A stretch of DNA of 64,000 nt, from positions 62,001-126,000 of the forward strand of contig NZ_FOKF01000003.1 in assembly GCF_900111995.1 (NCBI RefSeq). The letters are read 5' to 3'. The notes beneath the pieces are model-generated. The model was not told the DNA's origin. It was given only the letters and a program-made list of their open reading frames with translations, and searched no databases. The translations under genes were made by a program, and so were the position numbers. This document shows, piece by piece, positions 1-64,000 of this stretch. This stretch comes from Collimonas sp. OK607. Lineage in GTDB: Bacteria > Pseudomonadota > Gammaproteobacteria > Burkholderiales > Burkholderiaceae_D. Within the stretch, counting starts at the first letter, position 1. Every line of letters starts with the position of its first letter.

Positions 1-71
1 ATCCGACGCTGACCAAGCTGTTTGAGAAATTGTCTGAGCGTCAGTCGTTCAAGGATACCGTTCCTCAATAA
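1..71 (+). CDS. C-terminal end of a probable glutathione S-transferase family protein (partial)
   Basis: An open frame enters from the left edge and ends at the TAA at 69-71. The visible 22 residues contain FEKLSERQSFKDTVPQ. This resembles the final helix of many proteobacterial glutathione S-transferases, which often end in a sequence like 'RPSFKxTxP'. Nothing of the thioredoxin-like N-terminal domain is in the window, so the assignment rests on the tail alone and is tentative. Confidence 0.45.
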   Translation, partial: PTLTKLFEKLSERQSFKDTVPQ

Positions 72-205
72 GTTGTACCTTGCAAATTAGCCCGTGCATT
101 AAAATCATCAACCATGACAACGCAGAATTCTCATTCCACATGCCAGCCTGCCCATAGCGGTGCAGTGGCATTGTGCCGCGTAGTCAAAGCAAAAAAACAG
201 CAGCT

Positions 206-251
206 CATCTGACCGGAGCTCGCTGTTCCGTCAGATGGGCGACGGAACAGC
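206..251 (+). promoter_or_regulatory. Structured leader upstream of dapA with two mutually exclusive hairpins
   Basis: Positions 222-232 (GCTGTTCCGTC) and 241-251 form a perfect 11-bp stem with an 8-nt loop. An alternative 8-bp stem pairs 206-213 (CATCTGAC) with 230-237 (GTCAGATG). The two share bases, so only one can form at a time. A possible short reading frame (ATG at 114, TGA at 210-212, 32 codons, with three Lys codons clustered just before its end) stops inside the first arm of the alternative stem. No U-run follows either hairpin, so this is not a standard intrinsic terminator. The stretch 72-352 holds no other gene. A regulatory role for dapA is inferred only. Confidence 0.4.
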
Positions 252-352
252 AGGCTCTCGGATAAATCTCTCCCTCCCGCACGCAAACTCCTTCGCACTT
301 CTGAACGGACCCACGACGGTCAACTCAGTTAATTTTTTTCAGGAGTGTTGTA

Positions 353-1225
353 ATGTCAATTTTTACTGGTATCTGGGTAGCGCTGGTCACCCCTTTTTCC
401 GATGGCCAGGTCGACCATCCGGCTTTGCGCAAGCTGGTGCGTCACTATGCCGAAGCTGGTGTGAGTGGATTGGTGGCGCTCGGCACCACCGGCGAAGCCG
501 CCGCGCTGGATCAGCTTGAGCAACAGGCGGTGGTGTACACCGTATTGGATGCTGCGGCCGGCTTGCCGGTTATTGTCGGTTTGGGCGACAATCATAGTGG
601 ACAGTTGCACCAAAACCTGCGGCAGTTTAGCGAGCGGGATATCGCCGGCTTTTTGATTCCCGCACCTTATTATGTACGGCCGTCACAGCAAGGCATTATC
701 GATCACTTCACTCGCCTGGCCGACGCCAGTCCGGTGCCGCTGGTGTTGTATGACATTCCCTATCGCACTGGCGTGCAGATCGAACTGCAGACTCTGTTGA
801 CACTCGCCGCGCATCCGCAGATACAGGCGGTCAAAGATTGCAGCGGATCGATAGCCACCACCCAGGCACTGATCGCGGACGGCCGCCTGCAAGTGCTGGC
901 GGGAGAAGACATCAACATCTTCAACAGCCTGTGCATGGGCGGCAGCGGCGCCATTTCGGCATCGGTGAATGTGTGCCCGCAACGTTTCGTAGCGCTGTAT
1001 CGTGCGGTTGTCGAGCAGCGTTTGCACGACGCCCGCGCCATTTTCCATGAACTGGCGCCGCTGATCCGGCTGATGTTTGCCGAGCCAAGTCCGGGGCCGG
1101 TGAAGGCATTGCTGGCGCAGCAGGGTTGGATCTGCGACGAACTGCGCGCGCCGATGACGGCAGCTAGCCCGCCGTTACAAGCGCAGCTACGGCAGTTGCA
1201 TCTGGCTCAGAGCGAAGTCTGCTGA
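353..1225 (+). CDS. dapA: DapA-family aldolase, probable 4-hydroxy-tetrahydrodipicolinate synthase
   Basis: The 290-residue protein has the length and motifs of the dihydrodipicolinate synthase/N-acetylneuraminate lyase TIM-barrel family. Visible are the GTTGE phosphate/carboxylate loop (44-48), Tyr107/Tyr108, Tyr134-x-x-Pro-x-Arg139 and the Schiff-base lysine in VKDCSG (Lys162). In the canonical enzyme these residues condense pyruvate with aspartate semialdehyde, the first committed step to diaminopimelate and lysine. The ATG is preceded by an AGGAG ribosome site about 8 nt upstream. It stands alone on the plus strand, convergent with the AraC gene, whose 3' end overlaps it by about 19 bp. 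Because it is isolated, it may be a paralogue with another aldol substrate; the Arg in the RTG motif favours DapA activity. Confidence 0.8.
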   Translation: MSIFTGIWVALVTPFSDGQVDHPALRKLVRHYAEAGVSGLVALGTTGEAAALDQLEQQAVVYTVLDAAAGLPVIVGLGDNHSGQLHQNLRQFSERDIAGFLIPAPYYVRPSQQGIIDHFTRLADASPVPLVLYDIPYRTGVQIELQTLLTLAAHPQIQAVKDCSGSIATTQALIADGRLQVLAGEDINIFNSLCMGGSGAISASVNVCPQRFVALYRAVVEQRLHDARAIFHELAPLIRLMFAEPSPGPVKALLAQQGWICDELRAPMTAASPPLQAQLRQLHLAQSEVC

Positions 1226-2028
1226 TTGGCAGCCTGGCTAATTTTTTTCGGCGCAAAGAAAGTCGACGGCGACTGGCCGAAGGTTTTCCGGAACATGGCG
1301 GAAAAGGCCGACTGGCTGGCGTAGCCTAGTTCGGCCGCCACCAGCGACAACGGCATGCCGCGCGCGATCATCGGCGCCGCATGCGCCAGCCTGATCTGTT
1401 GCCGCCATTGACCGAAGGTCATGCCCAGGTCGCGTTCGAACAGGCGCGCCAGGGTTCTCTCAGAAGCACCGACCTGCTCTGACCAGTCAGCCAGCGTCTT
1501 GCTTGAATCGGGCGTTTCCATCAGCGCCTGGCAGATCGCCTGCAGACGTTTTTCGGTCGGCAGGGCGACGCGTATGCCGGGCGTCCTTGCCTCGGCCAGT
1601 TCGTCCAGTATCAATTGACTGAGTAGCGACTCGCGCAGGCTGTCGTCGTCGGCTTGCGATAGCGCGACAATCAGTTCACGCAACAAGCTCGACACTTCCA
1701 GCACGATGCATTCCTGGCCGCGGAACGGCGCCGCATCGGGATGGACGTACAAGGCGCGCAATTGCGATTTTTCGATGGTCGCCATTTCATGCTCCACGTA
1801 CGGTGGGATCCAGATGGCCCGCAGTGGCGGCACGATCCAGGTGCTGTTGCCCACGCTCACCCGCAATACGCCTTCCGGCGCATAGGTGACCTGGCCCCAG
1901 GGATGAGAGTGGGCGCTCAGCAATTCGGCGGCGGCAAGGTTACGGGCGCGCAGACGCACCGGGTGTTGTGCATCCGGGACGACATCCACCAAGCCTATCT
2001 TGGTATGGGTAAGTATTTTTACGGGCAT
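1207..2028 (-). CDS. AraC-family transcriptional regulator with N-terminal cupin domain
   Basis: The protein (273 residues from the ATG at 2028) has an N-terminal cupin-like half containing AHSHPWGQ and WIPPYVEH, where the histidines fit a small-ligand or metal pocket. The C-terminal half has the paired helix-turn-helix of AraC proteins (GASERTLARLFERDLGMTFGQW, followed by LGYASQSAFSAMFRKTFG). A TTG nine codons upstream at 2055 is an alternative start; neither has a convincing ribosome site. It is divergent from the adjacent MFS pump across about 180 bp, the usual arrangement for a regulator and its target. The inducer is not evident. The gene's 3' end overlaps dapA tail to tail. Confidence 0.85.
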   Translation of the reverse strand: MPVKILTHTKIGLVDVVPDAQHPVRLRARNLAAAELLSAHSHPWGQVTYAPEGVLRVSVGNSTWIVPPLRAIWIPPYVEHEMATIEKSQLRALYVHPDAAPFRGQECIVLEVSSLLRELIVALSQADDDSLRESLLSQLILDELAEARTPGIRVALPTEKRLQAICQALMETPDSSKTLADWSEQVGASERTLARLFERDLGMTFGQWRQQIRLAHAAPMIARGMPLSLVAAELGYASQSAFSAMFRKTFGQSPSTFFAPKKISQAANQQTSL

Positions 2029-2207
2029 GGTTGCAGAATGGCAGAAACACGACAAATTATGTCTTTCTATCTTAAAACAGTCTCGGTTTTTTTGCTTACA
2101 CTGATGTCTTGCGAATGAGAAAGAGTCGTAGGAAGGGTTATTACCGCGCCTGACCAGGCTGCTTTTCGTCTCATTTGCACCTTATTCCAACTAGCCATTC
2201 CATCACC

Positions 2208-3443
2208 ATGCAAACCGCTGCCAAGCAGATTTCCCCCACGCTGGGATCGCACGATGCCGAAAAAACCGGTTTTCGCGTATTGGGCGCTATCAGTTTTGCC
2301 CATTTCCTGAATGACATGATCCAGTCGCTGATCTTGTCGATCTATCCGCTGCTGAAAGGTAATTTCAATCTCAGCTTTGCGCAGATCGGCCTGATTACCC
2401 TGACTTACCAAATTACCGCATCGATCTTGCAACCGCTGGTGGGGCTGTATACCGACAAACATCCCAAGCCGTATTCACTGGCATTGGGAATGGGCTTTAC
2501 CTTGGTAGGGCTGCTGATATTGTCGGTCGCGCCGAGCTACGGCATCTTGCTGTTCGCGGCGGCCCTGGTCGGTACCGGTTCATCCATCTTCCATCCCGAG
2601 TCGTCGCGTGTGGCGCGTATGGCTTCCGGCGGCCGCCACGGGCTGGCGCAATCGATATTCCAGGTAGGCGGCAATGCCGGCAGTTCCATGGGGCCGTTGC
2701 TGGCGGCATGGATTGTGATTCCGCACGGACAGACCAGCATCGCCTGGTTCTCTGCAGCAGCGTTGCTGGCGATTGTAGTGCTGTGGCAGATCGGTAACTG
2801 GTACAAGCGCAAGCGTATGGAGGCCAAAGGCAAGCCGGCTAAAGTAAAGCAGCACTATGTGGCGCTGCCGCGCAAGAAGGTCATGTTCTCGATCGGTATC
2901 TTGCTGATGCTGGTTTTCTCGAAATACTTTTACATGGCCAGCCTGAGCAGCTACTTCACGTTTTACCTGATCGATAAATTCCAGTTGTCGGTACAGTCGG
3001 CACAGCTGCATTTGTTTGTATTCCTGTTCGCGGTAGCTGCCGGTACCGTGCTGGGCGGCCCGATCGGCGACAAGGTTGGCCGCAAGCTGGTGATATGGGT
3101 ATCGATTCTGGGCGTTGCGCCGTTTACCCTCATGCTGCCGTATGCCAATCTGTTCTGGACCGGCGTGCTGACGGTGGTGATCGGCGTGATCCTGGCTTCT
3201 GCATTCTCGGCCATCCTGGTATTCGCCCAAGAGCTGGTGCCTGGCAAAGTTGGCACCGTGTCAGGGCTGTTCTTCGGATTTGCTTTCGGAATGGGCGGTA
3301 TCGGCGCCGCCGCCCTGGGTCAGCTGGCGGACATGACGAGCATCCGTTTTGTCTATCAGGTCTGCTCTTTCCTGCCTTTGATCGGCTTGCTCGCGGCGTT
3401 CCTGCCGAATCTTGAGGGGCATCGGCGAAAAGTTGCTGGCTGA
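2208..3443 (+). CDS. fsr: MFS efflux transporter of the fosmidomycin-resistance (Fsr) type
   Basis: This is a 411-residue integral membrane protein with about twelve hydrophobic segments. Its early signature ISFAHFLNDMIQSLILSIYPLLK and later FHPESSRVARMASGGRHGLAQS are characteristic of Fsr-type members of the major facilitator superfamily, which export fosmidomycin and related compounds by proton antiport. ATG 2208 is preferred over the TTG at 2175 because the N-terminal extra residues are not hydrophobic or conserved-looking and the homologous start normally lies close to the first helix. It is transcribed away from the AraC regulator, which probably controls it. A strong bidirectional terminator follows. 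Confidence 0.85.
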   Translation: MQTAAKQISPTLGSHDAEKTGFRVLGAISFAHFLNDMIQSLILSIYPLLKGNFNLSFAQIGLITLTYQITASILQPLVGLYTDKHPKPYSLALGMGFTLVGLLILSVAPSYGILLFAAALVGTGSSIFHPESSRVARMASGGRHGLAQSIFQVGGNAGSSMGPLLAAWIVIPHGQTSIAWFSAAALLAIVVLWQIGNWYKRKRMEAKGKPAKVKQHYVALPRKKVMFSIGILLMLVFSKYFYMASLSSYFTFYLIDKFQLSVQSAQLHLFVFLFAVAAGTVLGGPIGDKVGRKLVIWVSILGVAPFTLMLPYANLFWTGVLTVVIGVILASAFSAILVFAQELVPGKVGTVSGLFFGFAFGMGGIGAAALGQLADMTSIRFVYQVCSFLPLIGLLAAFLPNLEGHRRKVAG

Positions 3444-3463
3444 TTGAAAATTCACGTAAAAAA

Positions 3464-3494
3464 AGCGCGCTGTCGACAGCGCGCTTTTTTTTTT
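3464..3494. terminator. Bidirectional intrinsic terminator
   Basis: A perfect 11-bp palindrome AGCGCGCTGTC/GACAGCGCGCT (3464-3485) is flanked by an A-run on the left and a T-run on the right. It can therefore terminate both the plus-strand MFS gene and the minus-strand peroxiredoxin gene that converge on it. Confidence 0.9.
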
Positions 3495-3525
3495 CTATCT
3501 GCTACCGCATTACAGCATCGCGGCA

Positions 3526-4065
3526 TTATTTCTTCTGCTTGGCCACCCACTGTTCCAGCGCCTGCAGCGTATTGCTGACATGTTTATCCGGATCCAGGCT
3601 GCTGTATTCGTAAATGATGCGGCCGTTGGGAGCGATCACGTACGATACCCGGTCGGCGTAGCTGGTTTTGGAAAGCAGCACCGAATCGTAGGACTTCATG
3701 ATCTTCTGGTCCTGATCGGCGGCAACCGGGAATTTACTGCGGCATTCGCTGACTGAAAATTTGTTGAGCGTGTCGATGTTGTCGGCTGAAACGCCGATTA
3801 CGGAAGCGCCGAGCGCTTTGTACTTGTCGACTGCATCGGCAAACAAGTGAGCCTCAATGGTGCAACCCTTGGTGAAGGCGGCCGGATAAAAGTAGAGTAC
3901 TACCGGGCCTTTTTTCAGTTCGTCGGCCAGGGAATAGCTGAATATCTTGCCCCCGAGAGAGGTCTGGGTCGTAAATGACGGTGCTTGTTCGCCAGCCTTG
4001 AGGGCGGCAAAGGCCGGCGCTGCAACAGCACTGCAAACCAATAAAACGGCAATCAATCGTTTCAT
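3526..4065 (-). CDS. Exported peroxiredoxin of the AhpC/TSA (BCP/PrxQ-like) family
   Basis: The 179-residue protein begins with a signal peptide (charged MKR, a hydrophobic run, then APAFA before the mature part near residue 21), so it should act in the periplasm. The peroxiredoxin active site is seen as YPAAFTKGC with peroxidatic Cys68; the thioredoxin-fold segments VVLYFYPA and VIGVSAD are present. The resolving cysteine that PrxQ proteins often have five residues later is a histidine here. The only other cysteine of the mature protein, Cys108, lies in the next helix and may replace it. It probably reduces peroxides in the envelope with a periplasmic thiol donor. It stands alone and ends at the shared terminator. 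Confidence 0.85.
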   Translation of the reverse strand: MKRLIAVLLVCSAVAAPAFAALKAGEQAPSFTTQTSLGGKIFSYSLADELKKGPVVLYFYPAAFTKGCTIEAHLFADAVDKYKALGASVIGVSADNIDTLNKFSVSECRSKFPVAADQDQKIMKSYDSVLLSKTSYADRVSYVIAPNGRIIYEYSSLDPDKHVSNTLQALEQWVAKQKK

Positions 4066-4168
4066 GAGGACTCCTGGTTAAAGATAGGTAGCATCATGCG
4101 TCGAGATCGCAGCGTTGTCCAATCACGTGTTCAGCCTGCGCAGGTGAAAAGCTAAAGTGACAAGCTGC

Positions 4169-4399
4169 TTAACGGCCGTGCCAGCCGCCACCGCCCCAGC
4201 CTCTGCCACCCCATCCACGCGAGTAGCCAATGCCGATATCCACGCTTGGCGCCACATAGACAGGTGCCGGAGCGTAGTAGCCGCCACCGTAATAGCCGCC
4301 GCCATAATATGCGTCACCACCGTACGGATAGGCGACGCAGCCACCCAGCAGCAAGGTTGTGCCCAGTAAGGTTACACCTATTAAAAGTCGTTTGTTCAT
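4169..4399 (-). CDS. Small Gly/Tyr-rich outer-membrane lipoprotein of unknown function
   Basis: The 76-residue protein starts MNKRLLIGV and has a lipoprotein signal with lipobox LLGGC, followed by a low-complexity tail of repeated GGGYY and GRGWGGGG units. The start at 4399 is chosen over the in-frame ATG at 4411 because a GGAGAG ribosome site lies 5 nt upstream of the former and inside the longer reading. After lipidation of the cysteine it should sit in the envelope. Similar small glycine/tyrosine-rich lipoproteins are widespread in betaproteobacteria without assigned function. The gap 4412-4604 behind it holds nothing I can identify. Confidence 0.7.
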   Translation of the reverse strand: MNKRLLIGVTLLGTTLLLGGCVAYPYGGDAYYGGGYYGGGYYAPAPVYVAPSVDIGIGYSRGWGGRGWGGGGWHGR

Positions 4400-4604
4400 G
4401 AGGCTCTCCATCCATTGTTCTAATACAAATTGGATATAAGCCTAGCAGATAAGTTCAGCTTGGGAAGGGCAAGATGTATCACGCAAATTTGGTGACGAAT
4501 GGGAGTATGTTTAAATAATTTTTAAAATAAGGATGAAATTCACTGATTTTTTTCATATACCCCGCCCAGTATTGGCGCGTAGCATAGGAATTGATGTGCT
4601 ACTT

Positions 4605-5537
4605 TTACAATCGGTAACCAAATTCACGATGGAATCGATCATCGATTTCGGCACGGTCAGGTGTGTGATTCTGTGGGCCTTGATGGGCAATCTTGATGCT
4701 GCCCATCAAACTGGAGAGACGACCGGTGGTAGCCCAGTCCATGCCGTTGCTCAAGCCATACAGCATGCCGGCGCGGAAAGCGTCGCCGCAGCCGGTAGGA
4801 TCCAATACTTGTTCGGCCTTAACGCAAGGAATGTCGATTTTTCCGCCAGCGGTAAATATCTCCGCGCCTAGTTCGCCGCGGGTAACCACCAGCGCCGATA
4901 CGCGCTCGGCAATTTGCGGCAGCGACAAGCCGGTACGTGAAGCCAGCATCTCGGCTTCGTAATCATTCATGGCGATGTAGGTCGCGAGCTCGATGAAATG
5001 CTTCAATTCGTCGCCGTTGAACATCGGCATGCCCTGGCCCGGATCAAAGATCAGCGGAATGCCCTGCGCCACGCAATCGGCAGCGTGTTGCAACATGCCG
5101 TCGCGGCCATCGGGAGCCACGATCGCCAGTTTGACCGGACCAGCATCGGCCACTTTATTTTCGTGCGAGTAGGTCATCGCGCCTGGATGGAAGGCGTTGA
5201 TCTGGTTATTGTCGATGTCTGTGGTGATGAAGCATTGCGCAGTGTAGATCGACTCGATGGTGCGCACGGTTTTGCGCGAAATGCCTTGTTGATCCAGTCT
5301 TGCAAGATAATCGCCGGCATCGTGGCCGACGGTGGCCATGATTTGCGGATCACCACCCAGCAACTTCAGGTTATAGGCGATATTGCCGGCGCAGCCGCCA
5401 AAGTCGCGGCGCATGGTTGGCACCAGGAACGAGACGCTGAGTTTGTGCAATTGATCCGGCAACAGCGAATCCGAGAAACGTCCCGGGAATTGCATGATGA
5501 CGTCGAAAGCCAGTGAGCCGCAGATGAGAGAGGACAT
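4605..5537 (-). CDS. PfkB-family carbohydrate/nucleoside kinase
   Basis: The protein (310 residues from MSSLICGSLAFDVIM) has the ribokinase-family layout. It has an N-terminal substrate lid with GGCAGNIAYNLKLLGG and the C-terminal ATP/anion-hole motif DPTGCGDAFRAG containing the catalytic aspartate. The family phosphorylates sugars or nucleosides; homologues in Burkholderiales are often labelled adenosine kinase or sugar kinase, and the sequence alone does not settle the substrate. It follows the zinc-ribbon gene on the same strand after a 105-bp gap that contains one copy of the dispersed GTAGGGTGGGCA repeat, so it may have its own promoter. An upstream in-frame ATG (5582) would place 15 unlikely residues before the conserved start. 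Confidence 0.8.
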   Translation of the reverse strand: MSSLICGSLAFDVIMQFPGRFSDSLLPDQLHKLSVSFLVPTMRRDFGGCAGNIAYNLKLLGGDPQIMATVGHDAGDYLARLDQQGISRKTVRTIESIYTAQCFITTDIDNNQINAFHPGAMTYSHENKVADAGPVKLAIVAPDGRDGMLQHAADCVAQGIPLIFDPGQGMPMFNGDELKHFIELATYIAMNDYEAEMLASRTGLSLPQIAERVSALVVTRGELGAEIFTAGGKIDIPCVKAEQVLDPTGCGDAFRAGMLYGLSNGMDWATTGRLSSLMGSIKIAHQGPQNHTPDRAEIDDRFHREFGYRL

Positions 5538-5569
5538 ATTAATTGTATTTTGTAGGACAGGGTTTAAAT

Positions 5570-5598
5570 GTAGGGTGGGCACGAAGCGCCCACGCGGG
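5570..5598. repeat. Dispersed GTAGGGTGGGCA repeat, short copy
   Basis: The segment reads gtagggtgggca then cgaagcgcccacgcggg. It has the same core and the inverted 'gcccacgcg' half seen at 16951-17034, 20695-20764 and, divergently, at 33482-33561. It lies between the zinc-ribbon gene and the PfkB kinase gene. Confidence 0.75.
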
Positions 5599-5642
5599 AA
5601 TTCACAACATCTACGAGACGATTAACGACACCGAGTTTAGCA

Positions 5643-7082
5643 TTACGGATAATACAGATATACCCGGTAACCCGATGCCTTCAGCTGCAATAGCTCAAAA
5701 CCCAGTTTCACAGGCTGTTCCTGGTCACTGCCGAAACCCTGCGCGGAGCTGACCGATGCGTTCAAATAATCGTGAGGCGCAAATACCCGCCGCACTATCG
5801 CCTTCTCATTCGCATCGTTCAAAGTCAGCTCGATGTTGGGCCAGGCTTGCACAGTGTCGCTGCGATTGCGCAGCAACAGGTTGAGTGAAAACAGATTGCG
5901 TGCCGGATCCACTGCCTGCAGTTCATTAGCCTCGATCGAAATACTGTCGATTTTCATAGGCAGGCCAACCGTACAGCCGATTTTCGCGCAGGCGCTGATC
6001 AACGCCGGCTTGAACTGCGGCATGCGTGCTGCCAGCTGGTCGCGGAAAAAATACGTCGACTGCCCAATCAATCCAACTAGTAATAGTGCGCCTATGCCCC
6101 ACATGGCTCCGCGCAGCGGGCCGCCGAGGCGCTGCCTGCGTCGTGCGCTCAGGACGAAGTCTGGTTCATCGCTGGCATCCAGTTCGGGTTCGGCAGTTTT
6201 CTCGCGGCTTTTCTTTTTGCTACTGCTTTCGCTGCTGTCGGTCGCGTTCGAGGAGGCTGCAGCTGCGGCATTCTTTTCTCCGCGCCATGGCTTGCGTTGA
6301 AGCTCGTCGATGATGCGGTCGAGCTCGTCATCGTCGCTGTGCGCGGTACCGTCTTTTGCTCCGGTTTTTGCCGGCAGCGGGTAATCGTCTTGCCCCGCAA
6401 CGTGCATCAAGGTCATGCGCGCCATCTGATGATCTTCGTCATCGCTATGGTTATCGTCTACATGGCGATGCCAGACATTCGGCGCCGGCGAACTGGTTGT
6501 CGGTTCGTCCGGGTCGGTGGCGGCGGACGGCTTGATCAAGCCGAATGGCGTGTGATGCACATCGGCTGGCGCCGATTGACTGGTTTCTTCAGCGATGCGT
6601 AAATCTTCTTCGAGGCCATCAATCGCGGCTTCTACCCGATCCGACGCCGTGATCTTCGTTTCGGGTGCGTTTTGAGGTGTGCTTTTATGTGTGTTAACGA
6701 CGACCGGTTCGCTGATGCTTATCGTCGGTAGCGGGTGATCGGTTGCAACCACGGCTGCCGGCATTGGTTCTGGCGCCGGCTCCTGCTGTGGTGCGTTGTG
6801 AACGGCAGGTGGCGGTTCATCATGTTGAGGTTCTGCTACGGCAGTCTGGCCGGAGTCGAGAGCATGGGTTTGAACGGTGTGGACTTCTTGCTCTGGCGCC
6901 GCTGCAGGTGTAGCTACCGGCGTTGCCGATGGGGTTGCCACTTCGGGCCGCACCAGGTGTTCGATGCCGTTGAAGACTTCGCGGCAGCTGCCGCAGCGCA
7001 CCAGGCCGCCGCGAAGCTTCAGCTGGTCATTGGCGACCCTGAAGGTAGTTTGACAATGCGGACATTGGGTCGCGAGCGCCAT
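5643..7082 (-). CDS. MJ0042-type zinc-ribbon, DUF3426 membrane protein
   Basis: The 479-residue protein starts with a zinc ribbon (CPHCQTTF near residue 8 and CGSC near residue 32) typical of the MJ0042 family. Then follows a long Pro/Ala/Glu-rich and acidic, probably disordered, region to about residue 300. One transmembrane segment comes next (GAMWGIGALLLVGLIGQSTYFF), and then the DUF3426 domain, which should be periplasmic. Proteins of this architecture are conserved next to prmA in Burkholderiales; the function is not established. It begins 10 bp after the prmA stop on the same strand, so the two are surely co-transcribed. Confidence 0.8.
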   Translation of the reverse strand: MALATQCPHCQTTFRVANDQLKLRGGLVRCGSCREVFNGIEHLVRPEVATPSATPVATPAAAPEQEVHTVQTHALDSGQTAVAEPQHDEPPPAVHNAPQQEPAPEPMPAAVVATDHPLPTISISEPVVVNTHKSTPQNAPETKITASDRVEAAIDGLEEDLRIAEETSQSAPADVHHTPFGLIKPSAATDPDEPTTSSPAPNVWHRHVDDNHSDDEDHQMARMTLMHVAGQDDYPLPAKTGAKDGTAHSDDDELDRIIDELQRKPWRGEKNAAAAASSNATDSSESSSKKKSREKTAEPELDASDEPDFVLSARRRQRLGGPLRGAMWGIGALLLVGLIGQSTYFFRDQLAARMPQFKPALISACAKIGCTVGLPMKIDSISIEANELQAVDPARNLFSLNLLLRNRSDTVQAWPNIELTLNDANEKAIVRRVFAPHDYLNASVSSAQGFGSDQEQPVKLGFELLQLKASGYRVYLYYP

Positions 7083-7092
7083 GGCGTGCTGC

Positions 7093-8004
7093 TTACTTCA
7101 GGCTTCCGGACAACGCTACCCAGCCGTCCTGCTCTGCCCAGACGGTCAACGGAATCCATTGCGCGTAGGCGGCAATGACATCATCAGCCTGCTCTGCCAG
7201 CACGCCGGACAGAGTCAGGCTGCCGCCGGCCGCGATGCGGCTGCACAGCATCGGCGCCATCAGCTTGAGCGGGCCGGACAGGATGTTGGCCACTACGGTA
7301 TCGAACACTTGCAGTGGGCTTTTCGTGCTGAAATCTTCCGGCAGATAATAGGCGACGTCGCAATGATTGCGTTCGCTGTTGTAACGCGCCGCATCGATCG
7401 CGTGCGGGTCGATATCGACGCCGATGACGGTGGCGGTGCTACCGAGCTTCTTGGCAACCATGGCAAGGATGCCCGAGCCGCAACCGTAATCGAGTACCGA
7501 TTGCGGTTTTTGCAACGGCACATGGATTTCCAGCCACTCCATGCAGAGGCGGGTGGTGGGATGGCTGCCGGTGCCGAACGCCAGGCCCGGATCGAGTTCC
7601 AGGATCAGGCCGTTGGCGTCGGGCGCATCGTGCCAGCTAGGCACCACCCAGATATTCTTGCCGATATGGATCGGTTCAAATTGGGATTGCGTCAGGCGCA
7701 CCCAGTCCTGTGCTGCGACCGGACGCAGAGAGTAGGGTGGGACCGCGACGCCACAAGCTTTGGCGGCGTTGTTGACGATAGCATCGTGATCGGCATCGAC
7801 CTCGGCGAGAGCCACCACCCGGCTGCGTTGCCAGGCGGCTTCCTTGGGCTCCATGCCGGGTTCGCCGAACAGAGGTTGTTCAGCGGCGGTTCCCAGGTCA
7901 GCATCTTCTACCGAAACCGATAAGGCGCCAGCATCCATCAACGCATCAGACAGCGTCTCGGCGTCGCTCAGTGCAACTTCAATAACAATTTCGGTCCAGC
8001 TCAT
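7093..8004 (-). CDS. prmA: Ribosomal protein L11 methyltransferase
   Basis: The 303-residue protein matches PrmA in length and order. An N-terminal L11-recognition domain begins [26 protein letters not shown]. The class I methyltransferase domain follows, with the SAM motif [17 protein letters not shown] and the catalytic-loop motif [10 protein letters not shown]. It trimethylates L11 in the large ribosomal subunit using S-adenosylmethionine. It is downstream of accC (52-bp gap) and directly upstream of the zinc-ribbon gene, an order that recurs in betaproteobacteria. Confidence 0.95.
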
Positions 8005-8056
8005 CAGATGCCTTACTGTGTGTTGTGGATCGTCGCCCGAAGGCGAGTATCCGTAC

Positions 8057-9439
8057 TTATTTCTTTACCGCTTTATCTGTTTCCTTCGGCGCCACCGGCC
8101 GTTCGGCCAGCTTGTGCTCCAGATAGTGGATGTTGGTGCCGCCTTCAATGAAACGGGCGTCAATCATCAGCTCGCGATGCAGCTGAATGTTGGTTTGTAT
8201 GCCTTCCACTACCATTTCCGACAGAGCAATCTGCATCCGCTTGATAGCTTGCTCGCGAGTGGCTCCATAGGAAATCACCTTGCCCACCATCGAATCATAA
8301 TGCGGCGGCACGAAATAGCCGGCATATGCATGCGAATCAACCCGGATGCCAGGGCCGCCAGGCGCGTGCCATGACAGGATTTTGCCAGGAGATGGCGTGA
8401 ATTTGAATGGGTCTTCGGCGTTGATACGGCATTCGATCGCGTGGCCGGATAGCTGGATATCGCGTTGGCGGAAGCGCAGCTTTTCGCCGGCCGCAATACG
8501 AATCTGTTCCTGCACGATGTCGATGCCGGTGATCATTTCGGTGATCGGATGCTCAACCTGAACCCGGGTATTCATTTCGATGAAATAGAACTCGCCGTTT
8601 TCATACAGGAATTCAAATGTGCCGGCACCACGGTAATCCATCTTGCGGCAAGCTTCGGCACAGCGATCGCCGATTTTTTCGATGATCTTGCGCGGGATGC
8701 CTGGCGCCGGCGCTTCTTCGATGACCTTCTGGTGGCGGCGTTGCATCGAGCAATCGCGTTCACCCAGCCAGACGGCGTTCTTGAACTGGTCGGCGAGGAT
8801 CTGGATTTCCACGTGGCGCGGATTTTCCAGATATTTCTCCATATACACTTCCGGATTGCCGAACGCGGCGCCGGCTTCGGTCTTGGTCATGGTTACCGCG
8901 TTGGCCAGCGCCGCTTCGGTGTGCACCACGCGCATGCCGCGTCCGCCGCCGCCGCCGGCTGCCTTGATGATGACCGGATAGCCGATCTTGCGGGCAATCT
9001 TGACGACTTCCTTCGGATCATCCGGCAAAGCGCCTTCAGAGCCCGGTACGCAAGGCACGCCGGCACGGATCATGGCTTGTTTGGCAGATACTTTATCGCC
9101 CATCAAGCGGATATTCGCCGGCCGCGGGCCGATGAAAACAAAGCCTGATTGTTCAACGCGTTCAGCGAAATCGGCATTTTCGGACAAGAAGCCGTAGCCA
9201 GGGTGGATTGCCTCGGCATCGGTGACTTCTGCGGCGCTGATGATGGCCGGCATGTTGAGATAACTCAGGCTGGACGGCGCAGGGCCGATACAGACCGATT
9301 CATCTGCCAGTTTCACATACTTGGCGTCACGATCAGCCTCGGAATGGACCATCACGGTTTTGATGCCCATTTCACGGCAGGCGCGTTGGATGCGCAAGGC
9401 GATTTCGCCGCGGTTGGCGATAAGGATTTTTTCAAACAT
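8057..9439 (-). CDS. accC: Biotin carboxylase subunit of acetyl-CoA carboxylase
   Basis: The 460-residue ATP-grasp enzyme begins [17 protein letters not shown], the invariant AccC start. It contains the glycine-rich ATP lid GGGGGRGM, the [18 protein letters not shown] segment and [13 protein letters not shown] with the catalytic Glu/Arg. It carboxylates biotin on AccB with ATP and bicarbonate, the first half-reaction of malonyl-CoA synthesis. It lies downstream of accB with a 170-bp gap that contains no gene and no clear terminator, so accBC is probably one transcript continuing into prmA. Confidence 0.97.
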
Positions 9440-9609
9440 AGTAATTGGTATATGCGTCGCTAAAAGTTAAGCGTTATCAAGCATTGGGTTGGTAACACAG
9501 GCCTCGCATGACGGCGGAAGACGGCCCTGCATTAACAACCAGAACGGCGAGACCCGTATAACGCGGATGCCGCCGTGCAGACTACTCAGTGATGACGTAA
9601 TGGTATTAA

Positions 9610-10071
9610 TTAGCCAATAATAAACAATGGTTGGCCGAATTCGACCGGTTGGCCGTTTTCCACCAGGATCTTCTTCACTACGCCAGAAACGTCGGCTTCG
9701 ATTTCATTCAGCAATTTCATTGCTTCGATGATGCACAGGGTGCCGCCTTCTTTGATTTCCGAGCCGATTTCGACAAACGCTGGCGAGCCGGGAGCCGACG
9801 AACGGTAGAAAGTGCCGACCATAGGCGATTTGACAATATGGCCTTCCGGTACTGCTTCTACCGGTGCCGCGGCAGCCACTGGTGCCTGCGCTGGCGCCGC
9901 TACCTGATATTGGGCAGGGTGTTGTTGCGGTTGCATCATGACAACCTGGTTTTGCTGGGAAGCAGACGACTTGACGATACGGACCTTGCTTTCGCCTTCG
10001 GTCACTTCAAGCTCTTCGATGTCTGACTCCGCGACCAGGTCGATCAGCGTTTTGAGTTTTCTCAAATCCAT
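9610..10071 (-). CDS. accB: Biotin carboxyl carrier protein of acetyl-CoA carboxylase
   Basis: The 153-residue protein starts [13 protein letters not shown]. It has an Ala/Pro/Gln-rich flexible linker (about 36-75) and ends in a biotinyl domain with the EAMKL motif, in which Lys119 is the biotin attachment site. It shuttles carboxybiotin between AccC and the carboxyltransferase. The ATG at 10071 is chosen because an AAGGA ribosome site lies about 7 nt upstream; an upstream TTG (10077) is unlikely. The 112-bp gap to aroQ could carry a promoter but none is certain. Confidence 0.96.
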
Positions 10072-10183
10072 ATGCAATCCTTCAGAATATATTAATGAAA
10101 AGCTATTTTCGTTTTTTTGACAGACAGCTCAGCGCAGTTGCAAAGAATCTGCAAAGACTCAGTAGCTACTGCAAGGCTATCAA

Positions 10184-10621
10184 CTAGAGTTTCTTAATGG
10201 CAAAATCAACTGCGGCGCGGTAACCATCCACACCCAAACCGCAAATGACACCCACTGCGACTTCCGATAAATAGGAATGATGCCGAAATGCTTCTCGCTG
10301 GTGGATGTTCGAGATGTGGACTTCGATAAAACGGATTGCCACTCCCGTTAATGCGTCGCGTAAGGCCACGCTGGTATGCGTAAGCCCACCGGGGTTGATC
10401 ACAATGGCGTCGACGCCTTCTGTTTTGGCCGCGTGGATGCGGTCTATCAGTGCGCCTTCGTGATTGCTTTGGAAATGCTCAAGCCGAGCCCCGGCGGCAG
10501 TTGCCTGGACCCGTGCTGCTTGTTCGACGTCGCTCAGCGTGGTCGAACCGTAGACTTCTGGCTCTCTTGTACCCAGCAAATTCAGGTTGGGTCCGTTGAG
10601 TAGAAGTATATTTTTTGCCAT
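10184..10621 (-). CDS. aroQ: Type II 3-dehydroquinate dehydratase
   Basis: The 145-residue protein has the full set of type II dehydroquinase motifs: the [17 protein letters not shown] start with the catalytic tyrosine, [16 protein letters not shown], and [20 protein letters not shown] with the catalytic histidine. It converts 3-dehydroquinate to 3-dehydroshikimate in the shikimate pathway, probably as a dodecamer. It lies directly upstream of accB on the same strand, the usual aroQ-accB-accC order. Confidence 0.95.
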
Positions 10622-10750
10622 GGAGATGACGCTCCGTTTGACGATGATGGCCGCATTTTGCCGTCAAATGGCGTTGACTGGCAAGGGGAAATTTGTTTCT
10701 GTTAAATTTCAGCGGGGCAATATGAATTATTTTTCCCGGGAGCGCCAAGG

Positions 10751-11272
10751 CTACAGCAATCCCAGATCTTTTCGTAACTCGTCGAATTTAATGCTACCCA
10801 GGTACATTTTTTTTACCTGGCCATCGCGGCCTATCAAGACGGTGAAGGGCAAGCCGCCGCTCTGGTTGCCGAACTGCCGCAGCAGCGCAGTGGCGCCAGT
10901 ACCGGCTACATACAATGGGTAGGAGATTTTATATTTTTCCGCAAATTTAGCGATGTTGTCGGCGGAATCGATACCGATGCCGACGATTTGAATATTTTTA
11001 GCGGCTATCTCAGCCTGCAGTGCATTCAGTTCCGGCATCTCTTCCACGCATGGCGCACACCAGGTTGCCCAGAAATTGACGACCAGGGGTTTGCCCTTCA
11101 GTTGGGACAATGCACTGGTCTTGCCACTGGCGTCAGGCATTTCCTGCGCTAGCAGACTGGCTACCGCCACGTTTTCAGGAGATGCAGGCGTATGGCGTTG
11201 GACGCCAAAATAAACGCCGATCACGCAAAATAGAATGGCAATCGGCACAAATATGAATATATTTCTTTTCAT
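10751..11272 (-). CDS. Membrane-anchored TlpA/ResA-type thiol:disulfide oxidoreductase
   Basis: The 173-residue protein has one N-terminal membrane anchor (IFIFVPIAILFCVIGVYF) and a periplasmic thioredoxin fold with active site WCAPC (in VNFWATWCAPCVEEMPELN). The cis-Pro region is GGLPFTVLIG. TlpA/ResA proteins reduce disulfides in the periplasm, often for cytochrome c maturation. Its start overlaps the stop of the gene at 11272-11925 by one base (TAATG), so the two are translationally coupled. The 129-bp gap to aroQ holds nothing I recognise. Confidence 0.85.
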   Translation of the reverse strand: MKRNIFIFVPIAILFCVIGVYFGVQRHTPASPENVAVASLLAQEMPDASGKTSALSQLKGKPLVVNFWATWCAPCVEEMPELNALQAEIAAKNIQIVGIGIDSADNIAKFAEKYKISYPLYVAGTGATALLRQFGNQSGGLPFTVLIGRDGQVKKMYLGSIKFDELRKDLGLL

Positions 11273-11925
11273 TAATCTTCTTTTTGATTGTCTTCCGGAT
11301 TGATCAATGCAAGTACCGCATTGTGATCGGCCCGAATCACACGCTCGGCCCGTTTACCGGATGCGGCCCTGATACTACCGCGCAAATCGTCAGTTTCATA
11401 TAGCGTGAGATGAACTCCTTCTTTTTTATACATGAAACTTACGGTTTCCACCGGCTCGTTATTACCGCTAGTTTTAAGGGGCGGGCTAGTCGACAGCTCA
11501 AATTGTACATTCTTGTTAAAAAGGAAAATTTCGACATCTTTGGGGCTGTCGACAAACAGGTGTAAATAGATGTCCGAGTGTTCCCCGGCAGTGCCGTTGA
11601 GGACCGCGCCTGTAAGATAAGGCTTAAATTGCCTCAGCTCGCCCATGATTTCTGCGGCGATCCTGCGCAAATGCAAGAGTCGCGCCGGTTGCGTATCGGC
11701 AAAGAATAATTCGTTATATATACGCACTTCTTCTTCGATCTGGGCGTTATCAGGCAGGAATTCACCACGGATTTTACCGCCGCCTCGTTTGCTGCCGACG
11801 CACAGTTCCACAGCTTTACGCTTCGCAGTGCCATAATCGGCGCCGTCCTCGGCAATCATGCGGGCCGCCGCCGCCGCAATTTCCGCGCGCAGTTGTTCTA
11901 GTTCGGGTGAGAGATTGGATGTCAT
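11272..11925 (-). CDS. Conserved protein of unknown function, divergent from mpl
   Basis: The 217-residue protein (start MTSNLSPELEQLRAEI) is soluble. It has an alpha-helical N-terminal half with basic patches (GTAKRKAVELCVGSKRGGGKIRG) and a C-terminal half of mixed strands (DIYLHLFVDSPKDVEIFLF, ETVSFMYKKEGVHLTLYETDDLRG). I see no catalytic motif. My recollection is that homologues beside mpl in Burkholderiales often carry a transferred 'muramate ligase' label, but no ATP-binding GTHGKT motif is present here, so I do not support that name. It is divergent from mpl across about 230 bp and overlaps the TlpA-like gene. The reading can be extended upstream to 11994, but those residues look non-coding. 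Confidence 0.7.
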   Translation of the reverse strand: MTSNLSPELEQLRAEIAAAAARMIAEDGADYGTAKRKAVELCVGSKRGGGKIRGEFLPDNAQIEEEVRIYNELFFADTQPARLLHLRRIAAEIMGELRQFKPYLTGAVLNGTAGEHSDIYLHLFVDSPKDVEIFLFNKNVQFELSTSPPLKTSGNNEPVETVSFMYKKEGVHLTLYETDDLRGSIRAASGKRAERVIRADHNAVLALINPEDNQKED

Positions 11926-12153
11926 GACAGGGATGATAAATCGATTTGACGGCATCCGTCCTGCAGCCTGAGGGATATGTGGATGAATGTGCAACTAATT
12001 GCAACTAAGCTGACCGGGCAGAATCTGAAACTACTTGCCGGTTTTGTGTTTCCCACCCCCTGCATTCCACTTTTTCCAAGCCCTGTTACCGGGTGCGGCG
12101 GCCGCTCAGGTAAAATCACGGTATTCCTCTTTTCTGCATAGTGAAACTCAAGA

Positions 12154-13566
12154 ATGCATATTCATATCCTTGGTATCTGCGGCACCTTTATGGGTGGTTT
12201 GGCGGTGCTGGCCAAACAGGCCGGGCATAAAGTCACCGGCTGCGATGCCAATGTGTACCCACCGATGAGTACCCAGCTCGAAGAGCAGGGGATTACCTTG
12301 ATTCAAGGCTTCGGTGTCGAACAAACTGCTTTGCAGCCTGATTTGTACGTAATCGGCAATGTTGTGGTGCGTGGCAATCCGCTGATGGAAGAAATCCTGA
12401 ATCGCGGCTTACCCTATATCTCGGGTCCGCAATGGATCGGCGAGCATATTCTGCGCGACAAGTGGGTTCTGGCGGTGGCCGGCACCCACGGCAAGACCAC
12501 GACTTCAGCGATGCTGGCCTGGATCCTGGAAGACGCCGGTTACGATCCGGGTTTTCTGATCGGCGGCGTGCCGATGAATTTTGGCATATCGGCGCGTTTG
12601 TCGGGTAAGGCCGGCGCTGGCACAGAGGCATCGTCATTCTTTGTCATCGAAGCCGATGAGTACGACACGGCATTTTTCGACAAGCGCAGTAAATTCGTCC
12701 ATTACCACGCCAAGACCGCGATTCTGAATAACCTGGAATACGATCATGCCGACATCTTTCCCGATCTGGCGGCGATCGAAACCCAATTCCATCACCTGGT
12801 TCGCACCATCCCTGGCGTCGGCCGGCTGATCGTCAACGGCCGCGAACCGGCATTGCAGCGTGTGCTGGACCGCGGATGCTGGAGCGAAAAGGAATTTTTC
12901 GGCGGTGATAACGATCGGCAGGGCTGGTCGTTGCGCACGCAAGACAATGGCAACTTTGAAGTGGGTTTCAATGGCGAACCGCAGGGCACGGTGCAGTGGG
13001 AATTGAGCGGTGAGCATAATCGCATGAATGCCTTGGCCGCAATTGCCGCCGCCCGCCATGTCGGCGTGCCGCCAGCGCAGGCCATTGATGCCTTGTCCCG
13101 CTTTGAAAATGTTAAGCGGCGCATGGAATTGCGCGGCAGCGTCCGCGAGATAGCGGTGTACGACGATTTTGCCCACCATCCAACCGCAATCGCTACCACG
13201 GTCGCCGGTTTGCGCAAAAAAGTAGGTGCGGCACGGATCTTGGCAGTGCTCGAGCCGCGCTCGAACACGATGAAGCTGGGCGCCATGAAAGAAGCGCTGC
13301 CGGGTAGCCTGAGCGAGGCCGACCTGGTGTTCGGCTATGGCGCCAAGGGCACCGGCAAGGACGCGCTGGATTGGAACCTGGCCGCAGCTTTGCAGCCGCT
13401 TGGCAGCAAAGCGAGTTCTTACGACCAGCTCGACCAGCTGGTGGCGGCGATCGTCAAGGCGGCCAAACCAGGGGACCAGATACTGGTGATGAGCAACGGC
13501 GGTTTCGGCGGCGTCCATCAAAAAATTCTGACTGCGCTTTCTTTGTCGTTGCCGGAATTGCAATGA
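12154..13566 (+). CDS. mpl: UDP-N-acetylmuramate:L-alanyl-gamma-D-glutamyl-meso-diaminopimelate ligase
   Basis: The 470-residue Mur-ligase family enzyme starts MHIHILGICGTFMGGLAVLA, the Mpl form of the N-terminal Rossmann motif. It carries the ATP P-loop GTHGKTTTSAM, the central EADEYDTAFFDKRSKF and the C-terminal DDFAHHPTAI and EPRSNTMKLG motifs. Mpl joins recycled murein tripeptide to UDP-MurNAc in the cytoplasm, so it marks peptidoglycan recycling. It overlaps the next gene by four bases (ATGA), starting an operon that runs to ubiC and probably to the RNase gene. Confidence 0.95.
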   Translation: MHIHILGICGTFMGGLAVLAKQAGHKVTGCDANVYPPMSTQLEEQGITLIQGFGVEQTALQPDLYVIGNVVVRGNPLMEEILNRGLPYISGPQWIGEHILRDKWVLAVAGTHGKTTTSAMLAWILEDAGYDPGFLIGGVPMNFGISARLSGKAGAGTEASSFFVIEADEYDTAFFDKRSKFVHYHAKTAILNNLEYDHADIFPDLAAIETQFHHLVRTIPGVGRLIVNGREPALQRVLDRGCWSEKEFFGGDNDRQGWSLRTQDNGNFEVGFNGEPQGTVQWELSGEHNRMNALAAIAAARHVGVPPAQAIDALSRFENVKRRMELRGSVREIAVYDDFAHHPTAIATTVAGLRKKVGAARILAVLEPRSNTMKLGAMKEALPGSLSEADLVFGYGAKGTGKDALDWNLAAALQPLGSKASSYDQLDQLVAAIVKAAKPGDQILVMSNGGFGGVHQKILTALSLSLPELQ

Positions 13567-14159
13567 TCTTGTATCTGCACGGTTTTCGATCTTCGCCGCA
13601 ATCGTTCAAGGCACGTCTGCTAGCCGAACGCATGCAGCAGCTGGGGCGGGCTGCCGAATACCTGTGTCCACAACTGCCGGCATCACCTGCTGTCGCGATT
13701 GCTTTGGCGCGCGACTGCATTCAAGATTGCGATCCGGCTGACCTGACCCTGATCGGCTCCTCGCTCGGCGGTTACTACGCCACCTGGCTGGCCGAGCAAC
13801 TGGGTTGTCGTGCTGTGCTGCTGAATCCGGCAGTCAAGCCACCGCGCGACCTGGAAAAATATGTTGGTGTCAGCACGCAATATCATTCCGATGAGCCATT
13901 TGAATTCAAACGCGAGTACATCGATGAATTGCGGGCTTTGCAGATCGAACAGATCACCCGACCGGAGCGTTATTTCCTGATTGCCGCCACCGGTGACGAA
14001 GTGCTCGACTGGCAAGAAATGGTCGGCCATTACCCGCAAGCGAGGCAACAGGTGATACAAGGCAGCGATCATGGCATCAGTGAATTTGCCGAGTACGCCG
14101 ATGCGGTACTGGCATTTTGCGGGATTGCAATCGACCCGGCATCGACGGCGGGGGCTTGA
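13563..14159 (+). CDS. YqiA/YcfP-type small alpha/beta-hydrolase (esterase)
   Basis: The 198-residue protein starts MILYLHGFRSSPQSFKA, the hallmark of the YqiA family. It has the nucleophile elbow GSSLGGYYATWLAEQ, a late aspartate (TGDEVLDW) and a final histidine (GSDHGISEF), completing a Ser-Asp-His triad. Members are small serine esterases of unknown natural substrate. It is coupled to mpl by an ATGA overlap and to ubiC by a one-base TGATG overlap. Confidence 0.85.
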   Translation: MILYLHGFRSSPQSFKARLLAERMQQLGRAAEYLCPQLPASPAVAIALARDCIQDCDPADLTLIGSSLGGYYATWLAEQLGCRAVLLNPAVKPPRDLEKYVGVSTQYHSDEPFEFKREYIDELRALQIEQITRPERYFLIAATGDEVLDWQEMVGHYPQARQQVIQGSDHGISEFAEYADAVLAFCGIAIDPASTAGA

Positions 14160-14821
14160 TGTCACGTTCCCGTACTTACGCCCAGTGGCATGATCATGCC
14201 AACGGCGTCGATCCCTCCGATAACTTGCGCGACTGGCTGACCGATCCGGTCTCGCTGACCTATAAGCTGATGGCGCATTGCCAACAGTTTCGGGTTCAGC
14301 GCTTGCGCCAGCAGCGCGCCATGTGCCTGGCCGAGGAATGGCAGGCGATCGGCTTGCCGCGCCGCCTTCAGGTGCAGGAGCGGGATGTGTTGCTGCGTTG
14401 CGACGACCGTCCCATGGTGTTGGGGCACACTGTGCTGGCACTCGACGCGACGACCACGGAATGGCCGTTTTTCGGCTCCCTCGGTGAGCGCTCACTTGGC
14501 ACCACGCTGTTTGGCGATCCGCTGGTGCAGCGTGGGCAACTGCAATTTGCCCGCCTGTATGGCGATCATCCGTTGGTGCGGCGCATGTGCGCTGCCAGTG
14601 GCCAGGACAATTTTCCTTACCCGTTATGGGCGCGGCGCTCGGCCTTCCGCCGCAAAACCGGCGTCATGCTGGTGACAGAAGTATTTTTTCCCGAGATCGA
14701 GGAGTTGCGGCGCGCCCGCCCGGACATAAAGGTGCTGTCCCCCGGTTTTTCGGTTTCCTCTGATTTATCCCGGCAAATTCATCCGGCACATCAATTACTA
14801 TCATTTGGCGCTGCAAGATAA
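14159..14821 (+). CDS. ubiC: Chorismate lyase (chorismate pyruvate-lyase)
   Basis: The 220-residue protein shows UbiC features: VQERDVLLRCDDRPMVLGHTVL with the substrate arginine region, FFGSLGERSLGTTLF, WARRSAFRRKTGVMLVTEVFFPEI with the C-terminal WxRRS and TEvF motifs. It removes pyruvate from chorismate to give 4-hydroxybenzoate, the ring precursor of ubiquinone. The start at 14159 is fixed by the TGATG junction with the preceding esterase; the remainder of the ORF upstream overlaps that gene in another frame. Confidence 0.88.
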   Translation: MSRSRTYAQWHDHANGVDPSDNLRDWLTDPVSLTYKLMAHCQQFRVQRLRQQRAMCLAEEWQAIGLPRRLQVQERDVLLRCDDRPMVLGHTVLALDATTTEWPFFGSLGERSLGTTLFGDPLVQRGQLQFARLYGDHPLVRRMCAASGQDNFPYPLWARRSAFRRKTGVMLVTEVFFPEIEELRRARPDIKVLSPGFSVSSDLSRQIHPAHQLLSFGAAR

Positions 14822-14872
14822 GCACAAGCTGCTGGCAGCGGTATCATCAGAAATCCACACGTAAAGCATGCA

Positions 14873-16954
14873 ATGAATCTATTTTTTGAAGAGTCCGGCG
14901 ACTTTAAAGCAGGTGTTGTACTGTCGCAGCAAGGCGAGGCCTATCAGGTCGAACTGCAGTCGGGCAAACGCAGCAAGGTCAAGTCCAAGGACGTGTTGTT
15001 GCAATTCACCACACCGACACCGCAGCAGTTGTTGGAAGACGCGCAACAAATCGCGCAACAGATCGAACTCGATTTCCTGTGGGAAGTCGCGGGCCAGGAA
15101 GAGTTTGGATTCGCCGAACTGGGCGCGGAATATTTCGGCCATGCACCGCTGCCGACGGAAGCTGCGGGTTTGTTGTTAAGCCTGCACACAGCGCCGATTT
15201 ATTTTTATAAGAAGGGCAAGGGCCGTTACAAGGCTGCGCCGGAAGCCTCGCTGAAAGCAGCCCAGGCCGGCATCGAAAAGAAAAGACAGCAAGCCCTGGT
15301 CCAGGCCGAATACGTCGAACAGCTGAAGGCAGGGAAATTGCCCGATGTGATGAAGCCGCTGGCGCTGCAGCTTTTGTTCAAGCCGGACAAGAACAGCCTC
15401 GAATACAAGGCGCTGGAGGCCGCTTGCAATGAATTGCAAACTTCGCCGCAGCGCTTGATGCTAACGGTCGGCGGCATAGCCTCACCGAAGGAATTGCATC
15501 TCTCCAAATTCCTGCTGGAATTTTTCCCCAAAGGTTCCGGATTTCCCAATATCGCGATTCCTGCAGTGGCGGATCTGCCGCTGGCGCCGGTGCAGGCATT
15601 TTCCATCGATGATGTGACCACCACTGAAATCGACGATGCCTTGTCGGTGCAGACGCTGGCAGACGGCAAGGTACGGATCGGGATTCATATCGCCGCTCCG
15701 GGTTTGGGCATCAAGCGCGGCGATGCGCTGGACGCGATTGCTCGCCAGCGTATGTCGACCGTGTATATGCCAGGCGACAAGATCACCATGCTGCCGGACG
15801 AACTGGTAGAGGCTTTCACTTTGGCCGAAGGAAAAAACTGCCCGGCGCTGTCGCTGTACGCCACTCTCGATCCTGCCGACTGGAGTGTGATCAGCACGGA
15901 AACCAAGGCTGAACTGGTGCCGATTTCCGCCAACCTGCGCCACAACACGCTCGACGATTTGGTGACCGAAGAAAATCTCGCCAACGACGCCGGCGACTAT
16001 CCGCACAAGGCTGACATTGCCGTGTTGTGGAAATGGATACAGGTATTGGAGCAAGGCCGCATGGCCAAGCGTGAAAGTTTCGGCTTGCGGCCAGAGCAAA
16101 ACAACCGGGTCGATTTCAACTTCTATGTAGAAGACGATGTTGTCACCATCGCGCGCCGCAAGCGCGGTGCGCCGCTCGACAAGATCGTCGCCGAATTGAT
16201 GATCTTTGCCAACAGCAGCTGGGGCAAGCTGATGTCCGATCATGGCGTGCCCGGCATCTATCGTGCACAAGGTGGCGGCAGCGGCGGCTGGGTGGCCAAG
16301 ATGCAGGTACGCATGGTCACTCACGCCGCGCCGCATCAAGGACTGGGGGTCGATCAATACGCGTGGAGCACCTCGCCCTTGCGTCGTTATACCGACCTGG
16401 TCAACCAGTGGCAGATCCTGGCTTGCGTCGAAGGCGGCGTCGCTGCGCCGCTGGTAGCGCCATTCAAACCGCGCGATGCCGATCTGTTTGCGATCGTCTC
16501 CGGTTTCGATGCCGCGTATTCAGGCTATGGCGATTTCCAGTCGAATATGGAACGCTATTGGTGCCTGCGCTGGCTGGGGCAGGAGCAAGCACGCCAGGTT
16601 GACGCGGCGGTGCTGAAAGATGAAATCTTGCGCCTGGCTGAGATTCCGCTGATTATCAAATTGCCAGGCATGCAACAGCTGGCGCGCGGAACCCAGGTCA
16701 AGCTGGATATCATCCGCTGGGATGAGGTCGATTTGACGGTCGAGGCACGTTTGCTGGAAGTCTGCGCTGCGCCAAGCGCCGATGCTGAAGAGCAGGAGCC
16801 GGGCGAGGATGAGGATGCGGATGAAATTTCCGAAGAGCTGGATGCTGCAATGGATATGCCGCATGAAGTAGTTGAAGCGCCGTTGGCGGATCAACCTGAT
16901 GAGGGGACACCGGTTCCGGAAGGCGAGCCGGCAGTTGATACGAAGAGCCCGTAG
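14873..16954 (+). CDS. RNase II-family 3'-5' exoribonuclease (RNB domain)
   Basis: The 693-residue protein has an N-terminal OB-like region (MNLFFEESGDFKAGVVLSQ, with SGKRSKVKSKDVLLQF). A central RNB catalytic domain carries the metal-binding aspartates in the DDVTTTEIDDALSV motif. It ends with YAWSTSPLRRYTDLVNQWQ, typical of RNB. A strongly acidic tail (about 635-693) follows. RNB enzymes degrade RNA processively from the 3' end with Mg2+. The layout is that of the shorter RNase II-like proteins of betaproteobacteria rather than RNase R; a clear S1 domain was not recognised. Its TAG stop lies inside the first bases of a dispersed repeat. It starts 51 bp after ubiC. Confidence 0.88.
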   Translation: MNLFFEESGDFKAGVVLSQQGEAYQVELQSGKRSKVKSKDVLLQFTTPTPQQLLEDAQQIAQQIELDFLWEVAGQEEFGFAELGAEYFGHAPLPTEAAGLLLSLHTAPIYFYKKGKGRYKAAPEASLKAAQAGIEKKRQQALVQAEYVEQLKAGKLPDVMKPLALQLLFKPDKNSLEYKALEAACNELQTSPQRLMLTVGGIASPKELHLSKFLLEFFPKGSGFPNIAIPAVADLPLAPVQAFSIDDVTTTEIDDALSVQTLADGKVRIGIHIAAPGLGIKRGDALDAIARQRMSTVYMPGDKITMLPDELVEAFTLAEGKNCPALSLYATLDPADWSVISTETKAELVPISANLRHNTLDDLVTEENLANDAGDYPHKADIAVLWKWIQVLEQGRMAKRESFGLRPEQNNRVDFNFYVEDDVVTIARRKRGAPLDKIVAELMIFANSSWGKLMSDHGVPGIYRAQGGGSGGWVAKMQVRMVTHAAPHQGLGVDQYAWSTSPLRRYTDLVNQWQILACVEGGVAAPLVAPFKPRDADLFAIVSGFDAAYSGYGDFQSNMERYWCLRWLGQEQARQVDAAVLKDEILRLAEIPLIIKLPGMQQLARGTQVKLDIIRWDEVDLTVEARLLEVCAAPSADAEEQEPGEDEDADEISEELDAAMDMPHEVVEAPLADQPDEGTPVPEGEPAVDTKSP

Positions 16955-17034
16955 GGTGGGCAAGTTTTTTTGCCCACGCGTTAGCGACGCAGGTGATGTT
17001 GAGTTCACGCGTGGGCACGATGTGCCCACCCTAC
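16951..17034. repeat. Dispersed GTAGGGTGGGCA palindromic repeat, full copy
   Basis: The element begins gtagggtgggca and ends tgcccaccctac, an outer inverted repeat of 12 bp. The inner halves 'tgcccacgcg' and 'cgcgtgggca' also pair, so the whole can fold into a cloverleaf or a long stem. Its second to fourth bases (TAG) provide the stop codon of the exoribonuclease gene. Confidence 0.85.
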
Positions 17035-17124
17035 GGATAAGCGAAGAAAGCAACGGTAAATTTCCCGTAGGCATCTCGCTTTGTCGTAGAATCCCTCTCT
17101 TTTATAGCGACTTTTAGCTCACGC

Positions 17125-18024
17125 GTGAAATCCTTTTTCCAAAATCGAATCCTGGTCGGCGCCATCGCAGCGTCGGTACTCGCGCATGCGGCGTTGCTGG
17201 CGGTACGGTTTGCGGCGCCGGAAGCGTTCAAGCTGAAGCCCACCGATCCTGCGCTCGAAGTGATCCTGGTGAACGCCAAGCACAATACCAGGCCGGTCAA
17301 GCCTGAGGCGCTGGCGCAAGCTAATCTGGATGGCGGCGGTAACGCCGATGCCGGCCGCGCCAAATCGCCGCTGCCCGATATGCGCAAGTCGGAAGATGGC
17401 GACAACGTACAGGCGACCAAGCGCAGGATCGAGCAGCTGGAACAGCAGCAACAGCAAATGCTGGCGCAAATGCGCAAGGACACACCGTTGAAGATGCCGG
17501 CCATGGATCTGCACGACAAGGCTAGCGAGAACACGCCGCAGCCTACCGGCAGCGATCTGGTTGAGAGCGCCAAGGCGATCGCCCGCAAGGAAGCGGAAAT
17601 CGCCAAGAATATCGACGATTACAACAAGCGGCCGAAAAAGACGCAGATCACCCCTAGCACGCGCGCAGTTGGCTACGCCGCTTATTACAAATCGTTCCAG
17701 GACAAGGTCGAAAAACTGGGCACCTTGAATTTTCCGAAAAAGAACGGCAGGAATTTATACGGCAGGCTGGTGGTGTACATCCCCATTTACCAGGACGGCT
17801 CGCTATACACGCGAGAGGGCGGTCCAAGAATCGAGCGCGGATCCGGCAATCCGGACCTGGATCGCGCAACCCTGAAAATTATTGAGCGCTCGGCACCGTT
17901 CGGGCGCTTTCCTGAAAATATGCGCAGCAGCGGCAAAGACGATGTATGGGAAGTGATTTCCACTTTCGAGTTTACCCGTGAGGGACAGCTGGAAGCGCAA
18001 CTGATGGGTGGGAGTAATCAATGA
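17125..18024 (+). CDS. TonB-like periplasm-spanning energy-transducer protein
   Basis: The 299-residue protein starts at a GTG (KSFFQNRILVGAIAASVLAHAALLAVRF), a short basic segment followed by a single transmembrane anchor with the SxxxH pattern of TonB. It continues with a Gln-rich coiled stretch (RRIEQLEQQQQQMLAQM). The C-terminal TonB-like domain contains YYKSFQDKVEKLGTLNFP and LYGRLVVYIPIYQDGSL. TonB proteins transmit proton-motive force from ExbB/ExbD to outer-membrane receptors. No exbB or exbD is nearby, so it is an orphan. It overlaps aroE by four bases (ATGA) and should be translated with it. Confidence 0.85.
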   Translation: MKSFFQNRILVGAIAASVLAHAALLAVRFAAPEAFKLKPTDPALEVILVNAKHNTRPVKPEALAQANLDGGGNADAGRAKSPLPDMRKSEDGDNVQATKRRIEQLEQQQQQMLAQMRKDTPLKMPAMDLHDKASENTPQPTGSDLVESAKAIARKEAEIAKNIDDYNKRPKKTQITPSTRAVGYAAYYKSFQDKVEKLGTLNFPKKNGRNLYGRLVVYIPIYQDGSLYTREGGPRIERGSGNPDLDRATLKIIERSAPFGRFPENMRSSGKDDVWEVISTFEFTREGQLEAQLMGGSNQ

Positions 18025-18860
18025 CCGCTGTACCTTCGTTCGCCGCCTACGTTGTGATCGGCAATCCGATTGCGCATAGCAAGTCTCCCGACATCCATGC
18101 ACGCTTTGCTGCCGCTACCGGTCAAGACATGGAGTATGCACGCTTGCTGGCGCCGCTCGACGGTTTTGTCGCGACAGTGCGGGAATTCGTCGCGCAGGGC
18201 GGCCGCGGCGCCAATGTCACTGTGCCATTCAAGCTGGAAGCGTATGCGCTTGCCAGCAAGTTGACGGCCAGAGCCAAAGCCGCAGGTGCGGTGAATACCT
18301 TGAAGTTCGATGGCGATGAAATATTGGGTGATAACACCGATGGCGTCGGCCTGGTAAACGATATCGTGCTGAATGCCGGTTTCGACCTCGCGCATAAAAA
18401 AATCCTGTTGCTGGGAGCCGGCGGCGCCGCGCGCGGCGTCTTGCTGCCGCTGTTGGAATGCCGGCCGGCGCAGCTGACAATTGCTAATCGCACCACCGCC
18501 AAAGTACTCGAGCTGGTGCAGCAGTTCCAGCAATATAACGTTGGCGCTCGCACATTGAGCGCTTGCGGTTTTGCCGAAGTACAGCAGCAATACGACCTTG
18601 TGATCAATGCCACCTCCGCCAGTTTACAGGCAGAGTTGCCGCCAATCTCCGCCAGCGCATTCGGCCCGGCGACACTGGCCTACGACATGATGTATGGCGC
18701 GCAGCCAACCGTGTTCATGCAGTTTGCGGCAGCCCATGGCGCCCAGGTACGTGACGGTTTGGGCATGCTGGTGGAGCAGGCGGCAGAATCGTTTTTTGTC
18801 TGGCGCGGCGTGCGGCCGCATACCGATGCCGTGTTTGCCGCCTTGCGTGCGCAGCTGTAA
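18021..18860 (+). CDS. aroE: Shikimate dehydrogenase (NADP+)
   Basis: The 279-residue protein has the AroE signatures: VIGNPIAHSKSPDIHARFA for shikimate binding, GANVTVPFKLEAY with the catalytic lysine, and NTDGVGLVND. The NADP-binding GAGGAARGVLLPLLE is followed by NRTTAK, which favours NADP. It reduces 3-dehydroshikimate to shikimate, two steps after the product of aroQ at 10.2 kb. It is translationally coupled to the TonB-like gene upstream and precedes mtgA by 47 bp. Confidence 0.95.
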   Translation: MTAVPSFAAYVVIGNPIAHSKSPDIHARFAAATGQDMEYARLLAPLDGFVATVREFVAQGGRGANVTVPFKLEAYALASKLTARAKAAGAVNTLKFDGDEILGDNTDGVGLVNDIVLNAGFDLAHKKILLLGAGGAARGVLLPLLECRPAQLTIANRTTAKVLELVQQFQQYNVGARTLSACGFAEVQQQYDLVINATSASLQAELPPISASAFGPATLAYDMMYGAQPTVFMQFAAAHGAQVRDGLGMLVEQAAESFFVWRGVRPHTDAVFAALRAQL

Positions 18861-18907
18861 GTGTTTGTCCGGTAGTTTGTTAAATCGATTATTTGCAGGG
18901 AATCAAA

Positions 18908-19603
18908 ATGAAGTCAGCCGGTAAAATTTTCCTGCGCATATGCATGCTGCTGATCGCCGCAGTTCTGCTGTTGCAGGTTTATTTTTTCGTACAGATCTGG
19001 TGGTGGGTCGATCATAATCCTGGCTCCACCAGCTTCATGCGGCATCGTTTGTCGGAGTTGCAGGAAACCGTACCGGACGCGCAATTGCAATTCAAATGGG
19101 TGCCCTACGCACGCATCTCGACTAATCTGAAGCGGGCGATTATCGCCTCTGAAGACGCTAATTTCTCAGAACATGACGGCGTCGACTGGGATGCCCTGCA
19201 GCAGGCCTACGAGAAAAATACCAAAAAGGGCAAGGTGGTGCGCGGCGGTTCCACCATCACCCAGCAACTGGCGAAAAACCTGTTCCTGTCCGGTGAACGC
19301 AGTTACCTGCGCAAGGGGCAGGAACTGATCATCACCTACATGCTTGAGTTCTGGATGGACAAGGAACGCATATTCGAAATTTACCTGAATGTGGTGGAGT
19401 GGGGCAATGGCGTTTTCGGCGCCGAGGCTGCCGCCCAGCATTACTTTAGAACCTCTGCCAGCAATCTGGGCGCCAGCCAGGCAGCGCGACTCGCGGTGAT
19501 GCTGCCGAAGCCGCGTTTTTACGATAAGAATCGCGGCTCGGCTTATTTGTCGCAACGTACCGGGCTGATCTTGCGACGCATGGGATCAGCTGAATTGCCT
19601 TAA
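18908..19603 (+). CDS. mtgA: Monofunctional biosynthetic peptidoglycan transglycosylase
   Basis: The 231-residue protein has one N-terminal membrane anchor ([25 protein letters not shown]) and a GT51 domain. The domain shows [17 protein letters not shown] with the catalytic glutamate, [16 protein letters not shown] and a second catalytic region near [14 protein letters not shown]. It polymerises lipid II into glycan strands without a transpeptidase domain. The ATG at 18908 follows an AGGGAA ribosome site; the in-frame TTG at 18893 does not. The gap 19604-19706 before corA holds nothing recognisable. Confidence 0.93.
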
Positions 19604-19706
19604 TATACGGGTCTGCCGAAGGTTGTTTAAATTGCAGCGAGTGCCGGTTATCGGGACGCAAGAAATTTAACAGCAGCTTCTCTGAAAAACAGTCTCCGAG
19701 GTAAGC

Positions 19707-20672
19707 ATGATCAATGTATTTGTTTTGCAGAATGGCCGTCTCAACCAGGTCAACATCGAGAGTCACAGCGATCTTGAGAAAGTGCAGCCGGTATGGGTCG
19801 ACCTGACTGAGCCGAACGATCAGGAGCGTGCCTGGGTCAAGAGTATTTACGGCGTGACTTTGCCGGGTGAAGACGAGGTCAAGGATATCGAAGCCTCGGC
19901 CCGTTATTACGAAGCCGAAAACGGCGACCTGCATCTGCGCACCGATTTTCTGTTTGAAGAAGACGACGGTCCGTCGTCCACCGTTACCGTGGCCTTTATC
20001 CTGGCGCGCAATATTTTGTTTTCGGTGCACGGAGAAGACCTGCCGGTGTTTCGCCTGGTGCGCATGCGTGCGCGCTCGCGGCCGGGGTCTATAGGCGACT
20101 ACAAGGACGTGCTGCTGGATCTGTACCAGACCGATGCCGAGTACTCCGCCGACGCCCTGGAGGGCGTATACAAGAAGCTGGACGAGGTTAGTCAGCGCGT
20201 ATTGCAAAAGAAACTTACCGACCAGGCCGCGGCCGAAGCTTTGAGCGCCATGGCGCATGAAGAAGATTTGAACGGCCGGATCCGGCGCAACATGATGGAT
20301 ACGCGCCGCGCGGTAAGTTTCCTGATGCGTGGCCGTTTATTGAACGTGGATCAGTTTGAAGATGCACGGCAGATTTTGCGCGACATTGAATCGCTCGACG
20401 GCCACACCGCATTCCTGTTCGACAAGATCAACTTCCTGATGGATGCGACGGTGGGTTTCATCAACATCAATCAAAACAAGATCATCAAGATATTCTCGGT
20501 CGCGTCGGTAGCGTTTTTGCCACCCACCTTGATCGCCAGTATCTACGGCATGAACTTTCGCTTCATGCCGGAGTTCGACTGGTCTCTCGGCTACCCGTTT
20601 GCGCTGGTCCTGATGGTGTGTTCAGCGATCACGCCGTTCTGGTATTTCCGCCGACGTGGCTGGTTGAATTAA
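19707..20672 (+). CDS. corA: CorA-type magnesium/cobalt transporter
   Basis: The 321-residue protein has the CorA plan: a large N-terminal cytoplasmic funnel, a long helix, and two C-terminal transmembrane segments with the selectivity motif YGMNF between them (IFSVASVAFLPPTLIASIYGMNFRFMPEF). The C-terminus is basic (FRRRGWLN), as usual. It forms a pentameric channel for Mg2+ (and Co2+ or Ni2+). It stands alone between mtgA and the convergent hemL. Confidence 0.94.
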   Translation: MINVFVLQNGRLNQVNIESHSDLEKVQPVWVDLTEPNDQERAWVKSIYGVTLPGEDEVKDIEASARYYEAENGDLHLRTDFLFEEDDGPSSTVTVAFILARNILFSVHGEDLPVFRLVRMRARSRPGSIGDYKDVLLDLYQTDAEYSADALEGVYKKLDEVSQRVLQKKLTDQAAAEALSAMAHEEDLNGRIRRNMMDTRRAVSFLMRGRLLNVDQFEDARQILRDIESLDGHTAFLFDKINFLMDATVGFININQNKIIKIFSVASVAFLPPTLIASIYGMNFRFMPEFDWSLGYPFALVLMVCSAITPFWYFRRRGWLN

Positions 20673-20694
20673 AAAGAAACTTGCGCAACAAGGA

Positions 20695-20764
20695 GTAGGG
20701 TGGGCAGGATTTTCTGCCCACGCTGAGGTGCAACCATCCGCGCGGGCATTTATGTCCACCCTAC
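20695..20764. repeat. Dispersed GTAGGGTGGGCA palindromic repeat, between convergent genes
   Basis: The element opens with gtagggtgggca, followed by gattttctgcccacgc, and closes with ggcatttatgtccaccctac. It is the same family as at 16951-17034, with an outer inverted repeat of GTAGGGTGG/CCACCCTAC. It fills almost the whole space between the corA stop and the hemL stop, ending two bases before the latter. Confidence 0.82.
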
Positions 20765-20765
20765 A

Positions 20766-22049
<1,284 letters not shown>

Positions 22050-22136
22050 GTACTTGATAATCGTCAGAAATTCGTCGGAAATAAATGTTGGTAAGGCGCT
22101 GTTTTTAGCACTGCACCACAAGAAACAACAAGAAGC

Positions 22137-22988
22137 TCAGGGGGCGTCGCCGACATCCTCGTCACGCCGTTCCAGGCCTTCTTCACGAGCCCAGAAATAC
22201 CGGTCCGGGATCAGTTTCCCCATTCCCAGTCGTTGCGCTGCGGTGACTGCCGCCAAGGTGAATTCCTGCGCTTCTGAAACTGCTTCAGGTACGTCCAGGC
22301 CGTTTGCCAGCATCGCTGCAATCGCCGCCGACAAAGTGGTGCCGGCGCCGCTGAACGAGCCGGAAACGCGCGGCCACGAATCTTGCCTGACCACGCCCGA
22401 TTCATTGAACAGGGTGTTGCCGATTTCGGCGGCGGAGGTTGGCGTGCCGGTGACGAACAAGTATTCGCAGCCGAGTTCGATGATACGCATCGCATCGATG
22501 CTCATCATGTCTTCGGACGAAGGTTCGCGCCAGGTTTCTGCCAGGCGCGACAACTCGACCGCAGATACCAGCATCACCGTGGTTTGTGGAATCAGCAGTT
22601 CGCGGATTGCGGTCAGCAAGTCTTCGCTGTCTTGCCCCTGATCCGGCATGGCTGACAGAAAAGGGTCTAGAATCAGCGGGATTTCCGGATAATCGGAGAC
22701 GATCTCGGCGATCACCGAGACGCTTTCGATACTACCGACGGCGCCTACCTTGAAGGCCGCCACCGGCATATCCTCCAGCAGCACGCGCGCCTGGTCGGCT
22801 ACCCAGTCGGCGTCGATTTGCTGGGTATCTTCGATGCGGGCGGTATCGCCGATCAGGATAGACGTGATGACAGAAAGGCCATGACAGCCCATGGCGGAAA
22901 AAGTGGCCAGATCGGCCTGAATTCCGGCAGCGCCGACGGGGTCGGCAACGCCGAAGGTCAATATAAGAGGAGAAGTTTGGTTTTGCAC
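22137..22988 (-). CDS. thiD: Hydroxymethylpyrimidine/phosphomethylpyrimidine kinase
   Basis: The 283-residue ribokinase-fold protein has the ThiD opening LTFGVADPVGAAGIQADLATFSAMGCHGLSVIT. Its C-terminal nucleotide-binding region reads WPRVSGSFSGAGTTLSAAIAAMLANG, where the usual HGTGC motif is changed to FSGAGTT. It phosphorylates HMP to HMP-PP for thiamine synthesis. The opening 'SDPSGGAGIQAD' of typical ThiD is VADPVGAAGIQAD here, so substrate preference may be altered. It is divergent from the rubredoxin gene across 56 bp and followed by hemL. Confidence 0.82.
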   Translation of the reverse strand: MQNQTSPLILTFGVADPVGAAGIQADLATFSAMGCHGLSVITSILIGDTARIEDTQQIDADWVADQARVLLEDMPVAAFKVGAVGSIESVSVIAEIVSDYPEIPLILDPFLSAMPDQGQDSEDLLTAIRELLIPQTTVMLVSAVELSRLAETWREPSSEDMMSIDAMRIIELGCEYLFVTGTPTSAAEIGNTLFNESGVVRQDSWPRVSGSFSGAGTTLSAAIAAMLANGLDVPEAVSEAQEFTLAAVTAAQRLGMGKLIPDRYFWAREEGLERRDEDVGDAP

Positions 22989-23044
22989 GGCGGGTAGATT
23001 AAGATATCCGACTTTGCATTTTACTTGATTGAAGGGTCGCCGCT

Positions 23045-23239
23045 GTGAGCAATAACGAAACTACCAAAACTGAGTTCAAAACCTGGATGTGTCTGATTTG
23101 CGGCTGGGTCTATGACGAGGAAGCCGGTTTGCCGGAAGAAGGCATTGCGCCCGGCACATTGTGGGACGATGTTCCGATGAACTGGACTTGTCCGGAATGC
23201 GGCGCGCGCAAAGAAGATTTTGAAATGGTTGCGATTTAA
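23045..23239 (+). CDS. Rubredoxin
   Basis: The 64-residue protein has the two iron-binding knuckles of rubredoxin, CLICGWVYDEEAGLPEEGI and WTCPECGARKEDFEMV, with the normal spacing and the TLWDDVPMNW segment between them. It has a short ten-residue N-terminal extension. It carries single electrons in the cytoplasm, for instance to oxygen-reducing or hydroxylating enzymes. The start is a GTG. It sits immediately upstream of the pil chemosensory operon, a neighbourhood common in betaproteobacteria, but the 160-bp gap suggests separate control. Confidence 0.95.
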   Translation: MSNNETTKTEFKTWMCLICGWVYDEEAGLPEEGIAPGTLWDDVPMNWTCPECGARKEDFEMVAI

Positions 23240-23399
23240 GCCAAATACCACATTTTCATTGCAGGAATATCAAGTTATCGTCTCAAGTTACAAAATAAAT
23301 TGAACTTTATCGGCTACCTGTAAGAAACATTGTTCTAAGGAATGTCTTTCTTTGTTACAGTGACGCCGTAGATTTATCTGGATTGAATGAGACAATTTC

Positions 23400-23816
23400 A
23401 TGACAACATCACTTGGCGGCGTCAACCTGAAGGTAATGGTAATTGACGATAGCAGCACAATCCGGCGTTCTGCGGAGATTTTCCTGAGCCAGGCTGGTTA
23501 TCAGGTGGTACTTGCCGAAGATGGTTTCGACGCTTTGGCAAAAGTGAACGATCACAAGCCTGCGCTGATTTTCTGCGACATCCTCATGCCGCGCCTGGAT
23601 GGCTATCAAACCTGCGCCTTGATCAAAAAAAGCGCTAAATTCCATGCTACGCCAGTGATCATGCTGTCGTCCAAAGACGGCCTGTTTGATCGCGCGCGCG
23701 GCGCCATGGTCGGTTCTGACGAATATCTCACCAAACCGTTTACTAAAGACAGTCTGCTGAAGGCAGTGCGCCAGCACACCCAGACGGCGGAAGGTGTTAT
23801 CCCGGTTACTGCATAA
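23400..23816 (+). CDS. pilG: Type IV pilus response regulator PilG
   Basis: The 138-residue protein is a single CheY-like receiver: acidic pair Asp16/Asp17, phospho-acceptor Asp60 in FCDILMPRLDGY, the switch serines in VIMLSSKDG and the conserved lysine in YLTKPF. It has no output domain. In Pseudomonas the PilG receiver is phosphorylated by ChpA and promotes pilus extension and cAMP signalling. It is the first gene of the pilG-H-I-J-chpA run. The ATG overlaps no other gene and the promoter is probably within 23240-23399. Confidence 0.93.
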   Translation: MTTSLGGVNLKVMVIDDSSTIRRSAEIFLSQAGYQVVLAEDGFDALAKVNDHKPALIFCDILMPRLDGYQTCALIKKSAKFHATPVIMLSSKDGLFDRARGAMVGSDEYLTKPFTKDSLLKAVRQHTQTAEGVIPVTA

Positions 23817-23893
23817 GTTGCTGCTTAATTTGCAACATAAGGCAGGCTAACTGATTTACATAATTTGAAGTACGAAGCAAATAAAGGTTGAAC

Positions 23894-24259
23894 ATGGCCA
23901 TACAGAAAATTCTCATCGTCGACGACTCGCCAACCGAGCGTTATTTCCTGACCGATATCCTGGCGAAGGCTGGCTATTCGGTGTCGACTTCCGAAAACGG
24001 CGAAGGCATCCTGGACAAGATCAAGGCGGACAAGCCGCAGCTGATCCTGATGGATGTGGTGATGCCCGGCCAGAACGGCTTCCAGGTAACGCGCTCGATT
24101 ACGCGTGATGACGACACCAAGGATATCCCTATCATCATCTGCAGCAGCAAGGGTTTGGAAACCGACCGTATCTGGGGCTTGCGCCAAGGCGCACGCGATT
24201 ATCTTGTGAAGCCTATCGATCCCAAGGAACTGCTGGCAAAAATCGCAGCGCTTGGTTAA
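23894..24259 (+). CDS. pilH: Type IV pilus response regulator PilH
   Basis: The 121-residue single receiver domain has acidic pair Asp10/Asp11, phospho-acceptor Asp54 in LMDVVMPGQNGF, and the lysine in YLVKPIDPKE. In the Chp system PilH opposes PilG, favouring retraction and acting as a phosphate sink. The start at 23894 follows an AAAGG ribosome site; the TTG two codons upstream is discarded. Confidence 0.93.
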   Translation: MAIQKILIVDDSPTERYFLTDILAKAGYSVSTSENGEGILDKIKADKPQLILMDVVMPGQNGFQVTRSITRDDDTKDIPIIICSSKGLETDRIWGLRQGARDYLVKPIDPKELLAKIAALG

Positions 24260-24323
24260 TTGAAGCGCTGCAAACGCCGGATTTAACGTTGCTGAATTCA
24301 CGCCAAATGAGCGCCCAATCAAT

Positions 24324-24914
24324 ATGACCCAATCAAGCTCGCATCTGACGGCAGAAGCATCGCCTTCGTCGCTACCTGTCAATAAGGTCGCACTTGACGC
24401 CGACTCGCGCCGCAGCCGGCTGCGCGAATTCCAAACGCATTTGCTGGAGCGGATGCAAGCCGCGCGTAGCGGTACTGATGAGCAGGAAAACCAGCTTGGC
24501 TTGTTGATCGGACAGACGCGCTGGTTGTTGAATTTGCAAGAGGCCGGCGAGATCGTCGCTGTCGAGCAGATTTCACGCGTGCCGCTGACCCACGACTGGT
24601 ATCTGGGACTGAGCAATGTGCGCGGTACGCTGATCAGCGTGATCGATTTTGCGCGTTTTCAGGGCCATGGCGTGACGCAAATTGACAAAGAGTGCCGGAT
24701 TGTTGCTTTCGCACCGACATTTTCGTTCAACAGCGGCTTGCTGGTTTCCCGTGTTTTGGGCCTGCGCAACGTCGCCCAGATGACCTTGCAGGCCGCGGAT
24801 TCACTGGATCAGACGGGCGCCAAACGCTATCTCGATAGCGACGCCCAGGTCTGGACCGAGCTGAGCATGGCCCAAATCTTGCACGACCCTCGTTTTTTAC
24901 AAGTAGGTTTATGA
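24324..24914 (+). CDS. pilI: CheW-like adaptor PilI
   Basis: The 196-residue protein has a CheW domain from about residue 55 to the end. Characteristic pieces are [50 protein letters not shown] and, later, [14 protein letters not shown]. It couples the receptor PilJ to the kinase ChpA. The N-terminal 50 residues are Ser/Ala-rich and charged. The start ATG is at 24324 with only a weak ribosome site. Confidence 0.9.
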
Positions 24915-24993
24915 GTCCCAGGTACTGTTGCAACAGCGGTTGCAACGGCAGCAGTATCCGGTGGCAGCGAATTGGCAATTAGGAGATTCTGTA

Positions 24994-27387
24994 ATGGCAT
25001 TCAAACTACCGTCTTTATCCAAGGCGGCCAAGGAAGAGCAGGGCGAAGCAGGAGATCGTTTCATGCAGGACGCATTGATGCATGACCCGGAACAGACTGT
25101 CATGGAAGAACGTTTCATTCCTGAGCCGTCGCCCGCGCCGACATTGACGCCGATCGCTGCGCCGCAACCGGCGCCGACGCCGGCGTTTGCCGCCGCTCCT
25201 CAGGAAACTGCCAAAGAATCCGCTGCTGCTGCAACCGGTGCTGCCACTGCTACCGCTTTTGGCAGCGCAGCGGCCAGCATCGCCAGTCCTGATTCCACAC
25301 CACTGCCGTTGATCGGCAAGTTGCCGCAACAGAAGCAGATCCGTCTTCTGGTGACTGTGCTGGTCGGCGCTTTGCTGCTGACTATCTTGTTCCTGTGGCT
25401 GAGCGCCAAGAGCTCGGCGATGAGCTCGACCCAGACCCAGATCGCCGGTGACGCGCTGATGCACTCGCAGCGTATCGGTAAGGCGACGCCGAATGCGATT
25501 CAGGGTAATCCTGAAGCGTTTAAGCAGTTGGCCGACAGCCGCAAGGAATTCAACCAGGATTTGAGTATCCTGATGAAGGGCGGCGACTACAAGGGTCACA
25601 ACATCGGCACGCCAAGTGCGTCGATGGATTCCAAGCTGAATGAAGTGAACAAGGTCTGGTCGAATACCGACAAGGCAGCGGACACTATCCTCAAGCTGCA
25701 AAAGGAATTGACCAGTTTCGGTGTGACGCTGCAAAAACTGAACGGCATCTCGCCGAACCTGCTCGATCTGTCGGAACAGATCGCGACTCTGAAAACCCAG
25801 ACCGGCGCCACCCCGCGCGAAATCGCTGCATCGTCGCAGTTGGTCATGTTGACCCAGCGTCTCGGTCGTAGCGCCAATGAATTCCTGACCTCGGAAGGTG
25901 TGAACCCGGAAACGGCGTTCTTGCTGGGTAAAGATACGAATACTTTCCGCGACATCGTCAGCGGCTTCCTGAACGGTAGCGACGTACTGCGCTTGCCGGC
26001 CAGCAAGAGCGAAGAAGAGCGTAGCAAACTGACTGAACTGGAAAAGAGCTTTGCCGAGTATCAGGAATCGGTGGCTTCGATTCTGGGCAACATGCAGAAC
26101 TTCGTTTCCGCTAAACAATCGGAACAACTGATCTTTACCGAGAACGAAAACCTCAAGCAACGCCTGAGCGCATTGCAAGATACCTATCGCGATGCACAAG
26201 ACTCGCAAAGCATCTGGTTCTGGCTGATGTTGCTGGCTGCATTGACTACTCTGCTGGCAGCAGCAGGGATTGCCTGGGTCCAGGTGCAGGACGGACGTCA
26301 CCGTACCCACGAAGCTGACGTACGCCGGATGGAAGCGGAAGAACAGCGTCTGCAAGCGATCCGCCAGGAAGAAGATGCAAGTAACGCCAACGACCAGAAC
26401 CAGGCCGCGATTTTGCGCCTGATGAATGAATTGCAGGAAGTTGCGGATGGTGACTTGACGGTGCAGGCGACGGTGTCGGAAGACATTACCGGCGCGATTG
26501 CCGACTCGGTTAACTACACGGTGGAAGAGTTGCGCGGGCTGGTTGGCCGGGTTACCGCAACCGCACAGCAGGTGACAGTGGCGTCGGACCAGGCGCAAAG
26601 TATTTCGATCGAACTGCTGGCTGCGTCGCAACGGCAGTCGCGCGATATTCAAGAAACCACGCAAGCGGTTCTCGATATGGCGACCCAGATTACCGACGTA
26701 TCCAAATCGGCTAGTGAATCCGCTGAAGTGGCGCGGCAGTCGGTTAGTGCAGCGGAAGAAGGCTCCAAGGCGGTGGAAAACGCGATTTCCGGCATGAACG
26801 AAATTCGCGAACATATCCAGGAAACTTCCAAGCGCATCAAGCGGCTGGGTGAATCGTCACAGGAAATTGGTGAAATCACCGAACTGATTTCAGACATTAC
26901 CGAACAGACCAACGTGCTGGCGCTGAACGCAGCGATCCAGGCCGCTTCGGCTGGTGAAGCCGGTCGCGGATTCTCGGTGGTTGCGGAAGAAGTTCAGCGT
27001 CTGGCGGAACGTTCCGGTGCAGCGACCAAGCAGATTGGCGCGCTGGTACGTACCATTCAGACCGACACCCACGATGCGGTGGTGGCGATGGAGCGTTCGA
27101 CGCAAGGGGTGGTCGAAGGAGCCAAGCTGTCAGATGCGGCCGGTGCGGCGTTGTCGGATATCCGACGCGTTTCGAACCGTTTGGCGGAACTGATTCAAAG
27201 CATTTCTTCCACTACCGAGCAGCAGGCCAACTCGGCAAACGGCGTGGCTACCAACATTCAAAACATTCTTTCAGTTACCGAGAAAACACGGGAAGGTACA
27301 CGACAGACGGCTTTGTCGATTCGTGAACTGTCCAAGCTGGCAGAAGATTTGAAGAGCTCGGTATCGCGTTTCCGCGTGACCAATTAA
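24994..27387 (+). CDS. pilJ: Type IV pilus methyl-accepting chemoreceptor PilJ
   Basis: The 797-residue receptor has a cytoplasmic Pro/Ala-rich N-terminal part, a first membrane helix at about 114-138 ([19 protein letters not shown]) and a periplasmic PilJ-type sensor with two helical repeats. A second membrane helix follows at about 405-430. Then come HAMP-like sequence and a signalling coiled coil whose hairpin tip is [30 protein letters not shown] (about 630-660). The start at 24994 has an AGGAGA ribosome site 7 nt upstream; the frame is open for 22 more codons that look non-coding. In Pseudomonas PilJ senses pilin-surface contact and works through PilI and ChpA. Confidence 0.95.
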
Positions 27388-27530
27388 TGTGTAGCACCGT
27401 GCTTGCTGTCCTTCATCCGGACCAGCAGGCGCGGTATCCTTGCCCAAATTTGTGCGGCAGTTGCGCTCTTGGGTAATGGGTATGCATCGTGGTCGATCCC
27501 TTGGCCACTCCCTGAACTCACGAGGCAGTC

Positions 27531-30500
27531 ATGACCACCGATTTTTCCAGTACCGCTGACTCTGCGCGAACGCATCTTGATACCGGACCATTGTCATGGG
27601 TGATGAGCGAAATTCGCGAGGCGCTGAATCAGTCAGGTAACGCCTTGTCCCAAGCGACTGGCGCTACCAGCGACGATCACGCCACCGCCATCCGCCATGC
27701 CAAAACCTATTTGCACCAGGCGCACGGCGCTTTGCAGATGGTCGACATCGACGGCGTCATCATCATCACCGAAACCATTGAAGACATACTCGAGCGTGCC
27801 GAGTCAGGCCAGGCCGAACTGAATCAGCAGCATGTGCAGGTTATCGGCAACGCCTATCAGGCATTGATCGAATACCTGGATGAAGTATTGGCGGGCGGCA
27901 GCCATCAGCCGGTGCGTTTGTTCCCTTACTATCAGGCGTTGCTGGAGATCCGCGGCGCTGAAAGAATCCACCCGGCCGATCTGTTTTTCCCTGACCTGAC
28001 CATTCGCCCCCACTTTCCTGTGGCGGAGCAGGTTGCGGCAGTCGACGCCGAAGTTTACCTGCCGTTGCGCAAGCGCTTCGAGCGCGCACTGCTGCCATTC
28101 CTGAAAAGCGCCGACAAGGCGGTCGAGCTGGAAAACGCCGCAGCCATGCAAGTGGTAGTGACGGAAGTCGAGCAAATGCAGCGCAACCAGCAGTCGCGCG
28201 CATTCTGGTGGGTGATGCACGGCTTCTCGGAAGCGGTTGCTAACGACCAGATATCCAACGAACTCTACGTTAAACAATTATTTGCCCGTATTAACCTGCA
28301 GTTGCGACGTCTGAGCCAGGGCTCGTCGAGTATCTCGGAACGGTTGTTGCGGGACGCCCTGTTTTTTATCGCCGGCGTTGAACAAGCCTCCAAGCTGGCA
28401 AACCAGATTCGCGTTGCTTATCGCTTGAACGGCCTGGTGCCGGCCGACTACAACATCCGCCACTACGGTCAGATCAGCCTGGATGCATTGGGCACTGCCA
28501 AAGATCGCCTGAACCAAGCCAAGAATATGTGGGACCGGCTCGCCAGCGGCGATGCCAGCCCGGCAGCTGCTTTCGAACAGGAAATGCATGGTTTGAGCGA
28601 AGCCGGCAGCCAGCTCAACTCGCCATCGCTGTCGAAGCTGCTGCGCGAACTCAATGGCATAGCGCGGCACGCTGCACATTCGCGGCCAGGCGATGCGATC
28701 TGCATGGAAATCGCCACCAGCCTGTTGTTCATTGAAAATACGCTGAACCACATCAGCCGCCTGCCGGAGAATTTTTCCGAGCGCGCCGATGCGATGACTG
28801 CGCGGCTGTTGTCGGTGGTGTCCGGTGAGAAGCTGGGCAAACCGGCGCAATGGATTGACGATATCTATCGTGAAGCGCAGCAGCGCCAGACCGTCAAAAT
28901 GCTGGCCTCTGAAATGTTGTCCAGCTTGCGCCAGGTCGAAAAAATGCTGGACGAATTTTTCAACGATCCGGAACGGCGTGAGGTATTAACCCAGATCGAA
29001 CAAGTGCTGCATCAGATTCAAGGCGCACTGGCGATCCAGGAACAGAGCGACGCCATGCGTGTGGTCGAACACACGCGCAGCACCCTGCAGCGTTTTGCGG
29101 CTGAAGGCAGTGATGTTGTTCCAGAACAAAAAGAGTTTGAACAGATTGCGCAAAACATCGGCGCGCTCAGCTTCTTTATAGAAACTTTGCAGCACCAGTC
29201 GGATACGCAAAACAATCATTTTACTTTTGATGAAGCCGCTGGCGTGTTCCGCATCAACCTGCTGGAACGGCGTGCCATGGTGGCGGCGCCGCTACCCGAT
29301 CCGATAGTGCCTTCATCTGCTGGCGATAGCCATGCGATTGTGGCAAACACGGTCGTTGGCGATAGCTTGCCGTCCTTGCCCGAGTTGGCAACCGTAGAAG
29401 ATGAGTTGTTGCAGCATCAGCAGCAATCTGCGGAACTGGCGTTGTCGCTGACCGCGCAGCCGAATGATCCTGAACTGCAGGAAAAATTGAAAGAGTCGCT
29501 GGTGCAGATGCGGGTTGACGCGGCGTTGAGCGACAATCCGGAAGCTACCGATCGGGCCCAGGCCGCCATCGATATCCTCGATCACCCGGATTTTACCGGC
29601 TCGCAGCAATCGATGGCAGACATTGTCACCACCATTGTGCCGCTACACACGGCAGAAGTTGCCGCCGCCGCACCGGTGGCCGCGATTGCAGTAAGCGACG
29701 AGGAGGCTGATGCCGAACTGCGTGAGATTTTTTTGTCCGAAGCGGACGAGGTCCTGACGAATGCCAGGAATACCTTGCCGCTGCTGCACGACGCACCCCA
29801 TAAGCAAGAGCCTTTAACCGTACTACGCCGTGCTTTTCATACCCTGAAGGGTAGTGGCCGCATGATCGGCTTGAACGCTTTCGGCGAAGCTGCCTGGAGC
29901 GTTGAACAGGTATTGAATTTGTGGTTGTCCGAATCGCGCGCAGTAAGCGACGATCTGAATGCCTTGCTGGACCACGCTGTGACGCAGTTGGATGGTTGGG
30001 TAAAAGAGATTCAGCAGCACGGACAGTCGCAACAGACGCCGGATGCCTTGGCTGAAGCTGCTGCAAGAGTTCGCGACGGCGGGGCATTTGCGGAGACAGT
30101 ACCGGTTCACGCTTCGGCTTTGTTGGCCGCGCCAGAGGAATTGCATGAGTTCGGTGATTTGCCGGATGTGCCGCTCCAGGCCGAGGAAATCCAGCTGACC
30201 GACGACGATCTGGCTTTCTTTAGCGCCGCGCATGCTACAGATTCAGTTGACCTTGAGCAGGCGCCATTGCCGGAGATTCTGTCTGAAGATCATGTTGAAG
30301 CAATTGCGGAGCCTGCGGTTATCGAGGCAACGCCAGAACATCAGGCCGAGCCGGTCAGCGCCGAGGTAATCGCTTTTCCTGGCATGCAGGAAATTCGCCA
30401 TGATGACAGCACCAAGCAAATTGGCGATTTGACTATCAGCCTGCCGCTCTACAATATTTATCTGGCCGAGACCGATCAGCTGGTACGCCATCTGTCGCAC

Positions 30501-33473
30501 GATTTTGCCGAATGGCGGCATGAGCCGGAGCGGCCGGTGTTGACCCAGTCGGTGCATGCGGCGCATTCGCTGGCCGGTAGTTCCGCCACGGTCGGCTTCA
30601 AGCCTTTGCAGGAAGTGGCGCATGCGCTGGAGATGGCGCTGCAACGGATGGCGCTGCAGCCAGGCAGCCTGCACGGATCCGATTACGACACCCTCCAGCT
30701 CAGCGTTGAGCGAGTCAAATGGATGTTGCAGCAATTTACGCAAGGCGACATGCCGTATTACGAACCGGCCCTGGTTAGCAGCCTGGACAGTTTGTGGCAA
30801 GGCCAGGAATCGCGTGGCGTAGAAGCAGAGACGCTGCAAGAGCCTGCCGCCGAGACCATCGCGCATATCGATGTGGCGGAAGCGCCGCAAGTAAATGCGG
30901 TACGTGAGTCCGAACCGGTAGTTGCGAGCCATTTCGGATCACTCACCGAACCAGGCGAAGTACAACCGGCACAACCGGTACAACCGATATCGATCGCGCC
31001 GGTTTTGTCAGTTACACCGCAGCATCCTGTTGCGGCAGTGCCCCATTTGTTCGATGCTGCGACGGAGGAGATCGATCCTGCGTTAGTGGTCCGGGATGAA
31101 CTGGATCCCGACTTGTTGCCGGTGTTTCTGGAAGAGGGTAGCGACATGTTGCCGCAAATCGGCAGTGCATTGCGCAGCTGGCAGCAGAACCCGTCTGACG
31201 TCAAACCGTCGCAAGCAATCCTGCGCCATCTGCACACCATCAAGGGCAGCGCCCGCATGGCTGGAGCGATGGTGCTTGGCCAGCATATGCACGAGATGGA
31301 AAGCCATATCGAGGTGGTTCTGCAGGCGGGTGCATCTTCCCGCCAGACCATCGATGAATTGCTGAGTCACTATGACCGCGGCGCGCAGATGTTCGAGAAT
31401 CTGCGCAATCCGCAAGCGCAGCAGCCGGTGCCAGCGGCACCAGTTGCTTCAGTTGAGTCTGGCGCGACGCCAGAAGCGCATTCGGCTGTCAATTTACCTA
31501 GCGTAATGCCGTCGCTGGCCCCCGGTGTGGCGCCGGTGCCTGCAGTGACCAGCGCCACCGGGCTGGTGTCGCAGGTGCGTGTCAATGCCGACGTGCTGGA
31601 CCGGCTGGTGAATCAGGCCGGTGAAGTGTCGATTACACGTTCGCGGCTCGAATCGGGTATCGGTACCTTGCAGATGTCTCTGTCAGAACTGACTGAAAAC
31701 GTCGACCGCTTGCGCAGCCAGTTGCGGGAAATCGAAATCCAGGCAGAAGCGCAGATCAGTTCACGCATGACGCTGGCCGGCGAGCGCGAATTCGATCCGC
31801 TTGAATTCGACCGTTTTACCCGCTTGCAGGAACTGACGCGGATGATGGCCGAGAGCGTCAACGACGTCGCCTCGCTGCAAAAAAATCTGACCATTACGGT
31901 AGATGGCGCCAACACCGACTTGTTGACGCAACGTCGCCTGACACGTGATCTGCAACAGGATCTGATGCATGTGCGTATGGTGCAGTTTGCGAGTATCGCC
32001 GAGCGTTTGTATCGATTGACGCGCCAGGTCGCCAAAGAACTGGATAAACGGGTCAACCTGGATATCCGCGGCAGCAACGTTGAAATCGACCGCAGTGTGC
32101 TGGAAAAAATGATCGGTCCGTTCGAGCATTTGCTGCGTAATGCGATCGTTCACGGGATTGAGTCCCGTGAAGCGCGGCGCGCCGCCGGCAAAAGCGAAAC
32201 CGGCGAGTTGAGACTCGAAATCCGTCAGGACGGCAATGAAATTCTGATTCAATTGTCGGATGACGGCCAGGGTTTGAACCTGCAGCGTATTCGCGACAAG
32301 GCGCGCACGATCGGCTTGCTGGAAAGCGATCAGCAGATAACCGACCTGGAAACCACCGACCTGATTTTCCGCCCTGGATTTTCGACCGCGGCGGATGTCA
32401 CGGAACTGGCTGGCCGCGGTGTCGGCATGGATGTGGTGCGCTCGGAAGCGGCTTCCCTGGGCGGCCGTGTTGCCGTCAGCAGCGATGCTGGCCAGGGTAC
32501 GCATTTCACGATTCACTTGCCGTTGACACTGGCGGTTACCCAGGTGGTTCTGTTGACCACTGGCGGCAGCACCTATGCGGTGCCGTCGGCGCTGGTCGAA
32601 CAGGTGCAGCAATTGAAGTCGAAGGCGCTGGCCGCGGCTTACAACGATGGCTCGCTGATCTGGCAAGGCCATAAGGTGCCGCTGCAGTATTTGTCGACCT
32701 TGCTGGGCGATGCCGAGATGGTGCCGGTGGCGCAGCAGTATTCACCTGTCATCATTTTGCGCAGCGGCAATGACCGGGTCGCGCTGCATGTGGATGAAAT
32801 CATCGGCAACCGAGAAGTCGTGGTCAAGAATATCGGCCCGCAACTGTCGCGGATGATCGGGATTGCCGGCGCTACCGTACTCGGCTCGGGCGATATCGTG
32901 CTGATCTTGAATCCGGTGCCGTTGGCGCAGCGGCAGCTGCAACATGCATCGCAAGAACTGCGGGCGCCGCGGCAGTCGGATATGGCTACCCATGATGTAA
33001 TGGGTGCCGTGGCGGAAATGGGCAGCAGCGCCGAGCATGGCGTCTTGCAGACAGCGCAGGTTGCTCAGGCCGTGCAAGGTTTGCGCAGCCAGAGTGTGGT
33101 GATGGTCGTCGACGATTCTCTGACCGTGCGACGGGTGACTCAGCGTTTGCTGTCGCGTGAAGGTTACCAGGTCGTGTTGGCCAAAGACGGTGTCGACGCG
33201 CTGGAGCAACTGCAAGCGATTACACCTGACGTGATGCTGGTGGATATTGAAATGCCGCGTATGGATGGTTTCGATTTGAGCCGCAATATCCGTAACGACG
33301 AACGCACCCGTCATATCCCTATCATCATGATTACTTCACGTACGGCGGCTAAACATCGCAGCTACGCGATGGAGCTGGGCGTCAACGAGTATCTGGGCAA
33401 GCCGTATCAGGAAGATGAATTGATCAGCACCATCAAGTCATATATCAGTAAAGAAGCTAGTACCCTGCAATAA
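27531..33473 (+). CDS. chpA: ChpA-type hybrid CheA histidine kinase of the pilus chemosensory system
   Basis: This is a 1980-residue multidomain kinase. Residues 1 to about 560 form FimL/Hpt-like helical domains. At least three Hpt domains with a phosphorylatable histidine follow: His770 (FHTLKGSGRMIG), His1012 (AHSLAGSSATVG) and His1235 (LHTIKGSARMAG), separated by Pro/Glu/Gln-rich linkers. Next come a CheA dimerisation region (VNADVLDRLVNQAGEVSITRSRLE), the HATPase domain with N, G1 and G2 boxes (about 1530-1660, LLRNAIVHGIE, SDDGQGL, GRGVGMDVV) and a CheW domain (about 1670-1810). A C-terminal receiver carries Asp1905 (LVDIEMPRMDG). It autophosphorylates under PilJ/PilI control and feeds PilG and PilH. 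It is the last gene of the operon. Confidence 0.95.
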   Translation: MTTDFSSTADSARTHLDTGPLSWVMSEIREALNQSGNALSQATGATSDDHATAIRHAKTYLHQAHGALQMVDIDGVIIITETIEDILERAESGQAELNQQHVQVIGNAYQALIEYLDEVLAGGSHQPVRLFPYYQALLEIRGAERIHPADLFFPDLTIRPHFPVAEQVAAVDAEVYLPLRKRFERALLPFLKSADKAVELENAAAMQVVVTEVEQMQRNQQSRAFWWVMHGFSEAVANDQISNELYVKQLFARINLQLRRLSQGSSSISERLLRDALFFIAGVEQASKLANQIRVAYRLNGLVPADYNIRHYGQISLDALGTAKDRLNQAKNMWDRLASGDASPAAAFEQEMHGLSEAGSQLNSPSLSKLLRELNGIARHAAHSRPGDAICMEIATSLLFIENTLNHISRLPENFSERADAMTARLLSVVSGEKLGKPAQWIDDIYREAQQRQTVKMLASEMLSSLRQVEKMLDEFFNDPERREVLTQIEQVLHQIQGALAIQEQSDAMRVVEHTRSTLQRFAAEGSDVVPEQKEFEQIAQNIGALSFFIETLQHQSDTQNNHFTFDEAAGVFRINLLERRAMVAAPLPDPIVPSSAGDSHAIVANTVVGDSLPSLPELATVEDELLQHQQQSAELALSLTAQPNDPELQEKLKESLVQMRVDAALSDNPEATDRAQAAIDILDHPDFTGSQQSMADIVTTIVPLHTAEVAAAAPVAAIAVSDEEADAELREIFLSEADEVLTNARNTLPLLHDAPHKQEPLTVLRRAFHTLKGSGRMIGLNAFGEAAWSVEQVLNLWLSESRAVSDDLNALLDHAVTQLDGWVKEIQQHGQSQQTPDALAEAAARVRDGGAFAETVPVHASALLAAPEELHEFGDLPDVPLQAEEIQLTDDDLAFFSAAHATDSVDLEQAPLPEILSEDHVEAIAEPAVIEATPEHQAEPVSAEVIAFPGMQEIRHDDSTKQIGDLTISLPLYNIYLAETDQLVRHLSHDFAEWRHEPERPVLTQSVHAAHSLAGSSATVGFKPLQEVAHALEMALQRMALQPGSLHGSDYDTLQLSVERVKWMLQQFTQGDMPYYEPALVSSLDSLWQGQESRGVEAETLQEPAAETIAHIDVAEAPQVNAVRESEPVVASHFGSLTEPGEVQPAQPVQPISIAPVLSVTPQHPVAAVPHLFDAATEEIDPALVVRDELDPDLLPVFLEEGSDMLPQIGSALRSWQQNPSDVKPSQAILRHLHTIKGSARMAGAMVLGQHMHEMESHIEVVLQAGASSRQTIDELLSHYDRGAQMFENLRNPQAQQPVPAAPVASVESGATPEAHSAVNLPSVMPSLAPGVAPVPAVTSATGLVSQVRVNADVLDRLVNQAGEVSITRSRLESGIGTLQMSLSELTENVDRLRSQLREIEIQAEAQISSRMTLAGEREFDPLEFDRFTRLQELTRMMAESVNDVASLQKNLTITVDGANTDLLTQRRLTRDLQQDLMHVRMVQFASIAERLYRLTRQVAKELDKRVNLDIRGSNVEIDRSVLEKMIGPFEHLLRNAIVHGIESREARRAAGKSETGELRLEIRQDGNEILIQLSDDGQGLNLQRIRDKARTIGLLESDQQITDLETTDLIFRPGFSTAADVTELAGRGVGMDVVRSEAASLGGRVAVSSDAGQGTHFTIHLPLTLAVTQVVLLTTGGSTYAVPSALVEQVQQLKSKALAAAYNDGSLIWQGHKVPLQYLSTLLGDAEMVPVAQQYSPVIILRSGNDRVALHVDEIIGNREVVVKNIGPQLSRMIGIAGATVLGSGDIVLILNPVPLAQRQLQHASQELRAPRQSDMATHDVMGAVAEMGSSAEHGVLQTAQVAQAVQGLRSQSVVMVVDDSLTVRRVTQRLLSREGYQVVLAKDGVDALEQLQAITPDVMLVDIEMPRMDGFDLSRNIRNDERTRHIPIIMITSRTAAKHRSYAMELGVNEYLGKPYQEDELISTIKSYISKEASTLQ

Positions 33474-33481
33474 CAATTTGT

Positions 33482-33561
33482 GCGCGTGCGTGGACGAGAT
33501 GATTTCCACTCACGCGCCTAATTCCATAGGCGGGCACAAGTGCCCACCCACCCTGCCAAAG
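33482..33561. repeat. Divergent composite copy of the dispersed repeat after chpA
   Basis: A 13-bp stem with one mismatch pairs 33482-33494 with 33505-33517. It is followed by a second hairpin GGGCAC/GTGCCC (33532-33545) and by ccacccaccctgcc, a degenerate form of the closing half of the GTAGGGTGGGCA repeats. There is no T-run, so it is not a standard terminator, although it may end chpA transcription. It abuts the right end of the tnpB element. Confidence 0.6.
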
Positions 33562-33584
33562 CGGCTTTAGCGCATTCAAAAATG

Positions 33585-33720
33585 TTGACGTCCTCCCCGC
33601 CCTAAACGACGGGGATTCCTACTGCTAGCGTCGCACGTCCGCGACGGAGAATGTTCCTGGCGGCATTCACGTCGCGGTCGTGATGGGTGCCGCATTCCTT
33701 GCAAGTCCATTCTCTTATGC
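33585..33720 (-). ncRNA. Probable omega RNA (right-end element RNA) of TnpB
   Basis: In IS605-type elements the omega RNA scaffold covers the 3' end of tnpB and the right-end hairpin, and the guide is read from the flanking DNA. Here the hairpin at 33595-33614 and the end GGACGTCAAC at 33584-33593 (minus strand) fit this. The guide would be the sequence read leftward from about 33583 (starting atttttgaatgcgctaaag). The 5' boundary is a guess; only the 3' end is supported by sequence. Confidence 0.55.
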
Positions 33721-34690
33721 CAAGATCTTTCAGACCTTTCGGTCCGCTGCGCGTTTTGCACACAGAACAGTCTTGGGTGGAATACGCTTCATTGACCTCT
33801 TCGAACCATACCCCTGCACCAATGCATTTGTAATTGAGCATGGTTCGGAATTGTGACCAGCCGGCATCCAGGACAGACTTCGCCATCGTGGTTTTTGCCA
33901 GACCGCTCGCATTCACATTGCCAATGAAGATGGCACCGCTCTGCTCCACCAGGGCGGTGCTCAGTTTGTGCTGATAATCCTTACGTCTGTTTTTGATCTT
34001 GGCGTGGATCGCCCGGGTCAGTTTTTTTTTCTTTGCACGCTGCGCCACAGCTAGGCGATGTTCAGCCAAGCGGTAGAACTGCTGGCAATCTTCTTTCTTG
34101 CCATCAGAGAAGGCGGCGAACTCTTTCAAGCCCAGATCAATACCGATCATTTTGGTGGCAGTCGATACGGTCTTCTTCACTTTGACCGTGATATTGATGT
34201 ACCAGCGCCCGCGGGCGTCTTCCGCAATCGATCCGGCACCCAACGCGTATTGGGAAAGGCCGTAGCTGTCCCACAGGGACAGTGGCGCGTCGATCCCTGA
34301 CATCTTGAGCTGGCCATTTCGATATTGCAGCGCAGAGGCTTTAAACGGGATCCAGCCGAGCGACCGGCGAGATCCTTTGGAGACGCGCCAACGCAGCTTC
34401 ACCTTTTTGAATTGTTTGCGCCGAACGGCGAACTCTTCGGAGATTGCCTGGATGGTTTGGGAGTGCAACGGAACACCGGCTTTGCTGGCGCCCTTGGTGT
34501 ATTTGGCGAAATCAAATCCGGACATGAAATGCCGCTCGCGTTGCCACACCTTATAACTGAGTTCGTTGCAGTAATTCCAGACCTGGTTTGCCCAAAAAGA
34601 TTTCTCCCTCAAGATGGCAGCGTGCTTGTCCTTCAGCCTGAGCCGAATAACACGTACAACCTCATCTGATGGAGAAGAATCTTTTGCCAT
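33602..34690 (-). CDS. tnpB: TnpB (IS200/IS605 OrfB), probable RNA-guided RuvC nuclease
   Basis: The intact protein is 362 residues from the ATG at 34690 (374 from 34726; numbering here uses the longer form). An N-terminal wedge/REC-like half precedes a RuvC domain with Asp197 (MIGIDLGLKEFA) and Asp352 (HDRDVNAARNIL), and a zinc ribbon CSVC...CKEC. At the usual RuvC-II glutamate position the sequence is IFIGNVNASG (Gly269). Glutamates 309, 310 and 313 in WFEEVNEAYSTQDCS lie about 40 residues later and could supply the third acidic ligand. The known role is cleavage of DNA at a transposon-adjacent motif, guided by an omega RNA from the element's right end. The TAG stop is in the loop of the right-end hairpin. 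No frameshift is seen. Confidence 0.9.
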   Translation of the reverse strand: MAKDSSPSDEVVRVIRLRLKDKHAAILREKSFWANQVWNYCNELSYKVWQRERHFMSGFDFAKYTKGASKAGVPLHSQTIQAISEEFAVRRKQFKKVKLRWRVSKGSRRSLGWIPFKASALQYRNGQLKMSGIDAPLSLWDSYGLSQYALGAGSIAEDARGRWYINITVKVKKTVSTATKMIGIDLGLKEFAAFSDGKKEDCQQFYRLAEHRLAVAQRAKKKKLTRAIHAKIKNRRKDYQHKLSTALVEQSGAIFIGNVNASGLAKTTMAKSVLDAGWSQFRTMLNYKCIGAGVWFEEVNEAYSTQDCSVCKTRSGPKGLKDLGIREWTCKECGTHHDRDVNAARNILRRGRATLAVGIPVV

Positions 34691-34821
34691 GGAATATTGA
34701 ATTGCTGTATGAATGCACAGTATCATGGAGCGAAAGAAAAATGCAAGGAGGCTGTCGCTTCCGCGCTTTTATCCCCAACCTGAAGGACGGGATTTTACGC
34801 GCAACCTGATAAAATGCGTCT

Positions 34822-35481
34822 ATGGCTAAGCTCGATACAACTCCGGAAGATTCTCCCGTGCCCAAGAGCGGCGCGAAGGCGGACGCGGATTCGCCGTCCC
34901 TGAATCTGACAAATCATTTCCTTATTGCAATGCCCTCCATGCTGGATCCCGTTTTCGGCGGGACCGTGGTCTATTTGTGTGAACATAATGCCAATGGTGC
35001 ACTCGGCGTGGTAATCAACAAACCGACCGATATGACCATGCAGGTGTTATTCGACCGTATCGATCTGAAGCTTGAGATCAGTCCCGCAGCGAGCGGGCTG
35101 GATTTCGACGATCCGATGGCCGAACGGCCAGTAATGTTTGGCGGTCCGGTCCAGGTCGAGCGCGGTTTTGTACTGCATATGCCGGTCAAACAGTATTCAT
35201 CAACACTGACAGTGACTGATCAGATTGCCATGACCACCTCCAAAGATGTGCTGGAGGAAGTCGCTCATGGCAACGGGCCGCAGCGGATCCTGGTCAGCCT
35301 GGGATGTTCCGGCTGGAGCGCCGGCCAGCTGGAAAGTGAAATTGTCCGTAACGGCTGGCTGACCGTGGCAGCCGATCCCGCCATCATTTTTGAATTGCCG
35401 ATTGCCGAACGTTTTGCCGCAGCAGTCAATCTGCTGGGCATTTCACCCTATATGCTGACTGCGGAATCCGGACGTGCGTGA
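34822..35481 (+). CDS. yqgE: UPF0301 protein YqgE/AlgH
   Basis: The 219-residue protein has an N-terminal disordered segment and then the YqgE fold, beginning LNLTNHFLIAMPSMLDPVFGGTVVYLCEHNANGALGVVINKP, the family signature. Later motifs are MFGGPVQVERGFVLH and VSLGCSGWSAGQLE. The function is not established despite wide conservation. It lies 39 bp before ruvX, the usual order. Its upstream region is shared with the left end of the tnpB element; a GATAAAAT hexamer-like sequence just before the gene could be its -10 box. Confidence 0.93.
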   Translation: MAKLDTTPEDSPVPKSGAKADADSPSLNLTNHFLIAMPSMLDPVFGGTVVYLCEHNANGALGVVINKPTDMTMQVLFDRIDLKLEISPAASGLDFDDPMAERPVMFGGPVQVERGFVLHMPVKQYSSTLTVTDQIAMTTSKDVLEEVAHGNGPQRILVSLGCSGWSAGQLESEIVRNGWLTVAADPAIIFELPIAERFAAAVNLLGISPYMLTAESGRA

Positions 35482-35520
35482 GTTGCCGGAGTGGCAAAAT
35501 GACCCGCTTGGGAGCCTGGC

Positions 35521-35919
35521 ATGACTGGCTTGGCCGGCACCGTGCTGGGTTTCGATTTCGGCCTTAAGCGTATCGGCGTGGCTGTTGGTAATACCGTGCT
35601 GAAACAGGCGCAACCGTTGCAGGTAATCAGTGCGGCTACCAATGACGGCAAGTTTGCCGAAATCGCGGTGCTGATCAAGGAATGGCAGCCGGTCCTGTGC
35701 GTAGTAGGCTTGCCCCTGCATCCTGATGGCGCAACCCATGAAATGACTGTCCGCTGCCAGCGCTTCGCCAACCAGTTGCATGGCCGCTATGATGTTGCCA
35801 CGGTGCTGGTGGATGAGCGCTACTCGTCTGCCGTGATCAGGCAGCAGCGCGGAGAAGTGATTGACGACCAGGCTGCAGCCATTATTCTGCAACAGTATTT
35901 TGACGATTTATCTGAATGA
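35521..35919 (+). CDS. ruvX: Putative pre-16S rRNA nuclease (Holliday-junction resolvase-like)
   Basis: The 132-residue RNase H-fold protein opens with GTVLGFDFGLKRIGVAVGN (first catalytic Asp). It contains VGLPLHPDGATHEMT and ends with VDERYSSAVIRQQRG and IDDQAAAIILQQYFD, the RuvX/YqgF pattern. In E. coli it is required for processing the 5' end of 16S rRNA. It sits between yqgE and pyrR in one probable operon. Confidence 0.93.
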   Translation: MTGLAGTVLGFDFGLKRIGVAVGNTVLKQAQPLQVISAATNDGKFAEIAVLIKEWQPVLCVVGLPLHPDGATHEMTVRCQRFANQLHGRYDVATVLVDERYSSAVIRQQRGEVIDDQAAAIILQQYFDDLSE

Positions 35920-35948
35920 TTTTGTTCTGATTTTGCGATGAAGATGCA

Positions 35949-36470
35949 ATGACTACAAACACTCCCCAATTCGATGCCGAAGCACTGTATCAAGTGCTTG
36001 AGGCGAAAGTAAAAGCAGCGTTGGCGCAGGTCGACAATGTTGCCATAGTCGGTATTTATTCAGGCGGCGCATGGATCGCCGAACGCCTGGTCGCGGCCTT
36101 GCAATTGAATCCGGGCGAACGCCTTGGCTTTATCGACGTATCGTTCTATCGCGACGACTTTTCCGAAAAAGGCTTGCGTAGCGATATCAAGCCGACCCAG
36201 CTCCCGTTCGATGTCAACGGCGCCACGATCCTGCTGGTGGACGACGTGTTGTATACCGGGCGCACCACGCGCGCAGCGATCAACGAACTGTTCGATTACG
36301 GCCGCCCTGCAAAAATCATGCTGGCGGCGCTGATCGACCGCGGCGAGCGAGACCTGCCGGTGGCAGCCGATTTTGTCGCCGATGCGGTCACGCTGCAACC
36401 GGGCCAATCCCTACAACTTCAACGCGCCGACGACGGCAGCTTTTCCCTGATGGTGCACTCTAATGCTTAA
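35949..36470 (+). CDS. pyrR: Bifunctional pyr operon regulator / uracil phosphoribosyltransferase
   Basis: The 173-residue type I phosphoribosyltransferase has the PRPP-binding motif [22 protein letters not shown] and the PyrR-type segments [14 protein letters not shown] and [16 protein letters not shown]. In Bacillus it binds pyr leader RNA and attenuates transcription; in proteobacteria the RNA-binding role is less clear. I do not see a PyrR-binding attenuator before pyrB here; pyrB overlaps pyrR by 8 bp, so any control must act upstream. It is the first committed pyrimidine gene of the cluster. Confidence 0.92.
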
Positions 36471-37422
36471 TCCCCAACTGAATAAAAACGGCGAACTGCA
36501 ACATCTGTTGACCATAGAAGGATTGCCGACTTCGGTGGTGACCCACATCCTGGATACAGCATCGTCATTTGTCGGCGTTAGCGATCGCGACGTAAAAAAA
36601 GTCCCGCTGATGCGTGGTAAAAGCGTATTCAACCTTTTTTTTGAAAATTCGACCCGCACCCGCACCACTTTCGAGATCGCCTCGAAGCGCTTGTCGGCCG
36701 ACGTCATCAACCTGAATATCTCCGCCTCCAGCGCCAGCAAGGGTGAATCGCTACTGGATACGATCGACAATCTGTCGGCGATGCATGCCGACATGTTCGT
36801 AGTGCGCCACGCCCAATCCGGCGCGCCGTACCTGATCGCCAAGCACCTTACCGATACTAAACAGCACCACGTCCACGTGGTGAATGCAGGCGATGGCCGT
36901 CATGCGCATCCGACCCAGGGCTTGCTGGACATGTACACGATCCGGCATTACAAGAAGGATTTCAGCAATCTGACGGTAGCGATTGTCGGTGACATCCTGC
37001 ATAGCCGGGTTGCGCGTTCAGACATCCACGGATTGACAACCTTGGGCGTGCCGGAAGTGCGCGCCATCGGACCGCGCACTTTGCTGCCGAGCGGCCTGGA
37101 ACAAATGGGCGTGCGCGTATTCACCGACATGAACGAAGGTTTGAAGGGCGTTGACGTGATCATCATGCTGCGCTTGCAGAATGAGCGCATGAGCGGGGCG
37201 CTGCTGCCATCGGCCCAAGAATTTTTCAAGAGTTATGGTTTAACACCGGAGCGTCTGGCACTGGCCAAGCCGGATGCGATTGTGATGCATCCGGGGCCGA
37301 TGAACCGTGGCGTGGAAATCGACTCCGCAGTTGCCGACGGTGCACAGGCTGTGATTCTGCCGCAGGTGACATTTGGCATCGCGGTGCGGATGGCGGTAAT
37401 GAGCATTCTGGCAGGGAATTGA
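36463..37422 (+). CDS. pyrB: Aspartate carbamoyltransferase catalytic subunit
   Basis: The 319-residue enzyme shows [19 protein letters not shown] (carbamoyl-phosphate loop), [30 protein letters not shown] and [13 protein letters not shown]. It condenses carbamoyl phosphate with aspartate. No pyrI regulatory subunit is present; instead an inactive dihydroorotase-like gene follows after 241 bp, the arrangement of class A ATCases in Pseudomonas and relatives. The start overlaps the end of pyrR. Confidence 0.96.
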
Positions 37423-37521
37423 AATAAGCGCGTATAAGCCCGCGTTGCGTCCAGGCGCCTGCAAAAATTGCAACACCGATTTTTTTACCGTCTATGCGAC
37501 AAGCAGCCCGAACTAACCGGG

Positions 37522-37567
37522 GTCAGAGTCAAGTTTCGCGATAAAGCCTGCGAAAGTTGACTCTGAC
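37522..37567. repeat. REP-like palindrome GTCAGAGTCAA between pyrB and pyrC'
   Basis: An 11-bp arm GTCAGAGTCAA pairs with TTGACTCTGAC, and after one G/G mismatch TTTCGC pairs with GCGAAA, leaving a 10-nt loop. It has the look of the dispersed 'GGGGTCAGAGTC' palindromes associated with REP-associated tyrosine transposases in proteobacteria, but no such transposase gene is in the window. There is no T-run, so it is not a plain intrinsic terminator. Confidence 0.75.
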
Positions 37568-37663
37568 ACCAGTTCACTATGTCGTCGGTTCGCATCTGCA
37601 TGTCGTTACTCGTACGTGCTTTTATCCAGACAATTATTTATTGAATCGCCATAACATTTACAG

Positions 37664-38953
37664 ATGAAACTTCACATCAAAAACGGCCGTCTGATCGACC
37701 CCGCAAACAATATCGACGCGCAGCAGGATCTGTTTATTGCAGCAGGCAAGATCGTCGGCGTTGGCGCCGCCCCCGCCGATTTTTCTGCTAATAAAACGAT
37801 TGATGCCAGCGGCCTGGTGGTGACACCGGGCCTGGTCGACCTGAGTGCGCGTCTGCGTGAGCCTGGCTACGAATACAAGGCTACGCTGGAATCGGAAATG
37901 CAGGCCGCCATGCAAGGTGGCGTCACCAGCCTGGTATGCCCGCCGGACACCGATCCGGTGCTGGATGAGCCGGGCCTGGTGGAAATGCTGAAGCATCGCG
38001 CCAAAAGCCTGAACCAGGCGCACGTCTATCCGCTGGGTGCGTTGACAGTCGGACTCAAGGGCAAGGAACTGACTGAAATGGCAGAGCTGACCGATGCCGG
38101 CTGTATCGGTTTCGCCCAGGCCGAAGAGCCGATTCTGGACACCACCGTGCTGCTGCGTGCCTTGCAATACGCGCGGACCTTTGACTACACCGTCTGGCTG
38201 CGTCCGCAAGATCCTTATCTGGGGCTTGGCGGGATTGCGCATAGCGGCGCGGTTGCTTCGCGGCTCGGGTTGTCGGGCGTACCGACCATGGCAGAAACGA
38301 TTCGCCTGCATACCATTTTTGAACTGGTGCGCGCGACCGGCGCCCGTGTGCATCTATGCCGGATTTCTTCGGCACCGGGTTTGGAGTTGATCAGGAACGC
38401 CAAAAAAGAAGGCTTGCCGATCAGCTGCGACGTCGGCGCCCATCACATCCACATGACGGATGTCGATATCGGTTTCTTCGATTCCAACGCAAGAATGACG
38501 CCACCGTTCCGTTCGCAACGCGATCGCGATGCAATTCGGCAGGCGCTGCTGGATGGCACCATCGATGCAATCTGTTCCGACCATACACCGGTCGACGATG
38601 ATGAAAAATTGCTGCCGTTCGGCGAAGCAACGCCCGGCGCCACTGGTCTCGAACTGCTGCTGTCGCTAGCTTTGAAATGGGCGGAGGAATGCGTGTCTCC
38701 GGCGCAGGAAAGACTCAGTCGGGCAGTAGCAAAAATCACCACTGATGCAGCACGTGTAGCCGGCTTGCCAGCCGGCCAGCTGAAGGTTGGCAGTATTGCC
38801 GATATCTGCATTTTCGATCCGGCCGTGCGCTGGAAAGTAGAGGCCAAAGAGTTGGCCAGCCAGGGCAAGCACACACCGTTTCTCGGGTATGAACTGAGCG
38901 GAAGGGTGAAGACCACGATTGTGGCCGGTCATATAGCATTCGAACGTGTATGA
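37664..38953 (+). CDS. pyrC': Dihydroorotase-like protein PyrC' (catalytically inactive ATCase partner)
   Basis: The 429-residue amidohydrolase-fold protein aligns by motif with type I dihydroorotases (VTPGLVDLSARLREPG, SCDVGAHHIHMTD, SDHTPVDDDEK, and G-A-T-G-L-E). The DxHxH metal motif is Asp59-Leu-Ser61-Ala-Arg63, so both zinc-binding histidines are lost. In Pseudomonas such PyrC' subunits assemble with PyrB into a dodecamer and are structural, not catalytic. The position behind pyrB supports that role. A functional pyrC must be elsewhere. Its stop overlaps plsC by four bases (ATGA). Confidence 0.9.
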   Translation: MKLHIKNGRLIDPANNIDAQQDLFIAAGKIVGVGAAPADFSANKTIDASGLVVTPGLVDLSARLREPGYEYKATLESEMQAAMQGGVTSLVCPPDTDPVLDEPGLVEMLKHRAKSLNQAHVYPLGALTVGLKGKELTEMAELTDAGCIGFAQAEEPILDTTVLLRALQYARTFDYTVWLRPQDPYLGLGGIAHSGAVASRLGLSGVPTMAETIRLHTIFELVRATGARVHLCRISSAPGLELIRNAKKEGLPISCDVGAHHIHMTDVDIGFFDSNARMTPPFRSQRDRDAIRQALLDGTIDAICSDHTPVDDDEKLLPFGEATPGATGLELLLSLALKWAEECVSPAQERLSRAVAKITTDAARVAGLPAGQLKVGSIADICIFDPAVRWKVEAKELASQGKHTPFLGYELSGRVKTTIVAGHIAFERV

Positions 38954-39702
38954 GCGGCTTGCGTTTGATACGGGTGCTGATGCATCTGGTTGTCGGCCTG
39001 TGGACTTGCGCGGTCGTGTTTCCGCTGATCGATATGGCGGGGCGGCAGTTGCGCATACGGCGTTGGTCGGTTGAGCTGCTGGCAATCTGCCGCGTCCGCG
39101 TCACGCTAAGCAATCCGCAAAATAGCGTGGCAGCAGCACGCGCCCTGATCGTTGCCAATCACGTGTCGTGGCTGGATATCTTTGTCATCAACTCGATCCA
39201 GACTTGCCAGTTCGTGGGCAAGTCGGATATCCGCGACTGGCCCTTGCTCGGCTGGTTGTGTGAAAAAGGCGGCACGATTTTTATCGCGCGCGGCAAGCAG
39301 CGTGATGTACGGCGCATATTCCAGGGCCTGGTGACAAGTATTGAAGCTGGCGCCAGGGTCGCCTTCTTCCCCGAAGGAACCACGGCGGCACAGGGCTCAA
39401 TCCTGCCTTTTCACGCCAATCTGTTCGAGGCCGCGCTCGATGCGAAAGTACCGGTCCAGCCATACGCCTTGCGTTATCTGGATCAACACGGAGCGCTGCA
39501 TCCTGCCGCGGACTTCATCGGCGACATGACATTTGCCCAAAGCATGCTGGCGATTCTGAAAGCGCCTCCCATGCGAGCCGAGCTGATTCAATTGGCGCCT
39601 ATCGACACGACCGGATTACATCGTCGCGACCTGGCCGTTATCGCCCGTGCCTCGATTGCAGAGGCATTGGGCGTGACGGAAAAAGAAGCGGTCGGGACCT
39701 GA
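38950..39702 (+). CDS. plsC: 1-acyl-sn-glycerol-3-phosphate acyltransferase
   Basis: The 250-residue membrane protein has an N-terminal hydrophobic helix and the acyltransferase motifs NHVSWLD (HX4D catalytic pair), IFIARGKQRDVRR and FPEGTTAAQG. It acylates lysophosphatidate to phosphatidate for membrane lipid synthesis. It is translationally coupled to pyrC' and ends just before the convergent apaH. Confidence 0.9.
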   Translation: MSGLRLIRVLMHLVVGLWTCAVVFPLIDMAGRQLRIRRWSVELLAICRVRVTLSNPQNSVAAARALIVANHVSWLDIFVINSIQTCQFVGKSDIRDWPLLGWLCEKGGTIFIARGKQRDVRRIFQGLVTSIEAGARVAFFPEGTTAAQGSILPFHANLFEAALDAKVPVQPYALRYLDQHGALHPAADFIGDMTFAQSMLAILKAPPMRAELIQLAPIDTTGLHRRDLAVIARASIAEALGVTEKEAVGT

Positions 39703-39706
39703 AGTT

Positions 39707-40540
39707 TTATCCCGGCCGTTGCGCCTGCGGGCAGCTGACCTGAAGCAGCATGCGATCGGCCAGCCGAACCGCAGTCAGTTTGCCACCCCATACGCAGCCG
39801 GTATCGAGGCCAATCAAATTCGGTCTGAGCACCAATCCCAGGGTTGACCAATGTCCGTGCACCACGGTGACGTCCTGGGTTTGCCGTTGCGGCACATCGA
39901 ACCACGGCAAATAACCTGGCATCGATGTGCCAGTGCTTTCCTTGGCAGCCAATTCCATAGTGCCATCTTCGGTGCAAAAGCGCAGGCGGGTCAGAGCGTT
40001 GACGATACAGCGCAAGCGGTCGTTGCCGTGTAGCGCGTCGTCCCAGCGCGCCGGCTGGTTGCCATACATTTCACGCAAAAACTCCACCCAATGCGGACCG
40101 CGCAGCACGCTTTCAACTTCTTGCGCCAACGACACCGTTTTAGCCGCAGACCATTGTGGCAACGCGCCGGCGTGTACAAATAAATGGTCGTCTTCCAGCA
40201 ATGCCAGCGGGCACTGTCTCAGCCAGTCGAGTAACTCGTCGCGATCGGGGGCGTTGAGAATTTCATCCAATGTGTCGCTGCGATGGAGTTTGCGGATGCC
40301 ATGTGCTGCGGCCAGCAAATGTAGATCGTGATTGCCGAGCAGGGCTTGTGCGCGATCGCCGAGTGAGCGGATCAATCTGAGAGTTGCCAGTGACTGTGGG
40401 CCGCGGTTGACCAGGTCGCCGACGAAGATCAGGCGCGCGTCGGGGGTGGTTGCATCGATGCGTTTCAGGAGATCCAGCAGGCTTTGGTGGCAGCCTTGCA
40501 AGTCGCCGATGGCAAATAATGTGGTGCTGATGGATGTCAT
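39707..40540 (-). CDS. apaH: Symmetrical bis(5'-nucleosyl)-tetraphosphatase
   Basis: The 277-residue metallophosphatase (start [21 protein letters not shown]) carries [20 protein letters not shown] and [10 protein letters not shown], the calcineurin-like metal ligands. A C-terminal GHWSTLGL and [15 protein letters not shown] complete the ApaH pattern. It hydrolyses Ap4A to two ADP. The ATG at 40540 is preferred over a TTG at 40561. It converges on plsC. Confidence 0.93.
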
Positions 40541-40925
40541 ATTTTGTAGCGATTGCAACAATTGAGGTTCGTTATTGTAGATCGCCTGCCTGGCTTTTTA
40601 GTCGCCAATGGTATTTTGTTTTTTAGGCAAGTATTAAATTAATGTCGTGCTTGAGGGGGCCGGGCTGGGGCACTTCCTCTATTTGTATTTGTCTGAAACT
40701 AATCAAGAGGCAACTATTGTCAGGTTGTTGTTTTGCAACAAAATGTTACATGGCTTACCAATATGTGCCGGGTTAAAGGCCGTTAAATGTTGTTTAGGTA
40801 ACTTATATTAGCCGCCAATAGTGGATAATGTCGGGTTACGCGAGAATTTGGTCATTTCGAAGAGGCGCGCAACAACTAGCGCTCGCGACGCATGGTCTTC
40901 AGAACTCTATTTTTAGGACATATAC
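40541..40925 (+). other. Intergenic promoter region before the polysaccharide locus
   Basis: This 385-bp gene-free stretch separates apaH and rfbB, which are divergent, so it must hold both promoters. It is AT-rich with several -10-like hexamers (for example TATATT near 40806 and GGATAATGT near 40821) and a small TTGTTG/CAACAA hairpin at 40725-40741. I could not pick one promoter with confidence. The GGCGGTAGC ops/JUMPstart element common before enterobacterial O-antigen loci is absent. Confidence 0.4.
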
Positions 40926-42005
40926 ATGATTTTTATTACTGGCGGAGCTGGATTTATCGGTTCCAATTTCGTACTCGACTGGTTGTCGCAAAATGACGAG
41001 CCGGTGATTAATTTCGATAAGCTTACTTACGCTGGGAACATGAATAATCTGGCGAGCGTTCGCCAGGATCCGCGTCATATTTTTGTGCAGGGCGATATCG
41101 GCGATACTGCACAGGTTGCCGCTCTTCTAGCGCAATACAAGCCGCGCGCGATTGTCCATTTTGCTGCAGAAAGTCATGTCGATCGTTCCATACACGGACC
41201 AGCGGCTTTTGTGGAAACCAATGTCAACGGCACTTTCGGACTGCTGGAAGCTACCCGATCCTATTGGAGTGCCCTGCCAGATGCGGAAAAAGCAGCCTTC
41301 CGTTTTCTGCACGTATCAACCGACGAGGTCTACGGCACGCTGGGGCCCACTGACGCACCGTTCACGGAAAGCACTCAGTACGCACCTAACAGTCCATATT
41401 CGGCATCGAAAGCAGCCTCGGATCACCTGGTCCGCTCCTACCACCATACCTATGGTTTGCCGACGCTGACCACCAATTGCTCCAATAACTACGGTTCTTA
41501 CCACTTCCCGGAAAAACTAATCCCGCTGATCATCACCAATGCTCGCGCAGGCAAGCCATTGCCGATATACGGCGACGGACAGCAAGTGCGCGATTGGCTA
41601 TACGTTAGTGATCATTGCGCCGCGATTCGTCGCGTGTTGGAAGCCGGCAAGCCTGGCGAGGTCTATAACATTGGCGGCTGGAACGAGAAAGCCAATCTGG
41701 ATGTGGTGCATACCTTGTGCGACATCCTCGATGAACTGGATCCAAAATCGGCCGGCAGCTATCGCGATCAAATTACCTACGTCACCGATCGCCCCGGCCA
41801 TGACCGCCGTTACGCCATTGATGCTCGCAAGATCGAACGTGAGTTGGGCTGGAAGCCGGTAGAAACTTTCGATACCGGCATTCGCAAGACAGTACAGTGG
41901 TATCTGGCCAATCAGGATTGGGTAAGCAATGTCCAGTCCGGCGATTATTTGAAATGGGTAGAGAAAAACTACGAGCAGCGCCAAAATTCGGTGGAGGTCA
42001 AGTGA
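40926..42005 (+). CDS. rfbB: dTDP-glucose 4,6-dehydratase
   Basis: The 359-residue short-chain dehydrogenase family enzyme begins [19 protein letters not shown] (NAD-binding) and has the active-site motifs STDEVYG and [12 protein letters not shown]. Later come [17 protein letters not shown] and [11 protein letters not shown], all typical of RmlB. It forms dTDP-4-keto-6-deoxyglucose. It is the first gene of rfbBACD; the start of rfbA overlaps its stop by one base (TGATG). Confidence 0.97.
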
Positions 42006-42904
42006 TGACAGCGCCTACATTGCAAAGCCGCAAGGGAATTATCCTGGCGGGTGGCTCCGGTACTCGACTGTACCCTGTCACCATGGCAGTTTCAAAACAA
42101 CTGCTGCCAGTGTACGACAAGCCGATGATCTACTATCCGCTGACGACACTGATGTTGGCCGGCATACGGGAAATCCTGATTATTTCGACGCCGCAGGATA
42201 CACCACGCTTCAAAGAGTTGCTGGGTGACGGGCGGCAATGGGGGATAGAGTTAAGCTACGCAGTTCAGCCAACTCCGGATGGCCTGGCCCAAGCGTTCAT
42301 CATCGGCCGTGAATTCGTCGGCGACTCACCGTCCGCCTTGATTCTGGGCGACAACATCTATTACGGCCACGATTTCGAGAGCCAGTTACGCGAAGCATCG
42401 GCGCGCACTGAAGGCTCCACCGTATTTGCCTATCACGTCCATGATCCGGAACGCTACGGCGTGGTCGAGTTTAATGACCAGCGACGAGCGGTAAGTATCG
42501 AAGAAAAGCCTGCGCAGCCGAAATCCCACTACGCCGTAACCGGACTCTATTTCTATGACAGCGACGTGTGCGATATCGCGGCCGGCATCAAGCCGTCGCC
42601 GCGAGGCGAGCTCGAGATTACCGATGTCAATCGCGTCTATCTGGAGCAGCATCGTTTGAATGTCGAGTTGATGGGGCGAGGCATGGCTTGGCTGGATACC
42701 GGCACGCACGAATCATTGCTGGAAGCAGGGCAGTTCATTGCCACGATCGAGAATCGCCAAGGCCTGAAAGTCGCTTGTCCAGAAGAAATTGCCTATCGCA
42801 AGGGTTACATCAGCGCTGAGCAACTGGAGCAATTGGCGCAACCGCTGAAGAAAAACGGGTATGGCCAATATTTGTTGGGCTTACTAAAAGATAAGGTATT
42901 TTAA
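42005..42904 (+). CDS. rfbA: Glucose-1-phosphate thymidylyltransferase
   Basis: The 299-residue nucleotidyltransferase has the RmlA signature [49 protein letters not shown] and [20 protein letters not shown]. It makes dTDP-glucose from glucose-1-phosphate and dTTP, the first step of dTDP-rhamnose synthesis, and is normally inhibited by the end product. The start is set by the TGATG junction with rfbB; an alternative GTG further upstream would overlap rfbB. Confidence 0.97.
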
Positions 42905-42906
42905 AC

Positions 42907-43452
42907 ATGCAAGTACAAACCACGAATATTCCTGAAGTATTGATTTTCGAGCCGAAGGTTTTCGGTGACGATCGGGGTTTCTTTTACGAAAGCTTTAACG
43001 AACGCCGTTTCAATGAGCTAACTGGTCTCAAGGCTAGCTTCGTTCAGGATAATCACTCCAAATCCGCTAAGAATGTCCTGCGAGGCTTGCATTATCAGAT
43101 TCGTCAGCCGCAAGGTAAGTTGGTGCGCGTGGTTGCCGGAGAGGTGTTTGATGTTGCGGTTGATGTGCGTAAAAGTTCGCCAACTTTCGGCCACTGGGTC
43201 GGCGTAACGCTGTCGGCTGAAAACAAGCGTCAATTGTGGATTCCCGAAGGATTTGCGCATGGTTTTGTCGTTACTAGCGAGTCTGCGGAATTCCTTTATA
43301 AAACTACTGATTACTGGGCACCTGAATTTGAGCGCAGTATTCTTTGGAACGATCCTGCGATTGCCATAAGTTGGCCGGTTCACGACGCGCCTCTATTGTC
43401 CGGAAAAGATCAAGAGGCTAAATTATTGGCAGATGCGGAGGTATTTGAATGA
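42907..43452 (+). CDS. rfbC: dTDP-4-dehydrorhamnose 3,5-epimerase
   Basis: The 181-residue cupin-fold epimerase has DDRGFFYESFNERRF, FVQDNHSKSAKNVLRGLHYQ (catalytic His) and PEGFAHGFVVTSESAEFLYKTTDYW (active-site Tyr), the RmlC pattern. It inverts C3 and C5 of the keto sugar. It lies 2 bp after rfbA and overlaps rfbD by four bases. Confidence 0.97.
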   Translation: MQVQTTNIPEVLIFEPKVFGDDRGFFYESFNERRFNELTGLKASFVQDNHSKSAKNVLRGLHYQIRQPQGKLVRVVAGEVFDVAVDVRKSSPTFGHWVGVTLSAENKRQLWIPEGFAHGFVVTSESAEFLYKTTDYWAPEFERSILWNDPAIAISWPVHDAPLLSGKDQEAKLLADAEVFE

Positions 43453-44351
43453 GAATTTTGCTTACCGGGAAAACTGGCCAAGTTGGTTATGAATTGGAGC
43501 GTAGTCTGCAAGGTTTGGGGGAAATCATTGCTCTTGACCGTAGCCAGATGGATTTGTCGAACCTGCACCAGGTGCGCGAGGTAATTCGTCAGATAAAACC
43601 CGCACTGATCATCAATCCGGCAGCCTACACTGCTGTCGATAAAGCTGAAAGCGAGCCTGAGCTTGCGATGTGTATTAATGGAGATGCTCCTGCGGTTATG
43701 GCGGAGGAGGCCAAAAAGCTTGGTGCAGCAATGATTCATTACTCTACGGATTATGTATTCGATGGTACCAAGATTGGCGCCTATACGGAAGATGATAAGA
43801 CCTGTCCTATCAATGTTTATGGGAAAACGAAGCTCGCAGGTGAACAAGCTATTCAAGCTGTTGGCATCCCACATTTGATCTTGCGCACTAGTTGGGTCTA
43901 TGGAATGCGGGGTAAGAATTTTTTGCTAACAGTATTGCGGTTAGCGCAAGAGCGCGACGAACTGCGTATTGTTGCAGACCAGCATGGCTCACCGACATGG
44001 TGCCGTACTATAGCGGAAACCACGGCTCATATCGTGGCACAACTGAACTCCTCGTATTCGGTGGCGATATCCCATGACGAAGCAAGTCATAAATTGCAAG
44101 ATTCATGGCAAGACTGCTCAGGACTGTATCATCTTAGTGCTCAAGGTCAAACAACCTGGCACGGATTTACTCAAGCAGTCATTAATCATCCAACTGTTCC
44201 CAAAAAACCGATAGTCATCCCAATCACAACTCAAGACTATCCGCTACCCGCGAAGCGTCCGGGAAATTCGGTATTGAGCTGCGAACGACTAATGAGTGCA
44301 TTCGGCAGTTTGCCGAGCTGGGAAAATGCGCTCAAGTTGTGTCAAGAATAA
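43449..44351 (+). CDS. rfbD: dTDP-4-dehydrorhamnose reductase
   Basis: The 300-residue SDR enzyme begins MRILLTGKTGQVGYELERSL. It carries NPAAYTAVDKAESEPE, YSTDYVFDG, the YxxxK active site (VYGKTKLAGE) and LRTSWVYGMRGKNF, the RmlD pattern. It gives dTDP-L-rhamnose. A stretch near residues 200-225 (YSVAISHDEASHKLQDSWQDC) is longer than usual, but the fold motifs are intact. The base composition drops sharply after this gene. Confidence 0.95.
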   Translation: MRILLTGKTGQVGYELERSLQGLGEIIALDRSQMDLSNLHQVREVIRQIKPALIINPAAYTAVDKAESEPELAMCINGDAPAVMAEEAKKLGAAMIHYSTDYVFDGTKIGAYTEDDKTCPINVYGKTKLAGEQAIQAVGIPHLILRTSWVYGMRGKNFLLTVLRLAQERDELRIVADQHGSPTWCRTIAETTAHIVAQLNSSYSVAISHDEASHKLQDSWQDCSGLYHLSAQGQTTWHGFTQAVINHPTVPKKPIVIPITTQDYPLPAKRPGNSVLSCERLMSAFGSLPSWENALKLCQE

Positions 44352-44527
44352 TTTCTGTTTCTGAGCCTGTTCTCACGATACTTGATTCTGAGCAGGCTCG
44401 CCCGATTGAAATTCCTAGCTGATGCCTCGAATTTTAATAAACGGTATTGATATCAATTGGCGAGATCGATTAGTTAAATGGACTAATTGATTAGAAATTA
44501 TATACAGTTGGTTATTGTTTTTTAATC

Positions 44528-44582
44528 TTAAATAATTGATTTTTATTGAATCATAATTCTTCCAATAAAGTCAATTATTTAA
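44528..44582 (+). repeat. Long AT-rich hairpin between rfbD and wzx
   Basis: A perfect 12-bp inverted repeat (TTAAATAATTGA at 44528-44539 with TCAATTATTTAA at 44571-44582) encloses a 2x1 internal loop. A second 7-bp stem (TTTATTG at 44542-44548 with CAATAAA at 44563-44569) has a 14-nt loop. It lies 43 bp before the wzx start in a 273-bp gene-free stretch (44352-44624) that marks the step into low-GC DNA. There is no GC stem or U-run, so it is not a classical terminator. Confidence 0.7.
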
Positions 44583-44624
44583 AGAAATGAGAAGAGTAGA
44601 AATTGTTAGTTTACCGGAATTTTA

Positions 44625-45896
44625 ATGTCAATTAAGAAAAATACAATTTGGAATCTCGCTGGCACCGGAGCACCACTATTGGTGGGCATATTTTCAATTC
44701 CATATTTGATGAGTGAGTTGGGTGTTGAAGCCTTTGGAATATTGACTCTCGTTTGGGCTCTTATAGGTTATTTCAGTCTATTTGATTTTGGGTTGGGCCG
44801 TGCACTTACTCAAAAAGTAGCGTCACAGCGTGCACTAGGAATAACTCATGAACTGCCTCAGCTGATTAAAGCAGGTTTGGTATTTACCATTGCTGCCGGG
44901 ATAATTGGCGGAATTATATTGGCATTGTTAGCTGCGCCTCTAGGGTACTCATGGTTAAATGTGAGCATTTTGTTGCGAAAAAATGCCGTGTATTCCTTGG
45001 CAATTGCAGCAATTGGCATACCTTTGACCACAATTACGACTGGCTTGCGAGGTGTGTTAGAAGGATATGAGGATTTTAAAAAAATAAACCTTTTGAAGAT
45101 GTTACTGGGTGTCGCAAATTTTGGACTGCCAGTGATAAGCATAATCGTATTTGGTCCAGTGCTTGAAATTGCTGTGGCAAGTTTAGTATTTGCCCGTTTA
45201 TTAAATATGGTATTACACATTTATCCCATTAAAGAAAAATTGGGCTGGACATGGATAAGCGCAAAAACTAGCTATGCGCATGTTCGTGATCTGTGGCAGT
45301 TTGGGATATGGATGACTATATCAAATATAATTAGTCCTTTAATGGTTACTGCAGATCGGTTTCTAATTTCTGCAATTATTGGTGCCGCCTCTGTTGCTTA
45401 CTATACTGTGCCGTTCGATGCTTTGATAAGAGTATTAATTATTCCCGGAGCATTAACTGCAGCTTTATTTCCGAGATTGTCGTCTTTAATTTCAACTGAT
45501 ATAGTTGTGGCAAATATCTTATATAAAAGATCTGTTTTAATTGTTGTGAAAGTCATGATACCCGTTTGTTTGATCATTGCATTAGGATCATATTTGGGTC
45601 TGTCATTATGGTTGGGAGTAGATTTTGCAAAAAAATCGTGGATGTTAACCTCGATTCTGGCTTTTGGAATCTTATTCAACGGCATTGCACAAATACCATT
45701 TGCTGTAATTCAAGCATCTGGAAATGTCCGGACAACGGCTCTAATCCATTTTTTTGAATTAATTGCATATGTGCCCTTGTTACTTATTGCATTGAAATTT
45801 TTTGGTTTGTTGGGGGCCGCAGGTATTTGGGTGCTACGGGTTGGGATGGATTTATTTATTTTGCAAAGCGTCGCAAAAAGTACTTTGAGAAAATGA
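44625..45896 (+). CDS. wzx: Wzx-type O-antigen/polysaccharide flippase
   Basis: The 423-residue protein is predicted to have about twelve membrane helices. It begins MSIKKNTIWNLAGTGAPLLVGIFSIPYLMSELG, a typical polysaccharide_synt (MOP/MATE) opening, with the SLFDFGLGRALTQKVA segment after the second helix. Wzx proteins move undecaprenyl-linked repeat units across the inner membrane. Its codons are far more AT-rich than those of the rfb genes. It precedes a glycosyltransferase by 6 bp. Confidence 0.88.
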   Translation: MSIKKNTIWNLAGTGAPLLVGIFSIPYLMSELGVEAFGILTLVWALIGYFSLFDFGLGRALTQKVASQRALGITHELPQLIKAGLVFTIAAGIIGGIILALLAAPLGYSWLNVSILLRKNAVYSLAIAAIGIPLTTITTGLRGVLEGYEDFKKINLLKMLLGVANFGLPVISIIVFGPVLEIAVASLVFARLLNMVLHIYPIKEKLGWTWISAKTSYAHVRDLWQFGIWMTISNIISPLMVTADRFLISAIIGAASVAYYTVPFDALIRVLIIPGALTAALFPRLSSLISTDIVVANILYKRSVLIVVKVMIPVCLIIALGSYLGLSLWLGVDFAKKSWMLTSILAFGILFNGIAQIPFAVIQASGNVRTTALIHFFELIAYVPLLLIALKFFGLLGAAGIWVLRVGMDLFILQSVAKSTLRK

Positions 45897-45902
45897 AACA
45901 AA

Positions 45903-46715
45903 ATGGTTCGTAATATTGCAATTGGATTCGTGATATACAATCCGGGAAATGGTTTATTAAGCCGAATTCAGATGGCACTGGAGCTTGGATATGATATCTA
46001 TATATATGATAATTCACCGCAAGAAGAAAGTGTTAGAAAATTTTGTGATGAAAAAGGAAAAATAAAGTATCTTACCGGCGGAAAAAATCTCGGTTTAGGA
46101 CTAGGAGTTTCATCTGTCTGCGCCCAAGCATATTTTGAGAATAATTCAGGTTTAGTTTTTTTTGATCAAGATACGATATTTAATAAAGATACATTAGAGT
46201 GTATCGAAAATTATTTTTGTGATCATTCTGAATTAGAATTGACGCATAGCGCGGTAGTATTTAATTCAAAAAAATCTAAAGAAAAAAATGAGCAGAATTG
46301 CTTCAAAGATGTGCCTCTAGCGATTAATAGTGGCAGCCTATTTTATTTAAAAAATCTAAAAAAATTAAATTGGCATAATGAGAAATATTTCGTTGATTGT
46401 GTAGATTATGAATTCTGTTTCCGATCAAAAAGAGGAGGGTTGAGGATTGGTGAGTATTCTTGCACTCCAGGATTTGATCACGTTACAGAGCAGGGCGATA
46501 AGAAGTATAAAATATTTGGCAAATATTACTCTATGCGGGCTTATTCATATTCGCGAATATTGGATGCATCCATTTCAAGTTTAAGATTGATAGGAACCAC
46601 ATTAAGCTCTGGCGATATTAAGTTTTCCGGACATATTATAAAATTCTTACTTATCTACATAATATTTCAAGCAAGTGTGAGATTTTTAAATTCGGTTGAT
46701 GAAAAAAAGGCATGA
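45903..46715 (+). CDS. Family 2 glycosyltransferase, probably rhamnosyltransferase
   Basis: The 270-residue GT-A fold protein starts MVRNIAIGFVIYNPGNGLL. It contains the NLGLGLGVSSVCAQAYF segment and the metal-binding motif FFDQDT; the DQDT form is typical of rhamnosyltransferase-like GT2 members. Adding the dTDP-rhamnose made by rfbBACD is the simplest role. It overlaps the next gene by four bases. Its C-terminus carries a hydrophobic stretch (IIKFLLIYIIFQ) that may associate with the membrane. Confidence 0.8.
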   Translation: MVRNIAIGFVIYNPGNGLLSRIQMALELGYDIYIYDNSPQEESVRKFCDEKGKIKYLTGGKNLGLGLGVSSVCAQAYFENNSGLVFFDQDTIFNKDTLECIENYFCDHSELELTHSAVVFNSKKSKEKNEQNCFKDVPLAINSGSLFYLKNLKKLNWHNEKYFVDCVDYEFCFRSKRGGLRIGEYSCTPGFDHVTEQGDKKYKIFGKYYSMRAYSYSRILDASISSLRLIGTTLSSGDIKFSGHIIKFLLIYIIFQASVRFLNSVDEKKA

Positions 46716-47941
46716 TGATGACCATTTTAGAGAACGAAAAGTATGCGGTTTTTACAGTTTGCAACTTGGCATATTTGCCGAAAGCATTAGCTCTGGCTGA
46801 ATCATTATTGCGATACGAACAAAAGAAATTAAAAATATATCTGATTGATAGAAAATGTGATGTTGCACTTCCGGATAGACTAGCGGATTTTATTTGGATC
46901 GAAGATGTCGGGGTGCAGGAACTATACGAACTTGCGTTTAAATACGATATTACCGAATTTAGCACTTCTGTTAAACCGTTTATTTCTCTCCAATTATTGA
47001 AAGTATTCGACAAGGTCATTTTTCTAGATCCTGATACATGTGTTTACCATTCTCTCGCCCCGATTTTATCGGATCTTGAAAAATATCCTATTGTACTAAC
47101 ACCGCACTATACGAAACCGCATGATAATACGTGGCAAAATAGCGATGTAGGAATGATGCGGTTCGGTTCGTTCAATTTAGGTTTTTTTGCTATAACTAAA
47201 TCAGATGAAGGCTTGAGCTTTTTGCAATGGTGGAGTGATCGTTGTTTTCGGTTTTGTTATTTTGAGGCGCAATTTGGTTTGTCTACGGATCAAAAATGGG
47301 TAAGCATAGCGCCTTGCTTTTTCAAAAATCTTTATGTTTCATTTAATTTGGGATATAACGTCGCCTTTTGGAATTTGCAAGAAAGAGATATTTCGATAGA
47401 CACGAGTGGTTTATATCTCGTTAATGAGGAATATCCCCTCATATTTTTTCATTTTAGTTCTTTTGATGAAAAAAATCCGGATCTTTTAAGTAGAAGTACT
47501 TTCTTCGCGAAAGGCAAGAGCGGCAAGGATTTATTGGCGTTAAGTGCTTCCTACAAAGCCGCGCTCGACAGAAATACTACCGATGCATCAAAGACAAAAT
47601 ATGGTTTTGATTTTATGTCAAATGGAGATTATATTTCTCCAACTCTTCGTCGTGCATATGCGAGTGTCTCTCAAGAACTGCCGTGTGGCCATGACCCATT
47701 TGATTCAAATGGACCCGTAGGTAAATTTGCAAGGAAAAATTTTCTTTTGGAAAAAAAACCCGTTGCATATAAATCCAGCAGTTATGCGGACATTGGCAAG
47801 CATAAAGCAAAATTTTCCTTCATTAACATTTCTATGCGCTTAATCTTGAGAATATTGGGACCGAATCGCTTTGCTAATTTCGCTAGACTGCTTGTTTATC
47901 TTTCAAGTTACAGACAAAATCGCGATATGTGGAAAATATAG
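46712..47941 (+). CDS. Putative glycosyltransferase of unassigned family (GT-A, DPD motif)
   Basis: The 409-residue protein opens with YAVFTVCNLAYLPKALALAESLLRYEQKKLKIYLIDRK, a pattern of nucleotide-sugar-binding GT-A enzymes acting on a chain terminus, and has the DxD-like FLDPDTCVYH. A middle part (HYTKPHDNTWQNSDVGMMRFGSFNLGFFA) resembles GT8-like proteins. The C-terminal 100 residues are basic with no recognised domain. Three consecutive ATGs (46712, 46715, 46718) can serve as start. The donor and acceptor cannot be read from sequence. Confidence 0.65.
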   Translation: MMMTILENEKYAVFTVCNLAYLPKALALAESLLRYEQKKLKIYLIDRKCDVALPDRLADFIWIEDVGVQELYELAFKYDITEFSTSVKPFISLQLLKVFDKVIFLDPDTCVYHSLAPILSDLEKYPIVLTPHYTKPHDNTWQNSDVGMMRFGSFNLGFFAITKSDEGLSFLQWWSDRCFRFCYFEAQFGLSTDQKWVSIAPCFFKNLYVSFNLGYNVAFWNLQERDISIDTSGLYLVNEEYPLIFFHFSSFDEKNPDLLSRSTFFAKGKSGKDLLALSASYKAALDRNTTDASKTKYGFDFMSNGDYISPTLRRAYASVSQELPCGHDPFDSNGPVGKFARKNFLLEKKPVAYKSSSYADIGKHKAKFSFINISMRLILRILGPNRFANFARLLVYLSSYRQNRDMWKI

Positions 47942-47975
47942 ATTGAGAACGACTATGAATTTTGAATGAATTAAA

Positions 47976-49223
47976 ATGAATCAAATTGGAAATTCAAAGC
48001 TGAAGAGTGGCATTTCAATGCTATCTGCATTTTCTATATATATTCTTTGGCTTGCAGCTGTTTTTGATCCAACGGGATGGATCTACGGGTTGCGATATGT
48101 GGCCCTGGGCTGTGTTCTTTTTGTGTTAGCCATTAATTTTTTTTTCAATGGGCCTGTGCTAAGAATTCATCGTCCCTATATTTCTTTATTTTTTTTCTTT
48201 GTGTACTGTCTTCCTTTCTATGGTATGACAGTTGCGTTCATTAGAGGAGGATTGTGGGAGGGGAATTTTATTGATACCTCTTATTTGGTTGGAGGTATCT
48301 ATTTTGCATGTTCGCTAATTTATTTTAGTAATGAAAATTTAAGTGTTGCTTTTAGAGCTCATATTTTTTCGCTTCGTTGTTTGAGCTTAATTATTATTTT
48401 GGCTCTGATCTTCTTGCTTGCAAATTTGCCATTAGACTGGATTTATTTTTTTGTCGTTGGCGGAGCAGCCTTTTTGGGTGAAAGAAATTATGGCGGAATA
48501 AATTTTTATTACATTTATTTCATCGCCTCACCAATGATTATGTTCCTATTGGCACATGAGGCATGGGTTTTTTTTGAAAAACCATCTTTGAGGAAATTCT
48601 TGCTTTTGATGCTGCCAGTGATCGCACTATTTTTGTCCGGAACACGGGCAAATATGTTGATTTCGGTCGTAGGTATTTTCCTGGTCTTTTTTTGGCGGCG
48701 ATATAAATTTATGTCGTTGCTCTATTTTTTAGGTTTGTTATTTTTGTTTTTTATTGGAATATCTATATTTGATTTTAATGTGGTTGCCGATATGTTAAAT
48801 TCAGCTGATGCCAGTAACGCTATAAAAATTGGTTACTTGAATTCATATTTCGAGATATTTCTTGATCCAGCTACTCTTTTATTTGGGCAAGGATTTAATG
48901 CGCATGTATGGTCACAGCCATTTTCTAGCATGCTTGAAGAGGGTGCAAGTAAAACAGAGTTAACTTATTTTGAGTTTCTCAGAGTATTTGGAATGGTAGG
49001 GGTAATGGCTTTTGTTGCGATAATTTATCGTCTGTTCTCTAGTATTCGTGCTGCGCCTCAAAATTATCAGTGGCTAGCGCCAGGATTGCTATTATATTTA
49101 TTCGTTTCGGCGACAAATCCATATATATTTTCTTCAAACGGAATGTTGTTGATTGGTCTCGCAGCTGTTGCCGTTTCCAGATGTTCCAGCCAGAGAAATT
49201 CTAATTTCAATATAAAGCAGTAA
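47976..49223 (+). CDS. wzy: Wzy-type O-antigen/polysaccharide polymerase
   Basis: The 415-residue protein is almost entirely hydrophobic, with 10-12 predicted membrane helices and a larger loop. It contains FLSGTRANMLISVVG, matching the O-antigen ligase/polymerase (Wzy_C) signature, and a periplasmic-looking loop (FFEIFLDPATLLFGQGFNAHVW). Wzy polymers are poorly conserved, so the call rests on topology, the TRAN motif and position beside wzx and the glycosyltransferases. Its G+C is among the lowest in the window. Confidence 0.8.
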   Translation: MNQIGNSKLKSGISMLSAFSIYILWLAAVFDPTGWIYGLRYVALGCVLFVLAINFFFNGPVLRIHRPYISLFFFFVYCLPFYGMTVAFIRGGLWEGNFIDTSYLVGGIYFACSLIYFSNENLSVAFRAHIFSLRCLSLIIILALIFLLANLPLDWIYFFVVGGAAFLGERNYGGINFYYIYFIASPMIMFLLAHEAWVFFEKPSLRKFLLLMLPVIALFLSGTRANMLISVVGIFLVFFWRRYKFMSLLYFLGLLFLFFIGISIFDFNVVADMLNSADASNAIKIGYLNSYFEIFLDPATLLFGQGFNAHVWSQPFSSMLEEGASKTELTYFEFLRVFGMVGVMAFVAIIYRLFSSIRAAPQNYQWLAPGLLLYLFVSATNPYIFSSNGMLLIGLAAVAVSRCSSQRNSNFNIKQ

Positions 49224-49322
49224 TGATTTTTGTAAAATTTTTGCAATGAAACCTTTGACATTCGCGTCTTCTACCAAAGATTATTGCATTGTCGAAAATT
49301 CGATATTAAAGAATGATTGAAA

Positions 49323-50357
49323 ATGTTTAAAAATAAATTATTATTGATTACTGGCGGAACAGGTTCTTTCGGTAATGCTGTCCTAAAGCGATTTTTAGAC
49401 ACGGATATTAGCGAAATACGCATATTTAGCCGTGACGAAAAAAAACAGGACGACATGCGCAAAAGATACAATAGCTCAAAATTGAAATTCTATATTGGGG
49501 ATGTGAGGGACTATTCGAGCGTTCTGAATGCTACCCGTGGGGTCGATTTTATCTTCCACGCAGCTGCCTTGAAGCAAGTGCCATCCTGCGAATTTCACCC
49601 AATGGAAGCGGTCAAGACAAATATCATCGGGACTGATAATCTGTTGGAGGCGGCCATTCAAAATGGCGTGCGACGCGTTGTATGTCTCAGTACCGATAAG
49701 GCAGCCTATCCTATCAATGCCATGGGTATCTCGAAGGCGATGATGGAAAAAGTTATGGTCGCAAAGTCGCGAAATGTGGACGATGCTAAGACCGTCATTT
49801 GTGGAACTCGCTACGGTAACGTAATGGCCTCCCGCGGTTCTGTGATTCCGTTGTTTGTGGATCAGGTGAGGGCGGGGCTACCGATTACCATCACAGATCC
49901 TGCGATGACGCGTTTTATGATGACATTGGAGGACGCCGTTGACCTGGTGCTGTATGCCTTCGAGCATGGCTCCAACGGGGATATCTTCGTCCAAAAAGCG
50001 CCTGCGGCAACGGTTGAAACCTTGGTAACGGCGTTATTGGCGACCATGAAAAAGCCAGAACATCCCGTCAATATCATCGGTACACGTCATGGTGAAAAAC
50101 TGTATGAAACCTTGTTAAGCCGTGAGGAAATGGCTGCAGCCGAGGATCGGGGCGGGTATTTCCGCGTACCACCGGATTTACGCGATTTGAATTATGGGAA
50201 ATTTGTGGAGCAGGGCGAACAGAAAATTTCTAATTGCGAAGACTATAACTCGCATAATACGGAACGTCTGGACGTCGCGGGTATGCAGGCATTGCTCTCG
50301 AAACTGGACTTTATCCGTGCTATAGAACGCGGTGAAAACCCCGTCGCGGAGGGCTGA
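49323..50357 (+). CDS. fnlA: UDP-N-acetylglucosamine 4,6-dehydratase/5-epimerase (FnlA/WbjB/CapE)
   Basis: The 344-residue SDR protein begins MFKNKLLLITGGTGSFGNAVLKRFL and has SRDEKKQDDMR. The active site is SxDKA...MGxSKAxMEK, in which the usual Tyr is Met, as in inverting 4,6-dehydratases. The family starts UDP-L-FucNAc synthesis from UDP-GlcNAc. The ATG at 49323 is preferred to an in-frame TTG two codons earlier. FnlB and FnlC follow, so the whole pathway is encoded together. Confidence 0.92.
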   Translation: MFKNKLLLITGGTGSFGNAVLKRFLDTDISEIRIFSRDEKKQDDMRKRYNSSKLKFYIGDVRDYSSVLNATRGVDFIFHAAALKQVPSCEFHPMEAVKTNIIGTDNLLEAAIQNGVRRVVCLSTDKAAYPINAMGISKAMMEKVMVAKSRNVDDAKTVICGTRYGNVMASRGSVIPLFVDQVRAGLPITITDPAMTRFMMTLEDAVDLVLYAFEHGSNGDIFVQKAPAATVETLVTALLATMKKPEHPVNIIGTRHGEKLYETLLSREEMAAAEDRGGYFRVPPDLRDLNYGKFVEQGEQKISNCEDYNSHNTERLDVAGMQALLSKLDFIRAIERGENPVAEG

Positions 50358-50358
50358 T

Positions 50359-51468
50359 ATGATGAAAGTGCTGGTGACTGGAGCCAATGGTTTCATCGGT
50401 AAAAATTTACTGAGTCATTTACGTGAGCGGACAGAGATCGAAATCTTCACATTCCTTAAACACGATCCTCTGTCAGCGCTGACAGAAAAAGTTGCTGCTG
50501 CAGATTTTATTTTTCATCTGGCCGGCGTTAACCGCCCGCAAACCGAAACAGAGTTCACTGAGGGTAATACGGATTTGACCCGCGTTTTGTGTGATGCTGT
50601 GCGCTCCAGTGGTCGTTCTGTGCCGCTCGTTTATACGTCGTCCATCCAGGCAGAGCGCGGTAATGCTTACGGTACCAGCAAGTTGTTGGCAGAGAACGCT
50701 CTGCGTGCGCTGACGGTCGAAATCGGCGCGCCCACCTATCTTTATCGCTTGCCGAACGTATTCGGTAAATGGTGTCGGCCAAATTATAATTCTGCAGTGG
50801 CAACGTTCTGCCACAATATTGCCCACGACTTACCCATTCAAATCAACGATCCCGCAGCCGAAATTCAGCTGGTGTATGTGGACGACGTCGTTACAGATTT
50901 TTTGCGGATCATGGATCAGCGTCCGCCGAGTGAGGGCTATCAACAGGTGCGACCGGTTTATAGCATTTCGGTAGGTGATTTGGCGCAGCGCTTGCGAACA
51001 TTCAAGGATAGCCGGAAGTCGCTTGTGACTGAATCGGTTGGCGTCGGGTTGACGCGCGCACTGTATTCGACTTTCATCACATACTTCACGCCAGAACAGT
51101 TTTCTTATCCTTTGACCAAACATGAGGATCCACGCGGTGTTTTTGTCGAGATGCTGAAAACCCATGACTCCGGTCAGTTCTCATACTTTACTGCACATCC
51201 AGGCATTACCCGAGGCGGTCATTACCACCACACCAAGACAGAGAAGTTCCTAGTCATCAAAGGCGAGGCACGTTTTTGCTTCCGCCATATAGATACCGGA
51301 GAGACGCACGAGCATTGCACCAGTGCTAGCTCACCCGAAGTAGTGGAAACTATTCCCGGCTGGTCGCATGACATCACCAACATCGGTGATGAAGAAATGA
51401 TTGTGATGCTATGGGCGAATGAGATATTCGATCGTCAGCACCCAGATACGATTACGTACAAGGTTTAA
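50359..51468 (+). CDS. fnlB: UDP-2-acetamido-2,6-dideoxy-hexulose reductase (FnlB/WbjC/CapF)
   Basis: The 369-residue bifunctional protein has an N-terminal SDR domain ([45 protein letters not shown]). Its C-terminal cupin domain (about 255-365) has metal-binding histidines in [21 protein letters not shown]. CapF-type enzymes first epimerise and then reduce the keto sugar on the way to UDP-L-FucNAc. The ATG at 50359 lies 7 bp after a GGAGG ribosome site inside the end of fnlA; a second ATG follows directly. Confidence 0.92.
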
Positions 51469-51470
51469 TC

Positions 51471-52598
51471 ATGAAAAAACTGAAAGTTATGACGGTCGTT
51501 GGAACACGACCGGAAATTATTCGCTTGTCCCGAGTGATGGCGAAATTGGACGAATATTGTGATCATGTGATCGCGCATACCGGACAAAACTACGATTACG
51601 AACTGAACGAAATTTTTTTCCAGGACCTCGAAGTCCGCAAACCCGATCATTTTCTCAATGCCGCGGGCGCCAATGCCGCAGAAACCATCGGCAAGGTGAT
51701 TATCGCTGTCGATGCTGTCTTGGCGCAGGTCCAACCTGACGCGCTGCTTATATTGGGAGACACCAATAGCTGTCTGGCCGCAATTCCCGCTAAACGCCGG
51801 AAAATCCCGATTTTTCATATGGAGGCAGGCAATCGCTGCTTTGATCAACGCGTGCCGGAGGAAACCAATCGCAAGATTGTGGACCACACCGCCGACATCA
51901 ATCTTACATACAGCGCTATAGCGCGCGAATATCTGCTGCGCGAGGGGCTGCCGCCTGATCGAATCATCAAGACGGGCAGTCCGATGTATGAAGTGCTGCA
52001 TCACTATAAAGAAGGAATTGATGCGTCTGATGCATTGAGTCGTTTAGGTTTGACGGAAGGTAAATATTTCGTCGTCAGCGCACATCGGGAAGAAAATATC
52101 GACTCGGAAATCAATTTCGAAAAATTAGTGAACGTGCTGAATGCTGTAGCCGAGACGTATAACGAACCGGTCATTGTATCAACCCATCCGCGCACGCAAA
52201 AAAAGGTGGACGCGAAGGGCGTGAAATTTCACCCGTTGATTCGTTTACTTAAACCGCTTGGTTTCAAAGACTATGTGAAGTTGCAGGCGTGTTCCAGGGC
52301 CGTCTTGTCTGATAGCGGGACGATTACCGAAGAGTCTTCTATCCTTAATTTCCCGGCATTGAATATTCGCGAAGCACACGAGCGGCCGGAAGGAATGGAA
52401 GAGGCCGCGGTGATGATGACCGGGCTAGAGGCCGACCGCGTACTGCAAAGTTTGAAGATACTGGACCAGCAGAGACGTGGTGGGGAGCGAGATTTGAAGC
52501 TGGTAGCGGATTATAGCGCGTCGAATGTATCAGATAAAGTAGTGCGCATCATTCATAGTTATACCGATTACGTTAACCGGGTTGTTTGGAAAAAATAA
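51471..52598 (+). CDS. fnlC: UDP-N-acetyl-L-talosamine/fucosamine 2-epimerase (FnlC/WbjD/CapG)
   Basis: The 375-residue protein belongs to the WecB-like 2-epimerase family (GT-B fold). It contains [68 protein letters not shown] and [29 protein letters not shown]. It completes UDP-L-FucNAc after FnlA and FnlB. It is 2 bp after fnlB and just before wbuB. Confidence 0.93.
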
Positions 52599-52599
52599 T

Positions 52600-53823
52600 A
52601 TGCGCATGTTATTTATCAGCCAATTATTTGATCCTGAATATTCGATCAAAGGTCTGGATTTTTTAAGCAAATTACGTGAGAAAAATCCAGATCTGAGCAT
52701 CAATGTCATCACAACTTTTCCGAATTATCCGACTGGTAAGATATTTCCTGGTTATAAGATGCGGCTGTGGCAAACCGAGACAATCAATGGGATTAATATT
52801 ATCCGTGTCTACTCGCATATATCGCATTCCAGGTCAAAAATATCACGCGCTGTGACATACGCATCATTCATGATAAGCGCGATGATTGCACTTTGTTTTC
52901 AGAAAAAACCGGATGTCGTTTACGCATATCATCCTCAAGTAACAACCGGAATATTGGCTTCTTTCTATAAGATGATCAGAGGTGTGCCATTTATCACTGA
53001 TGTACAAGATTTATGGCCCGATGCCTTGGTGGCGACCAATTCGGCAAAACAAGGCCGCTTATATTCATTTTTGTCAGGTCTTTGTAATTATATTTATAGA
53101 CGGGCTGACCAAATCGTCGTGTTGTCGCAGGGATATAAAAAAGCATTGATTGAAAGAAATGTTCCAGCAGAAAAGATTTCTGTAATTTATAACTGGTGTC
53201 TTGAAGAGTATTCCGATGAAACAGCCCTGTTCGATGCTGAAATCGAGAAATTCAAGCATAAATTTTGTTATATTGGCAATCTTGGCGCTGCGCAAGCATT
53301 GACGCCTGTTATTTCGGCATTTTCTCGCTTTAATGGCAGCGAGGTGTGCCTGATTATCATTGGAACTGGGGTTGAGGAAGCTGCATTGAAAGAGCATTTG
53401 CAGTCTCTGGGTGCGAAAAATATTTTCTTTCTTGGCTATATTCCGTCGAAGGAAGTGAAGAAATTTCAGAACAGAGCCGATGTCCTTCTTGCCCATTTGA
53501 AGAATCAGCGGCTATTTGACATTACGATTCCATCTAAGACTCAATCGTATTTATATGGGAAGAAGCCATTGCTGATGGCGGTAGGCGGAGAAACAGGTCA
53601 ATTAATCGAGACGGTTAATGCAGGTGTAAAAGCTGCTCCCGAAAATGAAAGCAGCGTTGCTGAAGCGATTACCAGTTTGATTAATCAAAAGGACGACTGG
53701 GCCCGGATGGGCAAAAATGGCTACGATTTTTATATGGAAAACATGTCGATAAAAATTGGTAGTGCGAAAATCGCCGAAATATTGCAGAAAATGCTGTATA
53801 CAAGAAACGAGCAAAAGGGATGA
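52600..53823 (+). CDS. wbuB: WbuB-type glycosyltransferase (probable L-FucNAc transferase)
   Basis: The 407-residue GT4-like protein begins MRMLFISQLFDPEYSIKGLDFLSKL. It has VITTFPNYPTGKIFPGYKMRLWQTE, a donor region with GNLGAAQALTPVISAF and the late E motif (RLFDITIPSKTQSYLYGKKPLLMAVGGETGQLI). WbuB in E. coli O26 transfers L-FucNAc from UDP-L-FucNAc; its position behind fnlABC fits. It overlaps the following GNAT gene by four bases. Confidence 0.88.
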   Translation: MRMLFISQLFDPEYSIKGLDFLSKLREKNPDLSINVITTFPNYPTGKIFPGYKMRLWQTETINGINIIRVYSHISHSRSKISRAVTYASFMISAMIALCFQKKPDVVYAYHPQVTTGILASFYKMIRGVPFITDVQDLWPDALVATNSAKQGRLYSFLSGLCNYIYRRADQIVVLSQGYKKALIERNVPAEKISVIYNWCLEEYSDETALFDAEIEKFKHKFCYIGNLGAAQALTPVISAFSRFNGSEVCLIIIGTGVEEAALKEHLQSLGAKNIFFLGYIPSKEVKKFQNRADVLLAHLKNQRLFDITIPSKTQSYLYGKKPLLMAVGGETGQLIETVNAGVKAAPENESSVAEAITSLINQKDDWARMGKNGYDFYMENMSIKIGSAKIAEILQKMLYTRNEQKG

Positions 53824-54437
53824 CTTCAGTACAGATCAGAACTGCCACCTCGGCCGATATCGAAGCGATTGTTTTGGTGCATAAAGACGCATTCAAAGGA
53901 TTTTTTCTTACTTCATTGGGAGATGGATTTCTTAGAGAGTTGTATCGGGGATTTCTGGATGGCGAGCAAGGTCTCCTGGTGGTCGCTAGCCGGGGACAGG
54001 AAATTTTAGGATTCGCTGCCGGTACTACTGAACCAGATACATTTTTTAAGCGACTAAGGAGAAAGCGGGGAGCAATATTTTTCATCCGCGCCATTCCGGC
54101 CATCTTGCGCAGGCCGCTGCCGGTGTTGCATAAAATCTATGGCGCCTTGTTCTACAAGGGAGATCAGCCACAGACTCTGCATCAGGCTGCCTTGTTAAGC
54201 AGCATTGGAGTAGCCCCTCATTTTGGCGGGAAATCGTTGGGTGGGCAGTTGCTGGCAGGGTTTGAGCAAGAAGTTTTGTCGAAAGGCCTTAAATTTGTGT
54301 ATTTGACGACGGATCAGGAAAATAATGATCACGTCAATTCCTTTTATACGAAATACGGTTATAAGCAGGAATCCCAATTCATGCAACAAGGGTCCAGGCC
54401 GATGTTGCGATATATAAAACCTCTTGGAAATATCTAA
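53820..54437 (+). CDS. GNAT-family N-acetyltransferase
   Basis: The 205-residue protein has the GNAT fold: VQIRTATSADIEAIVLVHKDAF at the start, VASRGQEILGFAAGTT in the middle, an acetyl-CoA-loop-like LSSIGVAPHFGGKSLGGQLLAG and NDHVNSFYTKYGY at the end. It lies between wbuB and the DegT aminotransferase, which suggests that it N-acetylates the 4-amino sugar made by that aminotransferase, a role usually filled by a hexapeptide-repeat enzyme (PglD). Other small-molecule substrates are possible. Confidence 0.75.
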   Translation: MTSVQIRTATSADIEAIVLVHKDAFKGFFLTSLGDGFLRELYRGFLDGEQGLLVVASRGQEILGFAAGTTEPDTFFKRLRRKRGAIFFIRAIPAILRRPLPVLHKIYGALFYKGDQPQTLHQAALLSSIGVAPHFGGKSLGGQLLAGFEQEVLSKGLKFVYLTTDQENNDHVNSFYTKYGYKQESQFMQQGSRPMLRYIKPLGNI

Positions 54438-54440
54438 TTC

Positions 54441-55592
54441 ATGACTAAATTTTTACCGTTTGCTCTTCCCGAAATCGGCGAAGAAGAAATTCAGGAAGTT
54501 GTCGAATGTCTGCGCTCGGGCTGGGTAACCACCGGGCCGAAAACCAAACAATTCGAACAGGATTTCGCCGCTTATTTAGGCGATGGCGGCGAAGCGATCG
54601 CAGTGAATTCAGCGACTGCAGGACTGCATTTGGCGTTAGAGGCTTTAGGCGTCGGGCCCGGCGATGAGGTAATCGTGCCGACGCTTACTTTTACTGCAAC
54701 TGCCGAAGTTGCCAGGTATCTGGGGGCGGAGTTGGTTTTTGTCGATGTTGATCCTATTACGCTCAATATCGATGTGCCAGCAGTCAAAGCCGCCATCACA
54801 TCGAAAACGAAGGTGATCATGCCGGTGCATTACGCCGGTTTGGCGTGCGATATGGATGCGTTATTGGAGCTTGCCCATGCACATGGGGTGAAAGTTGTAG
54901 AGGATGCGGCGCATGCATTCCCGACCAGCTACAAGGGGCGTTTGATAGGCACTTTGGACAGCGATATTACTGTATTCAGTTTTTATGCAAACAAGACTAT
55001 GACCACTGGCGAAGGTGGCATGGTTGTAACAAAAGATCCTGCCCTTGCCAAGCGTATGAAAATTATGCGTCTTCATGGCATCAGCAAGGATGCATTTGAT
55101 CGTTTTACCTCCAAAACACCTTCTTGGTTTTATGAAATTGTTGCGCCGGGGTTTAAATATAATTTAACTGATATCGCTTCTGCGATGGGAATTCATCAGT
55201 TGCGCAAGATTGATCGCTTTTTGGTGCGACGGCAGCAGTTGGCAAAACGCTATGCCGAAGAACTGGCGGGATTGCCTTTGATTTTGCCAGCGGATGCTCC
55301 AGCTGGTGGTACCCACTCATGGCACCTTTATGTGATCCGTCTCCGCGAGGACGTCAGTATTGGACGGGATGCATTTATTCAAGCTCTGTCAGACCGAGGC
55401 ATCGGCACCAGTGTGCATTACGTTCCCTTGCACAGGCAACCGTACTGGCGCGATACCTATGGCTTGGCCCCCGAGCAATTTCCTCATGCCGATGCCGCTT
55501 ATAGAGCGATGCTGAGTATCCCGCTATATACGAAAATGAGTGATGAGGATCAAACACGAGTAATACAAGCTCTGAAAGAATTGCTGTGCTGA
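54441..55592 (+). CDS. DegT/DnrJ/EryC1-family sugar aminotransferase
   Basis: The 383-residue PLP enzyme has [59 protein letters not shown] and the PLP-lysine region [19 protein letters not shown]. The family transfers an amino group from glutamate to keto sugars such as UDP-4-keto-6-deoxy-GlcNAc. With the WbpM-type dehydratase, the GNAT and the PGT genes it completes a plausible UDP-4-amino or diNAc-bacillosamine route. It overlaps the next gene by 7 bp. Confidence 0.88.
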
Positions 55593-56179
55593 TTAAACGT
55601 TGTTTTGATTTTTTTGCGGCGCTGATAGGGCTCATCTTATTATCCCCGCTATTTTTATGGATTTCCTGCCGGATCAAGCTTGATTCTTCCGGGCCAGTTT
55701 TTTTTCGGCAGGAGCGGGTTGGTAAAAATAATAAGTTGTTCCGTATATTCAAATTCCGTACTATGACGACGGACAGTGAGTCAAAAGGGCAGATCACCGT
55801 TGGCCGTGATGCACGGATAACAAATGTTGGACATGTGATACGTCGCTATAAACTTGACGAATTGCCACAGCTGTTAAATGTGCTTAGCGGTGATATGAGC
55901 TTGGTAGGGCCTCGCCCAGAGGTGCCCCGCTTTATTGCCTGTTATCCTGTGGATATTCGTAATATCGTGTTATCCGTGCCACCTGGTATTACTGATTGGG
56001 CATCAATCGAATACAAAGATGAAAGCACGATACTTGGTAGAGCAACCGATGCGGAACAAGCGTATATGACAGAGATTCTTCCTGTTAAGATGAAATATTA
56101 TGTGCGATATGTACAAGAACGCAGTTTTGGAATGGATCTGAAGATTATCTTCCGCACTTTGTGGGTGATCATTAAATAA
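55586..56179 (+). CDS. Polyprenyl-phosphate sugar-1-phosphate transferase (PglC-like), first copy
   Basis: The 197-residue protein (GTG start, [23 protein letters not shown]) is a small monotopic PGT: one N-terminal re-entrant helix, then [46 protein letters not shown] and the C-terminal [14 protein letters not shown]. Such enzymes load the first sugar phosphate on undecaprenyl phosphate. Its P-G-I-T-D-W-A-S segment differs from the LPGLTGWAQ of the next gene. Confidence 0.85.
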
Positions 56180-56279
56180 AACCCGTTCATTACAACTTCT
56201 TTCACAGATATTGATACGTTAAAGTCTGCGATTCGGAAAATTATATCGATTTTATTAGATGAAGTTGATACATATAATC

Positions 56280-56840
56280 ATGAAGCGTATTTTTGATCTG
56301 TTTTTAAGCCTGTTATTGCTATTAATTTTTTCATCGCCTCTTTTAATTATTGTTTTCCTTATTGCATGCACCTCAAGTGGTCCTGTTTTGTATTGGTCTA
56401 ATCGAGTAGGTCGTAATAACGTTATTTTCAAGATGCCAAAATTTCGCACTATGCTGGTTGATACACCTGAAGTGGCGACGCATTTATTAAACGACTCCAA
56501 TAAATTTTTGACCCCAGTTGGCCCTTTTTTGCGCAAATCCAGTTTGGATGAATTACCTCAACTTTGGAGTATCATCAAAGGGGATATGAGTTTTGTCGGC
56601 CCGAGGCCTGCGCTGTTCAATCAGGATTGTCTGATTGAATTGCGTACAAAATCCGGTGTAGAGGTTTTACTTCCAGGATTGACAGGCTGGGCCCAAATTA
56701 ATGGACGAGATGAACTGTCGGTTCCAGAAAAAGTCAGATTAGATGTTGAGTATTTACAGCAGCAATCGTTTTTTTTTGATATGAAAATCGTACTTCTTAC
56801 TTTTTTAAAAGTAATTCGAAGAGACGGAGTGATGCATTGA
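56280..56840 (+). CDS. Polyprenyl-phosphate sugar-1-phosphate transferase (PglC-like), second copy
   Basis: The 186-residue protein (MKRIFDLFLSLLLLLIFSSPLL) is a second small PGT with RVGRNNVIFKMPKFRTM, LDELPQLWSIIKGDMSFVGPRPAL and LPGLTGWAQINGRDELS. An ATG 21 bp upstream (56259) would add seven residues; neither start has a clear ribosome site, and the MKRxFDLF opening is the family's usual one. It follows the first PGT after 100 bp. Two initiating transferases in one locus suggest two acceptor sugars or a recent replacement. Confidence 0.85.
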   Translation: MKRIFDLFLSLLLLLIFSSPLLIIVFLIACTSSGPVLYWSNRVGRNNVIFKMPKFRTMLVDTPEVATHLLNDSNKFLTPVGPFLRKSSLDELPQLWSIIKGDMSFVGPRPALFNQDCLIELRTKSGVEVLLPGLTGWAQINGRDELSVPEKVRLDVEYLQQQSFFFDMKIVLLTFLKVIRRDGVMH

Positions 56841-56916
56841 TCACCTGTGAAGCATCCAGGTTGTTACCTTAGAGGTATTTCGATTTCTTATGCGGGTTAT
56901 CCGCTGAATTATCAAT

Positions 56917-58851
56917 ATGATTTCTTTTTTAAGCTTGCCCCGCGTTCATAAGCAAATAATTGCAGCATCTGCAGATCTAATTTTGTTGCCACTCACATTT
57001 TGTCTGGCGATATGGCTGCGTCATGATGGTCTTAATTCGTGGTTGCTGCATCAATATAGCTTATTGATTTTGACAGCACCTTTAATATCAATACCTATTT
57101 TTTTAAGATTAGGATTGTATAGAGCTGTTATCCGTTTCATAGACCATAAAATTGTTTATGTAGTGGTATTTGGGGTAACGCTGTCGGTAGTTGCTTTGGG
57201 TGCTATCGGGACTTTTACTCAAACAGCTGGCTATTCCAGGGCAGTTTTTGGTATCTATTGGGTTAGTGCGATCTTGTACGTGACGGCTAGCCGATTTCTG
57301 GCACGAGGGTATCTGTTGCGTGTTAGCGGAGTGAACGGTGCGGTACCTGTAGCGATCTACGGTGCCGGTCAGGCCGGTACACAGTTGGCGAGTGCTCTTC
57401 GGGCCGGCAACGAGTATTTGCCGGTAGCATTTATAGATGACAAGAAGGAATTGCAAAAAGCCACCATTGCAGGCATCAAAGTATTCGCGGCTAATGATTT
57501 AGCCAACTTGATTGGGCGATACAATTTCAAAGAAATTTTGCTGGCAATGCCTTCCTTGAGCAAGCTACAGCAAAAGCACATTCTAGATAAACTGGAACCC
57601 CTCAAAGTCAAAATCAAAGTAACGCCGCCAATCAAGAGCCTGGTCAATGGCGAACTGCGCGTGCAGGATATTCGTGAGGTCGAGATTGAGGATCTGCTTG
57701 GACGTGACCCAGTGGAGCCTAATCCGGAACTGATTTCTGCTTGTATAGTGAATCAGTCTGTGATGGTAACGGGGGCAGGCGGTTCGATCGGCTCAGAACT
57801 CTGTCGTCAGATCATACGCCAGCGGCCGTCGCGCCTGATCTTGCTTGAAATGTCAGAATTCGGCCTATATGCGATTGAGCAGGAGCTGAGCGAGTTGCAG
57901 CGCAGCCTAGGTCTCAAAATTGAATTGTTGCCGTTTCTGGGTTCGGTGCTGGAAACGGAGAAATGCGAACGCATCATGCGCACGTTTTCAGTTGAAACGG
58001 TATACCACGCCGCAGCTTACAAACACGTGCCCTTGGTTGAACACAATCCGATCGAAGGTATCCGGAATAATGTGTTTGGTACGCTGAGCGTAGCCAAAGC
58101 CGCCATGGCTGCCGGCGTCAAATCATTCGTATTGATTTCCACTGACAAAGCGGTGCGGCCGACCAATGTAATGGGTTCAACCAAACGATTTGCCGAGTTG
58201 ATTTTGCAAGCGTTTTCACGAGCGCAAGTCAAAGGTGCGTCAACGACGAGATTTTGCATGGTGCGTTTTGGTAACGTGCTCGGCTCATCCGGTTCAGTTG
58301 TTCCTTTATTTCGCAAGCAGATCATGGCAGGTGGGCCAATCACATTAACGCACCCCGAAATCACCCGTTATTTCATGACCATTCCCGAGGCGGCGCAACT
58401 GGTGCTGCAGGCCGGAGCGATGGGACAGGGGGGAGATGTGTTTGTCCTGGACATGGGCGATCCGGTAAAAATCATTGATCTGGCGACGCGGATGGTGCAT
58501 CTAAGTGGGCTGGAAGTATTATCGGATACAACGCCAGACGGCACGATAGAAATCAACCACGTAGGTTTGCGTCCTGGCGAAAAATTATACGAAGAGTTGT
58601 TGATTGGCGAAAATGTCGAAGGCACTGAACATCCGCTGATCATGCGCGCGCAGGAAGTTGAAATTCCGTGGGCAACACTGGAAGATTTGTTGGGTAAATT
58701 GGAAGACGCTTGCTCCAGGTTTGCGTACGAGGAAGTACGTGAATTATTGCTGCGCACAGTCGCCGAGTATGCACCGCAGTGTGGAATTGAAGATTTTATA
58801 TGGCGCGCCAAACGTCGCTTGTCAGAGGTGAGCGATACGACGCTGCATTAA
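56917..58851 (+). CDS. wbpM: WbpM/CapD-type membrane UDP-GlcNAc 4,6-dehydratase
   Basis: The 644-residue protein has four N-terminal membrane helices, a Rossmann-like domain (VPVAIYGAGQAGTQLASALRAG, about 145-165) and a second, catalytic SDR domain. The latter contains VMVTGAGGSIGSELCRQI, AAAYKHVPLVEHNPIEGIRNN and STDKAVRPTNVMGSTKR. The active-site Met replaces Tyr, as in WbpM and PglF. It converts UDP-GlcNAc to UDP-4-keto-6-deoxy-GlcNAc for the aminotransferase upstream. The long form is the usual end of proteobacterial O-antigen loci. Confidence 0.93.
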   Translation: MISFLSLPRVHKQIIAASADLILLPLTFCLAIWLRHDGLNSWLLHQYSLLILTAPLISIPIFLRLGLYRAVIRFIDHKIVYVVVFGVTLSVVALGAIGTFTQTAGYSRAVFGIYWVSAILYVTASRFLARGYLLRVSGVNGAVPVAIYGAGQAGTQLASALRAGNEYLPVAFIDDKKELQKATIAGIKVFAANDLANLIGRYNFKEILLAMPSLSKLQQKHILDKLEPLKVKIKVTPPIKSLVNGELRVQDIREVEIEDLLGRDPVEPNPELISACIVNQSVMVTGAGGSIGSELCRQIIRQRPSRLILLEMSEFGLYAIEQELSELQRSLGLKIELLPFLGSVLETEKCERIMRTFSVETVYHAAAYKHVPLVEHNPIEGIRNNVFGTLSVAKAAMAAGVKSFVLISTDKAVRPTNVMGSTKRFAELILQAFSRAQVKGASTTRFCMVRFGNVLGSSGSVVPLFRKQIMAGGPITLTHPEITRYFMTIPEAAQLVLQAGAMGQGGDVFVLDMGDPVKIIDLATRMVHLSGLEVLSDTTPDGTIEINHVGLRPGEKLYEELLIGENVEGTEHPLIMRAQEVEIPWATLEDLLGKLEDACSRFAYEEVRELLLRTVAEYAPQCGIEDFIWRAKRRLSEVSDTTLH

Positions 58852-58896
58852 TCGAGGCAGCAATAATTTGATTGAATTTCACTTATCGGGGGTAGC

Positions 58897-59217
58897 ATGG
58901 ATTTATCGGGATTAACAGTAGCCGAGTTACGTGCATTGCAGGATCAAGTCAAGCAAGCTTTGAAAGATCGCGAACATCAGGAGCAGGTCAAGGCACGCGA
59001 ACAAATTTTAGCTATCGCGCAAAGTGCAGGGATCTCGCTGCAGGATTTGCTGGGCGCTCAGTCGCGTGGCAAGAACGCTGCTTCCAAGACAAAAGTAGCG
59101 GTGCGTTATCGCCATCCTTCGGATGCGTTATTGCAATGGACCGGCCGCGGTCGCCAGCCTAAATGGATTCAGGACTGGGTCGCTTCCGGTCAATCGCTGG
59201 ATGCCATACGCGTATAA
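58897..59217 (+). CDS. H-NS family nucleoid-associated protein
   Basis: The 106-residue protein has an N-terminal coiled-coil oligomerisation region (LSGLTVAELRALQDQVKQALKDREHQEQVKAREQ). Its C-terminal DNA-binding domain has YRHPSDALLQWTGRGRQPKWIQDWVASG, which includes the RGRQP-type AT-hook of betaproteobacterial H-NS. H-NS proteins silence AT-rich DNA. It lies 45 bp after wbpM at the border of the AT-rich polysaccharide region, where it may act on that DNA. Confidence 0.92.
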   Translation: MDLSGLTVAELRALQDQVKQALKDREHQEQVKAREQILAIAQSAGISLQDLLGAQSRGKNAASKTKVAVRYRHPSDALLQWTGRGRQPKWIQDWVASGQSLDAIRV

Positions 59218-59287
59218 CAATCATCGAAACAATCGCCGTTGTTTTTGCTTTCCGCGAAATAGCGCCAGCCTGACGACCGGTACCTGA

Positions 59288-59329
59288 ACCGAAAGATACG
59301 TGCCTGGAATCAGGCCCGTATCTTTCGGT
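59288..59329. repeat. 13-bp palindrome with nested stem after the H-NS gene
   Basis: ACCGAAAGATACG (59288-59300) pairs perfectly with CGTATCTTTCGGT (59317-59329), and a nested GCCTG/CAGGC extends the hairpin with a short GAAT loop. It is followed by TCGGTGAAACG and no T-run. It may end H-NS gene transcription or be a protein-binding site. The remaining 59218-59425 holds nothing else that I see. Confidence 0.7.
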
Positions 59330-59425
59330 TCGGTGAAACGTCTCATCCATGCCGGCAGCGGCATGTGAACCAATATTGTTGAAGTTTTCTCCCCGCGGAA
59401 CCCTGCGTTCTCATTACATAAAACT

Positions 59426-60814
59426 ATGCTCCCACTCTCCAAATCGATCTTCAAGGCTTACGACATTCGCGGTGTCATCGGCACCACGTTAGACGCCGGT
59501 ATCGCCCGCCAAATCGGCCAGGCATTCGGTGTTGCCGTGCGTGCCAAAGGCGAACAAGTGGTGATTATCGGCCGCGACGGCCGTTTGTCCGGGCCGGAAC
59601 TGACCTCTGCCCTGGCAACCGGTTTGCAGGACGCTGGTGTGGATGTAGTGGATCTGGGCGTTGTGGTGACGCCTATGGTTTATTTCGCTACGCATGTACT
59701 TGGCGCGCAATCCGGGATCATGGTCACAGGCAGTCACAATCCTCCCGATTACAACGGCTTCAAGATGGTGCTGGCCGGTGAAGCGATATACGGCGACACC
59801 ATCCAGCAGCTGTATCAGGCTATCGCGAATGGCGGCGTCAAGACCACCGTGTCAACGCCGCCCGGTAGCTACCGCCAGCACGACATCAAGGATGCCTATC
59901 TGCAGCGCATTGTGAGCGATACCAAATTGGCGCGGCCAATGAAAATCGTAGTCGATTGCGGCAACGGCGTGGCCGGCGCTTTTGCCGGCGAGCTCTATCG
60001 CGCACTCGGATGCGAAGTACAGGAACTGTTTTGTGAAGTGGACGGCACTTTCCCTAACCATCATCCCGATCCGGCCCATCCCGAAAACCTGCAAGATGTA
60101 ATTCGCGCATTGCAAAATTCAGATGCCGAAATCGGCCTGGCATTCGATGGCGACGGCGATCGTCTCGGTGTCGTCACCAAGGATGCCCAAATTATCTATC
60201 CGGACCGGCAACTGATGCTGTTTGCGGCAGATGTGCTGACGCGTCATCCGGGCCGCGAAATCTTGTACGACGTCAAATGTACCCGCCACCTGGCGCCATG
60301 GATTGCCAAGCACGGCGGTAAGCCTCTGATGTGGAAAACCGGTCATTCGCTGGTCAAGGCCAAGATGCGTGAAACCGGTGCGCCGCTGGGCGGTGAAATG
60401 AGCGGCCATGTTTTCTTCAAAGACCGCTGGTACGGCTTTGATGACGGTTTGTACGCCGGCGTGCGCTTGCTGGAACTGCTGAGTCGCGAAAGCGATCCTT
60501 CGGCGGTGTTGAATGCATTGCCGCAATCCTCCAGCACACCTGAATTGCAATTGAAGCTGGAAGAAGGGGAGAATTTCGCCCTGATCGAGAAATTGCAGCG
60601 CGAAGCGCATTTCCCCGGATCTGATGAAATTATCAAGATCGATGGCTTGCGCGTTGAATATGCAGATGGTTTCGGCCTGGCGCGTTCATCCAACACCACG
60701 CCGGTTGTGGTGATGCGCTTTGAGGCCGAGTCGGAACAGGCTCTGGCTCGAATCCAGTCTGAATTCAAGCGCGTAATTCTGGCTGCCAAACCCCATGCAT
60801 CGCTGCCTTTCTAA
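59426..60814 (+). CDS. Phosphomannomutase/phosphoglucomutase
   Basis: The 462-residue alpha-D-phosphohexomutase has the catalytic phosphoserine loop TGSHNPPDYNGFK, the metal loop DGDGDRLG, the sugar-binding GEMSGH and the phosphate-binding RSSNTTP. It interconverts hexose 1- and 6-phosphates and can supply mannose-1-phosphate or glucose-1-phosphate for surface glycans, including dTDP-rhamnose via rfbA. It is a bifunctional AlgC-like enzyme by motifs. It precedes waaC by 24 bp, an order seen in other betaproteobacteria. Confidence 0.93.
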   Translation: MLPLSKSIFKAYDIRGVIGTTLDAGIARQIGQAFGVAVRAKGEQVVIIGRDGRLSGPELTSALATGLQDAGVDVVDLGVVVTPMVYFATHVLGAQSGIMVTGSHNPPDYNGFKMVLAGEAIYGDTIQQLYQAIANGGVKTTVSTPPGSYRQHDIKDAYLQRIVSDTKLARPMKIVVDCGNGVAGAFAGELYRALGCEVQELFCEVDGTFPNHHPDPAHPENLQDVIRALQNSDAEIGLAFDGDGDRLGVVTKDAQIIYPDRQLMLFAADVLTRHPGREILYDVKCTRHLAPWIAKHGGKPLMWKTGHSLVKAKMRETGAPLGGEMSGHVFFKDRWYGFDDGLYAGVRLLELLSRESDPSAVLNALPQSSSTPELQLKLEEGENFALIEKLQREAHFPGSDEIIKIDGLRVEYADGFGLARSSNTTPVVVMRFEAESEQALARIQSEFKRVILAAKPHASLPF

Positions 60815-60838
60815 TTTACCTGTCGAAGCGGCTCCGAT

Positions 60839-61870
60839 TTGAACATCCTGATCGTTCGCGTCTCCTCTTTAGGCGACGTGGTGCATAACATGCCAATGGT
60901 GTCGGACATCCGACGCCACTATCCCGACGCGAATATCGATTGGGTCGTGGAAGAGGGTTACACCGGCCTGGTACGCATGAATCACGACGTACGTCGCATC
61001 ATACCGATTGCCCTGCGGCGCTGGCGCAAGAGTCTGTCGTCCGCCGCCACACGGGCGGAAATTTCGAATTTCAGGCAACAGCTCAAGCAGGATGCCTACG
61101 ATATCGTGTTCGATACGCAAGGTTTGCTGAAAACCAGCGTAGTCATGCGGATGGCGCGGCTTGCTCCCGGTGGCCAACGGGTCGGATTGGCAAACGCGAC
61201 TGAGGGCTCCGGCTATGAGCCGCTGTCACGCATATTTCATACCAAGAGTGTCGAAGTGGGCCTGCATACGCACGCTGTATTGCGCGCCCGCGAAGTAGCG
61301 GCAAAGGCGCTTGGCTACGGCGTTGATGGCGTTGCAGATTTCAATCTGCATCCTCCGGCCATGACGTCCGCGGAGCGACCAGCATGGCTGCCAGACGAAC
61401 CATATGCCGTTTTTTTCCATGGCACGGCGCGCGCTGCCAAACAGTGGCCCAATGCTAACTGGGTGCGCATTGCCGCCTTGTTGGCCGAACGCGATCTGCC
61501 GGTGTTGCTGCCCTGGGGCAGCGATGCTGAGAAAAAAACTGCGGAGCAGTTGGCAAGCCAAATGACCAATGCCCAGGTGCTCCCCAAATTGCCGCTGATG
61601 GAAGCGGTATTGCTGGCTCAGCGTGCTGCATTGGTGATCGGCGTCGATACCGGCCTGACCCATATCGCGGCTGCATTCAACCGTCCGACCATTGAGCTAT
61701 ATTGCGATTCGCCGCGCTGGAAAACCGAAGGCAACTGGTCGTCGCAAATTATCAATCTGGGTGAACTTGGCGCGCCTCCTACTGTGGAACAGGTCGCGTT
61801 GGCGGTGGACACGCTGACGCAAAAAATCGATTGGCGGAAGGCAGCAGGAGTCGAACCTACCCGGGAGTGA
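60839..61870 (+). CDS. waaC: Lipopolysaccharide heptosyltransferase I
   Basis: The 343-residue GT9 enzyme starts at a TTG (MNILIVRVSSLGDVVHNMPMVSDIRR). It has LKTSVVMRMARL, a donor-binding stretch FHGTARAAKQWPNANWVRI and VIGVDTGLTHIAAAFNRPTIELYCDSPRW near the C-terminus. It adds the first heptose to Kdo2-lipid A. The last 13 residues (ending WRKAAGVEPTRE) are read from the antisense of the tRNA-Sec gene, so its natural C-terminus is set by overlap with that gene. Confidence 0.92.
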   Translation: MNILIVRVSSLGDVVHNMPMVSDIRRHYPDANIDWVVEEGYTGLVRMNHDVRRIIPIALRRWRKSLSSAATRAEISNFRQQLKQDAYDIVFDTQGLLKTSVVMRMARLAPGGQRVGLANATEGSGYEPLSRIFHTKSVEVGLHTHAVLRAREVAAKALGYGVDGVADFNLHPPAMTSAERPAWLPDEPYAVFFHGTARAAKQWPNANWVRIAALLAERDLPVLLPWGSDAEKKTAEQLASQMTNAQVLPKLPLMEAVLLAQRAALVIGVDTGLTHIAAAFNRPTIELYCDSPRWKTEGNWSSQIINLGELGAPPTVEQVALAVDTLTQKIDWRKAAGVEPTRE

Positions 61871-61927
61871 CTGGCACCCCCCACCGGGTTTGAAGCCCGG
61901 CCGCATCACCGGATACGTGTGCCTTCC
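61832..61927 (-). tRNA. selC: tRNA-Sec (anticodon TCA)
   Basis: Read on the minus strand, the sequence begins GGAAGGCAC and ends TGCCTTCCGCCA. It forms an 8-bp acceptor stem GGAAGGCA/TGCCTTCC, an anticodon arm CCGGG-CTTCAAA-CCCGG with TCA at 61891-61893, a long variable arm, a 5-bp T stem and the GGTTCGACT T-loop. The 3' CCA is encoded. The 8+5 architecture and 96-nt length match bacterial tRNA-Sec. It lies downstream of selB on the same strand, and its 3' half overlaps waaC antisense by 39 bp. Confidence 0.96.
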
Positions 61928-61939
61928 TTGGTGCGTTAT

Positions 61940-61967
61940 TTTATCCTTTATCCTTTATCCTTTATCC
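61940..61967. repeat. Four tandem copies of the heptanucleotide TTTATCC
   Basis: Positions 61940-61946, 61947-61953, 61954-61960 and 61961-61967 are identical. On the minus strand they read GGATAAA, and the copy nearest selC merges into TAAAAT (61943 to 61938), a possible -10 box 10 bp before the tRNA 5' end. Copy number could vary by slippage. Confidence 0.85.
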
Positions 61968-61988
61968 TGATTCGCGATTCCTGCGCCA

Positions 61989-63929
61989 TCAGAACCAGTT
62001 CACATCACCGTCGCGCAATACGTGCGCATCACGTATGCGGCGGGTATAGCCTATTCGATCGAAAAATTCCAGAATCTGGATGGCGCGCTTACGGCCCAGC
62101 CCCGTGGCATCGCGCCAGCGTGCGGCGTTTATTCCGTTCGCAACTGTAGAGCCATGTTCTGGCATTTGTTCTGCCGCCAGACTCGCCAGCAGCTCGGCTA
62201 ACTCTCGTACACGGTCATGGTGATAAAACAGGTCGCGCTCAATTTGATATACCAGCCCCTGCCGCAGCAATTTACGCAAGAGCTGCCGCACCTGTTCTTC
62301 GGGAATCCTGTGTGCCTGCGCCAGTTCGCGCACCCAGGGAGGATCAAATCCGGCAGCGGCCAGTGTTGACAGAAGCAGCAGCGCCAGCGCTTGTTCATCT
62401 TCTGACAGAGTGACCGTATGTTGCGGTAGGTGCAGCCATGGTCCGCTGCGCTGAATCGTCGCATCGCCTGTGAGGGATTCGACGACTGCTAACCACAGCG
62501 CGCTATCCAGTGCCGGCAGCGTCATCCGTCGCAGGCGTGCGCTATCGACACCTTGTTCATCAGGAAAGCGTGCATGAAACTCGGTCAACGCAGTTACGGC
62601 CAGTGTTCGTAGCGACTGCCATTGGGCAGACAACATAACAAAATTATCATGCTCTTGCGAACCCGTGACAATCGACTGTGCGTCTTCCGGCAATTGCAAT
62701 GCGGTGGATGACAATCCACTAAGCTGCATCAGCACGGAGAGACGCAAACCGCCAGGCGCAGCGGCTTGCAGCAACGCGCTGATGCCGGCACCATGCAGCA
62801 TATGTTCGATCGCATCGAGCCAGGCGTGACGTTCCGGCGTGCGACGCTTGCGCGCAGGGGCAGCCGGATCCAGTACGTGGCCACCGCCGATGGTCATGTT
62901 TGCCTGTGCATTGCGGACGATAAAGCGGTCGCCCGGAATCGTGCAGACAGGCGTTTCAAATTGCAGCTGCACTCTGCTGCGATTGCCCGGAGATAGCGTA
63001 CTTCCTTCCAGCGGCGTGACCAGGGCAACTTGATGCAAGGTACCCAAGTGCATATGCAGAGGAGAGCGATTGCGCAGCAATACGCCTGCATGGGCTGACA
63101 GCTGAAGTTCCACATCAATCCGTGTCGACGGCGTCATCGCGCGTGGATCGGCCAGCCAGTCGCCGCGCTTGATGGCATCCTTGTCGATGCCAGTCAGGTT
63201 GAGTGCGCAACGCTGTCCGGCATGGCCGCCGGAAGCCGATCGGTTTTGCACATGCAGGCTGCGCACACGCGCCATGTCGCCGGCTGGCATCAACGCGATG
63301 TGATCGCCGACGTGGACCTGGCCGGAAAAAACGGTTCCGGTCACCACTGTGCCGTGCCCTGCAAGGGTAAATACCCGGTCAATCGCCAGCCTGAATAGTC
63401 CGTCGTCTCGACGCGGTTGCATGCGTTGCGCGATCTCATGCAAATGCTGCTGCAGGGCGGCGGTTCCAGCATCTTGCGGGTCATGCGCGGCGACCGGAAA
63501 GATCGATACGTCTGCGAGCATGGTGGTCGCCAACAGTTGCTGAATTTCGCTGGTGACTTCAGCAATGCGCGCGTGATCGACCCGGTCGATTTTTGTCAGG
63601 GCTACTGCGCCTGTTTCGACTCCCAGCCACTGCAGGATTTCCAGATGCTCACGTGTTTGCGGCATGACGCCATCGTCGGCGGCAATCACCAGCAATGCGA
63701 AGTCGATGCCGGAGGCGCCGGCCACCATCGTATGCACGAGGTGCTCGTGGCCAGGGACGTCGATAAATCCCAATACTTCGCCGTTCGGCAGCGGCGTGTA
63801 GGCATAACCAAGCTCAATCGAAATACCCCGGACTTGCTCTTCCTTGAGGCGATCGGTATTGACGCCTGTCAGCGCCTTGATGAGTGTGGTCTTGCCGTGA
63901 TCGATATGCCCGGCGGTGCCGACGATCAT
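61989..63929 (-). CDS. selB: Selenocysteine-specific translation elongation factor SelB
   Basis: The 646-residue GTPase has EF-Tu-like G motifs: [10 protein letters not shown] (7-16), DVPGHE (57-62) and TKIDRVD. They are followed by beta-barrel domains and a C-terminal winged-helix region (about 430-646) that in SelB binds the SECIS hairpin of the mRNA. It carries Sec-tRNA-Sec to UGA codons. It overlaps the end of selA by four bases (ATGA) and is followed by selC, so the three form one Sec-insertion module. Confidence 0.95.
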
Positions 63930-64000
63930 ATGGAGAGATCCAGCAACTGTGTGTTGAACAAGGCTTCATCACGTTCTTCCAGGCAGCGGCAATCCAGCCA
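63926..64000 (-). CDS. selA: C-terminal end of L-seryl-tRNA(Sec) selenium transferase (partial)
   Basis: The last 24 residues of a minus-strand gene run off the right edge and read WLDCRCLEERDEALFNTQ before the final LLDLSI and stop. The WLDxRCLE motif is that of the SelA C-terminus. It should convert Ser-tRNA-Sec to Sec-tRNA-Sec with selenophosphate. It overlaps selB by ATGA. Confidence 0.88.
   Translation of the reverse strand, partial: WLDCRCLEERDEALFNTQLLDLSI

What the first reader, a model, noticed from the sequence alone, without database searches (positions are those of the whole stretch)
33585..34808. Stand-alone tnpB with displaced RuvC-II glutamate and a readable omega-RNA end
The sequence shows an intact tnpB without tnpA, both sub-terminal hairpins, and a guide-adjacent end (GGACGTCAAC). 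The usual RuvC-II glutamate is Gly (IFIGNVNASG), while three acidic residues lie in WFEEVNEAY. Published TnpB surveys describe subfamilies whose third acidic ligand has moved; this copy fits that pattern and is probably active rather than dead. The implied guide (from about 33583 leftward) lies in the chpA-yqgE gap, so the nuclease would target the empty site and keep the element in place. A TTTAT at 34809-34813 (minus strand) is a candidate transposon-adjacent motif.
Basis: partly seen in the sequence, partly recalled or inferred. Interest (0 to 1): 0.6.

Follow-up and report, generated by a model that had tools for sequence, protein, structure and literature searches.

The report
RNA-guided TnpB with relocated catalytic glutamate
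A small jumping-gene relative of CRISPR nucleases, sitting alone between two host genes, carries one key catalytic residue in a different place but looks intact, and it belongs to an already described group.

Summary
Window 33585-34808 (minus strand, 1224 bp) is a complete IS200/IS605-type element carrying only tnpB. The 14 other genomes of the genus that were searched lack it and keep the empty site. The canonical RuvC-II glutamate is Gly in 26 of 26 aligned proteins of this type, and the third acid of WFEEVNEAY (E313) is Glu in all 26. Six residues separate it from the first zinc-finger Cys: the published 'Ealt' arrangement. The right end is a guide-RNA scaffold with strong covariation, including the loop-to-terminus pseudoknot. 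The ORF is intact and conserved. No IS200/IS605 TnpA was found in the genome, only two REP-associated-type transposases. Best reading: a probably active, stranded nuclease aimed at its own empty site; activity is inferred, not shown. It is a new member of a known kind. In passing: in a sister clade, 36 of 36 left ends lie directly against TCAT, in most cases the start codon of a gene, and supply a Shine-Dalgarno-like sequence.

The parts
33585..34808 (-). whole element, 1224 bp, IS200/IS605-type, tnpB only
   Evidence: right end GTCAA located in 43 of 47 rows of at least 43% identity, own copy included; left end right after TTTAT; empty site in 14 of 14 congeners (12, 2)
33602..34690 (-). tnpB coding sequence from the likely start (362 aa); the longest ORF starts at 34726 (374 aa)
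34136..34138 (-). RuvC-I aspartate D197 (numbered in the 374-aa ORF)
   Evidence: Asp in 32 of 32 aligned proteins
33920..33922 (-). canonical RuvC-II place, here Gly269
   Evidence: Gly in 26 of 26 of this type, Glu in 6 of 6 canonical relatives
33788..33790 (-). relocated RuvC-II glutamate E313 (third acid of WFEEVNEAY)
   Evidence: Glu in 26 of 26 of this type, Arg or Lys in 6 of 6 canonical relatives; last residue of a predicted strand
33692..33769 (-). zinc finger, C320/C323/C342/C345
   Evidence: Pfam Cas12f1-like_TNB
33671..33673 (-). RuvC-III aspartate D352
   Evidence: Asp in 32 of 32 aligned proteins
33585..33713 (-). guide-RNA (omega RNA) scaffold, about 130 nt; 5' end inferred from the outermost conserved helix
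   Evidence: covariation, 40 right ends; weak Rfam HgcC match 33572-33695, 23.7 bits, below its gathering score of 50
33629..33646 (-). stem-loop CGTCGC-GGACGT-GCGACG; its loop 33635-33639 pairs with 33587-33591 (pseudoknot)
   Evidence: 6 of 6 stem pairs change on both sides; pseudoknot cells 98.9% paired
33595..33614 (-). right-end hairpin spanning the tnpB stop codon
   Evidence: 5 of 7 pairs change on both sides, 90.6% of cells paired
33565..33584 (-). guide (first 20 nt shown), in the gap before yqgE, read away from the element
   Evidence: sequence directly after GTCAA, which differs between copies
34771..34793 (-). left-end hairpin, inside an outer stem 34763-34802
   Evidence: predicted fold, z -0.79 on its own
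34809..34813 (-). TTTAT, target / transposon-adjacent motif
   Evidence: empty site TTTATCAGTTTTGAATGCGC

Best explanation
A single-copy, tnpB-only IS200/IS605-type element inserted cleanly (no duplication) 12 bp before the yqgE start codon. Its TnpB keeps a D-E-D RuvC triad in the Ealt layout: D197, E313 after the fifth core strand, D352. The tnpB transcript is trimmed to a roughly 130-nt omega RNA whose scaffold ends at 33585; whatever lies beyond, here the chpA-yqgE gap, becomes the guide. The complex should cut TTTAT plus the matching guide sequence, which exists whole only in an allele without the element, and so favours keeping the element. Shown: the edges, the motif, the residue swap, the conserved RNA fold, the empty sites. 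Inferred: expression, cleavage, maintenance. No IS200/IS605 TnpA was found in the genome, so the copy can move only if one is supplied from elsewhere.
For: Edges and motif. Ealt layout. Fold: ISDra2 TnpB 8h1j Z 23.8 (rmsd 3.8, 326 aligned) and mimivirus Fanzor2 9b0l Z 23.0 (rmsd 4.0, 337 aligned), a tie. Guide RNA: (97.1% of cells paired; 14 of 27 pairs with a change on both sides against 9.2 in shuffles; 0 of 500 shuffles as high). Purifying selection: dN 0.21, dS 1.33 against L008, one pair only. No TnpA. An Ealt relative on an Acidovorax plasmid lies beside an IS200/IS605 tnpA.
Against: No activity data for this copy. The guide does not match the congeners' empty site perfectly (one mismatch at guide position 3). 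Triad distances could not be measured, as no coordinates were given. No congener carries the element, so conservation of this copy over time in its own genus cannot be tested. A consensus scan found no sigma-70 promoter on the tnpB strand.
Confidence: 0.8

Rival explanations
1. The protein binds RNA and DNA but no longer cuts, acting as an RNA-guided roadblock like TldR or Cas12m.
For: It lacks the canonical glutamate. It sits alone, beside a conserved promoter-like box of yqgE.
Against: The alternative glutamate, both aspartates and the zinc finger are kept. The same swap runs through a whole clade of multi-copy elements. The Cell 2024 Fanzor paper (passages) describes the triad glutamate of nucleases that cut DNA on the loop between the fifth strand and the TNB domain. 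No second TTTAT-plus-guide site with fewer than 3 mismatches was found in the genome.
Confidence: 0.1
2. A stranded relic: intact so far, but silent and no longer kept by selection.
For: Single copy, no TnpA found, absent from 14 of 14 congeners. Decayed relatives are common in the family.
Against: The ORF, triad, zinc finger and pseudoknot are all unbroken. But a recent insertion would look the same.
Confidence: 0.25
3. The true edges are 33582-34805, shifted by three bases.
For: They rebuild the congeners' empty site without any mismatch.
Against: Right ends of relatives stop at GTCAA. Two near-identical copies (L007, L042) diverge straight after it and share the C after TTTAT. Left ends beginning TTTAT-CAGG and TTTAT-CAGA occur elsewhere.
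Confidence: 0.08

Closest known systems
Ealt TnpBs with a D-hydrophobic-G motif (Yoon et al. NAR 2023, PMC10711439), probably the RuvC-II-rearranged 'RII-r' clades of Nety et al. 2023 (PMC10278001); that the two names overlap is my inference
   Same: Glu six residues before the zinc finger, RuvC-I motif DLG, prokaryotic mobile element
   Different: 113 residues separate DLG from the Glu here; their search pattern allowed 120-160. Which RII-r number applies was not tested.
ISDra2 TnpB (IS200/IS605)
   Same: fold (Z 23.8), right-end guide RNA, motif directly beside the left end
   Different: ISDra2 has the glutamate in the canonical place
Fanzor2 and pro-Fanzor
   Same: Ealt glutamate; mimivirus Fanzor2 fold match Z 23.0
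   Different: DLG instead of DPG; variable base after the right end rather than a fixed IS607-type one
IS200/IS605 elements with Y1 TnpA in related bacteria (L119 plasmid pEP1; L164, L165)
   Same: Ealt TnpB beside TnpA in L119; TTTAT and near-identical left end in L164 and L165
   Different: the window copy has no tnpA; the TnpB of L164 and L165 has the canonical Glu (read by eye)

Membership tests
RNA-guided TnpB | family model above curated cut-off | tested here: met
   NF040570 guided_TnpB 229.1 bits, cut-off 100; PF07282 86.1 bits and PF01385 50.7 bits, both over cut-off
RNA-guided TnpB | right-end guide RNA with subterminal hairpin and pseudoknot | tested here: met
   pseudoknot layout as described in PMC12558985 (passages)
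RNA-guided TnpB | RNA-guided DNA cleavage | not testable with these tools
   needs an assay
Ealt (D-hydrophobic-G) TnpB clade | Glu followed by six residues and CxxC, no canonical Glu | tested here: met
   E313, C320, C323; Gly269
Ealt (D-hydrophobic-G) TnpB clade | published search pattern: 120-160 residues between DxG and the Glu | tested here: not met
   113 residues between DLG and E313, counted. This is a search filter of the authors, not a functional trait, so I still place the protein beside that clade.
Ealt (D-hydrophobic-G) TnpB clade | groups apart from canonical-Glu TnpBs | tested here: met
   66-row quick tree, split supported at 100 (SH-aLRT); sides 49 (43 matched the Ealt pattern, 6 did not) and 17 (14 and 3)
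Pro-Fanzor / Fanzor2 | DPG in RuvC-I | tested here: not met
   GIDLG
IS200/IS605 element | insertion without duplication, base after the right end variable, scaffold ends at the element boundary | tested here: met
   criterion from PMC10711439 (passages)
IS200/IS605 element | Y1 transposase tnpA | tested here: not met
   two Y1-type hits in the genome score as REP-associated (197.4 bits, cut-off 80; and 73 bits, just below cut-off). tnpB-only members of the family are known (recalled).
TldR (nuclease-dead TnpB) | loss of RuvC catalytic residues | tested here: not met
   D197, E313, D352 kept; that TldRs lack them is recalled

The most novel reading that the evidence does not exclude
Ealt TnpB elements in this bacterial family have ends tuned to host gene starts. 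In the sister clade the left end always abuts TCAT, the reverse complement of an ATGA start, and places GGAG eight bases before the ATG. The insertion thus hands the gene a new Shine-Dalgarno sequence and stays harmless, while the nuclease uses start codons as its motif. The window copy, just before yqgE, is a cousin but does not itself show this design.
Probability: 0.6. Interest if true: 0.6.

Novelty: new member of a known kind. Interest (0 to 1): 0.32.

Why it matters
It gives a clean, small example (362 aa, about 130-nt scaffold, exact edges, a known empty site) of a TnpB type with a relocated glutamate. That makes it a good test of whether such bacterial enzymes cut DNA in trans less than canonical ones, a difference that PMC10711439 suggests may have helped Fanzors to spread in eukaryotes (passage). 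The sister clade's start-codon habit, if confirmed, would be a way for a mobile element to insert at essential gene starts without harm.

Tried and rejected
IS607 origin: rejected, since the base after the right end varies and no dinucleotide overlap is seen. TldR: triad kept. Start-codon or promoter preference of the window's own group: not supported. One search rejoined flanks of nine relatives and at least L046 and L009 seem to lie in open frames, but the script picked an internal GTCAA as right end in several rows, so I do not use its other rows. Whole-element search in the own genome gave one copy only. Search of the own genome with a TnpA reading from L164 found nothing, without a positive control. 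The consensus promoter scan found nothing on the tnpB strand. Plasmid search with a group-B stretch gave one weak unrelated-looking record. Paper PMC10432273: term search gave no passage, so nothing was read. Paper searches for start-codon insertion of such elements (listings only) showed no paper whose title or abstract start describes it; one search returned none. Rows dropped: in the tree, rows under 250 aa; in the guide-RNA alignment, six relatives without a parsed right end and L022, left out by me; L020 and L021, decayed copies, stayed in. The alignment was partly used to derive the structure that was counted, which favours it over the slid controls.

Full report
What is there. The minus strand of 33585-34808 holds one element with a single gene, tnpB, between a long chemotaxis-type histidine kinase gene ending at 33473 and yqgE starting at 34822. 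The protein is a clear RNA-guided TnpB. It is present once in its genome and in none of the 14 other genomes of the genus searched.

Edges. The same gap in congeners is empty. Twelve of 14 were read directly (two loci were printed on the other strand), and the other two, G061 and G186, match exactly beside yqgE. On the minus strand all carry TTTATCAGTTTT. The window reads TTTAT, element, CATTTTTGAATGCGC, so the rejoined site has the same length with one substitution (window 33582). Right ends of relatives stop at GTCAA: 43 of 47 rows of at least 43% identity, own copy included, had one located. Left ends of the window's own group, 10 located by a pattern that demanded [CT]TTA[TC], follow TTTAT six times, TTTAC three times and CTTAT once.

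The moved residue. Numbers refer to the 374-aa ORF. In 26 aligned proteins of this type, Gly stands at the canonical place (269) in 26 and Glu at 313 in 26. In six canonical relatives, Glu is at the first place and Arg or Lys at the second in all six. The two other acids of WFEEVNEAY vary: first 17 Glu, 4 Asp and 5 non-acidic; second 25 Glu and 1 Val. So only the third is a candidate ligand. Six residues separate it from the zinc-finger CxxC, as in the Ealt class of PMC10711439 (passages). The stretch between DLG and this Glu is 113 residues, below the 120-160 of their search pattern. In the AlphaFold2 model (mean pLDDT 81.8, pTM 0.58, 32 sequences) the residue ends a strand just before the zinc-finger part. 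PMC11423790 (passages) places the Fanzor glutamate on the loop between the fifth strand and the TNB domain. No coordinates were given, so distances were not measured. A 66-row tree separates the two layouts with support 100. Six rows on the Ealt side failed my text pattern; by eye L056, L057, L058 and L118 keep the Glu, L020 keeps it with a broken zinc finger, and L021 is too decayed to read.

The guide RNA. Forty right ends (39 relatives and the window) give a consensus of a long outer helix, a stem-loop, a short helix, a right-end hairpin and a pseudoknot from the stem-loop to the terminal GACGTC. Of 1024 cells 97.1% are paired, against 84.1% in shuffles; 14 of 27 pairs change on both sides, against 9.2; 0 of 500 shuffles are as high. 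Loop and terminus change together: GGACGT with GACGTC, GGACAT with GATGTC, GGGCTT with GAAGTC. [quoted passage not shown] Rfam gives only a sub-threshold HgcC match (23.7 against 50 bits).

Mobility. Two Y1-type proteins in the genome score as REP-associated transposases, one over the curated cut-off and one just below it. Related genomes hold elements with a TnpA-like ORF, a canonical tnpB and a nearly identical left end after TTTAT (L164, L165; read by eye). A plasmid relative of the Ealt type has an annotated IS200/IS605 tnpA beside it (154.7 bits). So the ends fit that machinery, but this copy depends on outside help.

Activity. Selection on the gene is purifying in the one pair tested (dN 0.21, dS 1.33). 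Nety et al. note no a priori expectation that rearranged clades are inactive and found omega-RNA processing across the tree in 30 of 59 orthologs (section 13 read); which of those were rearranged I did not see. The genome holds no other TTTAT-plus-guide site with fewer than 3 mismatches, so the nuclease should not cut its host.

Sister clade. Elements 43-50% identical in TnpB begin right after TCAT in 36 of 36 distinct left ends (script on 70 loci, no demand on TCAT). In 32 of 36 the reverse ATG opens a frame of 80 codons or more; other TCAT sites in the same loci do so in 61 of 134 (Fisher p 2e-6, computed with 31 of 35). Ten chosen genes all carry Pfam domains whose first match starts between residues 1 and 35, for example pilins, RibD and a response regulator. 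The left end reads GGAGCAAATCTG before the ATG in most copies. One search lists only the first 16 of 40 and 16 of 18 ends of the two richest genomes, so this is a sample.

Verdict. The finding is real and correctly read, and it belongs to a described class.

Noticed in passing
L011-L014, L016, L017, L045, L048-L058, L086, L087, L095, L106, L107, L113, L114, L122-L140 (left ends): Sister-clade Ealt TnpB elements abut TCAT in 36 of 36 left ends, mostly the start codon of an oppositely read gene, and their end carries GGAG eight bases before the ATG.
   Followed up: partly
L164, L165: Elements with a TnpA-like ORF and a canonical-Glu tnpB share the window element's left-end sequence after TTTAT, so elements with different TnpB types seem to share ends.
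   Followed up: partly
L155: A copy under 300 bp with the same kind of left end (TTTAT-CAGACTTGCGCGTAAAACC) and a right end GGGGAGGATGTGAA, without tnpB: a deletion derivative.
   Followed up: no
34806-34824: CTGATAAAATGC before the yqgE start is kept in the congeners read and looks like an extended -10 box; the insertion lies right against it and leaves it intact.
   Followed up: no
33572-33695 (-): Sub-threshold match to Rfam HgcC, whose 3' end resembles a TnpB guide-RNA end; that family may itself be an omega RNA.
   Followed up: no
L056, L057: Both carry the same eight-residue insertion between the zinc-finger halves, encoded by a palindromic CATGTTCACTGAACATG stretch.
   Followed up: no
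L040, L041 (G197): yqgE of this congener matches in two overlapping pieces in different frames, as if frameshifted.
   Followed up: no
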